A model generated the notes under the pieces. That model was given only the letters and a program-made list of their open reading frames with translations, was not told the origin of the DNA and did no database searches. From the NCBI RefSeq assembly GCF_002165625.1, contig NZ_NGNS01000017.1, forward strand, positions 1 to 64,000: DNA of 64,000 bases, read 5' to 3'. Position 1 is the stretch's first letter; each line of letters opens with the position of its first letter. Shown in pieces: positions 1-64,000 of the stretch. The DNA is from Neiella marina (GTDB taxonomy: Bacteria; Pseudomonadota; Gammaproteobacteria; Enterobacterales; Neiellaceae). The position numbers and the translations under genes are program-made.

Positions 1-69
1 ATGGACCATAGCCAGCATAAGAACATGGACCATAGCCAGCATAAGAACATGGACCATAGCCAGCATAAA
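1..69 (+). repeat. 24-bp in-frame tandem repeat, about 2.9 copies
   Basis: Copies start at 1, 25 and 49. The first 21 bases of every copy are identical, and the third departs only at its last codon. The repeat may continue to the left of the window. The period is a multiple of three, so change in copy number would lengthen or shorten the metal-binding tail without breaking the frame. Confidence 0.9.
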
Positions 70-84
70 GGAGAGCAAAAATGA
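1..84 (+). CDS. C-terminal end of upstream copper/silver efflux gene (probably the CusB-type adaptor), partial
   Basis: Only the 3' end of this reading frame is inside the window. It encodes three tandem copies of the octapeptide MDHSQHKN (the last one altered to MDHSQHKG) followed by EQK and a stop. The underlying DNA is a 24-bp repeat; copies 1 and 2 are identical and copy 3 diverges only at its end. The stop overlaps the cusA start as ATGA, which implies translational coupling in one operon. His/Met-rich tails of this kind are known on periplasmic adaptor (CusB) and chaperone proteins of copper/silver export systems and bind Cu(I) or Ag(I). Assignment to the adaptor rests on position before cusA, because the body of the protein is not visible. 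Confidence 0.75.
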   Translation: MDHSQHKNMDHSQHKNMDHSQHKGEQK

Positions 85-3000
85 TTGCTGCCATCATTCG
101 TTGGTCCATCAGCAACCGGATCACGGTGCTACTATTGACGTTAGTGCTTATAGGAGCTGGCGTTTGGTCGCTGAAACAGACTCCGATTGACGCCATTCCT
201 GATCTCTCGGATGTTCAGGTTATCATCAAAACCAGCTACCCAGGGCAAGCACCAAAAGTCGTCGAGGAGCAAGTCACCTATCCGCTTACAACGGCAATGC
301 TATCTGTCCCAGGGGCACAAACTGTCCGAGGTTTTTCTTTCTTTGGCGACTCATACGTCTATGTAATTTTTGATGATGATACCGATTTGTACTGGGCTCG
401 TAGCCGAGTACTCGAGTATTTAAGTCAAATAAGCCCGCGCTTACCACAAGCTGCCACACCAGAGCTCGGCCCTGATGCGACTGGCGTTGGTTGGGTCTAC
501 ATCTATGCCTTAGTCGATCGCACCGGGCAGCATGACTTGGCGCAACTACGCTCATTGCAAGACTGGTTTTTAAAATACGAGCTGCAGGCTGTTTCTGGGG
601 TCTCGGAAGTCGCGACTGTTGGTGGAATGGTTAAGCAATACCAAGTTCATGTCGATCCAGATAAATTACGCGCATTTGATATTCCACTCAGCCTGATCCA
701 AACCGCCATTCAACAAGGTAACCAAGAAGTGGGTGCTTCAGTTATTGAAATGGCTGAGGCTGAGTATATGGTCAGAGCAACGGGCTATATTCAATCCATC
801 GACGACTTAAGTCATATTCCACTGGGAGTGAACAACCAAGGCACACCGCTGCTACTGCAAGACGTTGCCGATATCAAACTTGGACCGCAAATGCGCCGAG
901 GCGTCGCTGAACTCAATGGTGAGGGTGAAACCGTTGGCGGCATTATCGTCATGCGCTTTGGCGAAAATGCCCAAGCAACCATCAAGGCAATTGAGCAACG
1001 CATCGAGCAATTAAAGCCAAGTTTGCCCGATGGCATTGAGATCGTTCCGGTCTACGACCGTTCGGACCTGATCGAACGCGCGGTCAACAATCTATGGCAT
1101 AAGCTAGCCGAGGAGTTTGCGGCGGTTGCCATCATCTGCTTATTGTTTTTAATTCATGTGCGCTCATCGCTGGTTGCCGTGCTGACCATTCCTGTTGCAA
1201 TTCTGGCGGCTTTTGTGGCGATGAAGTGGCAAGGGTTGAACGCCAACATCATGTCATTGGGCGGCATCGCCATTGCTATCGGCGCCATGGTCGACGGTGC
1301 CATCGTCATGGTTGAAAACATGCACAAACATCTTGAGCGGCAACACAAACAATCAACCAATCATTGGCAATTGGTCACTCAAGCGGCATCGGAAGTTGGG
1401 CCTTCATTATTCTTTTCCTTGCTGATCATTACCGTCAGCTTTTTACCCGTGTTTACTCTGGAAGCACAAGAAGGGCGGCTGTTTTCGCCTCTGGCCTACA
1501 CTAAGACCTACGCCATGGCTGCGGCGGCAATACTGGCAATTACCTTAGTGCCGGTGCTCATGGGTTATTTTGTCCGCGGCCGCATCGTTGCCGAAAGCCG
1601 TAACCCACTAAACCGTTTATTGATGGCAGGCTACCGACCATTGATCAAAGGCGTGTTGGCCTACCCGAAAACCACAGTGCTGATTGCTGCGTTGATCACC
1701 GTAGTTGGCTTCTGGCCGGTGAACAAGATTGGTTCCGAATTTATGCCCCCTCTTGATGAGGGCGATTTAATGTATATGCCGACCACCTATGCCGGTATCT
1801 CCATTGGTAAAGCCCGGGAACTATTGCAGCAAACCGACAAATTGATCCGCACCGTGCCGGAAGTCAACAATGTCTTTGGCAAAGTCGGCCGCGCCGAGAC
1901 CGCTACCGATCCGGCACCAATGACCATGATCGAAACCTTCATTCAACTCAAGCCACGCTCACAGTGGCGACCGGGCGTAACAACAGAATCGCTGCAACAA
2001 GAGCTCGATCAACTAGTCAATTTTCCTGGCCTCACCAATGCGTGGGTGATGCCAATTAAAACCCGGATCGACATGCTGGCAACGGGGATCAAAACACCGG
2101 TTGGGATCAAAGTAGCCGGAGCCGATATCGACGTCATTCAGGACATTGGCCAACAACTTGAAGCGCTGTTAAAGCCGCTAGCAGGAACAGCTTCTGTTTA
2201 CTCCGAACGAGTCGCTGGCGGACGTTACATTACGTTGGATATTAACCGAGCAAAAGCCGCTCGATATGGACTGAACATCGCCGAAATCCAACAAGTTATC
2301 AGCGCCGCTGTTGGTGGCGTCACCATTGCCGAGACGGTCGAGGGATTAGAGCGTTACCCCATCAATATTCGCTATCCCCAGTCTTATCGAGATTCACCTG
2401 AGTCTCTGGCCCAGTTGCCCATGGTCACACCAAGCGGACAACGTATCGCTCTGGCTGATGTAGCAACGGTGAGACTCGAAGACGGTCCACCGATGATCAA
2501 AAGTGAGAATGCCCGAATCAATGGCTGGACTTACTTGGATGTCACCGGTATCGATATCGGCAGTTATGTGGTCAAGGCCCAGCAAGTCATTGATGAACAG
2601 TTAGCATTACCTGCGGGCTACTCCCTTAGCTGGTCAGGGCAATACGAATACATGCAGCGCGCACAACAGAAACTCGCCTATGTGGTGCCGCTTACCTTGG
2701 CCCTGATCGTACTGCTGTTGTACTTAAATCACCGTCGTATTGGTGACGTGCTAATCGTCTTGATGACATTACCGTTATCACTGATCGGCGGTATTGGTTT
2801 GCTCTACTGGCTTGATTTGAATTTTTCAGTGGCTGTCGCTGTTGGATTTATCGCCCTAGCAGGTGTTGCCGTTGAAACTAGCGTGCTGATGATGCTTTAT
2901 CTCAAACAAGCCTATCAACAGTGGCTGAGTGATTGTCGAAGCCAACAACAACAGCCAACGTTGCATGGCTTGCGCGATGCCATGCTTGCCGGCGCCGTAT

Positions 3001-3233
3001 TGAGACTGCGGCCAAAACTGATGACAGCGTCGACCATTATTATTGGCCTGATGCCAATTCTGTTCGCCACCGGCACCGGTTCAGAGGTGATGCAACGGAT
3101 TGCCGCTCCTATGGTTGGCGGCATGGTCAGCTCACTGTTGCTGACATTATTAGTGATTCCGGCAGCCTATTATCTTGTTTGTAGTTATCGCTTGCAGGCT
3201 GATGATGCATTGGAGAATGACAACAATGACTAG
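81..3233 (+). CDS. cusA: CusA-type copper/silver efflux RND transporter, inner-membrane pump
   Basis: This is the proton-driven inner-membrane pump of a Cus-type tripartite exporter, moving Cu(I)/Ag(I) from the periplasm or cytoplasm through an outer-membrane channel. At 1050 residues it has the full length of the HME-RND family. The three methionines that carry Cu(I) in E. coli CusA (M573, M623, M672) are present as M566, M616 and M665, each in the same local context (YMP, MIET, RIDML). That argues for monovalent copper/silver rather than zinc/cobalt specificity. The TM4 proton-relay stretch GAMVDGAIVMVEN is intact. The start overlaps the upstream stop as ATGA. The gene ends seven bases before a convergent gene, with no obvious hairpin terminator between them. 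Confidence 0.95.
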   Translation: MIAAIIRWSISNRITVLLLTLVLIGAGVWSLKQTPIDAIPDLSDVQVIIKTSYPGQAPKVVEEQVTYPLTTAMLSVPGAQTVRGFSFFGDSYVYVIFDDDTDLYWARSRVLEYLSQISPRLPQAATPELGPDATGVGWVYIYALVDRTGQHDLAQLRSLQDWFLKYELQAVSGVSEVATVGGMVKQYQVHVDPDKLRAFDIPLSLIQTAIQQGNQEVGASVIEMAEAEYMVRATGYIQSIDDLSHIPLGVNNQGTPLLLQDVADIKLGPQMRRGVAELNGEGETVGGIIVMRFGENAQATIKAIEQRIEQLKPSLPDGIEIVPVYDRSDLIERAVNNLWHKLAEEFAAVAIICLLFLIHVRSSLVAVLTIPVAILAAFVAMKWQGLNANIMSLGGIAIAIGAMVDGAIVMVENMHKHLERQHKQSTNHWQLVTQAASEVGPSLFFSLLIITVSFLPVFTLEAQEGRLFSPLAYTKTYAMAAAAILAITLVPVLMGYFVRGRIVAESRNPLNRLLMAGYRPLIKGVLAYPKTTVLIAALITVVGFWPVNKIGSEFMPPLDEGDLMYMPTTYAGISIGKARELLQQTDKLIRTVPEVNNVFGKVGRAETATDPAPMTMIETFIQLKPRSQWRPGVTTESLQQELDQLVNFPGLTNAWVMPIKTRIDMLATGIKTPVGIKVAGADIDVIQDIGQQLEALLKPLAGTASVYSERVAGGRYITLDINRAKAARYGLNIAEIQQVISAAVGGVTIAETVEGLERYPINIRYPQSYRDSPESLAQLPMVTPSGQRIALADVATVRLEDGPPMIKSENARINGWTYLDVTGIDIGSYVVKAQQVIDEQLALPAGYSLSWSGQYEYMQRAQQKLAYVVPLTLALIVLLLYLNHRRIGDVLIVLMTLPLSLIGGIGLLYWLDLNFSVAVAVGFIALAGVAVETSVLMMLYLKQAYQQWLSDCRSQQQQPTLHGLRDAMLAGAVLRLRPKLMTASTIIIGLMPILFATGTGSEVMQRIAAPMVGGMVSSLLLTLLVIPAAYYLVCSYRLQADDALENDNND

Positions 3234-3240
3234 GGCCTGT

Positions 3241-3930
3241 TTATGTCATTGCGTATTTAGCTAATGATTGAGTTGTTGTTCGTCGCTGATACCAATCATT
3301 AAAAACCAGTTCGAAATCGCTTAGCCTAGCAGTACCGAAGTGATGATCTCGGTACTGCTGGCAGCAATCCAAAAGCCGTTCAGGGTTATCGATTGGTGAA
3401 CAAAATCGAATAGCCGAGCAATGAGCTGTGACTAGTTTGTAGCGACTATCAAAGCTAGTTTTGAGCGCGGTAGCATTGAAATTTCGCCGCAGCGTATCGC
3501 GCAACGTAGCCAACCCATCTCCCACCGGAAACCCTTGAATGACAATACAAGCGGGCGATGCGGTGATGCCGCGAAACTCAATATCGATTGGTCCACTTTG
3601 TAACAGCGCATGAGTAAAGACTTCCACGTAATCACCTGGCGCTATGGCGCAAAGCTGGAACCCTTCTATACAGGAAATAATCGACAACAGCGTCAAATGC
3701 ACTTCATCAACTGGGTAGTAATACTGCGCAGGCTCAACGCCTTTCAATTGGGCAATAAAATTGGCAATTTCGTCGCTCACTGAGCGGCTATTGGCGCTAA
3801 TGTACGCTAACGCGGTGAGTCCTCGGCGGGTATCTGCTGGGTTATGAATGTTTCGGTCGATTTGGTATTGGCGCTGCTGCAACGCGAAACAAAATTCGCG
3901 CCACATATCATCATATATTCGTTGAATCAC
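3241..3930 (-). CDS. 2H-phosphoesterase-like protein of unknown substrate
   Basis: I do not recognise a named orthologue. Numbered from the GTG at 3930, the roughly 229-residue protein contains two H-x-[ST] elements about 92 residues apart: HLT at 78-80 and HCS at 170-172. Each is flanked by hydrophobic beta-strand-like sequence. This is the signature of the 2H phosphoesterase superfamily (LigT, cyclic phosphodiesterases), which cleaves 2',3'-cyclic or 2'-5' phosphodiester bonds in the cytoplasm. The start is uncertain: the GTG at 3930 has an AGG six bases upstream, but a GTG at 3954 and an ATG at 3906 are in the same frame. The gene is convergent with cusA and probably monocistronic. Confidence 0.55.
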   Translation of the reverse strand: MIQRIYDDMWREFCFALQQRQYQIDRNIHNPADTRRGLTALAYISANSRSVSDEIANFIAQLKGVEPAQYYYPVDEVHLTLLSIISCIEGFQLCAIAPGDYVEVFTHALLQSGPIDIEFRGITASPACIVIQGFPVGDGLATLRDTLRRNFNATALKTSFDSRYKLVTAHCSAIRFCSPIDNPERLLDCCQQYRDHHFGTARLSDFELVFNDWYQRRTTTQSLAKYAMT

Positions 3931-3986
3931 AGAACACCTGAGGATGACAGCCACTTGGCGCCATCAAAATTTGACGATGCCACAGG

Positions 3987-4883
3987 TTACTGCGTTGATC
4001 GCAAGGTCTCAATGATCTGAGCATCCACCCAGTAAATATCAATATTGCGCTGTTCACTATCGCTACCATCATCAATGCGCCGATTAAACAGGATGTATTT
4101 GCCATCAGGTGTCACACTGGCATAAGCATCCCATTTATCAGAATTAACCTGTTCTCCCATATTGATGGCTGGGCCCCATGAACCATCCTGTTGGCGAAAG
4201 CTGATGTAAAGGTCTGAATCACCGAAACCTTCCTCTCGCTCACTATCCCAAATTAGATAACTCTCATCAGGCGCAATAAACGGATGGGCTGTCCATTGAC
4301 CAGAGTTAACCATGGCATCCATTAACTTCGGCGCTTGACGTTGGCCATTTTCCACCGTCGAAATACGGATCACATCGTTACTTTTGTAATCGTCGAACAC
4401 ATAAGTACCCTTAGCAGATGCAGATAGGCGCATAATGCCCCAATCGTCGCGATCAATGAGTGGCCCAAGGCTTTTCCGCTCTGACCAGCTTTCTCCCTCT
4501 CGCTCCTTATAGCCCTCAGCCATGTACATTCGATTACCATCAGGCGAAAAGGTCACCTCGCCATCCCGGCGAAACTGCCAAAACTTAGTCCAAACGCCTT
4601 GCTCCTGACGAAAGCCAATCACAGTAGGCCGTTCATACTGGTCGTTGAACCCGGTGGTGAAGTAGAACTCATTCATTCCCGGCGCAAATACCCCTTCAAG
4701 CTCCCAGCCCGATTTGGAGATAATTCCAGGCGCAAATGGCTCTGCGACCATTCCTGGTGGTTTCTGGCCCATGTACGGCCCAGTTAACACTGGAAAGGAT
4801 TCGTTGCTGTGGCTTGGATTGCTTAAGGTGAGTGACAACAACGAGGTGGCAATAATGATCTTTACGGGCTTCACGCGGGTCAC
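3987..4883 (-). CDS. Secreted PD40/TolB-like beta-propeller protein
   Basis: This 298-residue protein starts with a GTG preceded by GGAG at a good distance. It has a signal peptide of about 26 residues (basic start, then IIIATSLLSLTL, cleavage near SHS). The mature part carries repeated propeller-type strands with PDG or PDE turns: FSPDGNRMYM, APDESYLIWDSER and TPDGKYILFNRR. These are typical of PD40 WD40-like repeats in periplasmic TolB-like proteins. Related proteins often bind peptides or glycans, but nothing here fixes the ligand. The upstream and downstream genes are unrelated, so it is probably a single-gene unit. Confidence 0.6.
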   Translation of the reverse strand: MTRVKPVKIIIATSLLSLTLSNPSHSNESFPVLTGPYMGQKPPGMVAEPFAPGIISKSGWELEGVFAPGMNEFYFTTGFNDQYERPTVIGFRQEQGVWTKFWQFRRDGEVTFSPDGNRMYMAEGYKEREGESWSERKSLGPLIDRDDWGIMRLSASAKGTYVFDDYKSNDVIRISTVENGQRQAPKLMDAMVNSGQWTAHPFIAPDESYLIWDSEREEGFGDSDLYISFRQQDGSWGPAINMGEQVNSDKWDAYASVTPDGKYILFNRRIDDGSDSEQRNIDIYWVDAQIIETLRSTQ

Positions 4884-5011
4884 GATTTAGTCTCCAATTT
4901 TGCTCGTATGCCACTATACACAGCAAATACCAGAGTTATCACGCCTTGGCGTTAACCGCTTCGTTACATAATGTGTCGACAGAAATTACCATTAGAGAAT
5001 CAGGCGGAAGC

Positions 5012-5076
5012 TTGGAGGCGATGTTGTCTCGCGCTATGCGCTCGGCTCGAACCGTCGGGGGTTCTCACCCTCCCAA
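5012..5076. repeat. Structured palindromic element downstream of tRNA-Ser
   Basis: The ends TTGGAGG (5012-5018) and CTCCCAA (5070-5076) can pair with one bulge. Inside are a GCGC-TAT-GCGC hairpin (5031-5041) and a GAACC/GGTTC hairpin (5049-5064) that resembles a tRNA T-arm. This gives a closed branched structure of 65 bases in a stretch with no gene. It could be an extragenic palindromic repeat, a tRNA-derived remnant or a small structured RNA. Only one copy is seen in this window. Confidence 0.4.
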
Positions 5077-5130
5077 TTGGCAATAAACCAACCGCTAAAG
5101 CATAAAGAGTTTACTGCGCTCAAAACGACG

Positions 5131-5155
5131 AAAGCCCGCTGTAAAAGCGGGCTTT
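5131..5155 (-). terminator. Hairpin terminator after tRNA-Ser
   Basis: AAAGCCCGCT and AGCGGGCTTT form a 10-bp stem with a short loop, about ten bases beyond the tRNA 3' end on the minus strand. The stem ends in a short T run in the direction of tRNA transcription. Confidence 0.7.
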
Positions 5156-5164
5156 CTGTGTAAG

Positions 5165-5256
5165 TGGCGGAGAGGGAGGGATTCGAACCCCCGGAAGGTT
5201 TAACCCTTCGCCTGATTTCAAGTCAGGTGCATTCAACCGAGCTCTGCCACCTCTCC
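5165..5256 (-). tRNA. tRNA-Ser(UGA)
   Basis: Read on the minus strand, the gene starts GGAGAGG and ends CCTCTCC-G-CCA, so CCA is encoded. The anticodon loop is CTTGAAA within a CCTGA/TCAGG stem, giving anticodon UGA, which decodes UCA and related serine codons. A long variable arm (GAAGG/CCTTC) is present, as expected for serine tRNAs. The T-arm is GGGGG-TTCGAAT-CCCTC. Total length is 92 bases. Confidence 0.97.
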
Positions 5257-5272
5257 GCAGCGAGTGATGCGC

Positions 5273-5301
5273 ATATTAATGACGCCGTTGGTCGTTGTAA
5301 A
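5273..5301 (-). promoter_or_regulatory. Sigma-70 promoter for tRNA-Ser
   Basis: On the minus strand TTTACA (-35) and TAATAT (-10) are separated by exactly 17 bases, with the -10 box ending 16 bases before the tRNA 5' end. Confidence 0.6.
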
Positions 5302-5521
5302 GCAAAAATTTGCAAAAAAATGGCTTTCGCGTTCGAACGCTGAAAAATCAAACAAATTGATACATAAACAACCAGTAATAGTGCTAATTCCACACTGTTT
5401 GCGGCTTGAAAAAGGATCCAATCGTCGCCACTATAAGTACCAAATGATAACGAGTCTCGGGAACTCATTAGCGGGTCCTGAACTCTAATACCCTAGTTTG
5501 GTAACTAAAGGAGCCGAATCG

Positions 5522-6181
5522 ATGGCACAACAAAGCATGTACAGCCCAGCGGTTGAAGCTGGTTCCATCAATAAGATGGTACGCAACACCTACAGCCTGT
5601 TAGGACTGACTCTGCTGTTCAGTACAGTCACTGCAGGTGTGTCGATGGCCATGAACTTGAGCCACATGGTGGCACTGGTGATGATGTTGGCCGCGTTTGG
5701 TTTATTATTCGTCGTCAACAAAAAAGCTGACTCAGCGTCTGGTTTGGGTTGGATTTTTGCCTTTACTGGTTTGATGGGCGCCTCTCTGGGGCCGATGCTC
5801 AATGCCTATGCCGCGCTTCCAAACGGCCCATCGCTAATCATGCAGGCACTAGGCGGCACTGCGCTGATCTTCTTTGCTCTCTCTGCCTACGCCATGAGCA
5901 GCAAAAAAGACTTCTCATTCATGGGCGGTTTTTTGATGGTCGGTTTAGTGGTTGCCATTGTTGCATCCATTGCCAACATCTTTTTGCAAATCCCAGCGAT
6001 GAGCTTGGCTATCTCCGCAGGCATGGTGCTGATTATGTCTGGGCTGATTTTGTTTGATACCAGCCGCATCATCAACGGGGGTGAGACCAACTACATTCGC
6101 GCAACTGTTGCGCTGTATCTCGACGTATTCAACCTGTTCGTTCACTTACTGCACCTATTGGGCGTGATGAACGACGACTAA
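5522..6181 (+). CDS. yccA: BI-1 family inner-membrane protein, YccA-like modulator of FtsH
   Basis: From the ATG at 5522 (AAAGGAG upstream) the protein is 219 residues, the same length as E. coli YccA, and consists of about seven hydrophobic segments. Conserved family stretches are seen, such as RNTYSLLGLTLLFS at the start, GPMLNAY, GGTALIFFALSAY, ANIFLQIPA and, near the end, GGETNYIRATVALYLD. In E. coli YccA is an inner-membrane substrate and modulator of the FtsH protease. A longer in-frame start at 5498 is less likely because it lies ahead of the ribosome-binding site. A terminator follows directly, so the gene is a single unit. Confidence 0.88.
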   Translation: MAQQSMYSPAVEAGSINKMVRNTYSLLGLTLLFSTVTAGVSMAMNLSHMVALVMMLAAFGLLFVVNKKADSASGLGWIFAFTGLMGASLGPMLNAYAALPNGPSLIMQALGGTALIFFALSAYAMSSKKDFSFMGGFLMVGLVVAIVASIANIFLQIPAMSLAISAGMVLIMSGLILFDTSRIINGGETNYIRATVALYLDVFNLFVHLLHLLGVMNDD

Positions 6182-6201
6182 TAGCAGCAAGACTGATCAC
6201 C

Positions 6202-6229
6202 AAAGCCTCGCTATTGCGAGGCTTTTTTT
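6202..6229 (+). terminator. Rho-independent terminator of the yccA-like gene
   Basis: A ten-base stem (AAAGCCTCGC with GCGAGGCTTT) has a TATT loop and is followed by a run of T residues. Confidence 0.9.
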
Positions 6230-6330
6230 CAGCTGCGATTCAACAATAACGTCCTAATATTTCTCACAACATGAGAATGCTTACGTTATGCTTAGTCACT
6301 AACCTTATGAATTAAAAGGCTTGGTTTGCC

Positions 6331-7530
6331 ATGGAAAGTTTGCAAGTTCACGGTTTTGTCGCCTTCACCCTCACTATCGTTTTACTGTTTATCGGTAAAG
6401 TTGCCATTATGCGCTATCAAGTGCTCAGGACTTACAGTATCCCTGAGCCTGTGATCGGTGGTTTTCTTTGTGCCATTGTAGTGGCGCTGATCTACGCGGT
6501 CGCCGATATACAAATCAACTTTCAACTTGATGTGCGAGATTGGTTGTTACTGTACTTCTTTGCTGGTATTGGTCTTCGGTCCGATATCAAAACCTTACTC
6601 TCTGGTGGCAAACCGTTGGCAATCCTTGTATTGCTTGCTGTGGTGTACATCATTCTGCAAAACCTCATTGGTATTGGTGCTGCGACTGGCTTTGGCCTCG
6701 ATCCCAAAACCGGCTTGATGGCAGGCTCGATTAGCTTGATTGGCGGAGTCGGCACTACGTTGGCATGGGCACCGACCTTCGTGGAAGACTTAGGCATTAC
6801 CAATGGTATGGAAATTGGGGTGGCAGCCAACACCATTGGTCTCATTAGTGCGTGCTGCTTAGGTGGCCCGATTGCCAGTTATCTGATCAATAAACATAAA
6901 CTCAAAACCGGCTCCCACGAAGATCTTGATGTCGGTGTCGCCCACGACAAAACCCACACCAAAATCGAGCATTACGCCATTTTATGGGCTTGGATGTGGC
7001 TCAATGTGGCGCTGATCATGGGCCACTTTCTAGACGTGTGGCTGACCGATCTCGGTGTTCAATTACCTAAGTTCGTTAGCTGTTTGATTGCCGGTATTTT
7101 TATTCGCAACGCCATCGCGCCGCTATTTCCGAAACTGCGTTGGCCGGGACAAGAGCAAGGCTTGGCGCTAATATCTGATATCTGCCTCGGTATGTTTTTA
7201 ACCATGGCGTTGATGTCATTGCAAATATGGGAATTGAAAGGCTCACTGTTATTCCTCGGTACCGTCATGACGTTCCAAATCCTGTTATCGGTGGTGTTTA
7301 CTGTCTTTGTGGTCTTCAAGGTGATGGGCAAAGACTATGAAGCCACCGTCATCTGTTCAGGATTTGGCGGTATCACCTTAGGCTCGACAGCAACAGCAAT
7401 CGCTAATATGACAGCGGTAAGCCATCAGTATGGTGCCGCGCATCGGGCGTTTATTGTCGTGCCTTTGGTCTGCGGTTTCTTCGTCGACATTGTTAACGCC
7501 ATTATTATTAGCTTCTTTGTAGGGCTTTGA
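6331..7530 (+). CDS. gltS: Sodium/glutamate symporter GltS
   Basis: This 399-residue polytopic protein belongs to the ESS family, which imports L-glutamate with sodium across the inner membrane. About ten or more hydrophobic segments run through the chain, arranged as two inverted halves. Both reentrant-loop-like glycine/serine-rich stretches are visible: GSISLIGGVGTTLAWAPTF in the first half and CSGFGGITLGSTATAIANM in the second. The length matches E. coli GltS (401). The gene has its own upstream spacer of about 150 bases and is followed by a strong hairpin before the tus operon. Confidence 0.95.
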   Translation: MESLQVHGFVAFTLTIVLLFIGKVAIMRYQVLRTYSIPEPVIGGFLCAIVVALIYAVADIQINFQLDVRDWLLLYFFAGIGLRSDIKTLLSGGKPLAILVLLAVVYIILQNLIGIGAATGFGLDPKTGLMAGSISLIGGVGTTLAWAPTFVEDLGITNGMEIGVAANTIGLISACCLGGPIASYLINKHKLKTGSHEDLDVGVAHDKTHTKIEHYAILWAWMWLNVALIMGHFLDVWLTDLGVQLPKFVSCLIAGIFIRNAIAPLFPKLRWPGQEQGLALISDICLGMFLTMALMSLQIWELKGSLLFLGTVMTFQILLSVVFTVFVVFKVMGKDYEATVICSGFGGITLGSTATAIANMTAVSHQYGAAHRAFIVVPLVCGFFVDIVNAIIISFFVGL

Positions 7531-7540
7531 TTCGGTTGTC

Positions 7541-7569
7541 AGCCAATCCTGACATCGTTAGGATTGGCT
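7541..7569. terminator. Hairpin between gltS and tusD
   Basis: AGCCAATCCT (7541-7550) pairs perfectly with AGGATTGGCT (7560-7569) across a nine-base loop. No T run follows, so it may be a weak terminator or an mRNA-stabilising hairpin rather than a classic rho-independent terminator. Confidence 0.5.
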
Positions 7570-7600
7570 CCCTCTATAACCAAAGGATATTTGCTGACTA

Positions 7601-7984
7601 ATGGCTCGATTCACCTTGCTCATCGATAGTCCCCCAGAGCATTACAATGCTCATTTCAACGCCCTCGCCTATGCCAAGGCCGCGATAGCTCAGGGGCACA
7701 GTATTGAGCAAGTGTTCTTTTTCCAGCAAGCAGTCACTATTGCCGACGCCCATCTTGACTGGCCTGCCGACGAGTGGTGCCCTCAACATCATTGGCAGCA
7801 ATTTGCCAAGCAATACCAGGTGCCTCTGGATATCTGCAGCGCAGCTGCTCAACGCAGGGGACTCGGCGGCGCCGAATCGCTGGAAGAGGCTGAGCAAGTG
7901 TTACTGGCCAAATATTTCAAAATTGGCGGCTTAGGTATACTGGTTAAAGCGAGTATCAATAGTGATCGCGTCGTGCAATTTTAG
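7601..7984 (+). CDS. tusD: Sulfur relay protein TusD
   Basis: TusD forms the TusBCD heterohexamer that passes persulfide sulfur from TusA to TusE during 2-thiouridine synthesis at tRNA position 34. The 127-residue protein belongs to the DsrE family. The sulfur-carrying cysteine is Cys79, in the conserved setting PLDICSAAAQRRG. It is the first gene of the operon tusD-tusC-tusB-tusE; tusC begins nine bases after its stop. The acceptor enzyme MnmA is encoded in the same window at 28295. Confidence 0.93.
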   Translation: MARFTLLIDSPPEHYNAHFNALAYAKAAIAQGHSIEQVFFFQQAVTIADAHLDWPADEWCPQHHWQQFAKQYQVPLDICSAAAQRRGLGGAESLEEAEQVLLAKYFKIGGLGILVKASINSDRVVQF

Positions 7985-7993
7985 GAGCTGGCA

Positions 7994-8344
7994 ATGATAG
8001 TTATTTGGTCAACTCAGCCAGTCATTGGCACCATCAAGGCACGTGAAACCCTTGATGCTGCCCTTGCCTTTGCGGCCTATGATCAACCGGTAAGATTACT
8101 GTTTAGCGGTCAAGGAATACGTCAACTGCTGCCAACCGCCAATGCCCAAGATTCCGGAGCGAAAAACCTCGGCAAGCTGTTTAACGCCTTGCCGCTATTT
8201 GATATCGACACCGTCTATGTTGCCGCAGACGGTCTTGATTCGATGGCCATCAACCAAGACACATTGATAGGCAACCCCGAGCTAATAACCAGCGATGCGA
8301 TTCGCCAACTACTGTTGGAGGCAACACATGTCATCCGCGTCTGA
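7994..8344 (+). CDS. tusC: Sulfur relay protein TusC
   Basis: This 116-residue DsrF/TusC-family subunit of the TusBCD complex lies between tusD and tusB. Recognisable features are the N-terminal strand followed by GTIKARETLDAALAFAAYDQPV and the central LLFSGQGIRQLLP. No catalytic cysteine is expected in this subunit and none is seen. Its 3' end overlaps the tusB start, which points to translational coupling. Confidence 0.92.
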   Translation: MIVIWSTQPVIGTIKARETLDAALAFAAYDQPVRLLFSGQGIRQLLPTANAQDSGAKNLGKLFNALPLFDIDTVYVAADGLDSMAINQDTLIGNPELITSDAIRQLLLEATHVIRV

Positions 8345-8600
8345 TACACCAACAGGCTTGCTTTATGTTGTCCGAGATGAATCTTCGTCCGACTGGTATC
8401 CCCTTGTTACTCAACATGATGTCATCGTGTTGACTGAAAATGGTGTCTACCGCAATCGCAATCAATTGCCACAATGCCGTCAGGTCTATGCGCTGGCCAA
8501 TGACTGCACCGCTCGGGCAGTAGAACCGTGGGCAGCTGTGATTGATCACGATACCTGGGTTAGTCTCAGCCTAGAATGCCAGCAAGTTGTAAGAATTTAA
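8328..8600 (+). CDS. tusB: Sulfur relay protein TusB
   Basis: The third TusBCD subunit (DsrH family) is 90 residues when started at the ATG 8328, which has GGAGG at the right distance. An upstream in-frame start at 8295 would add eleven unrelated residues. Sequence features are the TGLLYVVRD strand, the hydrophobic [11 protein letters not shown] and the short C-terminal strand CQQVVRI. It overlaps the end of tusC and is followed 17 bases later by tusE. Confidence 0.9.
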
Positions 8601-8617
8601 CAGCAAATAAAAACAGC

Positions 8618-8971
8618 ATGAAAACCACACCACCAACACACCTCAAGCTCGACAACGGTATCGAACTTGCGCTCGACAAGCATGGTTACTTGGCCGACTT
8701 TGATCAATGGTCATTGGATGTCGCCCACGCATTTGCCGCACTGGAGCAGATCGAACTAACCGATGAACACTGGGAAGTGGTCAACTTCGTACGTAATTTT
8801 TATCAAGAATTTGATACCAGCCCAGCCATTCGTATGCTGGTCAAAGCGCTCAGCAAACAATGGCCCGAAGAGAAAGCCAACAGTCGGTATTTGTACAAAC
8901 TGTTTCGCAAAGGGCCAGCCAAGCAGGCCACCCGCATTGCCGGTTTACCCAAGCCAGCTAAATGTATCTAA
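8618..8971 (+). CDS. tusE: Sulfur relay protein TusE (DsrC family)
   Basis: TusE accepts persulfide from TusBCD and hands it to MnmA. The 117-residue protein ends in the conserved GLPKPAKCI, with the sulfur-carrying cysteine as the penultimate residue (Cys116). The core [15 protein letters not shown] followed by [12 protein letters not shown] is close to E. coli TusE. The start at 8618 is chosen from homologue length. An in-frame ATG at 8576 would overlap tusB and add 14 residues. A hairpin follows the stop. Confidence 0.93.
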
Positions 8972-8978
8972 TACAAAA

Positions 8979-9002
8979 ACGCCGCCAATATTGGCGGCGT
9001 TA
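8979..9002. terminator. Hairpin between convergent tusE and the orphan gene at 9017
   Basis: AACGCCGCCA and TGGCGGCGTT form a perfect ten-base stem with an ATAT loop in the 45-base gap between two convergent genes. The flanking A and T residues could let it act in both directions, although the T runs are short. Confidence 0.6.
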
Positions 9003-9016
9003 TACACTTGCGAAGC

Positions 9017-10027
9017 TTAAATGGCTGCAATCATGGCATTGAGTTTTTGCAAGACTTTCGCCCGATTACCGATAGTCACAATGGTGCCTTTGCGGATACC
9101 CTTGCGAGTTTTCTTCAGAGCGTCCTTCACTTCCTTGGTTTGAGCGGCATCCAAACCTGCAACTCTGCGATTGATGTCGGCAACGGCCTGAGCAACTGTA
9201 ACTTTACAGGTCCGCACAAAGGTCCAAGCACCTTGATACGCCTTGCGAGTTGCTGCCCAGCGCAGGCCTTTGTAGATGCCGTAAACAATCGTACCCAAAA
9301 CAACTAAAGCAATCTGTGCCAATATCGCCGGCGGCGACCAACATAGCCAAGCTGGCGGGGCGGCAAAAATAATTAGCCCCATCACACTCATAACCTGATG
9401 CTGTGTCAGATAGCTGCCTTGCATATCGAGCAGGTTGAAGTAGATAGTGGTTAGCAGTAGATCTTGGGTGAACAACACATCTGCTTTGTTGGTATTGGCG
9501 CAATAGTTATTCGCTTCCATCACAAAGTTGCCAACATCCTGATGCAAGATAGCAAACTGCTCTTCGGGTAATTCAAAACTACTAATAAGATCTAAAACGC
9601 TTTCCGCGGCAGCTTGAACGTCTTCAGGAAATGGGCGTTTTTCCATATAGCTTGGCAAACCGGGCGGACGGTAAGGGTCGTCCGCGTAGATCTGGAAAAA
9701 ACGCTCAGCGAACTCGCCACTATCCATCGCTAAAACACCAACATCGGCAGCGGTGTATGGTCGTATGTTTGCCAGGATGGTGTCGCTCAGTTTAAAACCA
9801 AGCCGCAAGCTTATGTTGCTACCAAGATTTCGCTTAATGGTTTGCATGGCAACAGCCATGCTGTTGTCGGCATCGCAATAATCGGCTTTCTTCAGTGCAG
9901 ATTGCGCTTTATTGGCGAGGTAAATGAGCTCTTTACTGAGTGGCTTCGGTAAGCAAGACTCTTGTATTTGAGCCTCAAAAGCTTCGAGGGTTTTATTCAA
10001 CTGCTTTGCATTTGGTCTGTCTTTCAT
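9017..10027 (-). CDS. Unrecognised 336-residue protein with a C-terminal membrane hairpin
   Basis: I do not recognise this family. The ATG at 10027 is preceded by GGAGG, so the protein is 336 residues. Its first two thirds are soluble and mostly helical, with acidic stretches such as FPEDVQAAAESVLDLISSF. Around residues 215-255 lie two hydrophobic segments separated by a Pro/Trp-rich turn (APPAWLCWSPPAILAQ), suggesting a membrane hairpin. The last 75 residues are strongly basic, with KKTRKGIRKG and similar runs, as in nucleic-acid- or lipid-headgroup-binding tails. It stands alone between the tus operon and a small secreted protein gene on the same strand. Confidence 0.6.
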   Translation of the reverse strand: MKDRPNAKQLNKTLEAFEAQIQESCLPKPLSKELIYLANKAQSALKKADYCDADNSMAVAMQTIKRNLGSNISLRLGFKLSDTILANIRPYTAADVGVLAMDSGEFAERFFQIYADDPYRPPGLPSYMEKRPFPEDVQAAAESVLDLISSFELPEEQFAILHQDVGNFVMEANNYCANTNKADVLFTQDLLLTTIYFNLLDMQGSYLTQHQVMSVMGLIIFAAPPAWLCWSPPAILAQIALVVLGTIVYGIYKGLRWAATRKAYQGAWTFVRTCKVTVAQAVADINRRVAGLDAAQTKEVKDALKKTRKGIRKGTIVTIGNRAKVLQKLNAMIAAI

Positions 10028-10190
10028 GGTGACCTCCAAGGATCGGCAGGTTGACAGGGGCAAGGCGGCATTGTTGAGCTTAGTCGTTATAGCCAGAGAA
10101 ACCAGTAAACACGGCTAGTTCAGTGCCGTTAATGGCAAGCCCGTCATATTATTCTGCAGAGGTTGGAAGTCACCCTAGGTCGCTCGCTGA

Positions 10191-10541
10191 TCAATTGCGT
10201 TCATCTTGAACGATACGCAGCATAGGAATTTCATCGTAAAGATTGCATGACCGACGATCAAAACGGGAGCGTAGTGGCTTACCTGTGGCAATAGCCATCA
10301 GCGCCGTGTCGTACATCATCTGGCCACCGACGCTAGTGGCACTCCAAGTAATCCACTCCCCTTCTGGGCAGCTGTTCTTCGATTTCCATTTTTTGCAGGG
10401 TTTGATGTAAGCCTGAGCATTACTATCAACCTGAGCTTCACAAACATAAAAAGTCAGATCCTTTTGCTTTTTGTTTTTGTCTTTCGCCATGGCACTTGCG
10501 CTCAACACAGCCAATGCAATCAACAACACGAGATGTTTCAT
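10191..10541 (-). CDS. Small secreted protein of unknown function
   Basis: The ATG at 10541 gives 116 residues, beginning with a clear signal peptide (MKHLVLLIALAVLSASAMA, cleavage before KDK). The mature protein is about 97 residues, very basic at its start (KDKNKKQK), and has four cysteines (VCEAQ, KPCKKW, NSCPEG, SCNLYD) that could form two disulfides in the periplasm. I know no named family with this pattern. The serS terminator lies just upstream, so it needs its own promoter. Confidence 0.6.
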   Translation of the reverse strand: MKHLVLLIALAVLSASAMAKDKNKKQKDLTFYVCEAQVDSNAQAYIKPCKKWKSKNSCPEGEWITWSATSVGGQMMYDTALMAIATGKPLRSRFDRRSCNLYDEIPMLRIVQDERN

Positions 10542-10567
10542 CTCACTGTACCGCAACACAAAACGCA

Positions 10568-10592
10568 AAAGGGAGCCATTTGGCTCCCTTTA
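10568..10592 (-). terminator. Rho-independent terminator of serS
   Basis: An AAGGGAGCC/GGCTCCCTT stem with a short loop is followed on the minus strand by a run of T residues. It lies about 20 bases after the serS stop. Confidence 0.85.
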
Positions 10593-10612
10593 TTCAACGA
10601 ATTTGCTATCCG

Positions 10613-11896
<1,284 letters not shown>

Positions 11897-12019
11897 CTAT
11901 TCCAAATTGGTGCTGTTACCTTGAGCAGATCAACAGCGAATACAAACTAAAAATGAGGGCTGATTTTACCCATAGGATCCCCGAGAGGCAAAGGGCAATT
12001 TATTTGATTGGTGGCTCGA

Positions 12020-13336
12020 TCAGCGCTTGTTATCAGAGGCTGCGTCTTGTTGCCGCAAATACGCCAGTTTGTCGGCGATTTTTTTCTCTAACCCGCGATC
12101 AGTCGGCAGGTAAAACTCGGTGCCAGACAAGGCATCTGGCAAATAGCTTTCACCTGCAGCATAGGCTCCCGGTTCATCATGGGCGTAGCGGTAACCTTGG
12201 TTAAAGCCCATTTCTTTCATTAACTGAGTCGGTGCATTGCGTAAGTGGTTTGGCACTTCCAGGGCGCCATGCTCTCTGACAGCAGCACGAGCTGCCTTAA
12301 ATGCGGTGTAAACGGCATTCGACTTCGGCGCCACAGCCAAATAAACAATGGCCTGTGCAATGGCCCGCTCGCCTTCTGCCGGCCCAACTCGGTGATAACA
12401 ATCCCAAGCGGCGAGCGCAATTTGCATGGCTTTAGGATCGGCATTGCCAATATCCTCCGAAGCAATGGCCAGCAATCGACGGGCGGCTAGTAACGGGTCC
12501 ATACCGCTTTCGAGCATACAAGCAAACCAATACAAGGCGCCATCGGCAGAAGAACCGCGAATTGATTTGTGAAACGCCGATAGCAAATCGTAGTAACGAT
12601 CGCCCTGCTTGTCGGCTGCTACGGCCTGTTCGCCGGCTGCTTCTTGAATGGCAGCCAAATCAATGACTGGTTGGCCATCTCGGCTCACTGATGCCAAATC
12701 ACAGGCAATTTCCAAGGTATTCAGCAATCGGCGAGCATCACCGGAGGCGGCCCGCAGTAACGCTGTTTTGGCATCATCGGTAATGGCTTCATTGGATAAA
12801 TTGAGACCAATATCAGACGTTAGCGCCCGATTCAGCAAATGAGTTAAGTCATCACTATCCAGCGACTTCAGCAAATAAACCCGAGCCCGCGATAGCAAGG
12901 CGTTGTTCAATTCGAATGATGGGTTCTCTGTGGTGGCACCAACAAACGTCACGGTGCCATCTTCAATAAACGGCAGCAAAGCATCTTGCTGTGACTTGTT
13001 AAAGCGATGAACTTCGTCGATAAACAGCAAGGTGCGTGAAGATTTACTTTGTGCCGACGCAATGGCCGCGCGTATCTCTTTGACTCCTGCCGTCACTGCT
13101 GAGATTCGCTCAACATGGGCATCAGTGTAACGAGCAATAAGCTCCGCCAGCGTGGTCTTGCCGGTGCCCGGCGGGCCCCACAAAATCATCGAATGACATT
13201 GGCCCTGCTCTAGCGCCCGGCGCAACGCTTTGCCTGCTCCGAGAATATGCGTTTGGCCGACATAATCGGCAAGTTCGGTTGGCCGCATACGAGCGGCCAA
13301 CGGCTGATGATTGGGACTAGCAAACAAATCTTGCAT
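12020..13336 (-). CDS. rarA: Replication-associated recombination protein A (RarA/MgsA), AAA+ ATPase
   Basis: RarA is a clamp-loader-like AAA+ ATPase acting at stalled replication forks. The 438-residue protein has Walker A (GPPGTGKTT), Walker B ([10 protein letters not shown]) and sensor 1 (GATTENPSF). The C-terminal helical tetramerisation and lid region includes [19 protein letters not shown]. It lies between lolA and serS as in E. coli, separated from lolA by about 30 bases. Confidence 0.96.
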
Positions 13337-13368
13337 GGGTTTAAGTAGCGTTGCAGAACTTGGCGCAA

Positions 13369-13989
13369 TTAACCGGCAGAGCGCTGGTCATCGACTTCAA
13401 CACCATCGGGTATGTCAAAGTGGAACAGCGTTAACTCAGCTGGCGCCTGCGCCGAGAATTGCTGCAACACAAACTGAGTCTGTTTGCCGGTGCTGTCCTG
13501 CATCAAAATGCTATCAATGACCTTGCCTTTTAAATTCACCTGCAACCATGCAACAGTGCCCGCAGCACGAGGCACGATACGATAGCCGGCTTCATTTTGG
13601 CTGATGTCATACTCATGCCAAATTGCCGGATCATCACTGGTCAACAGCATAAAGGGCGACTGGCCAATAGCCTCTTGCAAGTCGTAGATGCTCACTTGCT
13701 CAAGAAACGGGCTATACAGCCACAAGGCATCATTGTTGGCAATCAGTAGTTCTTCATCAGGGGTTTCAACCTGCCAACGGAGCATACCGGGACGCTTTAT
13801 GGCTAGGTTACCCGTCGATTGTTGCAGCACTTGCTGTTGTTCATCGTAAACGGTCTGCTCAAACTTGGCAGTGAAGCCAGTCATCGAAGCTAAATACTGC
13901 TGTAATGATTGCGCATCAGCTTCGTTTGCTTGCGCGGTTCCCATCAGGCCACAAACACCCAGTGCGGCCAAGCGAATCCATTTTGTCAT
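13369..13989 (-). CDS. lolA: Outer-membrane lipoprotein carrier protein LolA
   Basis: LolA is the periplasmic shuttle that takes lipoproteins from LolCDE to LolB at the outer membrane. The 206-residue precursor has a signal peptide ending near AQA. It then shows the family pattern of one-sided beta-sheet: [37 protein letters not shown]. The start overlaps the ftsK stop by four bases (13986-13989), so translation of the two is probably coupled. Confidence 0.95.
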
Positions 13990-16466
13990 ACATCTTTTAC
14001 CGGTGGCGGAGCAAGGACATCGCGATTGCCGTTGTGACCCGGTGGCGACACAATACCGTCTGCTTCCATCTGTTCAATAATACGAGCAGCGCGGTTGTAA
14101 CCAATTTTGAGTTTACGCTGCACACTAGAAATTGATCCGCGGCGGCTTTCACAAACAAAAGCAACGGCCTCATCATAGAGCGGATCATAATCTTCTTCGT
14201 TACCCGCTTTCTCGCCGGGGATCACCACATCATCGGCAATCTCACCCGCTAGAATTTCGGAAATGTAATTTGGCTTGCCGCGCTTCTTCCAATCATCAAC
14301 GACAGCATGCACTTCATGATCGTCAACAAATGCACCGTGAACTCGAGTTGGTGTTGGCGAACCTGGCGGCAAATACAACATGTCACCCATCCCCAGTAGT
14401 GTTTCTGCACCCTGCTCATCGAGAATGGTCCGAGAATCAACGCGAGAGGAAACCTGGAATGCCATCCGAGTTGGAATATTGGCTTTAATCAAGCCTGTGA
14501 TGACATCAACACTTGGACGTTGAGTCGCCAACACCAAGTGAATGCCTGCTGCACGGGCTTTTTGCGCGATACGAGCAATCAACTCTTCAACTTTTTTGCC
14601 GACAATCATCATCATGTCGGCGAATTCATCGACGATCACCACAATGCGTGGCAATGGTTCGAGCTCAGGCGGCTCGCTAGCAAATTGTTCAGTTTCTTTA
14701 AACAAAGGATCGAACAACGGTTGCCCCGAAGCTTTTGCTTCGCGAACTTTAGCATTAAAGCCATCAAGGTTACGCACGCCAACGGCCGACATTAATTTGT
14801 AGCGCCGCTCCATTTCGCCAACACACCAACGCAAGGCGTTGGCCGCTTCCTTCATGTCGGTGACCACTTCGGCGAGCAAATGAGGGATGCCTTCGTAAAC
14901 CGACAGTTCCAACATTTTCGGGTCAATCATGATAAAGCGGACATCTTCCGGCGAGCTTTTGTAGAGCAGACTCACGATCATCACATTGACACCAACTGAC
15001 TTACCAGAGCCTGTGGTACCTGCAACCAGTAAGTGCGGCATACGAGCTAAGTCAACCACCACTGGCTGACCGGAAATATCTGCGCCGAGCACCATGGCCA
15101 ATGGCGACTTTGATTCCTCAAACTTCTTAGCAGTGATGACTTCACTTAAACGCACTACTTCGCGCTTCTTATTCGGGATCTCGATACCGACATAGGTTTT
15201 GCCCGGGATCACTTCCACGACTCGAACACTGACCGCAGACAAGCTTCGGGCCAAATCTTTTGACAAACTGGTCAGCTTGGCGACTTTAATACCCGGCGCT
15301 AAATCCAATTCAAAGCGCGTCACTACTGGGCCAGGGTAGACAGCAACTACTTTCGCTTCGATATTGAAATCAAGCAGCTTCACTTCCACCAACCGAGCAA
15401 CGGCATCGAGTTCTTCTTGAGTAATTGGATTCTTGTTTTTGTCTGGTTTTTCTAGCAGTTCCAGCGTCGGCATCGGCGCAATCGGCGCTTCATCAGCCAA
15501 ATCAGATTTCAAGTAAACTGTGCCATCTTCGATCAGGTAGTCTTTGTCATCATCGAGCTTGGCTTTTGGCTTATCGATATCGCCATCAAGTTCAAACGGC
15601 GGCTCATCATCAACGCTGTCACCATCTAATGAAGGTTCGATGCGCTCACTGATCTGAGGTTCAGGTTTGTCGTTGCCAATCAGATCTTTCAGCAGCTGGC
15701 TCATCGGGGCCGATTTTTCAGGTTCAGGCTCAGGTTCGTTGTCAAATTCAACCGATGGCTCATCCCGTTCAATTTGCTGATCGATGTCATTGTGCTGACT
15801 GGCATCGGATTGTTGTGGCTCAACCGCCGCATCTTGCTGGCGCTGGCGCCACCACGCCGGTACATCGCTCAAGCCGGTGAATAACCAAAACACGCCTTGG
15901 CCTATTCTTTCTGCGAGCCAAATCAGCGATACCCCAGTGAGTAGATTCATTCCCAATACGATGAGCGCCATCAACAGCAATTGACTGCCGCCAAGACCGA
16001 CGATGGGTAATAAGCCCTGGGCAATCAAATCACCGACTAAACCACCAGAGCTGTAGTAGTAGAGATCATCGAAGTTAATGCTAGAAATGCCGGTGAGGCC
16101 CAGCATCAGACTTAAGCCGCCGATCAAACGTAAGCTAAGCGACAAGTAGTCCAGTTGAGAGAGAACGTATCTGTGGTTAAACAAGGCCCAGCCAAGGAGA
16201 GCCGTCAGTAATGGCGCAATGTAGCCAACCCAACCAAAAACAAATAGCAGAAAATCGGCGATCCATGCGCCAGCGGGGCCGGCGGCATTGTGAATGGAGC
16301 CGTGAAAGCTGGTTTGCGACCAACCCGGATCACCGGGATGGAACGTCATCAGGGCGATTAGAATAAATAACGCAGCGACCGAAAAGATAATAAGGCCGGC
16401 TTCAAATAACCGTTGTAAACCCGACATTTGGGGCCGCGCAACTGGTTCGGTTACAGGTTCGCTCAA
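13986..16466 (-). CDS. ftsK: DNA translocase FtsK
   Basis: FtsK pumps the chromosome terminus through the division septum and activates XerCD at dif. The 826-residue chain has about four to five N-terminal membrane segments (up to about residue 190) and a short acidic, Glu/Asp/Pro-rich linker (about 210-340). The RecA-type motor follows, with Walker A ([12 protein letters not shown]) and Walker B ([12 protein letters not shown]). The C-terminal gamma winged helix ([27 protein letters not shown]) reads KOPS sites. The linker is far shorter than in E. coli FtsK (1329 residues), giving a SpoIIIE-like size. The gene follows lrp, as in E. coli. Confidence 0.97.
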
Positions 16467-16565
16467 AGTACAATCAGTCCGTGTAAAAAAACTGGCTACA
16501 CCATAACAAAATCAACGTCCATGACCAACGCTTGTAGCCCGGTTTGGGGCACTGAGCCGCTGAAT

Positions 16566-17036
16566 TTATTTAATCTGCAAACGTGTTTTTGCCTGCACTT
16601 CCTCCATCACCACGTAGGTTCGAGTGTCGCTGACATTGGGGAGTTTTAACAAGGTTGAGCTTAACATCGCCCGATAGGCTGACATATCTGCCACTCGAGT
16701 TTTAAGCAAATAGTCGAAATTACCTGAAACCAAGTAGCACTCAAGGATTTCGTCTAACTGCACAACCGCCGTATTGAAGCGTTCAAACACATCGGGGGCT
16801 GCTCGGTCGAGCGTTACCTCAATAAACACCAACAAGCTACCGCCAACTTTGGAAGGGTCTATATTGGCTTGGTAGCCAAGAATCACCCCCTGCTGTTCAA
16901 GGCGCCTTACCCGCTCTAAACAAGGGGTTGGCGACAAACCAATACGACGAGCCAATTCAACATTTGAAATACGACCGTTGAACTGAAGCTCTTGGACAAT
17001 TCGCTTATCAATGCGATCAAGAGGTTTGTTTTGCAT
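16566..17036 (-). CDS. lrp: Leucine-responsive regulatory protein Lrp
   Basis: This 156-residue global regulator matches E. coli Lrp closely. The helix-turn-helix (RISNVELARRIGLSPTPCLERVRRLE) lies at residues about 22-48. The C-terminal RAM ligand-binding domain includes LVSGNFDYLLKTRVADMSAYR and DTRTYVVMEEV. It is transcribed divergently from ald across a 151-base AT-rich gap, so Lrp probably controls both itself and alanine catabolism there. On the other side it precedes ftsK, as in E. coli. Confidence 0.96.
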   Translation of the reverse strand: MQNKPLDRIDKRIVQELQFNGRISNVELARRIGLSPTPCLERVRRLEQQGVILGYQANIDPSKVGGSLLVFIEVTLDRAAPDVFERFNTAVVQLDEILECYLVSGNFDYLLKTRVADMSAYRAMLSSTLLKLPNVSDTRTYVVMEEVQAKTRLQIK

Positions 17037-17187
17037 ATAAAAGAATTAATACCAAGCAACACTGTAAATATCGCATTTTAGCAGAGCATTTCACTTTAAA
17101 TCTGCAATATTTCAGTGACTAATTCGTTAAATGTACTTTTATACTTTGTTACGTTCTATACCGTCATCCTTATGAGAGATAAAAGCA

Positions 17188-18303
17188 ATGTTGATTGGCG
17201 TACCAAAAGAGATTAAGAATCATGAATATCGGGTTGGCATGGTGCCAGCGAGTGTTCGCGAGTTGACCCAACGCGGTCATCAAGTACTGGTGCAAACCAT
17301 GGCTGGCGACGGCATTGGTTTTAGCGATGATGATTATCGTGCCGCAGGCGCTGATATTGCCGATGATGCCGAAACCATCTTTGCCCGCGCTGAAATGATT
17401 GTGAAGGTAAAAGAACCACAAGCTGTTGAGCGTGCCATGCTTCGCCCCGATCAAATCCTCTTTACTTACCTGCATCTAGCACCAGATCCAGAGCAAACTA
17501 AAGATTTGGTTGACTCCAAAGCAATTTGTATTGCTTATGAAACGGTGACGGATGCTTATGGTGGTTTGCCGTTGTTAGCACCGATGTCAGAAGTTGCTGG
17601 CCGCATGTCGATCCAAGCTGGTGCTCAAGCGCTTGAGCGCAGTCAACTGGGCCGTGGCATGCTGCTAGGTGGCGTACCAGGTGTTGAACCTGCCAAGGTG
17701 GTCATTATTGGCGGTGGTATGGTTGGTGTAAATGCCGCCCAAATGGCTGTCGGCATGGGTGCCAATGTGGTGGTACTTGACCGTAGCATACCCGTTCTTC
17801 GCAAACTGGATGCTCAGTTTGGCCACTCGATTAACACCGTATTTTCTACCAGCGAATCAATTGAACAACATGTTTTGGATGCAGACTTAGTCATTGGCGG
17901 CGTGCTGATTCCGGGCGCGGCGGCACCAAAACTGGTCACCGCTGAACATATCCGAGCGATGAAAAAAGGCGCCGCGATTGTTGATGTCGCAATTGACCAA
18001 GGCGGTTGTGTTGAAACTTCAACAGCAACCACCCACGACCAACCAACTTATGTTGTGGACGACGTGGTTCACTACTGTGTTGCTAACATGCCAGGTGCCG
18101 TACCGCGCACCAGTACCTTCGCACTGAACAACGCGACCCTGCCGTATATTGTTGCACTCGCCGACAAAGGCTATGAAAAAGCCTTGCAAGAAGACGCTCA
18201 TTTGCTCAACGGCCTCAATGTATTCCGCGGCCAAATCACCTGCCAAGAAGTCGCCGAAGCACTCAATTACGACTATGTCAGTGCCGAGTCTGTGTTGGCT
18301 TAG
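17188..18303 (+). CDS. ald: Alanine dehydrogenase (NAD+)
   Basis: Ald interconverts L-alanine and pyruvate plus ammonia with NAD+. The 371-residue protein has the typical family start ([20 protein letters not shown]), the substrate-site region [13 protein letters not shown] and the NAD-binding Rossmann glycine motif [17 protein letters not shown] near residue 175. The gene is divergent from lrp and is absent from this position in E. coli, where trxB follows lrp directly. Lrp/AsnC-type regulators are common controllers of ald genes, so regulation by the neighbouring Lrp is a fair inference. Confidence 0.96.
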
Positions 18304-18340
18304 AAGCTTGCATAACTAAACGCTCTAACGACATAACAAA

Positions 18341-19423
<1,083 letters not shown>

Positions 19424-19438
19424 TAACCGAAGCCATCA

Positions 19439-20119
19439 ATGCTGAGTCAGCTCAATGACGATCCGGAATACTTTCCGGATCCGTCACTCGCATTAGATGA
19501 ACCGAATGGCTTACTGGCGTTTGGTGGCGACCTCAGTCCCAAACGCCTGATAGCAGCTTATCGTCGCGGCATATTTCCATGGTTTAGCGACGACGATCCA
19601 ATTATGTGGTGGTCGCCAACACCTCGCTGTATTGTCTTACCCCAGTCCTACTCACCGGGACGAACGCTAAGCAAACTGTGGCGTAATCATGATTATTCAA
19701 TCCGCTTTAATACCGCCTTTGAACAAGTGATTTGGGCTTGCTCTGAGCCAACTGAGCAGCGGCCCGATACTTGGATCACCGATGACATGATGCACGCATA
19801 TATCCAATTGCATCATCAAGGTATCGCTCATTCGGTAGAAGTGTGGCGCCAAGACCTGTTAGTCGGCGGATTATATGGTTTAAAGATCAACGGCATGTTT
19901 TGCGGGGAGTCGATGTTTCATCGCCAAACTGGCGCATCAAAAGTGGCCTTTATAGCACTGATTGAGGCCATGAGAAAAAGCGCTATGACTTTACTTGATT
20001 GCCAACTTGAGAACCCTCACTTAATGAATTTGGGGGCCCAACTGGTTGATCGCCCACAATTCATCTTGCATTTGAACCAAGCTCTATTGATACAATGCGA
20101 GGAGTTCCCCAAAACATAA
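19439..20119 (+). CDS. aat: Leucyl/phenylalanyl-tRNA--protein transferase
   Basis: Aat adds Leu or Phe from aminoacyl-tRNA to proteins with N-terminal Arg or Lys, making type-2 N-degrons for ClpS/ClpAP. The 226-residue protein carries the family core GLLAFGGDLSP, RRGIFPWFSDDDPIMWWSP and GGLYGLKINGMFCGESMFH. It lies 15 bases after trxB and six bases before bpt, all on one strand. Confidence 0.96.
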   Translation: MLSQLNDDPEYFPDPSLALDEPNGLLAFGGDLSPKRLIAAYRRGIFPWFSDDDPIMWWSPTPRCIVLPQSYSPGRTLSKLWRNHDYSIRFNTAFEQVIWACSEPTEQRPDTWITDDMMHAYIQLHHQGIAHSVEVWRQDLLVGGLYGLKINGMFCGESMFHRQTGASKVAFIALIEAMRKSAMTLLDCQLENPHLMNLGAQLVDRPQFILHLNQALLIQCEEFPKT

Positions 20120-20125
20120 CTCGAC

Positions 20126-20857
20126 ATGAGCTCAGACCCTTGGAAACACGATCAGCGCGCTCGTCTGGCACTTAGCCAGCCGTCCAGCTGTAGCTACATT
20201 CCCGGCAATGAGGAACAACTGCTTTTTGTGCTCGATCAACGGGTAATGAACGAATATGGCTACGACTATTTGTTGGCCCACGGTTTTCGACGCAGTGGCA
20301 TGGATGTTTACCGCCCGCACTGCGCCAACTGCAACGCGTGCCAATCACTAAGAATAGCGGTCGCCGACTTTACCCCAAGCAAGAGCCAAAAGCGGGTCAT
20401 TGCTAAATCAAAAAGTTATCAATGGTTGGTAACCGATGACGTGAGTGATGAACACTTTGCACTTTATAGTCGCTATATAGAGCAGCGTCATCGCAACGGA
20501 ACAATGTACCCGCCAGATAGACAACAATTAATTCAGTTCGGTCGCTGCGATTGGCTATCGGTGCTGCATTTGGAGTGCTGGTATCAAGATCAGTTGGTTG
20601 CTGTTGCAATCACCGACGAGACACCGAATGGGTTATCGGCCTTGTACACCTACTTTGCCCCCGAACTCGCCCACCGTTCGCTCGGTAGCGCCTGTATTCT
20701 GCAACAAATTGAACTAGCCAAGGCTATTGGTAAAAAATATCTCTATCTGGGTTATCAAATCGATGCCTGCCAAGCGATGAATTACAAAACAAAATTCCAA
20801 CCAAATGAAAAATTCATCGATGGCAAATGGCGTATGAGTAAAAAATCGGCAACCTAA
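20126..20857 (+). CDS. bpt: Aspartate/glutamate leucyltransferase Bpt (arginyl-transferase family)
   Basis: Bpt transfers leucine to proteins with N-terminal Asp or Glu, a second route into the N-degron pathway that is absent from E. coli. At 243 residues it has the N-terminal cysteine-containing region (YRPHCANCNACQSLRI), the motif YIEQRHRNGTMYP and the C-terminal GNAT-like part with SALYTYFAPE and YLGYQI. It lies six bases downstream of aat and opposite clpA-clpS, so both transferases are adjacent to the degradation machinery they feed. Confidence 0.94.
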   Translation: MSSDPWKHDQRARLALSQPSSCSYIPGNEEQLLFVLDQRVMNEYGYDYLLAHGFRRSGMDVYRPHCANCNACQSLRIAVADFTPSKSQKRVIAKSKSYQWLVTDDVSDEHFALYSRYIEQRHRNGTMYPPDRQQLIQFGRCDWLSVLHLECWYQDQLVAVAITDETPNGLSALYTYFAPELAHRSLGSACILQQIELAKAIGKKYLYLGYQIDACQAMNYKTKFQPNEKFIDGKWRMSKKSAT

Positions 20858-20859
20858 CC

Positions 20860-20888
20860 TTTACAGTCATAGGGATTTCGGGCACAAT
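20860..20888 (+). promoter_or_regulatory. Sigma-70 promoter for infA
   Basis: TTTACA and CACAAT are separated by 17 bases, 53 bases before the infA start. A GC-rich discriminator (TCCGCGCGC) follows, as is usual for growth-rate and ppGpp-controlled translation genes. The -35 box begins just after the bpt stop. Confidence 0.5.
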
Positions 20889-20941
20889 TCCGCGCGCTTA
20901 AATAGGTCCATACACTCATGGCAGTTGAACGAGAATCCTGA

Positions 20942-21160
<219 letters not shown>

Positions 21161-21182
21161 TTTTCGCTCAAAAGTTTCCAAC

Positions 21183-21210
21183 AAAAAGGCCCGCTTTCGC
21201 GGGCCTTTTT
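21183..21210. terminator. Bidirectional terminator between infA and clpA
   Basis: The GGCCCGC/GCGGGCC stem with a TTTC loop is flanked by five A residues on the left and five T residues on the right, so it can end transcription from both convergent genes. Confidence 0.9.
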
Positions 21211-21240
21211 GTATCTGGAACAAATCCAGCGTTGGCGTTG

Positions 21241-23526
21241 CTAGGTAGCGCAGTCTGCCGTTTCCTTACCGTAGTCAAAGACTAGCTTACCGCGCTTCAA
21301 GGTAATGGTGACCGAGCCGCCGTTGGCTAAACAGCCAAACAGTAGCTCATTGGCCAGAGGTCTTTTCACTGATTCTTGAATCACCCTCGACATTGGTCGA
21401 GCGCCCATCGATTTATCATAGCCTTTTTCAGCCAAGTGCTTGCGCGCTTTAGCATCAACATCAAGGGATACGCCTTTGGCATCCAACTGAGCTTGCAATT
21501 CGACAATGAATTTATCAACAACCTGCTGAATCACTTCTTCATTCAAGTGGTTGAACCAAATAATGTTATCGAGTCGATTACGAAACTCAGGGGTAAACAC
21601 GCGATTGATTTCACCCATGGCGTCAGTGCTGTTGTCTTGCTCTTGGAAACCAATGGATTTTTTCACCGTCTCCTGCACCCCGGCATTAGTGGTCATCACC
21701 AAAATGACATTGCGGAAATCAGCCTTGCGGCCATTGTTATCCGTTAAGGTGCCATGATCCATCACCTGGAGTAGCAAGTTGTAGACATCGGAATGGGCTT
21801 TTTCGATTTCGTCTAACAACACCACACTGTGAGGATGATTCAACACTGCGTCAGTCAGCAAACCGCCTTGGTCGAAACCAACATAGCCCGGCGGTGCACC
21901 AATTAATCGGCTAACCGCGTGGCGTTCCATGTACTCAGACATATCAAAGCGAATCAATTCAACACCCATGAGCTTAGCTAACTGCTGAGTGACTTCTGTT
22001 TTACCGACACCAGTTGGCCCAGCAAATAAGAAGCTACCTACAGGTTTTTGCTCTTGTCCCAACCCAGAACGTTGTAACAAGATTGCGTCAGACAGCACCT
22101 CAATGGCCCGGTCTTGACCAAACACTACCATTTTCAGGTTGCGACCAAGGTTCTTCAGCACATCTTTATCTGTTGATGACACCGACTTGGCAGGGATCCG
22201 CGCCATTTTGGCAATAATGGACTCAATTTCATTAACACCAACAGTCTTCTTGCGACGACTCACGGGCACTAGGCGGGTATGAGCGCCGGCTTCATCGATG
22301 ACGTCAATCGCTTTGTCGGGTAAATGTCGATCATTAATGTATTTAGCGGACAACTCTGCTGCTGCGCTAATTGCTGGTTTGGTGTAACGAACACCATGAT
22401 GCTCTTCATACCGTGCTTTCAAGCCGAGCAGAATTTTGGTGGTATCTTCAACACTTGGTTCAGGCACGTCTATTTTCTTAAAGCGACGCGCCAAGGCGCG
22501 ATCTTTCTCGAAAATGCCGCGATATTCCTGATAAGTGGTTGCACCGATACAGCGCAATTGGCCGCTGGTTAGCAGTGGTTTGATCAGATTTGACGCATCC
22601 ATCATACCGCCGGATGCAGCGCCGGCACCGATAATCGTGTGGATTTCATCGATAAACATGATGGCGTGAGGCTTTTCTTGCAGCTCTTTGAGCAGCGATT
22701 TAAAACGCTTTTCAAAATCACCGCGGTACTTGGTACCGGCCAGCAATGCTCCCAAATCCAACGAATAAATCACGCTGTCGGAAATAATGTCTGGCACTTC
22801 GCCTTGCACAATGCGATAGGCTAAACCTTCAGCAATGGCGGTTTTACCAACGCCAGCTTCACCAACCAGTAGCGGATTATTCTTGCGCCGGCGGCACAAC
22901 ACTTGGATGGCGCGCTCTAATTCGTCTTCTCGGCCGATCAATGGGTCGATACCATCTTCGGCAGCTAACGCGTTGAGGTTAGTTGCAAAATTGGCCAACA
23001 CTGAATCGCTCGCTGGGGCCGACTCAGAGCTCTCAACGTCATTGTCCAAGCGGTCTTGGTTAGACGCGGAAGATTCGCTGCCTGAATTCTCAACTTTACG
23101 TATTCCATGTGAAATAAAGTTAACCACATCGAGTCGAGATACAGATTCGCGCTTAAGGAAGTAAACCGCTTGGCTTTCTTGTTCGCTGAACATCGCAACC
23201 AACACATTGGCGCCAGTCACTTCACTGCGCCCAGAAGACTGGACATGAAACACGGCACGCTGTAACACGCGCTGAAAGCCAAGCGTAGGCTGGGTTTCAC
23301 GTTCCTGATCTTCGGTTGGTATCAGAGGGGTTGTTTGTTCGATAAATTCGGTGAGGGAAACTTTCAAACGGTCAATGTCAGCGCCACACGCTTCTAAGGC
23401 TCCGACCGCCGCAGAATTCTGGAGAAGTGCCAGTAACAAGTGCTCCACCGTCATAAACTCATGACGCTTGTTACGGGCTTCTCGGAATGCATCATTCAAC
23501 GAGACTTCTAACTCTTTATTTAACAT
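21241..23526 (-). CDS. clpA: ATP-dependent Clp protease ATP-binding subunit ClpA
   Basis: ClpA is the AAA+ unfoldase that feeds substrates, including ClpS-delivered N-degron proteins, to ClpP. From the ATG at 23526 it is 761 residues (E. coli 758). Order of parts: N-domain repeat (1-145), AAA-1 with Walker A GEAGVGKT and Walker [11 protein letters not shown], then AAA-2 with GPTGVGKTE and LLDEIEKAH. The ClpP-docking loop is present as IGF ([10 protein letters not shown]), where E. coli has IGL. clpP is not in this window. clpS lies 71 bases upstream in the same direction. Confidence 0.97.
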
Positions 23527-23597
23527 AGGCACGCCCCTTACTAATCATTCCACCTACTAAGGTGTACTTCATGGTAATGCGGTTGGGATCAATGCAA

Positions 23598-23921
23598 TTA
23601 TTGCGCCTTCTCCATCGAGCAAAGTAACGGATGCTCATTTTCACGCGAATACTGATTGACTTGGACAACCTTGGTTTCAGCGACATCTCGGGTGTATACG
23701 CCACAAATTCCGCGTCCCTCGTTGTGGACTTCCAGCATGATCTGAGTCGCTCGCTCAGGTGAATGAGCAAAAAACCGTTGCAGCACATCGATGACAAAAT
23801 CCATCGGAGTGTAATCATCGTTGTTTAGCAAAACCTGATACAGCTTTGGCTCTCTAACTTGTAATTCAGGCTTCGACTCGACCACATCTTCATGGGCCAA
23901 GTCTGTGTTTCTTTCACTCAT
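23598..23921 (-). CDS. clpS: ClpS, N-recognin adaptor of ClpA
   Basis: ClpS binds N-terminal Leu, Phe, Tyr and Trp and delivers those proteins to ClpAP. From the ATG at 23921 it has 107 residues. The recognition pocket elements are intact: [35 protein letters not shown] and [12 protein letters not shown]. An upstream in-frame extension would add 17 residues not found in the family. The gene is divergent from cspD across a 212-base region with repeated motifs. Confidence 0.96.
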
Positions 23922-23994
23922 AATCAATAGTAGCTCAAACCGATATACGAAAATTCGCGCGATAACGCACATTCAACTAACCGCACAAATTACC

Positions 23995-24106
23995 AACTTT
24001 GTATTAACGTTTCCTTGACTCGTACGAACTTTGTACTAGAGTGGCCAAAGGTACAAATTTTGTTCAATCAACGTCTGTCACACATTGATTTTGGCAGAAC
24101 AAAGTT
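23995..24106. promoter_or_regulatory. Recurrent AACTTTGT motif between clpS and cspD
   Basis: AACTTTGTA occurs at 23995-24003 and again at 24027-24035, 32 bases apart, which is about three helical turns. AACTTTGT occurs a third time inverted at 24099-24106, within the palindrome GAACAAAGTTC. An inverted TTTGTAC/GTACAAA pair also spans 24030-24057. The pattern suggests a binding site for a regulator of the divergent clpS and cspD promoters. The regulator is unknown. Confidence 0.35.
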
Positions 24107-24133
24107 CAGTCGTAAATGGAAGGATGTAGAAGT

Positions 24134-24349
24134 ATGGCTACCGGAAAAGTCAAATGGTTCAATAACGCCAAAGGGTTCGGTTTCATTTGTCCAGATGGCG
24201 GTGGTGAGGATGTGTTTGCGCACTACTCTACCATCGAAATGGATGGTTATCGCACACTAAAGGCGGGACAGGAAGTACAGTTCGAGTTGCACGAAGGCCC
24301 CAAGGGTAATCATGCGCTCAAAATCTCGCAGGTTAGCGACGAGAAATAA
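24134..24349 (+). CDS. cspD: Cold-shock-domain protein CspD
   Basis: This 71-residue single cold-shock domain carries RNP-1 (KGFGFICPD) and RNP-2 (DVFAHYS). Position opposite clpS-clpA is the standard place of cspD in E. coli, where CspD is a stationary-phase inhibitor of replication rather than a cold-induced protein. The start at 24134 follows GGATG; an in-frame ATG at 24116 would add six unrelated residues. A terminator follows. Confidence 0.92.
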   Translation: MATGKVKWFNNAKGFGFICPDGGGEDVFAHYSTIEMDGYRTLKAGQEVQFELHEGPKGNHALKISQVSDEK

Positions 24350-24372
24350 CGTACCTAGAACTATATTTTATG

Positions 24373-24396
24373 AAGCAGGCTTCGGCCTGCTTTTTC
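24373..24396 (+). terminator. Rho-independent terminator of cspD
   Basis: The AAGCAGGC/GCCTGCTT stem with a TTCG loop is followed by a T-rich run. The rest of the 344-base gap up to icd holds a possible icd promoter and otherwise AT-rich sequence with no gene. Confidence 0.9.
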
Positions 24397-24574
24397 TATT
24401 TTGTTACATTGTAAATTTAACCTGTTGTTATTTATATACTTTTTCTTTCAGCTTTAGACATTGGTCAAAGGCACTCATCAAGTCCTATTCAGCATCTCCA
24501 TAACCCATTGTTAATAAAAGAATTACACCATTGAAAACGGGCTTTTTTCACGACTATTCTATTGCCATACATAC

Positions 24575-24583
24575 TGCTATAAT
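24575..24583 (+). promoter_or_regulatory. Extended -10 promoter for icd
   Basis: A perfect TATAAT (24578-24583) is preceded by TGC, giving an extended -10 element. No good -35 box lies 17 bases upstream. It is 110 bases before the icd start, leaving a long 5' leader. Confidence 0.5.
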
Positions 24584-24693
24584 GTCCGCCGTTTTTTTGA
24601 TCGACTTAACACTCTGACGTGCATCTGCATCTCCCAGAATGCGAATCACACAGCTGCTGGTGACGAAAAATATTTAATTAAAAGGGAAACTAA

Positions 24694-26922
<2,229 letters not shown>

Positions 26923-26949
26923 GCCAAATGAGTAACAATTCAATCTGAT

Positions 26950-26979
26950 AAAAGGCAACGCTTCGGCGTTGCCTTTTTG
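26950..26979 (+). terminator. Rho-independent terminator of icd
   Basis: A twelve-base AAAAGGCAACGC/GCGTTGCCTTTT stem with a TTCG loop is followed by T residues. Confidence 0.92.
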
Positions 26980-27023
26980 TTTGTTAAGATTGCAGCGTTT
27001 ATTCATCAAATTTTTGCCAATCA

Positions 27024-27713
27024 ATGACACGTTCTGGTCCTGCCAACAAAGCAAATTCAACCAACAGCAATGGCGCTCGGAGCGGCAAACCGCCTCGTCG
27101 CGGCCACCACCATCGAGCAACAAAGCAAAACCGAAAAGCACATCACCAGACGACCAAAGGGCCAATTCAGGTCATCTTGTTCAATAAACCATTTGATGTG
27201 CTGTGCCAATTTACCGATCAAGCCGGTCGAAAAACCCTTGCAGATTTCGTCGAAGTCGCCGATGTCTATGCCGCTGGACGGCTCGATCGCGATAGCGAAG
27301 GCCTGTTGGTACTGACCAACTCAGGTAAGCTCAACGCCCAGCTGACCCAGCCCGGCAAGAAAACGCGTAAAACCTATTGGGTTCAGGTTGAAGGCGAGCC
27401 CAGCGAGTTAGATCTGCAATTGCTTAGAGATGGCGTCGAGCTAAAAGATGGCATGACACTACCGGCGCAAGTCAAACGCATTGATGAGCCCGACATCTGG
27501 CCTCGCAATCCGCCAATTCGAGTACGGCAATCGATCCCCGATAGTTGGCTTGAGATCAGTATCGTGGAAGGTCGCAACCGCCAAGTTAGGCGTATGACTG
27601 CCGCCATTGGCTACCCAACTTTGCGGTTAATTCGTTACCGCGTGGGCCGCTGGACGCTCGATGGCATTGCCAATGGCCAATGGCAACGGGCCGATACACC
27701 GGCCTCCAGATGA
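27024..27713 (+). CDS. rluE: 23S rRNA pseudouridine(2457) synthase RluE
   Basis: RluE isomerises U2457 in 23S rRNA. The 229-residue protein starts with a basic, disordered region of about 45 residues ([14 protein letters not shown]), as in E. coli RluE. The RsuA-type catalytic core follows, with the catalytic aspartate in [17 protein letters not shown] and the C-terminal [10 protein letters not shown] motif. It is the first gene of the row rluE-nudJ-mnmA-hflD-purB, the same order as in E. coli. The start codon has no strong ribosome-binding site. Confidence 0.93.
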
Positions 27714-27754
27714 CACTTGGGCAAAGCTAGTTGCCCACCAAATAAGGACAACCA

Positions 27755-28204
27755 ATGACCGAGCGCTATCGTCCAAACACTACCGTTGCATGGGTAATTG
27801 AGTCGCCTGAGGGTTTTTTGTTTGTGGAAGAGAACATCCACGGCAACATGCAATTCAATCAGCCTGCGGGCCACATCGAAGCTGGCGAAACCCTTATCGA
27901 GGCGGCCAAAAGGGAGCTTCACGAAGAAACCAGCTTGCAACTTGAGCCTGAGGGGTTAGTTGGCATCTATCAGTTTCCCAACCAGAGCGGCAAGGTGGTT
28001 TACTTGCGCTTTTGCTTTTATGCCAAACTAGCTGAATCGCCGGCATTATTGCCCATTGACCCTGCAATTCATGCCTGCCACTGGCTGAGTCGCGACGACA
28101 TTGCAAAACGTTCCTTACGTAGCCAGTTTGTGTTGACCTGTACCGACGATTACATCGCCGGTAAACGGTTTTCATTGGACTTATTGCACTGCCAATTACA
28201 CTAA
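27755..28204 (+). CDS. nudJ: Nudix phosphatase NudJ
   Basis: NudJ is a small Nudix hydrolase that removes phosphate from thiamine pyrophosphate, HMP-PP and nucleoside di- and triphosphates. The 149-residue protein has the Nudix box GHIEAGETLIEAAKRELHEE (about residues 38-57). The box then reads TSL where the consensus has xGU. A clear ribosome-binding site (AAGGA) precedes the ATG, and mnmA follows 90 bases later. Confidence 0.92.
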   Translation: MTERYRPNTTVAWVIESPEGFLFVEENIHGNMQFNQPAGHIEAGETLIEAAKRELHEETSLQLEPEGLVGIYQFPNQSGKVVYLRFCFYAKLAESPALLPIDPAIHACHWLSRDDIAKRSLRSQFVLTCTDDYIAGKRFSLDLLHCQLH

Positions 28205-28279
28205 TCCGATCCAAGCAGGTTTCGATGCTTACGGTCTGACCAGAATCGTGTTAGAATCGCGCGCCCAAAAATAGTGTGA

Positions 28280-30063
<1,784 letters not shown>

Positions 30064-30070
30064 TCGTTAA

Positions 30071-31462
<1,392 letters not shown>

Positions 31463-31483
31463 CGCATTGTCGATAAAATGATG

Positions 31484-31510
31484 AAGGGAGCTTTCAAGCT
31501 CCCTTTTTTA
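31484..31510 (+). terminator. Rho-independent terminator of purB
   Basis: The AAGGGAGCT/AGCTCCCTT stem with a TTCA loop is followed by TTTTTATTTTTT. Confidence 0.92.
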
Positions 31511-31682
31511 TTTTTTATAAAGATCAAATAGTTAATTACCAATCAGTCAACAACAACAGTTTTGTAGTGCTTGCCGTAGCGTATTATTGCCAACGAAAAT
31601 AGAACCTTACCATTAGAATTGTTGATTTTTTAACCAGCTAGGCTACGCTTTTTTGTTACCATTTCTGACCAAAGCGAAACCC

Positions 31683-32147
31683 ATGGTAAGTAAATTCCAA
31701 GTGCGTCAGGTTAACTGGCAAGATGCACGGCAACTATTACAACAAGTTCGCTATCGTGTTTTTGTTTGCGAGCTTCGCGTCGATCCACGCAGTGAGTTTG
31801 ACGGCAAAGATGAAAATGCTTGGCATATCCTGGCTTGCGATCGCGCAGGCATCCCAGTTGGTACCGGGCGGCTTTGTCGCAACGGAGAAATGGGACGCAT
31901 TGCAGTGGTCATGGAGCACCGAAATCAAGGCTTGGGGTTAGCGATCACCAAAAGCCTATTTCGTGTTGCTCGCCACCAACAGCTGGCCGATGTGTACATG
32001 AAGCCAGAGCTTGACGACTTAGCAAAGTTTACCCAATGTGCCGCCAACCCTGTTGGCCCAGTATTCATGGAAGAAGGCATTCCGCACCAACAGCTAATTT
32101 GCTCTGCCGATAATGCTCAGCTACCCGACCTGTCTTATTTGCATTAA
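31683..32147 (+). CDS. GNAT-family N-acetyltransferase
   Basis: From the ATG at 31683 the protein has 154 residues with a GNAT fold. The acetyl-CoA pyrophosphate loop is RNQGLG within MGRIAVVMEHRNQGLGLAITKS (motif A). The N-terminal part contains RYRVFVCELRVDPRSEFDGKDE, reminiscent of the ElaA/YjcF group. The substrate is unknown. It is flanked by the purB terminator and a hairpin at 32195-32211, so it is probably monocistronic. Confidence 0.85.
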   Translation: MVSKFQVRQVNWQDARQLLQQVRYRVFVCELRVDPRSEFDGKDENAWHILACDRAGIPVGTGRLCRNGEMGRIAVVMEHRNQGLGLAITKSLFRVARHQQLADVYMKPELDDLAKFTQCAANPVGPVFMEEGIPHQQLICSADNAQLPDLSYLH

Positions 32148-32194
32148 TTGCGGCACCCTCAACGTATTTAAATTCTGCCATGATGAAATTTGAT

Positions 32195-32211
32195 AAACGG
32201 CTTTGCCGTTT
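32195..32211 (+). terminator. Short hairpin after the GNAT gene
   Basis: AAACGGC and GCCGTTT form a seven-base stem with a TTT loop 48 bases after the stop. The downstream T run is minimal, so terminator function is uncertain. Confidence 0.35.
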
Positions 32212-32274
32212 GTCATGCCATTGATACCATCCTCACAGCTTAACTCACTGGCCATTTCAGGAATTATCGGCAAT

Positions 32275-32931
32275 ATGTTGTTATCAATGATAAAAGCTGC
32301 GTTCTTGCAGAACATAAAGCCAGCTATCGCATTGCAGTCGTTGGCTGCAGCTTTAGTGCTTTGCTATTACTTCGTGCCGGCTACACTACCCGTATTCGAT
32401 TTCTTCGCCGACTTAAAAGCCCAGTATGGTATTGGCTATGCAATGGTTTCGACGGCATTTTTTGGCGGTCTTCTGCCTTTTATCTATCTACTGCTGTCAG
32501 GCCGTATCGAACGACAACCAATCGCTCAACTGGCGTTTTACTTGGTGTTGTGGGCATGGTTAGGAGCCTGTGTTGATACCCTATATCGCTTCCAGGGCGA
32601 CTTGTTTGGCCATGGCACCGACATCATCACCTTGGCAAAGAAAGTGGCAGTAGACCAGTTTATCTACAGCGCATTCTATGCCGCGCCTTTAGTCGCTCTG
32701 ACGTTCTTATGGAAAGAACAGGGATTCAGCTTTAAACGCTGGCGCGCTGCGTTGAATCGGCAAACGTTCACGCTAAATATTCCCGCCAACATCGCCTCTA
32801 ACTGGCTGGTGTGGATCCCAGCCGTAGTAGCCATTTATTCGATGCCCTCAGCATTGCAAATTCCCCTATTCAATGTCGTCCTGTGCTTTTATGTATTACT
32901 TGTCGCCGTACTCAACAAAGAAAAAAGCTAG
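32275..32931 (+). CDS. Mpv17/PMP22-like integral membrane protein
   Basis: About 218 residues with four to five hydrophobic segments. The C-terminal half looks like the Mpv17/PMP22 family known mainly from eukaryotic mitochondria and peroxisomes. It has a DQF followed by a hydrophobic helix and WKEQ, then NWLVWIPAVVAIYSMPSALQ and FNVVLCFYVLLVAVL, matching the family's NWxxWP...VP...N pattern. The likeness is distant and judged by eye. The start is uncertain: the ATG at 32275 has AGGAA twelve bases ahead, while an ATG at 32215 lies next to a hairpin and one at 32287 is also possible. Confidence 0.5.
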   Translation: MLLSMIKAAFLQNIKPAIALQSLAAALVLCYYFVPATLPVFDFFADLKAQYGIGYAMVSTAFFGGLLPFIYLLLSGRIERQPIAQLAFYLVLWAWLGACVDTLYRFQGDLFGHGTDIITLAKKVAVDQFIYSAFYAAPLVALTFLWKEQGFSFKRWRAALNRQTFTLNIPANIASNWLVWIPAVVAIYSMPSALQIPLFNVVLCFYVLLVAVLNKEKS

Positions 32932-33011
32932 TATAAAAACTCGCAAAATGAGCCAGTTGGCATAAGCTTGCAATCGACAAGTACTGCAATCAAATCAATA
33001 CGGGAGTAACC

Positions 33012-33392
33012 ATGGGACTACTGAGTGGCCTGATGGGCAATGCATCTGAAATCGATAGTGAAGAGCTCCAAGCCGAGTTCGACAATATTTTGTTTGACGG
33101 CGAGAGCATTACCCAGGCCTACAAACTGATTCGCGACATGTTCGTGTTCACCGAATACCGCTTGATTCTGGTTGATCGGCAAGGCGTCACTGGCAAAAAA
33201 GTCGAGTACCACTCGATTCCCTTCAAATCAATCAGCCAATTTGCGGTGGAAACCGCAGGCACCTTTGATATGGATGCAGAGTTAAAAATTTGGATTTCGA
33301 GCAGTAAAGAACCACTCGTGAAGCAATTTAAAAGCGGCGCTAACATCGTCGCTATCCAAAAAGCTATTGCTCAGGGCATTGCAGGCAAATAA
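33012..33392 (+). CDS. Bacterial PH-domain protein
   Basis: This 126-residue soluble protein has a good ribosome-binding site (GGGAG). After a short helical start it shows a run of beta strands typical of the bacterial PH domain (bPH_1): ESITQAYKLIRDMFVFTEYRLILVD, KVEYHSIPFKSISQFAVETA and ELKIWISS. It closes with a C-terminal helix (ANIVAIQKAIAQGI). Small stand-alone proteins of this type are common and their role is unknown. It is convergent with the next gene, 26 bases away. Confidence 0.8.
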   Translation: MGLLSGLMGNASEIDSEELQAEFDNILFDGESITQAYKLIRDMFVFTEYRLILVDRQGVTGKKVEYHSIPFKSISQFAVETAGTFDMDAELKIWISSSKEPLVKQFKSGANIVAIQKAIAQGIAGK

Positions 33393-33418
33393 CGACTATT
33401 TCGCCAACGCCGCGACGG

Positions 33419-34147
33419 TTAATCGTGGCGGCAGTTAGCGATTTGAGCGTTAAATTTGGCCAGAAATTCGGGATTGCGGGAGACAAATCGTTTATCGAAA
33501 TACACCCCAAGCGGCTTATTCAACAACGGATACGACTTCACTTCTGACAGTTGTCCCCGACGCACAAGCAACTCGGTCATCACACGCTCATTTGCTAAAA
33601 TTGCATCAACACGTTGAGCTAACAACGTGCGCAACAGCTTCTCTGTCCCAGGTGGTCGAGCGACCACTTGAAAATCATTGGCTTCGAGCCAGGCCAGCAT
33701 ATTGGAACCGTCAAATCCTCCGACTCGCGCCTGATTCTTGAAACTGGCATCGTTGGGATCAAAAGTCGAGTCAGTCAGCAAGAACCACTGCCAGTTTTGT
33801 TCAGCGATGGTATCCGACATAACCGCGAACTCATCCCGTTCGGCTTTTTGCGAGGCCGCAAAAAAACCATCAACTTCACCAGATTGAGCCATTTGCTGGG
33901 CTCGAGTCCATGGCAGCACTCTTACTTCCAAGCGCCAGCCCATTTGCGCCACGACACACTGCACTGTTTTCACAGCAATACCACTAAACTGGGGATTATT
34001 AGCCTTAGACACGCCGACTGGGTAACAACCGTAAGGGCATAGATTGTGAGTTGCCAGTGTTAAGGTCGGCTGGTCTATGGCAGCAGCATTTGATAACCAA
34101 AGGCTGGCGCCGATAACAACGGACCGGACAAACTTGGAAATTGGCAA
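33419..34147 (-). CDS. Periplasmic solute-binding protein, amino-acid (family 3) type
   Basis: The 242-residue protein appears to start with TTG, preceded by GGGAG five bases upstream, and has a signal peptide ending near NAAA. The rest resembles type 2 periplasmic binding proteins of family 3: FSGIAVKTVQCVVAQMGWRLEVRVLPWTRAQ, GEVDGFFAASQKAERDEFA and GTEKLLRTLLAQRVDAILANE. Two close cysteines (CPYGC) near the mature start may form a disulfide. No permease or ATPase gene is adjacent, so it may be a stand-alone sensor or scavenging protein rather than part of an ABC importer. Confidence 0.75.
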   Translation of the reverse strand: MPISKFVRSVVIGASLWLSNAAAIDQPTLTLATHNLCPYGCYPVGVSKANNPQFSGIAVKTVQCVVAQMGWRLEVRVLPWTRAQQMAQSGEVDGFFAASQKAERDEFAVMSDTIAEQNWQWFLLTDSTFDPNDASFKNQARVGGFDGSNMLAWLEANDFQVVARPPGTEKLLRTLLAQRVDAILANERVMTELLVRRGQLSEVKSYPLLNKPLGVYFDKRFVSRNPEFLAKFNAQIANCRHD

Positions 34148-34272
34148 TTGGGCTCCCTAACATCGAACGGTTGTTTGTTTTGCCAGAACGATATCTTTGA
34201 TATACGTGAGTCGATCAAATTCGGCTCGTATTTTAACCCGTTCAGCTATGCGCAACAATTAGCCTAAACTGG

Positions 34273-35805
34273 TCAGATCAGGCTTTGCAGCGGCTCATAG
34301 CAGCTGGGTTCCCTCGGGCAAGCAGCACCGCGCGAACAAATCAATCGGGCATCATTGTAGATACCGCGCTCAATCCAGTTGATATTCAAAATTCGAGCAA
34401 CACTCATTAAGTCATCCTGAATCTTAATCGGCATTTTTGCAGAACCACCGCCAGCGACACAGATGCGTCGCAAATCATCAGCCAACGTCAGACTGTCACC
34501 ACCCTGGGCATCAATTGCCGGATTCAAGTCGATTCCGGCACAAAGCACATGACTGTTACCAGCTAAGTCCTTCACTTTGACCGATTCACAACAATAGATC
34601 CGAGGTTCATTGCCAACATTCAAGATCGAGATTTGCGCAGAAGTGCCTTTCGCAGGTTGATTGATCATCCGAAACACCGCCCAGTGCTGACAAGGATCTT
34701 CTACCGCTCGCATGTTGCCCCAAGGTAATGGAATTCCATTGCCTCGATACACAGCTTTCAACTTTCCCGGTGCGTAAGCATCAAAATAATGCCAGTGAGC
34801 ATAAGGAGACACTGCGGTCATTCGGCGCATAGCGACCGAGGCCGAGACATCGATCATTTTGTTTACCGCAATTTCATATCCATGGCGATCCAATAACTGA
34901 CGAAACGGGACTTTTGGACAAAGCAGTGCGCCGGCAAAAAAGCTCGATTCAAAATCGCGCCAAGCATGAAGAATGTCTTGTTGATCCATGGTCGATGACT
35001 GCACCGCGGCATTGCCATGTTCATCAACTAGATCTGAATCATGGCCGCCAACCCGCATGATGCTTTTTAGGCCATCTTTGTTATGAAGTACGCAATGGCC
35101 GATGTGTACTGCCAAGTCATACTTTAACCGGGTCGGAAACTGCTTGAGAATTTCGTTCAAGTGGAGGGTATGAGGCGGTTCAAAAAACGATGTAGTCACC
35201 CCTTTGCTAGTTGCCCCAATCGTCGTGTGAATATCACTCGGAGCACGCTCAAACCACTTTAATTTGACACCAAATCGACCAATGATTTCCATCAGCTCAT
35301 CAATACTAAGGGGCATTCGTTTTTGGCCAATTTCCTCCGCTGCTCGTTCCAAATCGGGAAAATGATTCTGATGGTGCTCTTGGTGGGCACGGATCAAGAG
35401 GTGGGCAAACTGGCGTCCTGTGGTACCCGTTTGAGACAACATTTCAGGAATAGCGATCTGCAAAATGTCATTAGAAAACAAAAAGCTTGGCTCTAGCGCC
35501 ATCCCATCGATGCCGCCGCGCGAGCCTTTGTTCGGCGTAATCGCCTGCTCTTCTGGGACATCATCAAGAAACCAGTCCGGCTGTTTCTGAAATACCGAAG
35601 CAATCACCTCTAACATGGCAACACTCGGTACCCGCTTACCGCGTTCAATCATCGAAAGATACGACACCGACGGTGCAGATTCGGGATCGAGTCGAACACA
35701 GCGTGACGACAAATCTTCCATGGTTAAATGGTTACGTTTGCGTAGGTTTCTAATCTTGGTACCGAGAAAGTGACTCTTTCTCATTAAGCTTTTTGTTGGC
35801 TTCAT
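34273..35805 (-). CDS. Long XRE-family regulator with degenerate peptidase-like domain, probable control of malate synthase
   Basis: The 510-residue protein has an N-terminal XRE helix-turn-helix (about residues 10-75, with LTMEDLSSRC and SVSYLSMIERGKRVPSVAML). A central region resembles the ImmA/IrrE-type domain of the short-chain-acyl regulators, with a degenerate motif HIGHCVLH in place of HExxH. The large C-terminal domain ends with Cys490, Cys496 and Cys502 in a C-x5-C-x5-C pattern. Architecture and position opposite malate synthase recall RamB of Corynebacterium and PrpR of Mycobacterium, which control glyoxylate-cycle and methylcitrate genes. It may correspond to the DUF3612 group in vibrios. 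Direct orthology is not claimed. Confidence 0.75.
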   Translation of the reverse strand: MKPTKSLMRKSHFLGTKIRNLRKRNHLTMEDLSSRCVRLDPESAPSVSYLSMIERGKRVPSVAMLEVIASVFQKQPDWFLDDVPEEQAITPNKGSRGGIDGMALEPSFLFSNDILQIAIPEMLSQTGTTGRQFAHLLIRAHQEHHQNHFPDLERAAEEIGQKRMPLSIDELMEIIGRFGVKLKWFERAPSDIHTTIGATSKGVTTSFFEPPHTLHLNEILKQFPTRLKYDLAVHIGHCVLHNKDGLKSIMRVGGHDSDLVDEHGNAAVQSSTMDQQDILHAWRDFESSFFAGALLCPKVPFRQLLDRHGYEIAVNKMIDVSASVAMRRMTAVSPYAHWHYFDAYAPGKLKAVYRGNGIPLPWGNMRAVEDPCQHWAVFRMINQPAKGTSAQISILNVGNEPRIYCCESVKVKDLAGNSHVLCAGIDLNPAIDAQGGDSLTLADDLRRICVAGGGSAKMPIKIQDDLMSVARILNINWIERGIYNDARLICSRGAACPREPSCYEPLQSLI

Positions 35806-35810
35806 TTTGT

Positions 35811-35844
35811 AAAATTCACAGTGTGAAATTTTTATTGTGAAATT
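35811..35844. promoter_or_regulatory. Candidate operator between the XRE regulator and glcB
   Basis: TGTGAAATT occurs at 35822-35830 and again at 35836-35844, 14 bases apart. The first copy forms a near-palindrome with AATTCACA just before it. The site abuts the regulator start codon and lies about 200 bases from glcB, fitting autoregulation and possibly control of glcB. Confidence 0.45.
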
Positions 35845-36038
35845 CTAGTTTCGTTTTCACTAGACTACAAAATAACCGAGCACGGCAACCGTCATTCAAT
35901 GGCATGAATGAGAGGTGCTGCACAAAGTGAACGACCAACAAGTTCAACAAGGACGCAGCAGCCGCAGCTAGGGATCAACAAAAAATCACGCAACAACGTA
36001 TTGCGTATTGGAGAGACTAAGTTTCGGAGGATCAGGCC

Positions 36039-38228
36039 ATGACAATGCCAGCCCAACAAAACAGCCAGATAAATCAGGATTTCTATCACTTTATTAATAA
36101 CGAAGTACTACCTGCCACTGACCTGAATCCAGTGCAGTTCTGGCAAGCTTTTGAGCAACTCGTGGATGATCTCAGCCCAGTGAACCAATCACTGCTGGAC
36201 ACTCGCGACCGCTTACAACAGCAAATCGATCACTATCACCATCAACACCAAGGTGAACGCTTCGATGCCGACAACTACCAAGAGTTTTTAACCAGCATTG
36301 GTTATCTGCGCGACCAAGGCGATGACTTCACGATCGAAACAAGCAATGTCGATCGTGAGATTGCCACCATCGCCGGACCACAATTAGTTGTACCGATCGC
36401 CAATGAGCGATTTGCTCTGAATGCCGCTAACGCTCGTTGGGGTAGTTTATACGACGCTTTGTATGGCACCGATGTCATTCCCCGTGTCAATGGTTTGAAA
36501 CCCGGTAAGCGCTACAACGAAGCTCGCGGTAACGCGGTAATCAAGCAAGCTAAAGATTACTTAGATCGGGTCTTTCCGCTAGAGCACGGCTCTCACCACA
36601 ACGTCAGCGCCTATGTGGTTTATTACAAACACTTGTTGGCATGTTTCCCAGATGGCACCCAAAGCGGTCTCCACACGCCTTGCCAATTTGTTGGTTTAAC
36701 GGGCCACAAAGAACAGCCAACGGCGATTCTGATGAGAAACAATGGCCTTCATGTTGAGCTGATCATCAATCGCAAGGGCCGTATTGGTGAGCATGATTTA
36801 GCTGGCATCAATGACATTCTCATTGAGTCGGCAGTCACCACCATCATGGACTTTGAAGACTCAGTGGCAGCCGTTGATGCCGAAGATAAGATTCATGCCT
36901 ACCGTAACTGGCAAGGACTGATCCGTGGCGATCTCCATGCCTCATTTGAGAAATCGGGTAGCACCATGTTGCGACGGATGCATAAAGACCGCTTCTATAC
37001 CGGCAAAAATGGCGAAGAAATTCGCTTACATGGTCGCTCACTGCTGCTGTGCCGCAATGTTGGCCTGCTGATGACGACGGACTTAATGTCGAACAAGCAT
37101 GGTCAGCAAGCACCAGAAGGTATTGTTGATGCTGTGGTCACTTGCCTGATTGCGATGCAAGACTTACAAAAATCAGAAACTGACAGCTTCCGTAATTCGC
37201 GAACCGGCAGTATTTATATTGTGAAACCGAAAATGCATGGCCCAGATGAAGTAGCGTTTACCTGTAATCTTTTTGAACGGGTTGAACAGATGCTCGGGCT
37301 AGCTGCTAACACTGTAAAAATCGGCATCATGGACGAGGAGCGCCGCACCACGGTCAACCTCAAAGCATGTATTCGCGAAGCCAAACAGCGATTGTGTTTT
37401 ATTAATACCGGATTTTTGGATCGCACAGGCGATGAGATCCACACCAGCATGCATGCCGGTCCGTTCTTGCCCAAAGCCAGTATCAAAGAACAAACATGGA
37501 TAAAAGCCTACGAAAACTGGAATGTTGATATTGGCCTAGCTTGTGGCTTGCCGGGCAAAGCGCAAATAGGTAAAGGCATGTGGGCAATGCCTGATGAAAT
37601 GGCGCAAATGATGAAAACTAAGATTGATCATCCTCGCGCTGGCGCCAATACCGCGTGGGTTCCATCGCCAACAGCAGCGACTCTGCATGCCCTGCACTAC
37701 CACGACGTTGATGTATTTGCTGTGCAGCAAGGCCTGAAACAGCGGCCAACTGCGAAGTTGGCAGATATTTTAACCATACCGCTGATGGCGGAGAGCCAGC
37801 AAAACTTCAGCCACGAGGACGTCGACCGCGAGTTGGAAAACAACATTCAAGGCATCTTGGGCTATGTCGTTCGTTGGATCGATCTCGGTGTGGGCTGCTC
37901 CAAAGTACCCGACATTAATCACATCGGCCTAATGGAAGATCGAGCAACGTTGCGGATTTCAAGTCAGCACATTGCTAACTGGCTCCATCACGGCATTTGC
38001 AATGATGGCCAGGTGCAAAAGGCGATGTTGCGGATGGCCCAAGTAGTAGACCAACAAAATGAAGGGACTGCGGGCTATCAGCCGATGTCGGCGAATCCAG
38101 ATAAAAGTTTGGCATTTCAGGCAGCCAGAGCATTGATCTTCGAGGGCGAGCATCAACCTAGTGGTTACACCGAGCCGCTGCTCCATCACTACCGTCTACT
38201 GGTAAAACAAGGAGCTTCGACTCACTAG
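36039..38228 (+). CDS. glcB: Malate synthase G
   Basis: The enzyme condenses glyoxylate with acetyl-CoA to malate in the glyoxylate shunt and glycolate metabolism. The 729-residue length is that of the monomeric G isoform. Diagnostic stretches are TIMDFEDSVAAVDAEDKIHAYRN, the acidic GIMDEERRT, INTGFLDRTGDEIHT and AQIGKGMWAMP. A strong ribosome-binding site (CGGAGG) precedes the ATG. It is divergent from the XRE regulator. Isocitrate lyase is not in the window. Confidence 0.96.
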   Translation: MTMPAQQNSQINQDFYHFINNEVLPATDLNPVQFWQAFEQLVDDLSPVNQSLLDTRDRLQQQIDHYHHQHQGERFDADNYQEFLTSIGYLRDQGDDFTIETSNVDREIATIAGPQLVVPIANERFALNAANARWGSLYDALYGTDVIPRVNGLKPGKRYNEARGNAVIKQAKDYLDRVFPLEHGSHHNVSAYVVYYKHLLACFPDGTQSGLHTPCQFVGLTGHKEQPTAILMRNNGLHVELIINRKGRIGEHDLAGINDILIESAVTTIMDFEDSVAAVDAEDKIHAYRNWQGLIRGDLHASFEKSGSTMLRRMHKDRFYTGKNGEEIRLHGRSLLLCRNVGLLMTTDLMSNKHGQQAPEGIVDAVVTCLIAMQDLQKSETDSFRNSRTGSIYIVKPKMHGPDEVAFTCNLFERVEQMLGLAANTVKIGIMDEERRTTVNLKACIREAKQRLCFINTGFLDRTGDEIHTSMHAGPFLPKASIKEQTWIKAYENWNVDIGLACGLPGKAQIGKGMWAMPDEMAQMMKTKIDHPRAGANTAWVPSPTAATLHALHYHDVDVFAVQQGLKQRPTAKLADILTIPLMAESQQNFSHEDVDRELENNIQGILGYVVRWIDLGVGCSKVPDINHIGLMEDRATLRISSQHIANWLHHGICNDGQVQKAMLRMAQVVDQQNEGTAGYQPMSANPDKSLAFQAARALIFEGEHQPSGYTEPLLHHYRLLVKQGASTH

Positions 38229-38287
38229 CACTTATTCATTTTAACGAGGTTACTAACAAACCCGTTATGTAAACCCCGTTGCGTCAC

Positions 38288-38316
38288 GGGCTCCAACACT
38301 GTTGGAGCCCTTTTTT
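38288..38316 (+). terminator. Rho-independent terminator of glcB
   Basis: A perfect ten-base GGGCTCCAAC/GTTGGAGCCC stem with an ACT loop is followed by six T residues. Confidence 0.93.
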
Positions 38317-38358
38317 ATCCGCCGCCTTAGGTACGCTGCTGTTAGCCCTATTGCTGCT

Positions 38359-38922
38359 TTAGTGCTGCTTTTGCATAAACAGCACCACCTGTCCGACCTC
38401 CAGACCAAATTTACGCAGAGTGCCGATATTGATAATGACGTTGTCATCAACTTGGTAGAGCCAATCGTTTACCCCTACCACCCACTCTTCGCCATCCACT
38501 TCGATAATGAGGTCATATTGCCAGTTCATTGCGTAAGCAACGACGCTACCTGAGGCCTCGCCGACCACATCGCCGGCAGTGCCGGTAATTTCGTCACCAT
38601 TGACGGAGAGCTGCCAAATTCGGGTCTGCTGTTCACCATCGTCAAACTGAAAGACTTCGTCGAGCACTCCCGTATCGCCTTGCCAACTCGCATCAATCGT
38701 CGCGGTAAAACGGCGCTTCACCACGCCACTGCGGTCGCTGACAATGCCCCAGGCCATGAGCTTGCCATCAAAGTATTGTTTGACATCCAATTCACCGGTT
38801 TGACCTTGGTAATCATTGAGCGACTGCGAGCAACCGACCGTAACCACAACCATGACAGCAACAATGACCAACAACATGGGCTTGACGGTTATTGCGCCGA
38901 CGCTCTTGAGCCTATTTAGCAT
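38359..38922 (-). CDS. DUF3833 lipoprotein-like protein
   Basis: This 187-residue protein has a hydrophobic N-terminus ending VTVGCSQS, a lipobox-like site that is atypical at position -3. The mature part shows DUF3833 features: YFDGKLMAWGIVSDRSG, RRFTATIDASWQGD and FDDGEQQTRIW. A calycin-like beta barrel is expected. It is the last gene of the eight-gene operon that starts at 44757. DUF3833 proteins regularly accompany CFA-synthase/DUF1365 clusters; their function is unknown, but a lipid-carrier role in the envelope is a reasonable guess. Confidence 0.8.
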   Translation of the reverse strand: MLNRLKSVGAITVKPMLLVIVAVMVVVTVGCSQSLNDYQGQTGELDVKQYFDGKLMAWGIVSDRSGVVKRRFTATIDASWQGDTGVLDEVFQFDDGEQQTRIWQLSVNGDEITGTAGDVVGEASGSVVAYAMNWQYDLIIEVDGEEWVVGVNDWLYQVDDNVIINIGTLRKFGLEVGQVVLFMQKQH

Positions 38923-38934
38923 TAACGAAACTCC

Positions 38935-39585
38935 TTAGTTGGCGCCTAGTAGCGCTAGTCGAAATTGCTGATGTTCTGCCCGCTCGAGCAACCAAATACT
39001 TAAAAAATCGCGAGTAAAACTGGCGGAATCAATACGCCCTAAGTTTTTCAATTCACTACCGCGACGAAACCAAAACTCCGAACTACCATCGTTCGCCACC
39101 TGAACAATCAGCTCATCGCCTTCTGTGACGTCGGGCCAGAGCTGGTGCAACTGCGTCAGCCACTGGGCTTGCTGTTGGTGATCGCCAATATCAAGCTGCT
39201 GCCACTGCTCCATGGTTTGTTCGAGCAAATCTTCTTTGTCGATGTCCATCTGATAGTTCAACAACAACACAGTGCCCGGCAGATTGTTAAAGTCAAACTG
39301 GCCGGTCGGGTGGAATAACTTGGCTTGGTAAATCGTCCACCACAGCCAGTCAAAGTCGGCTTTGCCAAGCATGAACTGATCGGACATTAGCTCACTTAAA
39401 CCATCTCTCGACTGTGAGCTGCTTGCCTTGTCGCCAGCTGGTGCACTTCCCATACTCGCGGCATTGACCGGCGCTAGCGCAAATACCACCAGCCACACTG
39501 ACAGCATTACAAGTGCCAGCCGGCGTTGTATTTTTAGAGAAAGCTGAACGATGTCGGGGGGATATGTAGTCGTTGACCTAGACAT
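38935..39585 (-). CDS. Chalcone-isomerase-like secreted protein
   Basis: The 216-residue protein has a single hydrophobic N-terminal segment (VMLSVWLVVFALAPVNA) that serves as signal or anchor. The remainder has the bacterial chalcone-isomerase-like pattern: LGKADFDWLWWTIYQAKLFHP, LLLNYQMDIDKEDLLEQTMEQW and FTRDFLSIWL. Such domains in plants and bacteria often bind fatty acids rather than act on flavonoids. The stop lies 12 bases before DUF3833. An 86-base gap with a long hairpin separates it from DUF2878. Confidence 0.82.
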   Translation of the reverse strand: MSRSTTTYPPDIVQLSLKIQRRLALVMLSVWLVVFALAPVNAASMGSAPAGDKASSSQSRDGLSELMSDQFMLGKADFDWLWWTIYQAKLFHPTGQFDFNNLPGTVLLLNYQMDIDKEDLLEQTMEQWQQLDIGDHQQQAQWLTQLHQLWPDVTEGDELIVQVANDGSSEFWFRRGSELKNLGRIDSASFTRDFLSIWLLERAEHQQFRLALLGAN

Positions 39586-39592
39586 AAACGCT

Positions 39593-39633
39593 CCTTGGTT
39601 GTTATTTGTTTTAAGTAAAACAACAACCCAAGG
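39593..39633. repeat. Long nested hairpin inside the lipid-modification operon
   Basis: CCTTGGTTG pairs with CAAC-CCAAGG (one bulge), and inside it TTGTTTT pairs with AAAACAA around AAGT. No T run follows in the direction of transcription, so it more likely affects mRNA processing or stability than termination. Confidence 0.5.
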
Positions 39634-39671
39634 ATCAGTTCATATGGCGATCTATCTGTTGAACATGATGG

Positions 39672-40214
39672 CTATTTGGTGAATTGAAATGACTTCGGTA
39701 CCAACCATATGGCACTGAGGTAGAACAAAATGGCCCATTCAATGGCAATCACAAAGGAGGTCGTTTGATCTAAATAGCCTCCTGCCAGCTTGGCGCCAGC
39801 AAAGTAACTCAACCAGCCGCCAATTGCAGCAAGTCCTGCTCCTAGCCATGGACGGGGTATTAACCAACGGATGCTGTGATTTAGCAGGGTTGCGAACAGA
39901 GGCCAGAAAGCGATCAGCCAAAGTGGCGGCACCGGCCCGCCATGATTCGGCAATACCAGCACCCCGCTGTACAGGTGAAACCCTTCGGCAATGATACCAA
40001 TGGCGGCAAACACTCCCATCAGGTACCGGTCTGAATCGGCAGTAGGAGATAACGACCAGTGCCCAATCAGCCATGCGATGACCCAAGGAACCGCAGCATT
40101 TCCTAGTGTTACCAAACTAAACCAACACAACTGAAATGCAAAAATGTTAAGCAACATCCACCACAAAGGTGACTTGGGCAGCTCAGGTAATGCGGTTTGT
40201 TTTGGCAATGGCAA
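39672..40214 (-). CDS. DUF2878 inner-membrane protein
   Basis: About 180 residues with five hydrophobic segments covering most of the chain, including LLNIFAFQLCWFSLVTLG, GIIAEGFHLYSGVLVLP and FVIAIEWAILFYLSAIWLV. This is the DUF2878 pattern. The start appears to be TTG at 40214 or 40208, with AAGGAA just upstream. It follows cfa by 25 bases. Function unknown; the constant company of CFA-type methyltransferases suggests a role with modified lipids. Confidence 0.8.
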   Translation of the reverse strand: MPLPKQTALPELPKSPLWWMLLNIFAFQLCWFSLVTLGNAAVPWVIAWLIGHWSLSPTADSDRYLMGVFAAIGIIAEGFHLYSGVLVLPNHGGPVPPLWLIAFWPLFATLLNHSIRWLIPRPWLGAGLAAIGGWLSYFAGAKLAGGYLDQTTSFVIAIEWAILFYLSAIWLVPKSFQFTK

Positions 40215-40239
40215 TTCCTTTGTCGGTGTCTGCTAGTGG

Positions 40240-41496
40240 TTAGCGAGTCGGTTTATCCAAAACCATTTGCACTGTGCTGATCGAGCGCTCATGGAATCCG
40301 CCTTCACAATAGCATAGGTAGAAACGCCACATGCGAATAAATCTATCGTCAAAACCAAGTGCTTTAACCTGCTCCAACTGACCATCAAAATTATCGCGCC
40401 AATCTTTTAAGGTTCTCGCGTAATCGAGACCAATGTCGCGTACTTGCCGAATGGCCAAGTCACTATATTGAGCAACTTTATCAGCCAGCACAGCCACCGA
40501 TGGCAGATAGCCGCCGGGGAAAATATATCGTTGAATAAAATCAACATTGCGGCGGTAGTAGCGCTCTCGCTGGTCAGCGATAGTAATCACCTGCAACAGC
40601 ATCTTACCGTTGTCCCTGACCAGGCTCGAACAGCGGTCGAAAAACGTCGACAAATGTTCATAGCCGACCGCCTCGATCATCTCGATTGAGATCAACTTTG
40701 AATAAGTACCTTGCAGCTTACGATAATCTTCTTTTAATACGGTAACTTGCTGCTCTAAACCTGCATCTTTAACGCGCTGCTGAGCAAACTGATATTGAGC
40801 GTAACTAATCGTCGTCGTGGTGACTTTGCAGCCGTAATTCTTTGCGGCAAAACAAGCCAAACCGCCCCAACCAGTGCCAATTTCCAGCAAATGATCAGCA
40901 TCTGTTAGCTCAAGATCATCACACACCAGTTTTAACTTGTGCTCAGAGGCTTGCAACAGGGATGACTCAGCGTCAGGATATACACCGCTTGAATACATCA
41001 TGGTTTCATCAAGAAACAACTGATAGAACGCATTACTGAGGTCATAATGATGGGCGATGTTGCGCTTAGAGCCCGACACAGTATTGCCATTGAATTTGTG
41101 CACTAGCTTCATGATTAAGCGCTTTAACGGACTAGACTGCGACTCAATGGCATCGAGGGTGGCCATGTTAGCCGCCATCAATCGAATCACCATGGTCAAA
41201 TCTGGGCTGTCCCACCAACCGTTCATGTAGGCTTCTGCAGCACCAATGCTGCCGCCGCTAACAACTGCTTTGTAAAACTGACTGTCGAGTACGACTATCT
41301 CAGCCGCTAAGTCTGATTGAGGGTCACCGTAGCTTTGTTGCCAACCGTTCTCATCACGCAGTGTCAATTGACCAACTTTCAGCTGCTCTAACAGTGCTAC
41401 CAGCATGCGTGTAAGCAACTTGGGCGCGACTGCTGCGACATCAGGTTTTACGGTCGCCATTGTCTTCTGATTGGCAACGGAGGATTCACTCGTCAT
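40240..41496 (-). CDS. cfa: Cyclopropane-fatty-acid-phospholipid synthase-type methyltransferase
   Basis: The 418-residue protein is SAM-dependent and acts on unsaturated phospholipid acyl chains at the membrane. It has an N-terminal lipid-facing domain (1-125), then the SAM motif LEIGTGWGGLACFAAKNYG, the SIEMIEAVGYEHL stretch and FIQRYIFPGGYLPS. The C-terminal CYCEGGFHERSI carries the conserved cysteine. A strong ribosome-binding site (GGAG) precedes the ATG, three bases after DUF1365 ends. In such clusters the product may be a cyclopropane or a methylated acyl chain leading to furan fatty acids; the sequence alone does not decide. Confidence 0.9.
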   Translation of the reverse strand: MTSESSVANQKTMATVKPDVAAVAPKLLTRMLVALLEQLKVGQLTLRDENGWQQSYGDPQSDLAAEIVVLDSQFYKAVVSGGSIGAAEAYMNGWWDSPDLTMVIRLMAANMATLDAIESQSSPLKRLIMKLVHKFNGNTVSGSKRNIAHHYDLSNAFYQLFLDETMMYSSGVYPDAESSLLQASEHKLKLVCDDLELTDADHLLEIGTGWGGLACFAAKNYGCKVTTTTISYAQYQFAQQRVKDAGLEQQVTVLKEDYRKLQGTYSKLISIEMIEAVGYEHLSTFFDRCSSLVRDNGKMLLQVITIADQRERYYRRNVDFIQRYIFPGGYLPSVAVLADKVAQYSDLAIRQVRDIGLDYARTLKDWRDNFDGQLEQVKALGFDDRFIRMWRFYLCYCEGGFHERSISTVQMVLDKPTR

Positions 41497-41499
41497 GCC

Positions 41500-42246
41500 T
41501 TAACTCCTGTGGTCCATGTTATGTGGAATGTAGGGCACCCCTTTGAGCCAGATTTTCAACGCCTGCCAATAAATCTTGGTGACCACGCTAACTGTCATAA
41601 TGGGGGTTTTTATCAACTCTCGGAACAAGTTACGAGAGTTCAGTGGTTGTTGGATCATTGCTAATGTGGCATCGAAAATTTTGCCTTCACGATCGTGATT
41701 TTCGATATGCAAATGCAGGCGCTTGGCAGGCGGCTTGATCCGCCAGTGGTAGTCCATATCTAAGTCCATAAACGGAGAAACATGAAACGCTTTGTTCATA
41801 GTCTCAGGCGCCTCAAATGCGCGCCGACAGTTGACTGCATAGTAATGCTTTTCCAGCCATGGCGTGTTACTCACCTCAGCTAGCAAGTACTGCAATTCAC
41901 CATCGCTGTCGTAGCAATAAAAGCAGTTAATGGGGCTAAAGTAGAGCCCCAGATAGCGCAACTGGCCAATCATCTCGATACGCCCATCGCAACGATAACC
42001 AGTTAATTCAAATAGCGTTTCTATGGCGGCCTGTTTGGCTGTCAAAGTCGGTTTGTTGGGGAAGTAATCGGAGCGACGAAACTGCGCCCAGTTAAATCGG
42101 TTAAATGAGAACCAACGAAGTTGTTGGTCGAGTTGCGGCAATTCGTCTAAATCGATGGCTGGCATAAACAGCGGATAGCAGAAACTGTTGTGCTTTGGTC
42201 GCAATCGCCGGTGGCGAACTTGGCCTCGATAAAGTCGCGATTTCAT
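41500..42246 (-). CDS. DUF1365 protein
   Basis: This 248-residue protein belongs to DUF1365, recognisable from YRGQVRHRRLRPKHNSFCYPLFM at the start, then GQLRYLGLYFSPINCFYCYD, EVSNTPWLEKHYY and KAFHVSPFMDLDMDYHWRIKPP. The family has no firmly known activity but nearly always pairs with the FAD oxidoreductase and CFA-type enzyme seen here, so it probably acts on the same lipid. It overlaps the FAD gene by four bases. Confidence 0.88.
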   Translation of the reverse strand: MKSRLYRGQVRHRRLRPKHNSFCYPLFMPAIDLDELPQLDQQLRWFSFNRFNWAQFRRSDYFPNKPTLTAKQAAIETLFELTGYRCDGRIEMIGQLRYLGLYFSPINCFYCYDSDGELQYLLAEVSNTPWLEKHYYAVNCRRAFEAPETMNKAFHVSPFMDLDMDYHWRIKPPAKRLHLHIENHDREGKIFDATLAMIQQPLNSRNLFRELIKTPIMTVSVVTKIYWQALKIWLKGVPYIPHNMDHRS

Positions 42247-43538
42247 GCTGCATTCCTCGGCAATTCAGCACCTTTCGCAGCAATCAATTCGACCACGTCT
42301 TGCGCCGAGCGAACACCATCTTCGTGGAAGCCGTTGTACCAGTACGCACCGCAAAAATAACAGCCGTCAACGCCGTTGATTTCAGCCCGTCGCTGTTGGG
42401 CCGCGAAACTGGTGCGATTGAATACCGGATGATCATACAGGTAGGTACCAATAATCTTGTCTGGATCGATTTGCTCTGACTGATTAAGGCTTACACAATA
42501 GGTATGTTTGCTCTGCAAGCCCTGTAGAATATTCATGTTGTAAGTCAGTGTCGCTTGCGGGTGTTCACTGTCATCTAACATGTAGTTCCATGCAGCCCAA
42601 GCCGCCTGACGCTCAGGCAGCCTAGATGTATCGGTATGTAATATGACATCATTTTGTTGGTATGGGATATCACCGAGAATGTCATTCTCTAGCGCCGAAG
42701 CGCTCTCCCCTAGCAGCGTCAATGCCTCATCACTGTGGCAAGCAAAAACAACCGCATCGAACTCATCCTCGCCACTGCCATGACTAACGATAAAGCGTGT
42801 CGGTAGTGCGCCTTCGGCACTGTTTTTTCGACGGACCGAAGTAGCGCCGCTAGCAAATTCGATATCACCATCGACTTGCTCACGCCATGCTTTGACGTAC
42901 TGATGCGAACCACCTTTAATGACATACCATTGCGGCCGGTCCGTGATCTCGAGCAAACCATGATTGACGAAGAATCGGATAAAGAACAAGGCCGGAAATT
43001 CATCCATGTCTTTGATTGATGATGACCAAATGGCTGCTCCCATCGACATCAAATAGTTGATCCGGAAGAACTGGTTGAACTTGTGTTGTTCAAGAAACTC
43101 GCTCAACGATGAATTTTCATCAATCTCACCGTTGGCATAACTTGCTTTAGCCAGCTTATTGAAGCGATAAATATCGTACAAAAAACGGTAGAACTTAGGA
43201 TTGAACCAATTTCGCTTCTGCGCAAACAGGGTCGAGAAGGTGTGGCCGTTATACTCAAGATTTTCTGCCGGGTTACTGACGCTGTAACTCATATCGGTGT
43301 TTTGATACGGCACCTTAAGTTGCGCCAGAAAGGCTTGGAATCTTGGATAAGTACGGTCATTGAACACAATAAAACCGGTGTCAATTGCTTGCCCTTGATG
43401 TTCACCATCAAGTTCCTTGGTTGCCGTGTGGCCCCCCAAGTAATCATTTTTTTCAAACAACGTCACCTGATGCTCTTTACGCAAATGATAACTCGCGACG
43501 ATCCCTGATATACCGCTGCCGATGACTGCTATTTTCAT
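42243..43538 (-). CDS. FAD-dependent oxidoreductase of the lipid-modification cluster
   Basis: The 431-residue flavoprotein has an N-terminal FAD Rossmann motif (VIGSGISGIVASYHL, residues about 5-19) followed by FEKNDYLGGHTAT, as in amine-oxidase/desaturase-type enzymes. Further family stretches are DTGFIVFNDRTYP, YVIKGGSHQYV and the C-terminal DGCYFCGAYWYNGFHEDGVRSA. In related clusters of alphaproteobacteria a flavoenzyme acts as a fatty-acid desaturase in furan-fatty-acid synthesis. That role is inferred here, not shown. It overlaps both neighbours by four bases. Confidence 0.87.
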   Translation of the reverse strand: MKIAVIGSGISGIVASYHLRKEHQVTLFEKNDYLGGHTATKELDGEHQGQAIDTGFIVFNDRTYPRFQAFLAQLKVPYQNTDMSYSVSNPAENLEYNGHTFSTLFAQKRNWFNPKFYRFLYDIYRFNKLAKASYANGEIDENSSLSEFLEQHKFNQFFRINYLMSMGAAIWSSSIKDMDEFPALFFIRFFVNHGLLEITDRPQWYVIKGGSHQYVKAWREQVDGDIEFASGATSVRRKNSAEGALPTRFIVSHGSGEDEFDAVVFACHSDEALTLLGESASALENDILGDIPYQQNDVILHTDTSRLPERQAAWAAWNYMLDDSEHPQATLTYNMNILQGLQSKHTYCVSLNQSEQIDPDKIIGTYLYDHPVFNRTSFAAQQRRAEINGVDGCYFCGAYWYNGFHEDGVRSAQDVVELIAAKGAELPRNAA

Positions 43539-44335
43539 GTCCTTGTTTCACCCTGTTGATGGCGAGTGTGAGATTGCTTGCCATTGTCCTGATTCGATTT
43601 GACCATCTTGCCAGCGAGCCAAATTCGCGCTGACACTGGCAGTTTGTGTAATGTCCGCAGTATTGCGCAAAACAAACGCGGAAAATGAACTTCATGGACA
43701 CCGCGCTCAATACCCCGGCGAATCGCTGCACTGGCACCATCGACAGTGGCCAGCATTGGCATATCGAAGTCGTTCTTACGGGTTAATGGCGTGTCGATAA
43801 AACCCAATATTACGGTTACCAATTGGATTCCCTTGGGCTTTAAACTCGTGCTCAATACATGCCCCATGTACTGCAGTGCTGCTTTCGATGCACCGTAAAA
43901 TTCTGCACGGACAAACGGCAAGTAAACAGATGCGCTAGACACCAGCGCCACTTTCGGTTTACTGGCTCTTTGCAACAGCGGCGTGAGACTTTGCAGCACT
44001 CTCACTGGCGCCACTACATTGACGTCGAGTGTTTGCTGCAACACCTCGGCATCAAGGTCACCATCGTCGACGTAGTGACAAACACCGGCATTGAGGATCA
44101 CCACATCAATGTTGTGATAACGCTCTTCAAGTTGCCACACACTGGTTTGCCAAGCATTGCCATCAGCCAGATCGCAACAGACTGTGTCTGCGCCCGATTG
44201 CTGTAAATCAATTAGTTGGTCCTTATTGCGACCAACAGCGATCACTGTGTCTCCAGCGTCCAAGTAATCTTTGGCGAGTTGATAGCCGATGCCAGAAGTA
44301 GCGCCAGTGATCAAAACCACTTGTTTCGTGTTCAT
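43535..44335 (-). CDS. Short-chain dehydrogenase/reductase
   Basis: A classical SDR of 266 residues: TGATSGIGYQLA cofactor motif at residues 10-21, NAG at about 101-103, and the catalytic Ser and Tyr-x3-Lys (SSASVYLPFVRAEFYGASKAA). A C-terminal segment ends in a basic tail. The substrate is unknown; operon position suggests a lipid-related alcohol or ketone. The start and stop overlap the neighbouring genes by four bases each, so the four genes from NTF2-like to DUF1365 are translationally coupled. Confidence 0.9.
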   Translation of the reverse strand: MNTKQVVLITGATSGIGYQLAKDYLDAGDTVIAVGRNKDQLIDLQQSGADTVCCDLADGNAWQTSVWQLEERYHNIDVVILNAGVCHYVDDGDLDAEVLQQTLDVNVVAPVRVLQSLTPLLQRASKPKVALVSSASVYLPFVRAEFYGASKAALQYMGHVLSTSLKPKGIQLVTVILGFIDTPLTRKNDFDMPMLATVDGASAAIRRGIERGVHEVHFPRLFCAILRTLHKLPVSARIWLAGKMVKSNQDNGKQSHTRHQQGETRT

Positions 44336-44757
44336 GCCGCCACCATGCGCCCTTTGACAAAGCGAATTGCCGTACCCAACACTGGCAGGTGCTCGTAGAG
44401 CATACTGCCGCCGTCGAAATAATCTCGATGCTGGATAATCAAACCGTCCTTGAGGGTAATTCTGCTCACCCCTTCGAGTTCCACTTCCCGGCCCCGATTG
44501 ATTCGCGGATGTTGATAAGTCATGGTCCAGCCAATCACCACCTGCGACTGCTCAGCAACTTGCCAGTTGTAGTTAAAGCCGATGGCTTCAACGTTGCTGT
44601 ACAAAGCGGCAAAGTATTCTTTGATATCGGCGAGCCCATCGATGCGATGAAAAGGGTCAATAAACGACGCTTTGGGGTGATAAAACTGGTCCAGCAACTC
44701 AAGGCTATGGGCGTCTAGCTTGGTATACATATCTTTAAAATTTTCAATCCATTGCAT
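44332..44757 (-). CDS. NTF2-like (SnoaL-type) protein, first gene of the operon
   Basis: From the ATG at 44757 the protein has 141 residues with the NTF2/SnoaL fold pattern: LLDQFYHPKASFIDPFHRIDGLADIKEYFAALY, VVIGWTMTYQH and EVELEGVSRITLKDGLIIQHRDYFDGG. Such folds bind small hydrophobic molecules or act as isomerases; no activity can be assigned. It is the first gene of the operon running to 38359, and a possible ECF-type promoter lies 26 bases before its start. Confidence 0.85.
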   Translation of the reverse strand: MQWIENFKDMYTKLDAHSLELLDQFYHPKASFIDPFHRIDGLADIKEYFAALYSNVEAIGFNYNWQVAEQSQVVIGWTMTYQHPRINRGREVELEGVSRITLKDGLIIQHRDYFDGGSMLYEHLPVLGTAIRFVKGRMVAA

Positions 44758-44782
44758 CAATGAAGACCTCTTGAAAAAAATG

Positions 44783-44811
44783 TGCTTACGCCACTTCAAT
44801 TGAGTGTATCA
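44783..44811 (-). promoter_or_regulatory. Candidate ECF-sigma promoter of the lipid-modification operon
   Basis: On the minus strand TGATAC is followed after 17 bases by TAAGCA, preceded by CG. This resembles the RpoE/ChrR singlet-oxygen promoter type (TGATC, about 18 bases, then TAAGA). The -10 element ends 26 bases before the start codon at 44757. The match is partial and made by eye. Confidence 0.4.
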
Positions 44812-44908
44812 GCTTGTTCAGTATTAGCTCGTTCAACGTCAATTTTTTGTTAGCGGATCAGTCAACTATCGGCAATTTGTGTGGTTGAAGGATTTTTGAA
44901 AGACAAAA

Positions 44909-44922
44909 TGATAGCGCTTTCA
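44909..44922. promoter_or_regulatory. LacI-family operator before the beta-glucosidase gene
   Basis: TGATAGCGCTTTCA is a 14-base near-perfect palindrome centred on CG, the classic LacI/GalR-family operator type. It ends 55 bases before the start of the GH1 gene. No LacI-type regulator gene is in the window. Confidence 0.6.
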
Positions 44923-44977
44923 TTTTCTCAAAAATGTGTTTTAATAGCGCCCATAACGATCTTGCAGTAAGGGTTTT

Positions 44978-46327
44978 ATGATGAAAAACAGCTATCAATT
45001 TCCAGCTGACTTCGAATGGGGAGCAGCCACCGCCGCCTATCAAATCGAGGGCGCCTACAATGAAGATGGTCGCGGTATGTCGACTTGGGACACATTCAGC
45101 CGTTTGCCGGGTCGCACCCTAAATGGCGATACCGGCAACGTTGCATGTGATCATTATCATCGTACCGAACAAGACATCGCCCTGATGAAACAGTTAGGCC
45201 TCAAGCACTATCGCTTCTCGATTGCTTGGCCTCGTATCCTGCCAAATGGCGAAGGTGAAGTGAACCAGGCCGGTATCGACTTTTACAGTAAGTTGGTTGA
45301 CGACCTACTAGCTGCCGGCATTGAGCCGTTGATCACCCTATTCCATTGGGATCTGCCACAAGCGTTGCAAGACAAATATGGCGGCTGGAAGTCGCGAAAA
45401 GTCGCCGAATTGTTTGCCGAGTATGCTGATATTGTTACTAAAGCGCTGGGCGATCGGGTCAAACGCTGGAGCACCATTAATGAAATCATGTGCTTCACCA
45501 ACATGGCCCACAAAACGGAGCAGCACGCACCGGGTGGAAAAGAAACTGACCAAGTTGCCAACCAAACCGTTCACCATGCCATGATTGGCCATGGATTAGC
45601 TGTGCAGGCGATTCGCAACAATGTGCCAGATGCTATCGTCGGTATTGTCGAGTGTTTGTTTGCCCCGTGGCCGCTTCACAACACCGAGTCTCACTTGGAT
45701 GCCGCACGCAAAGCATTTAAAGATCGCAATGCTCAGATCCTATTCCCATTGCTGACTGGCGAATATGACGAAGTGGCTTACCAACGCGAGTTTGGTGATC
45801 TGCCTGAGTACAGCGCTGAAGATATGAAAATCATTAGTGAGCCGCTCGACTACATCGGTTACAACTTCTACAACCATCCACCTGTGCGACCAAGTGACAA
45901 GCCTTGGGGTTTTGATATCGTCGACATGCCAGAAGCCTACCCTCGCACCGACATGGGCTGGCCCATTACGCCAGATGCGATGTACTGGTTGTTGAAGTTC
46001 TCACAAGAGTTCTTTGGTGATCTGCCTATTTACATTACCGAAAATGGCATGGCTGCGGCCGACAAGGTCGAGCGCGATGGCACCGTACAAGACATGGATC
46101 GCATTGAGTTTCTGCGCACTCACCTACGTGCTTGCCAACGTGCGATTAGCGAGGGTGTGCCACTCAAGGGCTATTACGTTTGGTCATTGTTTGACAATTT
46201 CGAATGGGCTTTTGGTTACGACAAACGCTTTGGAATTATTCGTGTTGAGTACGATACTCAGCAGCGGATTATCAAAGAATCGGGTCACTACTACAGCGCC
46301 GTCATGGCAGAAAATGCAGTGCTGTAA
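44978..46327 (+). CDS. Beta-glucosidase, glycoside hydrolase family 1
   Basis: The 449-residue GH1 enzyme lacks a signal peptide, so it is cytoplasmic and cleaves imported beta-glucosides such as cellobiose. The acid/base is Glu169 in TINEI and the nucleophile Glu355 in YITENGM. The family usually has NEP; the NEI form is common in 6-phospho-beta-glucosidases. However, the C-terminal WSLFDNFEWAFGY is the non-phosphorylated sugar-binding type, so free beta-glucosides are the better guess. The gene sits in the opposite direction between two halves of a photorepair/lipid region and has its own operator and terminator. Confidence 0.93.
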   Translation: MMKNSYQFPADFEWGAATAAYQIEGAYNEDGRGMSTWDTFSRLPGRTLNGDTGNVACDHYHRTEQDIALMKQLGLKHYRFSIAWPRILPNGEGEVNQAGIDFYSKLVDDLLAAGIEPLITLFHWDLPQALQDKYGGWKSRKVAELFAEYADIVTKALGDRVKRWSTINEIMCFTNMAHKTEQHAPGGKETDQVANQTVHHAMIGHGLAVQAIRNNVPDAIVGIVECLFAPWPLHNTESHLDAARKAFKDRNAQILFPLLTGEYDEVAYQREFGDLPEYSAEDMKIISEPLDYIGYNFYNHPPVRPSDKPWGFDIVDMPEAYPRTDMGWPITPDAMYWLLKFSQEFFGDLPIYITENGMAAADKVERDGTVQDMDRIEFLRTHLRACQRAISEGVPLKGYYVWSLFDNFEWAFGYDKRFGIIRVEYDTQQRIIKESGHYYSAVMAENAVL

Positions 46328-46345
46328 TTGAACTTCGAAAATAGT

Positions 46346-46373
46346 AGCGGGCTTATTAGCCCGCTTCTTTTTT
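46346..46373. terminator. Terminator between the convergent GH1 and phrB genes
   Basis: The AGCGGGCT/AGCCCGCT stem with a TATT loop is followed on the plus strand by TCTTTTTT. It ends GH1 transcription, and its T run lies over the last codons of phrB on the other strand. Confidence 0.88.
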
Positions 46374-47798
46374 AAGGCTTTGCTGATAAAGCTCCAAACA
46401 CATTTGTCGGCGCTCTTTGTGATCAACCACCGCCGGTAGATAATTTCCACCTGCGCCAGCCTGATGGAGCAATTTCGCCTCTAGCCCTCGCAATTGCTCA
46501 ACATACTGTTGAATGAATAAGCCTTTGTCATCAAAACGTTTTGATTGGGTTTCCGGATTAAAAATTCGAAAATAAGGCGCGGCATCAGTACCTGTCGAAG
46601 CGGCCCACTGCCAACCGCCATTATTAGCAGCAAAATCACCATCAACCAGCTTGCTCATAAAGTAGCGTTCGCCCCAACGCCAATCGATCAACAAATCTTT
46701 GCAAAGAAACGATGCCACGATCATTCGCAGTCGATTATGCATCCAGCCTGTCTGGTTCAGCTGCCGCATTGCGGCATCGACTAAAGGAAAGCCAGTCTCG
46801 CCTCGGCACCAACTGTCGAACAGCTGACCATCATTGGTCCAGGGAATGGCCTCATAATCAGGTTTAAAGGCTTTGTCCTTGCAAACGTGTGGCCAGGCAA
46901 CCATCACATGTTGATAGAACTCGCGCCATATCAGTTCAGTTAACCAAGTTTTAGCACCTTCAGCTAATTCCCACGGCGAGCCGTGATCGTGACTGAGTCG
47001 CGCTAAACATTGCCGAGCAGACAAGCTACCAATAGCTAAATATGGCGATAGCACTGAGGTGCCGTCAATGGCGGGAAAATCTCGGTCGGCACGATAACGC
47101 GCTGCTCGCTCAGCACTAAACTGGCGCAATTGCGCGATAACTTCCTGACCGTCGGCGGCGTAAGCACTACTGTCAGCGCCGGCATAGGGCCAACTGTCCG
47201 CCTCGAGAGAACAAAGCGGCAATGTGGAATCATCGATATCAGTGATCAACTTCGGCATTTGTTGCGGTCGGCCTAAACACTGCCAACCAACCGAGTGCAG
47301 CTCTTTCAACCAAGCTTTACTAAACGGCGTGAATACCTTGTAAGGCTGGGCGCTGCCATTAAGTACTGAATTTGGTTTAATAATGCAGCGGTCATCGAAC
47401 CAATGAAGGTCCAAATTGCCCTCGATGTCGTGTTGTAGCGCATTGTCTCTGGCGACTTCATCAACTTCGTATTCTCGGCTAGCAAAAAGCGCGTCTATTC
47501 GCCATTGACCTATACACTGTTGCACCAAGGCCCGCTGTTCAGCAAAGCTCCCTGCTTGCAACACCACCAGCGGGACGTTGAGCTGCGCCAACTCGCTGCG
47601 CAGATGAACTAACGTGCGCCGAATTAAATCAGCTTGAATGGGACTTTTGTGATACTGCTGCCACTGCTCCGCTGGAACCACATACAGGGCAACAACAGCT
47701 TCGCTGGCATCGCACGCATGATAAAGTGCTGGGTTATCGAGGATGCGCAAATCGCGACGCAGCCAAACGCAGCTGCGCTGATAATGTCTGTCAGTCAC
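46356..47798 (-). CDS. phrB: Deoxyribodipyrimidine photolyase, CPD class I
   Basis: The enzyme repairs UV-induced cyclobutane pyrimidine dimers using blue light. The 480-residue protein has the N-terminal antenna-binding domain (WLRRDLRILDNPAL), a linker, and the C-terminal FAD domain. The latter carries TSVLSPYLAIGSLSARQC, WLTELIWREFYQH and MHNRLRMIVASFLCKDLLIDWRWGE, then NNGGWQWAASTGTDAAPYFRIFNP. The start is GTG with GAGG upstream. It lies 12 bases after the ybgA-like gene on the same strand. Confidence 0.95.
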   Translation of the reverse strand: MTDRHYQRSCVWLRRDLRILDNPALYHACDASEAVVALYVVPAEQWQQYHKSPIQADLIRRTLVHLRSELAQLNVPLVVLQAGSFAEQRALVQQCIGQWRIDALFASREYEVDEVARDNALQHDIEGNLDLHWFDDRCIIKPNSVLNGSAQPYKVFTPFSKAWLKELHSVGWQCLGRPQQMPKLITDIDDSTLPLCSLEADSWPYAGADSSAYAADGQEVIAQLRQFSAERAARYRADRDFPAIDGTSVLSPYLAIGSLSARQCLARLSHDHGSPWELAEGAKTWLTELIWREFYQHVMVAWPHVCKDKAFKPDYEAIPWTNDGQLFDSWCRGETGFPLVDAAMRQLNQTGWMHNRLRMIVASFLCKDLLIDWRWGERYFMSKLVDGDFAANNGGWQWAASTGTDAAPYFRIFNPETQSKRFDDKGLFIQQYVEQLRGLEAKLLHQAGAGGNYLPAVVDHKERRQMCLELYQQSLKKEAG

Positions 47799-47810
47799 GC
47801 CTCACCTCAG

Positions 47811-48785
47811 CTACAGCTGCTGTCGCAATGCCAGCTTGTCGGGGTGGGGTCTGATGTAGACCTGATTGCTAAGGTATTCGTTGGGAAACTTGACCAATAG
47901 ATGTTGAATCAAGGTCATTGGCGCCATCAACGGCAACAGTCCCTGCCTGTATTTATCAATCACATCTGCTAATGCTTGTCGCTCTTCAGTACCGATAAAC
48001 TTCTTAAAATAGCCCTGCAAGTGCATCAAGGTATTCGTATGGCCTTTGCGATTTGCTCGTTGCTTTAACGCCCACATCAATCCATAAATGTACTCATCAG
48101 CAACGTCTTGCAAATCATTGCTGCTGAGATCAGAAATCAACTGGCCAAGGGTGCGATAGGAGGTTTGATGGCTAGCCATCACCATGAACTTATAGCGGGA
48201 ATGGAATTTCACCAGCTTATCAGCCGTCAGACCAGAGTGAATCATCCGCTGCCAATCTTGCAGAGCATAGACTCTGGTGACGAAGTTTTCCCGCAACACA
48301 GGGTCACATAGCCTGCCGTTTTCTTCGACCGGCAGCAGTGGGTAACGCTCCATCAATGCTTTGGTAAAGACACCAACCGAGTCGTGCCTTAGGGTATGAC
48401 CATCAGGATGATAGACCTTAATGCGTTCCATACCGCAGCTCGGCGACTTAGCGCAAACGATAAAACCACTTAAACCGTCCAGTGTTTGGCTTTGTTGCTG
48501 GCTGAACGACGACATAGCGTCGGTTACGTTAAGAGTCGAATCGGTAGAGCCGACGATTTCAATGGCGCCGTCGACTTCAACTTGGCGGATGGTGGGGCGC
48601 GGCACGCCCATACCAATTGCCACTTCTGGGCATACAGGTACGTAGGAAACGAATTCTCGCAGGTCGCGGTCGGCAAAGCCCAAACGCTTGTGACCACCGT
48701 CGAATCGAACGCCTTGTCCAACGACACAGGCGCTGACCCCGATTTGAATGGAATCGGGTTTGAATTGGGTTTGAACTAGTTTCAT
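47811..48785 (-). CDS. ybgA: YbgA-like DUF523/DUF1722 protein
   Basis: A two-domain protein of 324 residues. The DUF523 part (about 12-165) has the cysteine-rich IGVSACVVGQGVRFDGGHK and VCAKSPSCGMERIKVY. The DUF1722 part (about 190-310) has FHSRYKFMVMASHQTSYRTLGQL and MHLQGYFKKFI. In E. coli ybgA precedes phr, and here too it precedes phrB by 12 bases. The exact function is unknown; the pairing with photolyase is strong and old. Confidence 0.92.
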   Translation of the reverse strand: MKLVQTQFKPDSIQIGVSACVVGQGVRFDGGHKRLGFADRDLREFVSYVPVCPEVAIGMGVPRPTIRQVEVDGAIEIVGSTDSTLNVTDAMSSFSQQQSQTLDGLSGFIVCAKSPSCGMERIKVYHPDGHTLRHDSVGVFTKALMERYPLLPVEENGRLCDPVLRENFVTRVYALQDWQRMIHSGLTADKLVKFHSRYKFMVMASHQTSYRTLGQLISDLSSNDLQDVADEYIYGLMWALKQRANRKGHTNTLMHLQGYFKKFIGTEERQALADVIDKYRQGLLPLMAPMTLIQHLLVKFPNEYLSNQVYIRPHPDKLALRQQL

Positions 48786-48887
48786 CCTTGGCTCGCAGAC
48801 TGTGATTACTACCTTACAGTCTACGGCAAGTTGCTCAAGTTAGTTCAGCGTTTGAGCTCAAAATCAACGTCTAGTGTTGCAGTCGGC

Positions 48888-49091
48888 TCAGAACTGAATT
48901 GAGCCGGACGCTTTCTCTTGGCACTGCAACCACACAGGTTTATCACCATTTTTCACCCAAGCACGGTGAAACAGGCTGCCCATTTGCGCGGTTTTATTGC
49001 TAATCAAAGCAAATGGCATCACGATAACCGCCAAGCAAAGCAAAATGACTCGGCGCATAAAAACAACGACTGGTGAGTAAAACTTGAACAT
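48888..49091 (-). CDS. ybfA: YbfA-like small membrane protein (DUF2517)
   Basis: The 67-residue protein starts at the ATG at 49091, with AGGAGG eight bases upstream. It has one transmembrane segment (RRVILLCLAVIVMPFAL). The C-terminal stretch FHRAWVKNGDKPVWLQCQEKASG closely follows E. coli YbfA (HRVWSKTSDKPVW, EKATG). YbfA has no known function. In E. coli ybfA is several genes away from phr-ybgA; here the three are neighbours on one strand. Confidence 0.82.
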   Translation of the reverse strand: MFKFYSPVVVFMRRVILLCLAVIVMPFALISNKTAQMGSLFHRAWVKNGDKPVWLQCQEKASGSIQF

Positions 49092-49228
49092 GGCATCGCC
49101 TCCTGTTTGAAACAACAACAGGTTAGACCAGATAAAATGTGATTTCAATCACAAATGTCATTTTATTACCGATTTATTGACCGAGAACATTTTTTTAACA
49201 CGACGGACATCACGCAAACTGCGACAAA

Positions 49229-50104
49229 ATGAAAAAAAATTACGAAATTATCGATGATCTTCGAGTATTGCTCTTCGGCACAGCCCCTATTGATCAAACA
49301 CTCCCCTTTGGCCACGACCGAGCATGGTTAGATTGTTTTCGTCAACGCTTACTGCATCATCAACCCGACATTGCAAGCATCGCAGAGCAAGTTCAGCGGC
49401 CTCATTCAGTAAGACTAGGACTGTATGTCGAGCAGTTATGGTTGGCATTGATTAGCGCCCATCCTGACTATCAATTGCTCAGTCACAATCTACAGGTGAT
49501 TGACAACAAGCAAACTGTCGGCGCTTTTGACTTTCTAGTACGCCACCTTAATGTCGGCGGCAATAGCAACAAAACTCGAATTGAACACTGGGAGCTAGCT
49601 TGCAAATACTATTTGGCGGTAACACCTGAGGTTGAGGAGCTTGCCCCAGACATCTGGCTTGGCCCCAACCTAAATGATGATTGGTTGAGTAAACGACACA
49701 AGCTAACTGCAAAACAAATTAAGCTTGGTGAATTGCCTGCAGCGCAGGTTGCATTGTCTCGGCTTGGCATCGCACAGATCGACCACCGGATGATCTTGGC
49801 CAGTGGCAGAGTATTTTTGCCTGCAAGCAGCAATAGCTTGCCGCAAGATGGTCATTGGTACACTCAACAACAATGGCGAAAATTCGACAATCTGCCAGCC
49901 ACTTATCTGCAAGATAAATTGGATTGGTTGCAACCCAAACTAGCAGGCCAAGTGTTAGATTGTCATTCACTGCAATTGGCCAAGCCTGTTTTTGTTACTA
50001 CCAAAATCAATTCTGACAACAAGGCTTGTTGCTTTATCGTTCCAGATGACTGGCCTTTACGGGCACAAAAAAAAGCGGCTGCAATACATGCAGCCGCTTT
50101 GTAA
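49229..50104 (+). CDS. DUF1853 protein
   Basis: The 291-residue protein matches DUF1853: LGLYVEQLWLALISAHPDYQLLSHNLQV, TVGAFDFLVRH, EHWELACKYYLAV and WLGPNLNDDWLSKRHKLTAKQI. The arrangement, with acidic and basic residues around GAFDFL and WELACKYYL, resembles restriction-like nuclease folds, but this is only a guess. The last eleven codons lie within the terminator of the convergent ihfA gene. Confidence 0.85.
   Translation: MKKNYEIIDDLRVLLFGTAPIDQTLPFGHDRAWLDCFRQRLLHHQPDIASIAEQVQRPHSVRLGLYVEQLWLALISAHPDYQLLSHNLQVIDNKQTVGAFDFLVRHLNVGGNSNKTRIEHWELACKYYLAVTPEVEELAPDIWLGPNLNDDWLSKRHKLTAKQIKLGELPAAQVALSRLGIAQIDHRMILASGRVFLPASSNSLPQDGHWYTQQQWRKFDNLPATYLQDKLDWLQPKLAGQVLDCHSLQLAKPVFVTTKINSDNKACCFIVPDDWPLRAQKKAAAIHAAAL
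50072..50100 (-). terminator. Terminator of the pheST-ihfA operon, overlapping the DUF1853 coding end
   Basis: A twelve-base AAAGCGGCTGCA/TGCAGCCGCTTT stem has an ATACA loop. On the minus strand it is followed by a run of T residues. It lies inside the last codons of the convergent DUF1853 gene. Confidence 0.9.
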
Positions 50105-50119
50105 CTTTTTCGATGCCTA

Positions 50120-50422
50120 TCAGTCGATTGGCTTGGCGTTCTCAACCCGAGCTTTGAGCTTTTGCCCCGGACGGAAAGTAACCACACGACGCGAAGAAAT
50201 CGGAATATCTTCGCCTGTCTTTGGGTTACGTCCCGGACGTTCGTTTTTCACTCTCAAATCAAAGTTACCAAAGCCAGACAATTTGACTTGTTCACCATCT
50301 TCCAGACATTGGCGGATCTCTTCAAAGAATGTTTCCACCATTTCTTTAGCCAATTTCTTATTAATGCCATGCTTCATAAAAAGCATTTCAGCCATGTCTG
50401 CTTTAGTGAGCGCCATAATCAC
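50120..50422 (-). CDS. ihfA: Integration host factor subunit alpha
   Basis: IHF-alpha pairs with IHF-beta to bend DNA by about 160 degrees. The 100-residue protein starts with the usual [13 protein letters not shown] helix and has the saddle region [11 protein letters not shown]. The DNA-inserting arm is [14 protein letters not shown], with the intercalating proline in place. The start overlaps the pheT stop by four bases, the same pheT-ihfA order as E. coli. Confidence 0.97.
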
Positions 50423-52800
50423 TCCCTTAGTGTCGCGTTGAACTCAGATGTTACCGCTGTGATGACATTATCAGTTAAGACGCTGATTTCCTTGTCTTCA
50501 AGTGTTCGTTCCAAATCTTGTACCGTAATTGAGATCGCGAGGCTCTTTTTGCCCTCAACAATCCCTTCACCTTGATACACATCGAACAAGTTTACGTTAA
50601 CGACTTGATTCCCGCCAACTTTTTTCACCAAGTCGATCACATCGCTGCTAGCAATGGCTTGATCGACGACAAAAGCGAAGTCTCTACGGTTCGCAGGGAA
50701 CTTGCTTACCGGCACAGCTTTTGGAATCAGTTTTTCACCCAGCGCTTCAATTAATAGCTCAAAAGCGAAAATTTTTCCTTTAATTCCGAGTGATTTAATT
50801 GCACTTGGATGCAATGCGCCGACATGTCCAACTATAGTATCGCCGCGATAAATTGCAGCCGATTGACCCGGATGCAAGGCTGGATGGGCTTCAGCGACGA
50901 AACGGAATGGATCTAAACCACCAAAATTCGCCAACAGAGCTTCAACATCGCCTTTAATATCATAAAAATCAACGGCTCCGGCACCTTCGCTCCAGTGCTC
51001 ATCAAAACGAGAACCAGCAATCACACCAGCCAACATCTTGTTTTGAGTCACTTGAGTTTCTGACTCTGGCAAGAAGCGCAAACCAAGCTCAAACAAACGA
51101 ACGCGGTTCTGCTGGCGGTTCTGGTTGTATTTCAGCGTTTGCAGCAAGCCAGGCAGTAAGCTCACGCGCATAGCTGACATATCCGCAGAAATCGGGTGCG
51201 GCAGAATCAAGTCGTTTGCTTCTGGGAACAAGATTTTCTGAACTTTAGGATCAACAAAGCTATACGTAATTGCTTCTTGGTAACCACGATTGACCAGCGT
51301 ATCTTTCAACTCGTCTTCGGTCATATCCGCTTCCGGGTGGCGATTCATCACCAGCGAAGCTGTCGGTGCAACATTAGGAATGTTGTTGTAACCAAAAACA
51401 CGTGCGACTTCTTCAATCAAGTCTTCTTCGATGGCTAAATCAAAGCGATATGAAGGCACAGTTGCCGTCCAACCACCGTCGATAGTCTCAACGGTCAAGC
51501 CCAAACGCGTCAGAATCTCTTCAACCTGAGCATTGTCAAAGCTAATGCCGATGCGGCTTTCGAGCTTTGCTTTGCGCAGCGCAATAGGCGCCACTTGTGG
51601 TAAATCGTCTTGGCTAACCGCTTCAACCACAGGCCCTGCTTCACCGCCCACGATATCAAGCAGCAACGCCGTTGCTCGTTCCATTGCTTTGTGCTGCAAT
51701 TCATAATCAACGCCACGCTCATAACGATGCGACGCATCAGTGTGCAAACCATAACTACGCGCTTTACCAGCGATAGCAAGCGGCGCAAAGAAGGCACTCT
51801 CAAGCAAAATGTCTGTTGATTCTGCGGTCACTCCACTATCGAGACCACCAAAGATGCCGGCCATGGCCAACGCTTTGTTGTGATCGGCAATCACCAAGGT
51901 GTCATCACGCAAAGTTGCTTCGTTGCCATCAAGCAAGGTCAGTTTTTCTTCCGGCTTGGCCATACGTACGACAATACCACCGTCGATTTTGTCCAAATCG
52001 AAGGCATGCATTGGGTGACCGAACTCAAGCAACACGTATTGGGTAACATCAACCACAGGATCAACGCTGCGCACTCCGCAGCGACGCAACTTTTCCACCA
52101 GCCATAATGGTGACTGTACCGTTGCATCGACACCTTTGATCACCCGCGCGAGATAGCGTGGGCAGGCGGCTGGGGCTTCGAGCTTCACCGCAACAGTGTC
52201 GGCTAACGATTCCTTGGCATTTTCCCAGCTTGGTTCGGTGACTTCACAATTGTTGAGGACACCAATTTCACGGGCTAAACCGGCAATACCGAGGCAATCA
52301 CTGCGGTTAGGCGTTAAATCCACTTCAATGGTTTTGTCATCGAGTTTGAGGTATTCGCGGATATCCATGCCGATTGGTGCATCAGCGGGCAGCTCCATGA
52401 TGCCATCAGACTCTTCTGCCATGCCCAGCTCTGCTTCGGCACACAGCATACCCATCGATGGTTGACCACGCAGTTTGGCTTTCTTGATCTTAAAATTGCC
52501 CGGCAATACCGCACCAACGGTCGCCACCATCACCTTCAAGCCCTGACGGCAGTTGGCAGCACCACAAACGATATCAAGTAGTTCATCGCCACCGACGTTA
52601 ACTTTAGTGACGCGCAACTTATCGGCATCAGGATGTTGGCCACATTCAACCACTTCACCAACAACTACGCCGGTAAACGCACCCGCAACACCTTCAACAC
52701 CGTCTACTTCAAGACCGGCCATGGTAATTTGTTCAGCCAGCTCATCAGAGCTAATTGCAGGGTTGACCCATTCACGGACCCAGGATTCACTGAATTTCAT
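50419..52800 (-). CDS. pheT: Phenylalanyl-tRNA synthetase beta subunit
   Basis: The beta subunit supplies tRNA binding and editing for PheRS. It has 793 residues (E. coli 795). Order of parts: EMAP-II-like tRNA-binding domain (about 40-150), B3/B4 editing domain, B5 domain, a synthetase-like core and the C-terminal ferredoxin-fold anticodon-binding domain ([15 protein letters not shown] to the end). It is between pheS (28 bases upstream) and ihfA (4-base overlap). Confidence 0.97.
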
Positions 52801-52827
52801 TTTCTGTGTTCTCTCTTAACGACTGGC

Positions 52828-53823
<996 letters not shown>

Positions 53824-54046
53824 CTACGATTGTCGACTCTGTTACCAGAGCCAATGCGAATGGCAAAATTTTGTAGCCGGTAAGTCTACCTAAAAACGGC
53901 GCCAATTAAAGCCCGTCGCCCGATATTCACCAACAAAAACAAGGGTAATGTTGCCAGATACTGGTTAGATTGCGTTCAAATTGGTGATGGACTGAGCAAA
54001 CGGCAGCATTTCCGCCTATTTCGACAAAAACTTTCGATAAAAACTA

Positions 54047-54075
54047 TTGCAAGGAAAAATAACCGCCGCTATTAT
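54047..54075 (+). promoter_or_regulatory. Sigma-70 promoter for tRNA-Val
   Basis: TTGCAA and TATTAT are separated by exactly 17 bases, followed by a GC-rich discriminator (AGCGCCC). The start of the tRNA is 44 bases beyond the -10 box. Confidence 0.7.
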
Positions 54076-54118
54076 AGCGCCCACTTCGCGGACAGGTGCT
54101 TCACCTTCCCGATATTGT

Positions 54119-54195
54119 ACGACCGTAGCTCAGCTGGTTAGAGCACCACCTTGACATGGTGGGGGTCGGTGGTTCGAGTCCACTCGGTCGTACCA
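54119..54195 (+). tRNA. tRNA-Val(GAC)
   Basis: The cloverleaf is complete: acceptor ACGACCG/CGGTCGT, discriminator A, encoded CCA, D-arm GCTC/GAGC, anticodon stem CCACC/GGTGG with loop TTGACAT (anticodon GAC), and T-arm GGTGG-TTCGAGT-CCACT. Length 77. The first acceptor pair is A-U rather than the usual G-C. Confidence 0.96.
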
Positions 54196-54372
54196 ATTTT
54201 CTGCTTCTGCAGTACGTCGGCGTCTATCAACGCCAAACAAATTCCTTATTAGACTCAAGTTCTGAAAACCCACAATCTTCCTTCGCTCAGACTATACTGC
54301 TTCTGACAACTCACTATTGCTAAAAATTAGCGGCTGAACCCCGCGCAAAGGTAAATCACAAGGACTGTGACT

Positions 54373-54639
54373 ATGGAAATCACCCTCTCATCGGCACTGA
54401 ATTATGCCGTCTTACTCATTGCATCGATTACTGTCTATGTTGCCCTCACTCGCTTGTGGCCTGGCCAAAAACCTCGACCTGCGGATCGTCGTAAAGCGAT
54501 TGGTTATGGCTTTGTTGGGGCGGGTTTGATGCTGATGGGATTGGGAGAGTTTTTTCAACCCGACAGTTCAATATGGTTTTATGTTGCTTTGCCAATTATT
54601 TGCGTTGGAGCCAGTTTCACTCGTAAAGTCAACGGCTAA
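54373..54639 (+). CDS. Small two-helix membrane protein, unknown
   Basis: An 88-residue protein starting at the ATG 54373, with AAGGA nine bases upstream (an in-frame GTG at 54367 is too close to it). It has a hydrophobic N-terminal helix (YAVLLIASITVYVAL), a basic loop (KPRPADRRKA) and a second long hydrophobic region (GFVGAGLMLMGLGEFF and FYVALPIICVGASF). I do not recognise the family. No neighbour suggests a role. Confidence 0.6.
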   Translation: MEITLSSALNYAVLLIASITVYVALTRLWPGQKPRPADRRKAIGYGFVGAGLMLMGLGEFFQPDSSIWFYVALPIICVGASFTRKVNG

Positions 54640-54865
54640 CCGGCAATTGCAGTGTTCAGAGTAGCAATCCGAGCGAGGTTCTCCAGATTCACTTTCAACG
54701 GCATTGCTTTATCCAAGCAACACCTGTTGTTTGATTTCCTTCGCGCATTCCGGCCATTAAATGTTTTTGGTTGCTGTCTTTCATTTGCGCAATTGAATGT
54801 TGGCCGCTAACTTCATGGATTGTGTTTGCTTTGTTAACAATCTAATTATCAGGAAGATAGCGAGT

Positions 54866-55426
54866 ATGAAGTGTTTCAACGACGCGCAGCTGGATATGCG
54901 AAATGCCTATCACCACGGTGCACCCGGTGTGCTTTGTTCTGGTTTAGTATGGTTAATTGCCGGACTGGTTGCTGTGTTCAGTAGCGCTGTTGCTGGAATT
55001 TTAACGCTGGTAATTGCTGGCATGCTGATATTCCCAGCATCAGTATTAGTTTGCAAACTTTTGGGAAGAACCGGTAAGCATTTCATCACCAACCCGCTTG
55101 CGCCGTTAGCGATTGAGGGGACTTTCTGGATGTTGCTGTCGATACCAATTGCCTTAGTTTTAGCGATAGACCAACCCCAGTACTTTTTTCCAGCCATGAT
55201 GCTGGTTATCGCAGGCCGCTACCTCACCTTCCGAACCTTGTACGGCCTAAAAACTTTTTACCTATTCTCTGCCGTGTTGGTCGCTGCAGCATTTGCTATT
55301 GTTGCAGCTCAAAGCCCGCCATATGTTGCTGGCATCGTTGGAGGATTAATTGAGATCGGTTTTGCTATCGGCCTGTTTGTTATCGCTAAAAGCGACACAA
55401 CAAATCTAGCAATTGAAAGAGCTTAA
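54866..55426 (+). CDS. Multi-pass membrane protein, possibly DUF7010-like
   Basis: From the ATG at 54866 (AGGAA upstream) the protein has 186 residues and about six transmembrane segments. A recognisable start (YHHGAPGVLCSGLVWLIAGLVA) leads into IFPASVLVCKLLGR and the later RYLTFRTLYGLKTFYLF. This recalls the group of YkvA-unrelated proteins called DUF7010, but I am not sure. Longer starts at 54797 are in frame. It is convergent with the modF-like gene, one base away. Confidence 0.65.
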   Translation: MKCFNDAQLDMRNAYHHGAPGVLCSGLVWLIAGLVAVFSSAVAGILTLVIAGMLIFPASVLVCKLLGRTGKHFITNPLAPLAIEGTFWMLLSIPIALVLAIDQPQYFFPAMMLVIAGRYLTFRTLYGLKTFYLFSAVLVAAAFAIVAAQSPPYVAGIVGGLIEIGFAIGLFVIAKSDTTNLAIERA

Positions 55427-55427
55427 C

Positions 55428-56849
55428 TTAGTTAGCCACGTTAATGGGCAATTGCAGTGTTCGGCAATCGCAATGCAAACCTGGTTCTTCGCGATGGCTG
55501 ACATATAGCAGCTGACTGCTACCAGACTCAATAATGCGATTGACCGCAGTTAGAACCAGTTGCGCATTCGCTTCGTCCAGGCCTTGTAGTGGCTCGTCCA
55601 AGATCAGTAGCAGCGGCGATTTAACCAAGGCTCTGATCACTAAGATCAACCGCTGCTCACCGTAGCTTAATTGATGAAATAGTTTTTTTGCTAGATGCTC
55701 AGCATGGAACCATTTGAGCCAAGCCAAGGCGTGAGTTTTATGATGTTGGTTTACGTGGCGATACACGCCTATCGAATCAAAATAGCCCGACAACACCACG
55801 GTGAGTACCGTCACCCTCACCCGATAATTGAGTTGTAGTTCTGAGCTGACCATACCAATGTGGCGTTTGATATCCCATATGCTTTCACCGTTGCCACGTT
55901 GAATACCAAACTGGCGAATATCGTTGCTATAGCATTGAGGGTGGTCGCCGCAAATGAGTTTCAGCAAGGTCGATTTACCCGAACCGTTGGGACCAATCAC
56001 TCGCCAATGCTCGCCTTGCTGAATAGCCCAATCTAAACCATTAAACACCACATTAGCGCCATAACTAACACGACCACGACGCAACTCAAAGACCGGCTCA
56101 TCGGCGGCCAACGTGGTTGCAGTTTCTGACACCGGCGGCGGCTCATTTGGTGCTTCAGACAAATTAAGGGTTAACCAATGACTCGATTGTTGAACCTCTG
56201 ACGCTTGACCGCTGGCAACGAGTTGGCCTCCGGCGAAAACGGCTATGGACGGCAACCAAGCAGGCAAATCACTCGGCCGGTCAACCATCAATAACAACTG
56301 TATGCCCTGCACAGCCAATCGCTCAAGCAATTCACTAATGTCATGCCGAGCTTGAACATCAAGCCCTTCGAAAGGATCTTCGAGTAGTATTACCTGAGGT
56401 TGGCTGAGCAATGCCCGCGCCAGCATCAGTTTGCGTGTTTCCCCCGTGGACAAGGTGCGAAAGCCTTGCTGCAACAAATCAGTCAAGGCAAATTGTTCCG
56501 CCAGCGCCAGACATTGCTCAGACGGAGCGCCAGTCTCATGCAATAGCTCGATGACCAAGGTGCCAGGGTCGAATTCATCGAGCAGATCGCTCTCATCATT
56601 TTTGAGTTCCCGGGCAACCAGCGCTTCCTGCTCACCAAAGCTCACAGTGGCTATCGCGCTGGGCACACCCGACACGCAGCCACTGAAACGCAAGTTTTGC
56701 TGCAATAATTCGAAAACGAGTGCTTTGCCGCTATCGTTGCGGCCAACAATGCCCCAGCTTTGTCCACCAATCGACCAATTGTCGATGGTCAGAAGCGGCT
56801 CATTGAAAACGCTTTGGTTCGCTTCAATGCAAATGTTCTCAAGTTTCAT
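55428..56849 (-). CDS. modF: Tandem ABC ATPase of the ModF/PhrA type
   Basis: The 473-residue protein has two ABC ATPase domains and no membrane domain. The second is canonical: Walker A GPNGSGKSTLLK, signature LSYGEQRLILVIRALV and Walker B LLLILDEPLQGLDE. The first is degenerate, with GRNDSGKALV for Walker A (Ala in place of Ser/Thr after Lys), although its signature LSTGETRKLMLARALL and Walker B VILLEDPFEGLD remain. This matches E. coli ModF, once linked to photorepair. No molybdate transport genes are adjacent. Confidence 0.85.
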   Translation of the reverse strand: MKLENICIEANQSVFNEPLLTIDNWSIGGQSWGIVGRNDSGKALVFELLQQNLRFSGCVSGVPSAIATVSFGEQEALVARELKNDESDLLDEFDPGTLVIELLHETGAPSEQCLALAEQFALTDLLQQGFRTLSTGETRKLMLARALLSQPQVILLEDPFEGLDVQARHDISELLERLAVQGIQLLLMVDRPSDLPAWLPSIAVFAGGQLVASGQASEVQQSSHWLTLNLSEAPNEPPPVSETATTLAADEPVFELRRGRVSYGANVVFNGLDWAIQQGEHWRVIGPNGSGKSTLLKLICGDHPQCYSNDIRQFGIQRGNGESIWDIKRHIGMVSSELQLNYRVRVTVLTVVLSGYFDSIGVYRHVNQHHKTHALAWLKWFHAEHLAKKLFHQLSYGEQRLILVIRALVKSPLLLILDEPLQGLDEANAQLVLTAVNRIIESGSSQLLYVSHREEPGLHCDCRTLQLPINVAN

Positions 56850-56860
56850 GCCATGCTCAC

Positions 56861-57739
56861 TTAAGCTGTGAGGGTGTTGCGTAAAACCCCCAAGCCTTCA
56901 ATTTCTACCTCATAGGTATCACCAGCTTTTAGCCACTGCTGATTATGGAAACCGAGGATGACGCCCTCTGGTGTGCCGGTAATGATGACATCCCCCGGCT
57001 TTAGGGTCATGTACTTGCTAACGTAGGCGATAATGGTTTTGACATCAAAAATCATATCAGCAGTGTTACTTTGCTGACGCACTTCACCGTTTAAGCGACC
57101 GACGATGGTTTTATCATTGGGGTTACCGAATTCATCCGCGGTCACCAGCCAAGGCCCCATGGGTAAAAAATCATCCAGCGTTTTGCCGTGTAACCACTGA
57201 CCACTATCAAACTGCAGCGCGCGCTCACTCAAATCGTTGGCATTGCAATAGCCAAACACATGATCAAGGGCGTCATCAGCAGCGATGTGCTTGCCTTCTT
57301 TACCGATCACCAAAGCCAATTCTGCTTCGTAGTCGAGCTGTTCAAGGCCAGTAACATCAACATCTACGCCATGACCACACAAGCTGTTGGCAAACTTACT
57401 GAACACCACTGGATTGGTCGGAATCGCCATGTTGGCTTCTTCGGCATGTTTTTTGTAGTTCAGACCGATACAAATTACTTTCTCTGGGGCGTCACTCAAA
57501 GCACCATAACTGACTTCTGATAATGGCATCCAAAGCGCTGTTTCAGCTTCGACGTCAGTGGCCAATTGCTGCAATTTAGGCAGTGCGGCCAAGCCCTCGC
57601 TATAAAGGTCATTGAACGTTGTTGGCACTGCTGTGCCTGTTTTTGCTGCCGCAGCGGCGACATCTAGAACCAGATCGCGGTCTAGAATGCCAAGATTCGG
57701 GCTACTCTGACCCGGCTTCATAAATGAGACAAATTGCAT
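56861..57739 (-). CDS. Fumarylacetoacetate-hydrolase-family enzyme
   Basis: The 292-residue enzyme has the FAH fold with metal ligands Glu138 and Glu140 (DYEAELALVIGKEG) and Asp169 (NANDLSERALQ). Also present are KVICIGLNYKKHAEE and the C-terminal KPGDVIITGTPEGV loop. Family members hydrolyse or decarboxylate 2-oxo acids, including diketo-deoxy sugar acids. Being the third gene after a dehydrogenase and a sugar-acid dehydratase, it most likely cleaves a 2,4-diketo-3-deoxy acid, as in non-phosphorylative fuconate or rhamnonate breakdown. Confidence 0.85.
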   Translation of the reverse strand: MQFVSFMKPGQSSPNLGILDRDLVLDVAAAAAKTGTAVPTTFNDLYSEGLAALPKLQQLATDVEAETALWMPLSEVSYGALSDAPEKVICIGLNYKKHAEEANMAIPTNPVVFSKFANSLCGHGVDVDVTGLEQLDYEAELALVIGKEGKHIAADDALDHVFGYCNANDLSERALQFDSGQWLHGKTLDDFLPMGPWLVTADEFGNPNDKTIVGRLNGEVRQQSNTADMIFDVKTIIAYVSKYMTLKPGDVIITGTPEGVILGFHNQQWLKAGDTYEVEIEGLGVLRNTLTA

Positions 57740-57751
57740 GATTGTCCTTAA

Positions 57752-58885
57752 CTACCAGTTAGTAAACGCACCGTCGGGGCGGTACAATTGCGGCAACTCT
57801 GTTGCCTCAAAGGGATATTTATCGAGCTGGGCTGAATTGAGTGCGATCCCTAACCCTGCCGACTGCGGTACTTGTAGGTAACCGTCTTGCCACTCGATGT
57901 CGGTGGTGAAAACTTCCGGCATGGTTTCGGTCGGGATCCGTGGCAGCTCCTGAATCGCAACATTCGGCATGGCGATGTTGAGGTGCAAACTGGCCGCACT
58001 TGACACGGGACCCACCGGATTGTGAACGGCTAGATCAATATCATGGGCTTCACACATGGCCGCGATTTTTTGTGCCTCGGTAAGGCCACCAGCAATGCAA
58101 ACATCGACGCGTGCTAAGTCAATCAAGCGCTCCTCAATCAACTGACTAAACTGCCACTTGGAGCCAAATTGCTCACCTGCCGCCAATGGCACGGAGGTCG
58201 CTTGGCGTAGCTCTCTGTAATGCGCGGGCTGTTCACTGCGTAACGGATCTTCAACAAATAGTGGATTCAGTGACTCCACCGCTCGGCAGAATCGTTTTGC
58301 CTGTGCTGGTGACAATTTAGTGTGTGCGTCGAAACAGAGCCTAACGTTCGGCCCCAGCTGCTCATGCAGCATCTGCCATTCATCAATACTGCGATCGATG
58401 GCTGCGTCGGCATCAAACAAGCCGCCTTGTTGTGCAAATGGCTCCCAGCGCATGGCTCGCCATCCGGCCTGCTTGCGCTCTTTAGCACTGGCAAGTAGCT
58501 CGGCAGGGTTAGCGCCGTGTAAATGGCAATAGGTCAGCACTCGGTCCCGACACTTGCCACCGAGCAATTGATACACCGGACGGCCAATGGCTTTGCCTTT
58601 GATATCCCAAAGCGCCATATCAATAGCAGCGATTGCAGCCCCCGCCCAAGCGCCGCCGGGATAGAAACCGCCACGCCAAAGTCGTTGCCAAATCGCTTGG
58701 CTATCAAATGGGTCTTTGCCAATAACAGCATGTTTAAAGTGTTCAATACCGCCAGCGATGGCAAGTTCGCGACTGGTGATACCTGACTCACCAATACCGA
58801 CAATGCCTTCATCAGTTTGAATTTCGACAAACAAAAACGTCCGCCACTCTTTGGCCAAGTGAAGGCTAATATCAGTTATTTTCAT
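57752..58885 (-). CDS. Enolase-superfamily sugar-acid dehydratase (galactonate-dehydratase-like)
   Basis: The 377-residue protein belongs to the mandelate-racemase subgroup. Metal ligands are Asp186, Glu212 and Glu238. Catalytic His188 (FDAHTK) and His288 (VHNPVGPVSSAASLH) are placed as in D-galactonate dehydratase DgoD, which also shares GGLTEAQKIAAMCEAHD. It dehydrates an aldonic acid to a 2-keto-3-deoxy acid in the cytoplasm. The substrate is not fixed by sequence. It is the second gene of a three-gene operon (7 and 12 base gaps). Confidence 0.87.
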   Translation of the reverse strand: MKITDISLHLAKEWRTFLFVEIQTDEGIVGIGESGITSRELAIAGGIEHFKHAVIGKDPFDSQAIWQRLWRGGFYPGGAWAGAAIAAIDMALWDIKGKAIGRPVYQLLGGKCRDRVLTYCHLHGANPAELLASAKERKQAGWRAMRWEPFAQQGGLFDADAAIDRSIDEWQMLHEQLGPNVRLCFDAHTKLSPAQAKRFCRAVESLNPLFVEDPLRSEQPAHYRELRQATSVPLAAGEQFGSKWQFSQLIEERLIDLARVDVCIAGGLTEAQKIAAMCEAHDIDLAVHNPVGPVSSAASLHLNIAMPNVAIQELPRIPTETMPEVFTTDIEWQDGYLQVPQSAGLGIALNSAQLDKYPFEATELPQLYRPDGAFTNW

Positions 58886-58892
58886 TGCGCAT

Positions 58893-59759
58893 TTAGTCGT
58901 TGAGGTCTAACACGTTGCGCCACGAATACTGCGGCGTATAGCCCAACTCTCGCTTGGCTTTATCGATACTAATGAGCGTTTGATGATCCGATGTGTCCGG
59001 ACGAATCGGCACTTCGGGGTAAACCGCCGCCATCAATTCAGCGTTGGTTTGCTTCATGATGGTGTCTACCGCAGCGATGATATAAGCCCGGCTGTCAGTG
59101 AATGTTGACTCCAATGCCAAACGTGCGGCAACCGCACTATCACGAGCATCGACATAACCCCAAAGGTTGAATTTACGACTTGCTGGATCGGACCAATAGT
59201 CAGGAATGGCCTGATAATTGGCAGGATGGTCGGTATGGGTGTACAAAATGTTTGAATAACGCAGACTGATAATCGACACCCCATAAACGGTGGCGAAGTG
59301 ATCGGCAATGGTTTCAAGGGCTACTTTGGACAGTGCATAACTGTTTTGAGGTTGTACGGCATCATCTTCTGTCACTGGCACCACAACTGGTTTGTTGTTT
59401 TCAAATGGAAAACCGAGAACCGTTTCGCTCGACGCCCAAACCACTCGCTTGAAACCATGTGCCGCCGCCGCTTGAAACACATTGTACGTTGCTAAGGTAT
59501 TGTTTTTGAAACGTTCAGCGCCGGTATCAAAGTCAAAATCAGGCTCCGGCGACGAAGCGAAGTGAACCACCGAGTCAACCTCCCGTAGTGCCCCCTGAAC
59601 CGCCTGATAGTTGGTTAAATCAATTTTTTGAAATGGGCAGAGTTTTTCTGTGGGCTCAGCGATGTCGAGATTTAGTACGTCATAGCCGTGGTTCAATAGC
59701 TCTTGAACGACATAACGACCAGCGCCACCACTGCCACCTGTGACTGCAATTCGTTTCAT
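58893..59759 (-). CDS. Extended-SDR NAD-dependent epimerase/dehydrogenase
   Basis: From the ATG at 59759 (AAGGGCC upstream) the protein has 288 residues. The NAD motif is TGGSGGAGRYVVQEL (7-21) and the catalytic pair is Tyr141 and Lys145, with WASSETV supplying the serine. It resembles uronate dehydrogenases and related sugar dehydrogenases. As the first gene before a dehydratase and a FAH hydrolase, it probably oxidises a sugar or a keto intermediate of the same path. The LacI-type operator lies 22 bases before its start. Confidence 0.8.
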   Translation of the reverse strand: MKRIAVTGGSGGAGRYVVQELLNHGYDVLNLDIAEPTEKLCPFQKIDLTNYQAVQGALREVDSVVHFASSPEPDFDFDTGAERFKNNTLATYNVFQAAAAHGFKRVVWASSETVLGFPFENNKPVVVPVTEDDAVQPQNSYALSKVALETIADHFATVYGVSIISLRYSNILYTHTDHPANYQAIPDYWSDPASRKFNLWGYVDARDSAVAARLALESTFTDSRAYIIAAVDTIMKQTNAELMAAVYPEVPIRPDTSDHQTLISIDKAKRELGYTPQYSWRNVLDLND

Positions 59760-59780
59760 AATAGGCCCTTGCGATTGATA

Positions 59781-59798
59781 ATTGTTACCGCTAACAAT
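59781..59798. promoter_or_regulatory. LacI-family operator of the sugar-acid operon
   Basis: ATTGTTA and TAACAAT are exact inverted repeats around CCGC, the typical LacI/GntR(E. coli)-type 18-base operator. It lies just downstream of the predicted -10 box, so a bound repressor would block the start site. Confidence 0.65.
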
Positions 59799-59800
59799 TA

Positions 59801-59830
59801 ACCGTACATGTCGAACATGCACAAGGTCAA
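59801..59830 (-). promoter_or_regulatory. Promoter of the sugar-acid operon
   Basis: On the minus strand TTGACC (59825-59830) and TACGGT (59801-59806) are separated by 18 bases. The operator follows two bases later. Confidence 0.5.
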
Positions 59831-59896
59831 GTAGAGAATTGGAAACTCGGCGTTAGAGCACAGATTGACGCGCCTGAAAGCAATCGATAGTTTTTG

Positions 59897-61027
59897 TTAC
59901 GCCTCGCCGTCTGATACCAGCGAAATCAAATAATCTGGCCAAAAGCTTAAGGCGAAGCCACTGATTAGCAAGGTATCCAATGCGGTGGCAATTAACTTAG
60001 CATTGAATGGCCGAATATCTTGATAATTATCCCTATCGTGATCAACTAATTGTCCTGTCCGCTGTCGATACCTAAACCACTGTAATTCAATGAAGTAACG
60101 AGGCAACGAAACAAACACCACGCCGATCAATGTGACAAAAAGCCCAGCTATCCAAAGGTTATCTGTATTGCCGAGCGCCGAGCTTTGCCAAAGCAGAATA
60201 TTGATCATGTAACAGAAGGTGATGCTTTTTCCAAGCAAATAGGCTTCTGTAAACGCTTCGAGCTTAATTCGAATGACATTAAAATCTAAACATCGCTGTT
60301 GTGAATAACTTTCTAGTGAAGAGCCTATTGATATAGCCGATGAAAAGATCGACATAAAAAACGTGATGGTTAACAGAGTAATGAACAACAGAACGAAATT
60401 TAGCAAAAAATAATACACCCCCAGCGGGCCAATTATTCTTTCATTGAAATGAGTTTTATCGACAAACCAGTAATCGACGCTAACTTTGCTCACATCTGAG
60501 ATATCAGAAATATAACTCGCAGTGCCTAATAAGGAGATGGCTAACAATAAAACGAAAAGGAGAAACTCTCTAAAGAGAAGGCCTTGTCTCGGTGGCGATG
60601 CTTCGCCCTGTATCGATTGTGAATAAAGCTTAAGTTCACCCGAGCTATGGATGGAAACAAGCCATAGCCAAACCCCCAACCCAACATACAAGGGGCAAAT
60701 CAAAGTATAGAGAATGAGATTGACGGTATCGTCCGAAAAGTACAACCGACCAGCGTCAGAACCGGAGAACGTCCCTTCTGATAACGTCCAGATTGCCGGA
60801 ATGCAAAAGCAAAAGATGAACGTTGCCAGCGCTGCGGCTAACCCAACCCTTCTGCCGGTATAACCGACCGAACTATTCCTTAAAGATACAGGGATTTCTG
60901 GAGCTAGCTCGATAAAAACATAGCTAAAAGGAGCTTTGAGAATTTTACATGGATAGGCGTTTGCTAGGTTCAGCAATAAAGAATAGATCCAAATTTTCGG
61001 CTCATCTGGAGCAGAATTCCTTTTCAT
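59897..61027 (-). CDS. Orphan multi-pass membrane protein, AT-richer than its surroundings
   Basis: The 376-residue protein (ATG at 61027, AAGGA seven bases upstream) has about six to seven transmembrane segments, such as LAAALATFIFCFCIPAIW, LILYTLICPLYVGLGVWLWL, FLLFVLLLAISLLG and FLLNFVLLFITLLTITFFM. A charged C-terminal loop follows (WFRYRQRTGQLVDHDRDNYQD). I do not recognise the family. Base composition is visibly more AT-rich than the genes on both sides, which may mean later arrival. No partner gene adjoins it. Confidence 0.6.
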   Translation of the reverse strand: MKRNSAPDEPKIWIYSLLLNLANAYPCKILKAPFSYVFIELAPEIPVSLRNSSVGYTGRRVGLAAALATFIFCFCIPAIWTLSEGTFSGSDAGRLYFSDDTVNLILYTLICPLYVGLGVWLWLVSIHSSGELKLYSQSIQGEASPPRQGLLFREFLLFVLLLAISLLGTASYISDISDVSKVSVDYWFVDKTHFNERIIGPLGVYYFLLNFVLLFITLLTITFFMSIFSSAISIGSSLESYSQQRCLDFNVIRIKLEAFTEAYLLGKSITFCYMINILLWQSSALGNTDNLWIAGLFVTLIGVVFVSLPRYFIELQWFRYRQRTGQLVDHDRDNYQDIRPFNAKLIATALDTLLISGFALSFWPDYLISLVSDGEA

Positions 61028-61292
61028 GTTCATTCCTTACCGAACACACAATCAATTGAAAACTTTCAATAACCAGAGGATTCAAGTTGCAACGACTCTG
61101 CTGAACGCGTCACCACACCTAAAAAGTAGTCGTTGCCTAAGGACCTTTCAAATGAGCTCCTTTCAATGCAGTACCTCGCTGTGGTTGGCGTTATTTGAGT
61201 TATTTGTCGAAACAGAACTATCTGCTAGTGTTAAACAGACTGGATAGCAACAGGAAGCTATCAAATAGGTTCGCCTCATTCACGGAGGACAG

Positions 61293-61487
61293 TTGATGAT
61301 CCCTTTCGTTTTGTTAGCACTGGCTTTACTCGAATTATATGTTGGCATTCGAGATAGTTCGTTACTCGACTTATGCGTTGGCATTTTGGGCTTTGCAATA
61401 GCACTATCGATGCTCTATGCCGCGAGAACCGGCCAAACGATCACTGGCGACCTACGGCAATGGATCGCTAACCGACATAGCAAATAA
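61293..61487 (+). CDS. Small membrane protein, unknown
   Basis: A 64-residue protein with GGAGG seven bases before the ATG. Two hydrophobic segments (FVLLALALLELYVGI and LCVGILGFAIALSMLYAA) are followed by a short polar tail (GDLRQWIANRHSK). No family is recognised. The strong ribosome-binding site supports it as a real gene. Confidence 0.55.
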   Translation: MMIPFVLLALALLELYVGIRDSSLLDLCVGILGFAIALSMLYAARTGQTITGDLRQWIANRHSK

Positions 61488-61515
61488 TCATTCGGCAGTG
61501 CGCTAGCTAATAAAA

Positions 61516-61543
61516 AGCCGTGGCAAGACCATCTCGCTACGGC
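61516..61543 (-). terminator. Probable terminator of the S46 peptidase gene
   Basis: On the minus strand AGCCGTAGC and GCCACGGCT form a stem with one mismatch, followed by TTTTTA. It lies 32 bases beyond the stop. Confidence 0.55.
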
Positions 61544-61574
61544 TTCTGTTTGCTTCATTGGCAGTAATTCGCGG

Positions 61575-63806
61575 TTACTGAACCAATGTCATCTCATCAA
61601 GCAAATAACCAGCATTGTCAACTTCGGTCATCAGCCAAAGCACATAACGAATATCGACATGAATAGCGCGAGTGATCTTGCCGTTGAAATACCAGTCTTT
61701 GGTGATTGACTCGTAGGTAGAATCAAAGTTCAAACCAACCAATTCGCCCTTTCCGTTCATGACCGGAGAGCCCGAGTTTCCGCCCGTGGTATCGGCGCTA
61801 CTCAAGAAGTTAACCGGCACCGAGTTCACCTCCAGAGGACGAGCGGCTGTCGCTTCACAGCCAAAGCTCAACAAACCACAAGTTACAGCTGCCAAGCCTA
61901 AATCACCACGATAATAATCACCATAGGCTTTGTTTTGATGGGCCATCAATACTTTGTCAGTGGCGATAAATGGTTTTTCACCTGTGTGTTTGGCAACCAA
62001 ACCCCGCAATGAGGTAAATGGCGTTTTGTAGACGCCGTCGGCTGCCGGATAACCATCCACTTGGGCATAACTGACTCGCAACGTTGAATTGGCATCCGGG
62101 TATACGGGTTTGCCCTGAGCATTATTGTAAGCAATGACTGCTTCCATATATTGCGGCCGAACTTCCGCTAAGCGGCCAGCCATTTCTTTTTGCTCAGCTT
62201 CAATGGTCATGTTGGCATCATACAATGCCACGGCTAACTGAATCAGCGGGTCGGTCGATTGCTCAAAGTCACTGGTCGCTTTGCCAATCCAGGCCACACG
62301 CGTATCAGCATCTGCTAGCTCTGTTTTGTCATAAATGTCTGCCACCAGCGCTTTTAGCTCGGCATTGCTGATTTGGCTATTGAGACCTAGTGCTTTATCT
62401 AAATCGGCCACGTGTCGCGCAGCATCTTGCTTGACATATGTTGCCAAATAACTTGCCCACAAGGCTTGATCAACTTGGGGGTCAAATTTAGTTTGCAGGC
62501 GCTGCAAACGAGCTTTAAGCATAGGTAAATCACGTTGTTGATAACCCATTTCACGTTCGGCATCTGGCTTTTCATTTTCCTTTGCCAAGCGATACAAGCG
62601 AATGGCAGCATTGAGCAAGTCAGAATTGATAGCGTAGTTGTAGTAGAACTGTCGCTGTTGTTGAGCATGGGCATCGGTCAGCAATGCTTGTAACTGTTGG
62701 TGCGCCACGGTATACGATTGACGAGATGGCTCTTTGCCAAACCAGTTCAAGTACTGTTGTTCTTGGGCACGCTTAATGCCTTCGATGTCTGTTGCTTTAA
62801 AGCCATCTTGCAGACCCAGCAGTTTCTTTAGGCGATTATTAATGCTCTTAACCCGCGAGGCATATTTAACCTCTGCTGCTTCTCGACCATTGGTCGCTTC
62901 GGCAATCGTATCGAGCGTCATGTAATAGGTATCAAGCAGTGTTGGGTAATACCAATTAGCAGAATAATTCACTTCATCTGCAAGCTTGTAACGGCTGGTA
63001 CGACCCGGATAACCAGCGACTAATACGCCATCACCCAATTTAACACCACTGGCATTGACTTTAAGAAAGGACTTGGGCTGATAAGGCACATTGTCTTCGC
63101 TGTATTCAGCAGGCTTGCCATCTTTGCCGACATAGCCGCGAACAAAGGTAAAATCTGCGGTATGACGCGGATACTCAAAGTTATCAATATCGCCACCGAA
63201 GTTACCAAGCGCTTCAGCTGGTGCGTAAACCAGGCGCACGTCTTTAATCATCAATTGTTTGATCAGAAAGTATTCCAAGCCATGATGAAACGCCCGTACC
63301 GAGCAGCGGTAGTTGGGATCTGTTTCGCACTCACCGATTAACGCTTTGCGCTTCGCCGCGATGGCATCATAGCGCGCTTTACCGTGTAAATCGTCAGCCA
63401 ATGAGCCTGTTACTTGGGCAGTCACATCTTCGACAGACTCAGTGACATACAAACGCTCTTGTGGTCCGGCAGGCAGTTCTCCGGCCATAGTTCCGGCAAG
63501 AAAGCCCTTGGCAATCAGATTGTTGTCAGGCGTGCTGTTGTTCTGAATAGCACCATAGGCACAGTGGTGATTAGTCACCACCAACCCCTTCGGTGATACG
63601 AATGAAGCCGAGCAATACCCCAACCCGACGACGGCATTGAGCGGATACTGATTCAAGTCGGCAACTTGTGATGCCGGCAATTCAATGCCAACACGATCAA
63701 ATTCGTCTTGAAGTTGCGTCAACTGGTGGGGCTGCCATTGCCCCTCATCGGCGCCAGCAGCAGCGGCAAATGCTAGTGCCGCAACAATTGTTAGTTTTGT
63801 TTTCAT
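61575..63806 (-). CDS. S46-family dipeptidyl-peptidase (DPP7/DPP11 type)
   Basis: This periplasmic serine exopeptidase releases dipeptides from oligopeptide N-termini. The 743-residue precursor has a signal peptide ending near AAGA. The triad is visible: His in TNHHC (residues 80-81), Asp in GGDIDNFEYPRH and Ser678 in TTGGNSGSPV. The residue that separates DPP7 (Gly) from DPP11 (Arg), 18 positions after the serine, is Ser696 here (FDST), so P1 preference cannot be read off. The long central helical domain that caps the cleft is intact. It stands alone in its transcription unit. Confidence 0.93.
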   Translation of the reverse strand: MKTKLTIVAALAFAAAAGADEGQWQPHQLTQLQDEFDRVGIELPASQVADLNQYPLNAVVGLGYCSASFVSPKGLVVTNHHCAYGAIQNNSTPDNNLIAKGFLAGTMAGELPAGPQERLYVTESVEDVTAQVTGSLADDLHGKARYDAIAAKRKALIGECETDPNYRCSVRAFHHGLEYFLIKQLMIKDVRLVYAPAEALGNFGGDIDNFEYPRHTADFTFVRGYVGKDGKPAEYSEDNVPYQPKSFLKVNASGVKLGDGVLVAGYPGRTSRYKLADEVNYSANWYYPTLLDTYYMTLDTIAEATNGREAAEVKYASRVKSINNRLKKLLGLQDGFKATDIEGIKRAQEQQYLNWFGKEPSRQSYTVAHQQLQALLTDAHAQQQRQFYYNYAINSDLLNAAIRLYRLAKENEKPDAEREMGYQQRDLPMLKARLQRLQTKFDPQVDQALWASYLATYVKQDAARHVADLDKALGLNSQISNAELKALVADIYDKTELADADTRVAWIGKATSDFEQSTDPLIQLAVALYDANMTIEAEQKEMAGRLAEVRPQYMEAVIAYNNAQGKPVYPDANSTLRVSYAQVDGYPAADGVYKTPFTSLRGLVAKHTGEKPFIATDKVLMAHQNKAYGDYYRGDLGLAAVTCGLLSFGCEATAARPLEVNSVPVNFLSSADTTGGNSGSPVMNGKGELVGLNFDSTYESITKDWYFNGKITRAIHVDIRYVLWLMTEVDNAGYLLDEMTLVQ

Positions 63807-64000
63807 GGAAGTCCTGACTGGTTAATTCGCTGCGGCTTACTTGTAGAGGTTTTGCCGCGAACCAAAATTAGCGCCAACATTTAACCATAGCTTCAACAGC
63901 AAGGCGTATGTCGTGGTCAAATTTATCCTGCCACGGCCGTAAAAGTTTTGTTTCACAGATGCTGCGATCGAAGCCAAACCGCTGAAAACATAGCGCAATA

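Follow-up and report, generated by a model that had tools for sequence, protein, structure and literature searches.

We analyze an operon of Neiella marina and find that it very probably equips membrane phospholipids with methylated furan fatty acids, predicted to be protective, within a singlet-oxygen/blue-light response. The operon lies in a 64,000-nucleotide stretch of one contig (“the window”), from which its gene content, gene order, conservation, methyltransferase subtype and a promoter-like site can be read; a sigma-E/ChrR pair is present elsewhere in the genome. The initial annotation had linked such clusters to singlet oxygen, light and furan fatty acids, and this link is right and gains much strength from the ufaD-ufaO-ufaM gene order, the sigma-E/ChrR pair and the synteny in relatives. 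Its further suggestion of an unusual lipid modification is not borne out: the operon is widely conserved and of a known kind, with core enzymes known from other bacteria. Once it is placed in the known furan pathway, no unknown lipid pathway need be claimed, and the real question stands by itself, which is why DUF2878, chalcone-isomerase-like and DUF3833 genes accompany furan-lipid synthesis.

Eight open reading frames, all on the minus strand, run from 44757 to 38359, as had been described. They and their neighbors are as follows:

47811-48785, minus strand: YbgA-like DUF523/DUF1722 protein; in the same operon in relatives (synteny)
46356-47798, minus strand: DNA photolyase (PhrB); in the same operon in relatives (synteny)
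44978-46327, plus strand: GH1 beta-glucosidase between the photolyase and NTF2 genes, which are adjacent in most relatives
44836-44860, minus strand: candidate sigma-E (RpoE2)-type promoter, TGATCC-N16-CGT(TGA), ~80-100 bp upstream of the NTF2-like gene
44332-44757, minus strand: NTF2-like/SnoaL-type protein, operon gene 1 (Pfam; alternative TTG start possible at 44799)
43535-44335, minus strand: short-chain dehydrogenase/reductase, SDR (Pfam adh_short)
42243-43538, minus strand: flavin amine-oxidase-family (FAD) protein, putative UfaD-type fatty-acyl desaturase (Pfam; adjoins the UfaO and UfaM genes in 79 of 80 loci)
41500-42246, minus strand: DUF1365 protein, putative UfaO-type furan-forming oxygenase (Pfam)
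40240-41496, minus strand: CMAS-family SAM methyltransferase, UfaM-type (Pfam; Gln at the E. coli Cfa His266 position)
39672-40214, minus strand: DUF2878, polytopic membrane protein (Pfam)
38935-39585, minus strand: Chalcone_3-like protein with an N-terminal hydrophobic/signal segment (Pfam, weak)
38359-38922, minus strand: DUF3833 lipoprotein, predicted calycin-like beta-barrel (Pfam; structure model)

The Pfam families, in operon order, are SnoaL_2/NTF2-like, adh_short, Amino_oxidase/NAD_binding_8, DUF1365 (PF07103, E 4e-80; single copy in the genome), CMAS (5e-81), DUF2878 (1e-28), Chalcone_3 (a weak match at 3e-7, barely above cut-off) and DUF3833 (2e-58). The first four genes are indeed joined by overlaps of 4 bases each, at 44332-44335 (NTF2/SDR), 43535-43538 (SDR/FAD) and 42243-42246 (FAD/DUF1365); the methyltransferase gene follows DUF1365 after 3 bases, and the remaining intergenic gaps are 12-86 bases. 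The range first described ended before the photolyase and ybgA-like genes. The intervening GH1 beta-glucosidase probably does not belong to the furan/light-stress system.

The core of the operon is a triad of FAD protein, DUF1365 and methyltransferase genes, in the order of Rhodopseudomonas palustris ufaD-ufaO-ufaM (RPA2571-2569), for which furan fatty acid synthesis has been demonstrated (PMC7380195). Ufa genes are also known from R. sphaeroides (RSP1091, RSP1090 and RSP2144) and from Halomonas sp. YLGW01, in which ufaD, ufaO and ufaM are consecutive and whose ufaM yielded 11-methyloctadec-12-enoate in E. coli (PMC12089945). The Neiella triad shares with the Ufa pathway the three protein families, the R. 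palustris order, the Gln-type methyltransferase clade and the sigma-E/ChrR link; unlike it, the triad sits inside a larger operon, of gammaproteobacterial type, that also encodes NTF2-like, SDR, DUF2878 and chalcone-isomerase-like proteins. The assignment was made by family, gene order and clade, with alphaproteobacterial syntenic loci (L158-L160) standing in for the R. sphaeroides and R. palustris proteins. The flavin amine-oxidase-type gene directly precedes the DUF1365 gene, and its product presumably corresponds to UfaD. DUF1365 had been listed among the proteins without an established role, which is wrong, since its role as the furan-forming oxygenase UfaO is established (PMC7380195); the window protein is presumably of this type. 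A fold search with DUF1365 gave a best E-value no better than 5e-3, so no mechanism can be transferred to it, and UfaO, with neither a sequence nor a fold relative among solved structures, has an oxygen chemistry worth study.

From experiments on orthologues elsewhere, we infer both the furan chemistry and the induction in Neiella. The UfaM-type enzyme would methylate a cis-vaccenoyl chain at C11 with a shift of the double bond, the UfaD-type flavoprotein would introduce a second double bond, and UfaO would add oxygen from O2 and close the furan ring. Under singlet oxygen or light, ChrR would release the ECF sigma factor (sigma-E), which would then drive transcription of the operon from the 44860-44836 site.

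The same genes in the same order recur in many named genomes, so the eight-gene order is not due to chance. In Shewanella, Pseudoalteromonas, Motilimonas and Vibrionales, the synteny extends to sigma-E-ChrR-ybgA-phr-NTF2-SDR-FAD-DUF1365-MT-DUF2878-CHI-DUF3833 (MT, methyltransferase; CHI, chalcone-isomerase-like). The collection scan, which used a DUF1365 alignment narrower than the class-wide one (the latter being too diverse), found the triad contiguous in those 79 of 80 loci across many phyla. Shewanella and Enterobacter are both among these loci, and Shewanella putrefaciens and Enterobacter agglomerans produce furan acids (PMC3528120). In P. syringae, orthologues of the core regulon lie in a similar cluster (PMC5507510). 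The closest known systems include the V. cholerae VC1122-VC1123 cluster and S. oneidensis SO_3386-SO_3374. The latter, a predicted RpoE2 operon that its authors describe as a single RpoE2-controlled unit (PMC4336711), shares ybgA, phrB and a cfa-type gene with Neiella, and the full Neiella gene set and order are seen in other Shewanella species. Unlike in the S. oneidensis RpoE2-ChrR operon, in Neiella the GH1 gene splits photolyase and ybgA off, and sigma-E-ChrR is on a different contig.

This ECF sigma/ChrR-type anti-sigma pair is on contig 1 (L012:2653-4027; TIGR02451, 175.7 bits versus a cut-off of 124.5). We ruled out a Cupin_7 protein encoded on contig 34 as ChrR, as it has no adjacent sigma gene and contains two cupin domains. 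Both elements of the candidate promoter are kept in Neiella litorisoli, in which the intervening and upstream sequence has diverged, and the motif also precedes the genome's own sigma-E-ChrR operon. Compared to TGATC-N17-CGTA, the -10 element reads CGTTGA where the consensus has CGTA; we count this against our reading, as we do the inserted gene that separates photolyase and ybgA from the operon. Upstream of the operon there is no exact match to the V. cholerae consensus, TGATC-N18-CGTA. A match to it at 41631 falls within DUF1365 and is no better than chance, and the many promoter matches ~180-230 bp upstream of the NTF2 genes of relatives were likewise rejected, as they map to the 3' part of the photolyase coding sequence and reflect a recurring conserved codon pattern. 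Blue light induces V. cholerae VC1122, annotated as a CFA synthase (PMC5241685).

For DUF2878, DUF3833 and the chalcone-isomerase-like protein, we agree with the initial annotation that roles are not established, and the same is true of the SDR and NTF2-like proteins. DUF2878 is predicted to be an inner-membrane protein, the chalcone-isomerase-like protein appears exported, and DUF3833 is, judged from its signal, a predicted outer-membrane lipoprotein. The DUF3833 model is a 10-stranded barrel (pLDDT 91.5), whose best PDB matches are Ycf58/CpcS, BFA1 and nitrobindin (E about 1e-4, TM 0.5-0.6); a profile search with the chalcone-isomerase-like family yielded nothing beyond a weak match to the mitochondrial yeast protein Aim18 (E 0.015). 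For these three we infer accessory rather than synthetic roles in the envelope, in which they would act on or handle the product or what oxidation makes of it, and they may handle lipid across the envelope. A more specific proposal, which we make tentatively and consider rather unlikely, is that DUF2878, a periplasmic chalcone-isomerase-fold protein and DUF3833 together span the envelope as a module for binding, moving or clearing furan fatty acids, or the reactive products that singlet oxygen makes of them, between the two membranes; if true, this would be a lipid-handling system not yet described.

Alternatively, the NTF2, SDR, DUF2878, chalcone-isomerase-like and DUF3833 genes could be functionally unlinked to the furan lipid, sharing a transcript with it only because they, too, belong to the light/singlet-oxygen regulon. 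Photolyase and ybgA, which have no known lipid role, would be precedents in the operons of relatives, and the DUF2878-CHI-DUF3833 genes, which travel as a module, in some genomes lie apart from the triad. However, among representatives of 143 families, DUF3833 occurs with DUF1365 in 19 genomes and without it in only 2, and a looser tie would be expected of a general stress gene; we regard this explanation as a real possibility, if somewhat doubtful. It is improbable that the operon only begins with the furan pathway and ends in a further modified acyl chain, for which the SDR, NTF2-like and chalcone-isomerase-like proteins would be extra catalysts. SDR genes are near the triad in 42 of 80 loci and NTF2-like genes in 39, both are translationally coupled in the window, and such folds are often enzymes. 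However, the triad is sufficient by itself, the chalcone-isomerase-like protein appears to be kept apart from the cytoplasmic enzymes, and single deletions of R. sphaeroides RSP1087 (SDR), RSP1088 (probably DUF3833, by position, size and lipoprotein homology) and RSP1089 (MFS) left the fatty-acid profile unchanged (PMC7380195), so the accessory genes shared with that species are probably dispensable for synthesis.

The methyltransferase had been called CFA-type, which holds for its CMAS family but not for a cyclopropane synthase. Like E. coli Cfa (PDB 6BQC; 34% identity), it keeps the Glu239 and Tyr317 equivalents; unlike it, it has Gln for His266 and Ser for Cys139. His266, a bicarbonate ligand of cyclopropane synthase (PMC11387697), is present in the Cfa enzymes of E. 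coli and Aquifex, whereas the window enzyme and each of the 78 readable operon-linked methyltransferases have Gln there; the Gln-type enzymes form one separate clade (support 0.95). We thus expect a furan fatty acid rather than a cyclopropane. The genome encodes no other full CMAS enzyme; the window enzyme shares 40% identity with the Rhizobium tropici methyltransferase encoded after FAD-DUF1365. That it is nonetheless a true cyclopropane synthase, with cyclopropane or other methyl-branched chains as products and DUF1365 and the FAD protein acting otherwise, would fit the family membership, the identity to Cfa and the cfa label in Shewanella, Aeromonas and Vibrio papers (older annotations assume Cfa), but is highly improbable given the Gln clade, scores under every Cfa equivalog cut-off and the furan precursors made by syntenic enzymes studied experimentally. 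The Gln is, in these alignments, a marker of operon-linked enzymes rather than an established cause of a differing product, and it separates UfaM-type enzymes from “cyclopropane synthase” annotations in the literature on those three genera.

The eight-gene operon is real, well conserved and largely explained: it is very probably a gammaproteobacterial furan fatty acid operon belonging to the singlet-oxygen regulon. The initial annotation had proposed eight genes for an unusual membrane-lipid modification, and all eight open reading frames were found, each matching the family named there. The proposed coupling was also borne out, with 4-base overlaps at NTF2/SDR, SDR/FAD and FAD/DUF1365; the gap between the DUF1365 and methyltransferase genes is 3 bases.

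Operon and flanking genes
44757-38359, minus strand: operon, in the order NTF2-like (NTF2), SDR, FAD protein, DUF1365, methyltransferase, DUF2878, chalcone-isomerase-like Chalcone_3 (CHI), DUF3833
44978-46327, plus strand: GH1 beta-glucosidase, the operon's upstream neighbour, between the photolyase and NTF2 genes
46356-47798, minus strand: photolyase (Phr), beyond GH1, upstream of the operon
47811-48785, minus strand: YbgA-like DUF523/DUF1722 gene, following the photolyase
Downstream of the operon: malate synthase G with a DUF3612 regulator

Rhodopseudomonas palustris requires RPA2571, 2570 and 2569 (ufaD, ufaO and ufaM) to make the monomethyl furan fatty acid 9M5-FuFA, and these three genes suffice: cis-vaccenate is methylated by UfaM, UfaD carries out a desaturation, and UfaO, a DUF1365 protein, inserts oxygen from O2 (PMC7380195). 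Their order is identical to that of FAD-DUF1365-methyltransferase here. The three genes are also consecutive in Halomonas, whose ufaM produces 11-methyloctadec-12-enoate in E. coli (PMC12089945). Reports of furan acids from Shewanella putrefaciens, Enterobacter agglomerans and others go back decades (reviewed in PMC3528120), and both of the named genera are among the loci found here.

Scanning 84,980 species genomes yielded 80 named loci, spanning gamma-, beta- and alphaproteobacteria, Nitrospirae, Planctomycetes, Geobacter and others. The triad is uninterrupted and on one strand in 79 of the 80, the remaining locus lying at a contig end. Within 6 kb of DUF1365, the neighbours are DUF2878 (64 loci), SDR (42), NTF2 (39), CHI (35), photolyase (32), YbgA (32) and DUF3833 (31). 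Shewanella, Pseudoalteromonas, Motilimonas and one Vibrionales strain carry sigma-E-ChrR-YbgA-Phr-NTF2-SDR-FAD-DUF1365-methyltransferase-DUF2878-CHI-DUF3833; in S. oneidensis, SO_3386-3374 (ybgA ... phrB ... cfa) is described as a single operon, which promoter recognition places in the RpoE2 regulon (PMC4336711). An Aeromonas cluster of the same genes is reported to respond to riboflavin, with no function given (PMC10012899). In the alphaproteobacteria Azospirillum and Ensifer the triad lies beside ChrR-sigma-E, with MFS, DUF3833 and SDR genes nearby. Neiella litorisoli, nearest among the named genomes (DUF1365 identity 90%), keeps the order ybgA-phr-(gap)-NTF2 through DUF3833. The opposite-strand GH1 gene interrupts the photolyase-NTF2 stretch, where the operon is continuous in relatives; the N. 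litorisoli gap is similar in size.

The genome encodes an ECF sigma factor and a ChrR-family anti-sigma factor (TIGR02451, above cut-off), and TGATC-N17-CGTAAC stands upstream of the gene preceding this pair. On the contig that holds the pair (contig 1 of the same genome, L012), glutathione-peroxidase-like and DUF4397-like genes, recognized by eye without a profile, precede sigma-E-ChrR (259-870 and 1186-2607), and the site precedes the DUF4397-like gene. Upstream of the operon, TGATCC-N16-CGTTGA at 44860-44836 is a likely promoter, graded no higher because its -10 element departs from CGTA. Both elements are identical in N. litorisoli, while the spacer and the immediately preceding sequence have diverged. 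In relatives the same motif precedes the sigma gene, YbgA or, if it is first in its own operon, NTF2, at a distance of 36-103 bp. Matches farther upstream of NTF2 in relatives were discounted as photolyase coding sequence. Blue-light induction in Vibrio cholerae runs via ChrR/sigma-E, and blue light strongly induces VC1122, annotated as a CFA synthase (PMC5241685). In Rhodobacter sphaeroides, singlet-oxygen resistance requires RSP1090/1091 (UfaO/UfaD), and ChrR degradation requires RSP1090 (PMC3818230); the pathway therefore feeds back on its own regulator.

Cyclopropane synthases hold bicarbonate by Glu239, His266 and Tyr317 (PMC11387697). The window methyltransferase, the genome's sole full-length CMAS enzyme, retains the Glu and Tyr of Cfa but has Gln for His266 and Ser for Cys139, and it falls below all Cfa equivalog cut-offs. 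Gln occupies this position in 78/78 readable operon-linked enzymes, and likewise in the syntenic alphaproteobacterial enzymes of Ensifer and R. tropici, whereas His is present in Cfa of both E. coli and Aquifex. The Gln enzymes form a single clade with Cfa outside (support 0.95). We infer that Gln may cause methylation with a double-bond shift instead of ring closure. Many loci have a second, distinct CMAS gene near the triad, with His at this position. It is common in Nitrospira, Methylophilus and others (His-Phe at Cfa 266/268, own clade); at L088, L092, L111, L115 and other retrieved loci it lies 3-6 kb upstream, followed by DUF2878.

The DUF1365 structure model is confident (pLDDT 93.6), and a PDB search returned no sequence relative and no convincing fold match (best E 5e-3). 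Two types are distinguished by a single residue of the NT(P)W/F-GE motif: in our alignment, at residues 127-132 of the window DUF1365 protein, NTPW-x-E stands against NT-(F/L)G-E with a one-residue deletion. DUF3833 accompanies both.

DUF2878, CHI and DUF3833 may form an envelope module. DUF3833 has an invariant lipobox Cys followed at +2 by Ser, Gly or Thr in 32/32, outer-membrane type by the usual rule, and is predicted to fold into a 10-stranded barrel similar to calycins, matching Ycf58/CpcS, BFA1 and nitrobindin at E values of about 1e-4 to 2e-3. CHI has a hydrophobic N-terminal segment in 30/36, and DUF2878 has several membrane segments. R. sphaeroides RSP1091-1087 runs UfaD-UfaO-GPH/MFS symporter-186 aa protein-SDR; given this order, the Azospirillum and Ensifer clusters, and a P. 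syringae RSP1088 homologue that is a lipoprotein (PMC5507510), RSP1088 is probably DUF3833. Deleting RSP1087, RSP1088 or RSP1089 leaves the fatty-acid profile unaltered (PMC7380195), so the corresponding accessory genes are probably non-synthetic. Our preferred but unproven reading is that the proteins they encode handle the lipid, or what its oxidation yields, across the envelope.

DUF1365 is present in 39 of 143 class genomes, sampled at one per family and otherwise uncorrected for kinship; it occurs alongside DUF2878 in 16/22 (Fisher p 1.5e-6) and DUF3833 in 19/21 (p 5e-11). DUF1365 is no more than 10 kb away from DUF3833 in 16/21, and a Chalcone_3 gene adjoins DUF3833 in 11/21; in the 80-locus set, CHI and DUF3833 are direct neighbours in each of the 30 loci with both. 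DUF2878-CHI-DUF3833 relocates as a block, being upstream in Colwellia, convergent in Oceanospirillaceae and separate in one genome (G139). About 95 Klebsiella plasmid records carry a DUF3833 gene and few carry DUF1365; in the one plasmid examined, NZ_CP014763.1 (L161:6890-8397), a DUF3833-ybgA remnant is flanked by IS elements and a lac operon and resembles the tail end of the furan operon on Klebsiella/Enterobacter chromosomes.
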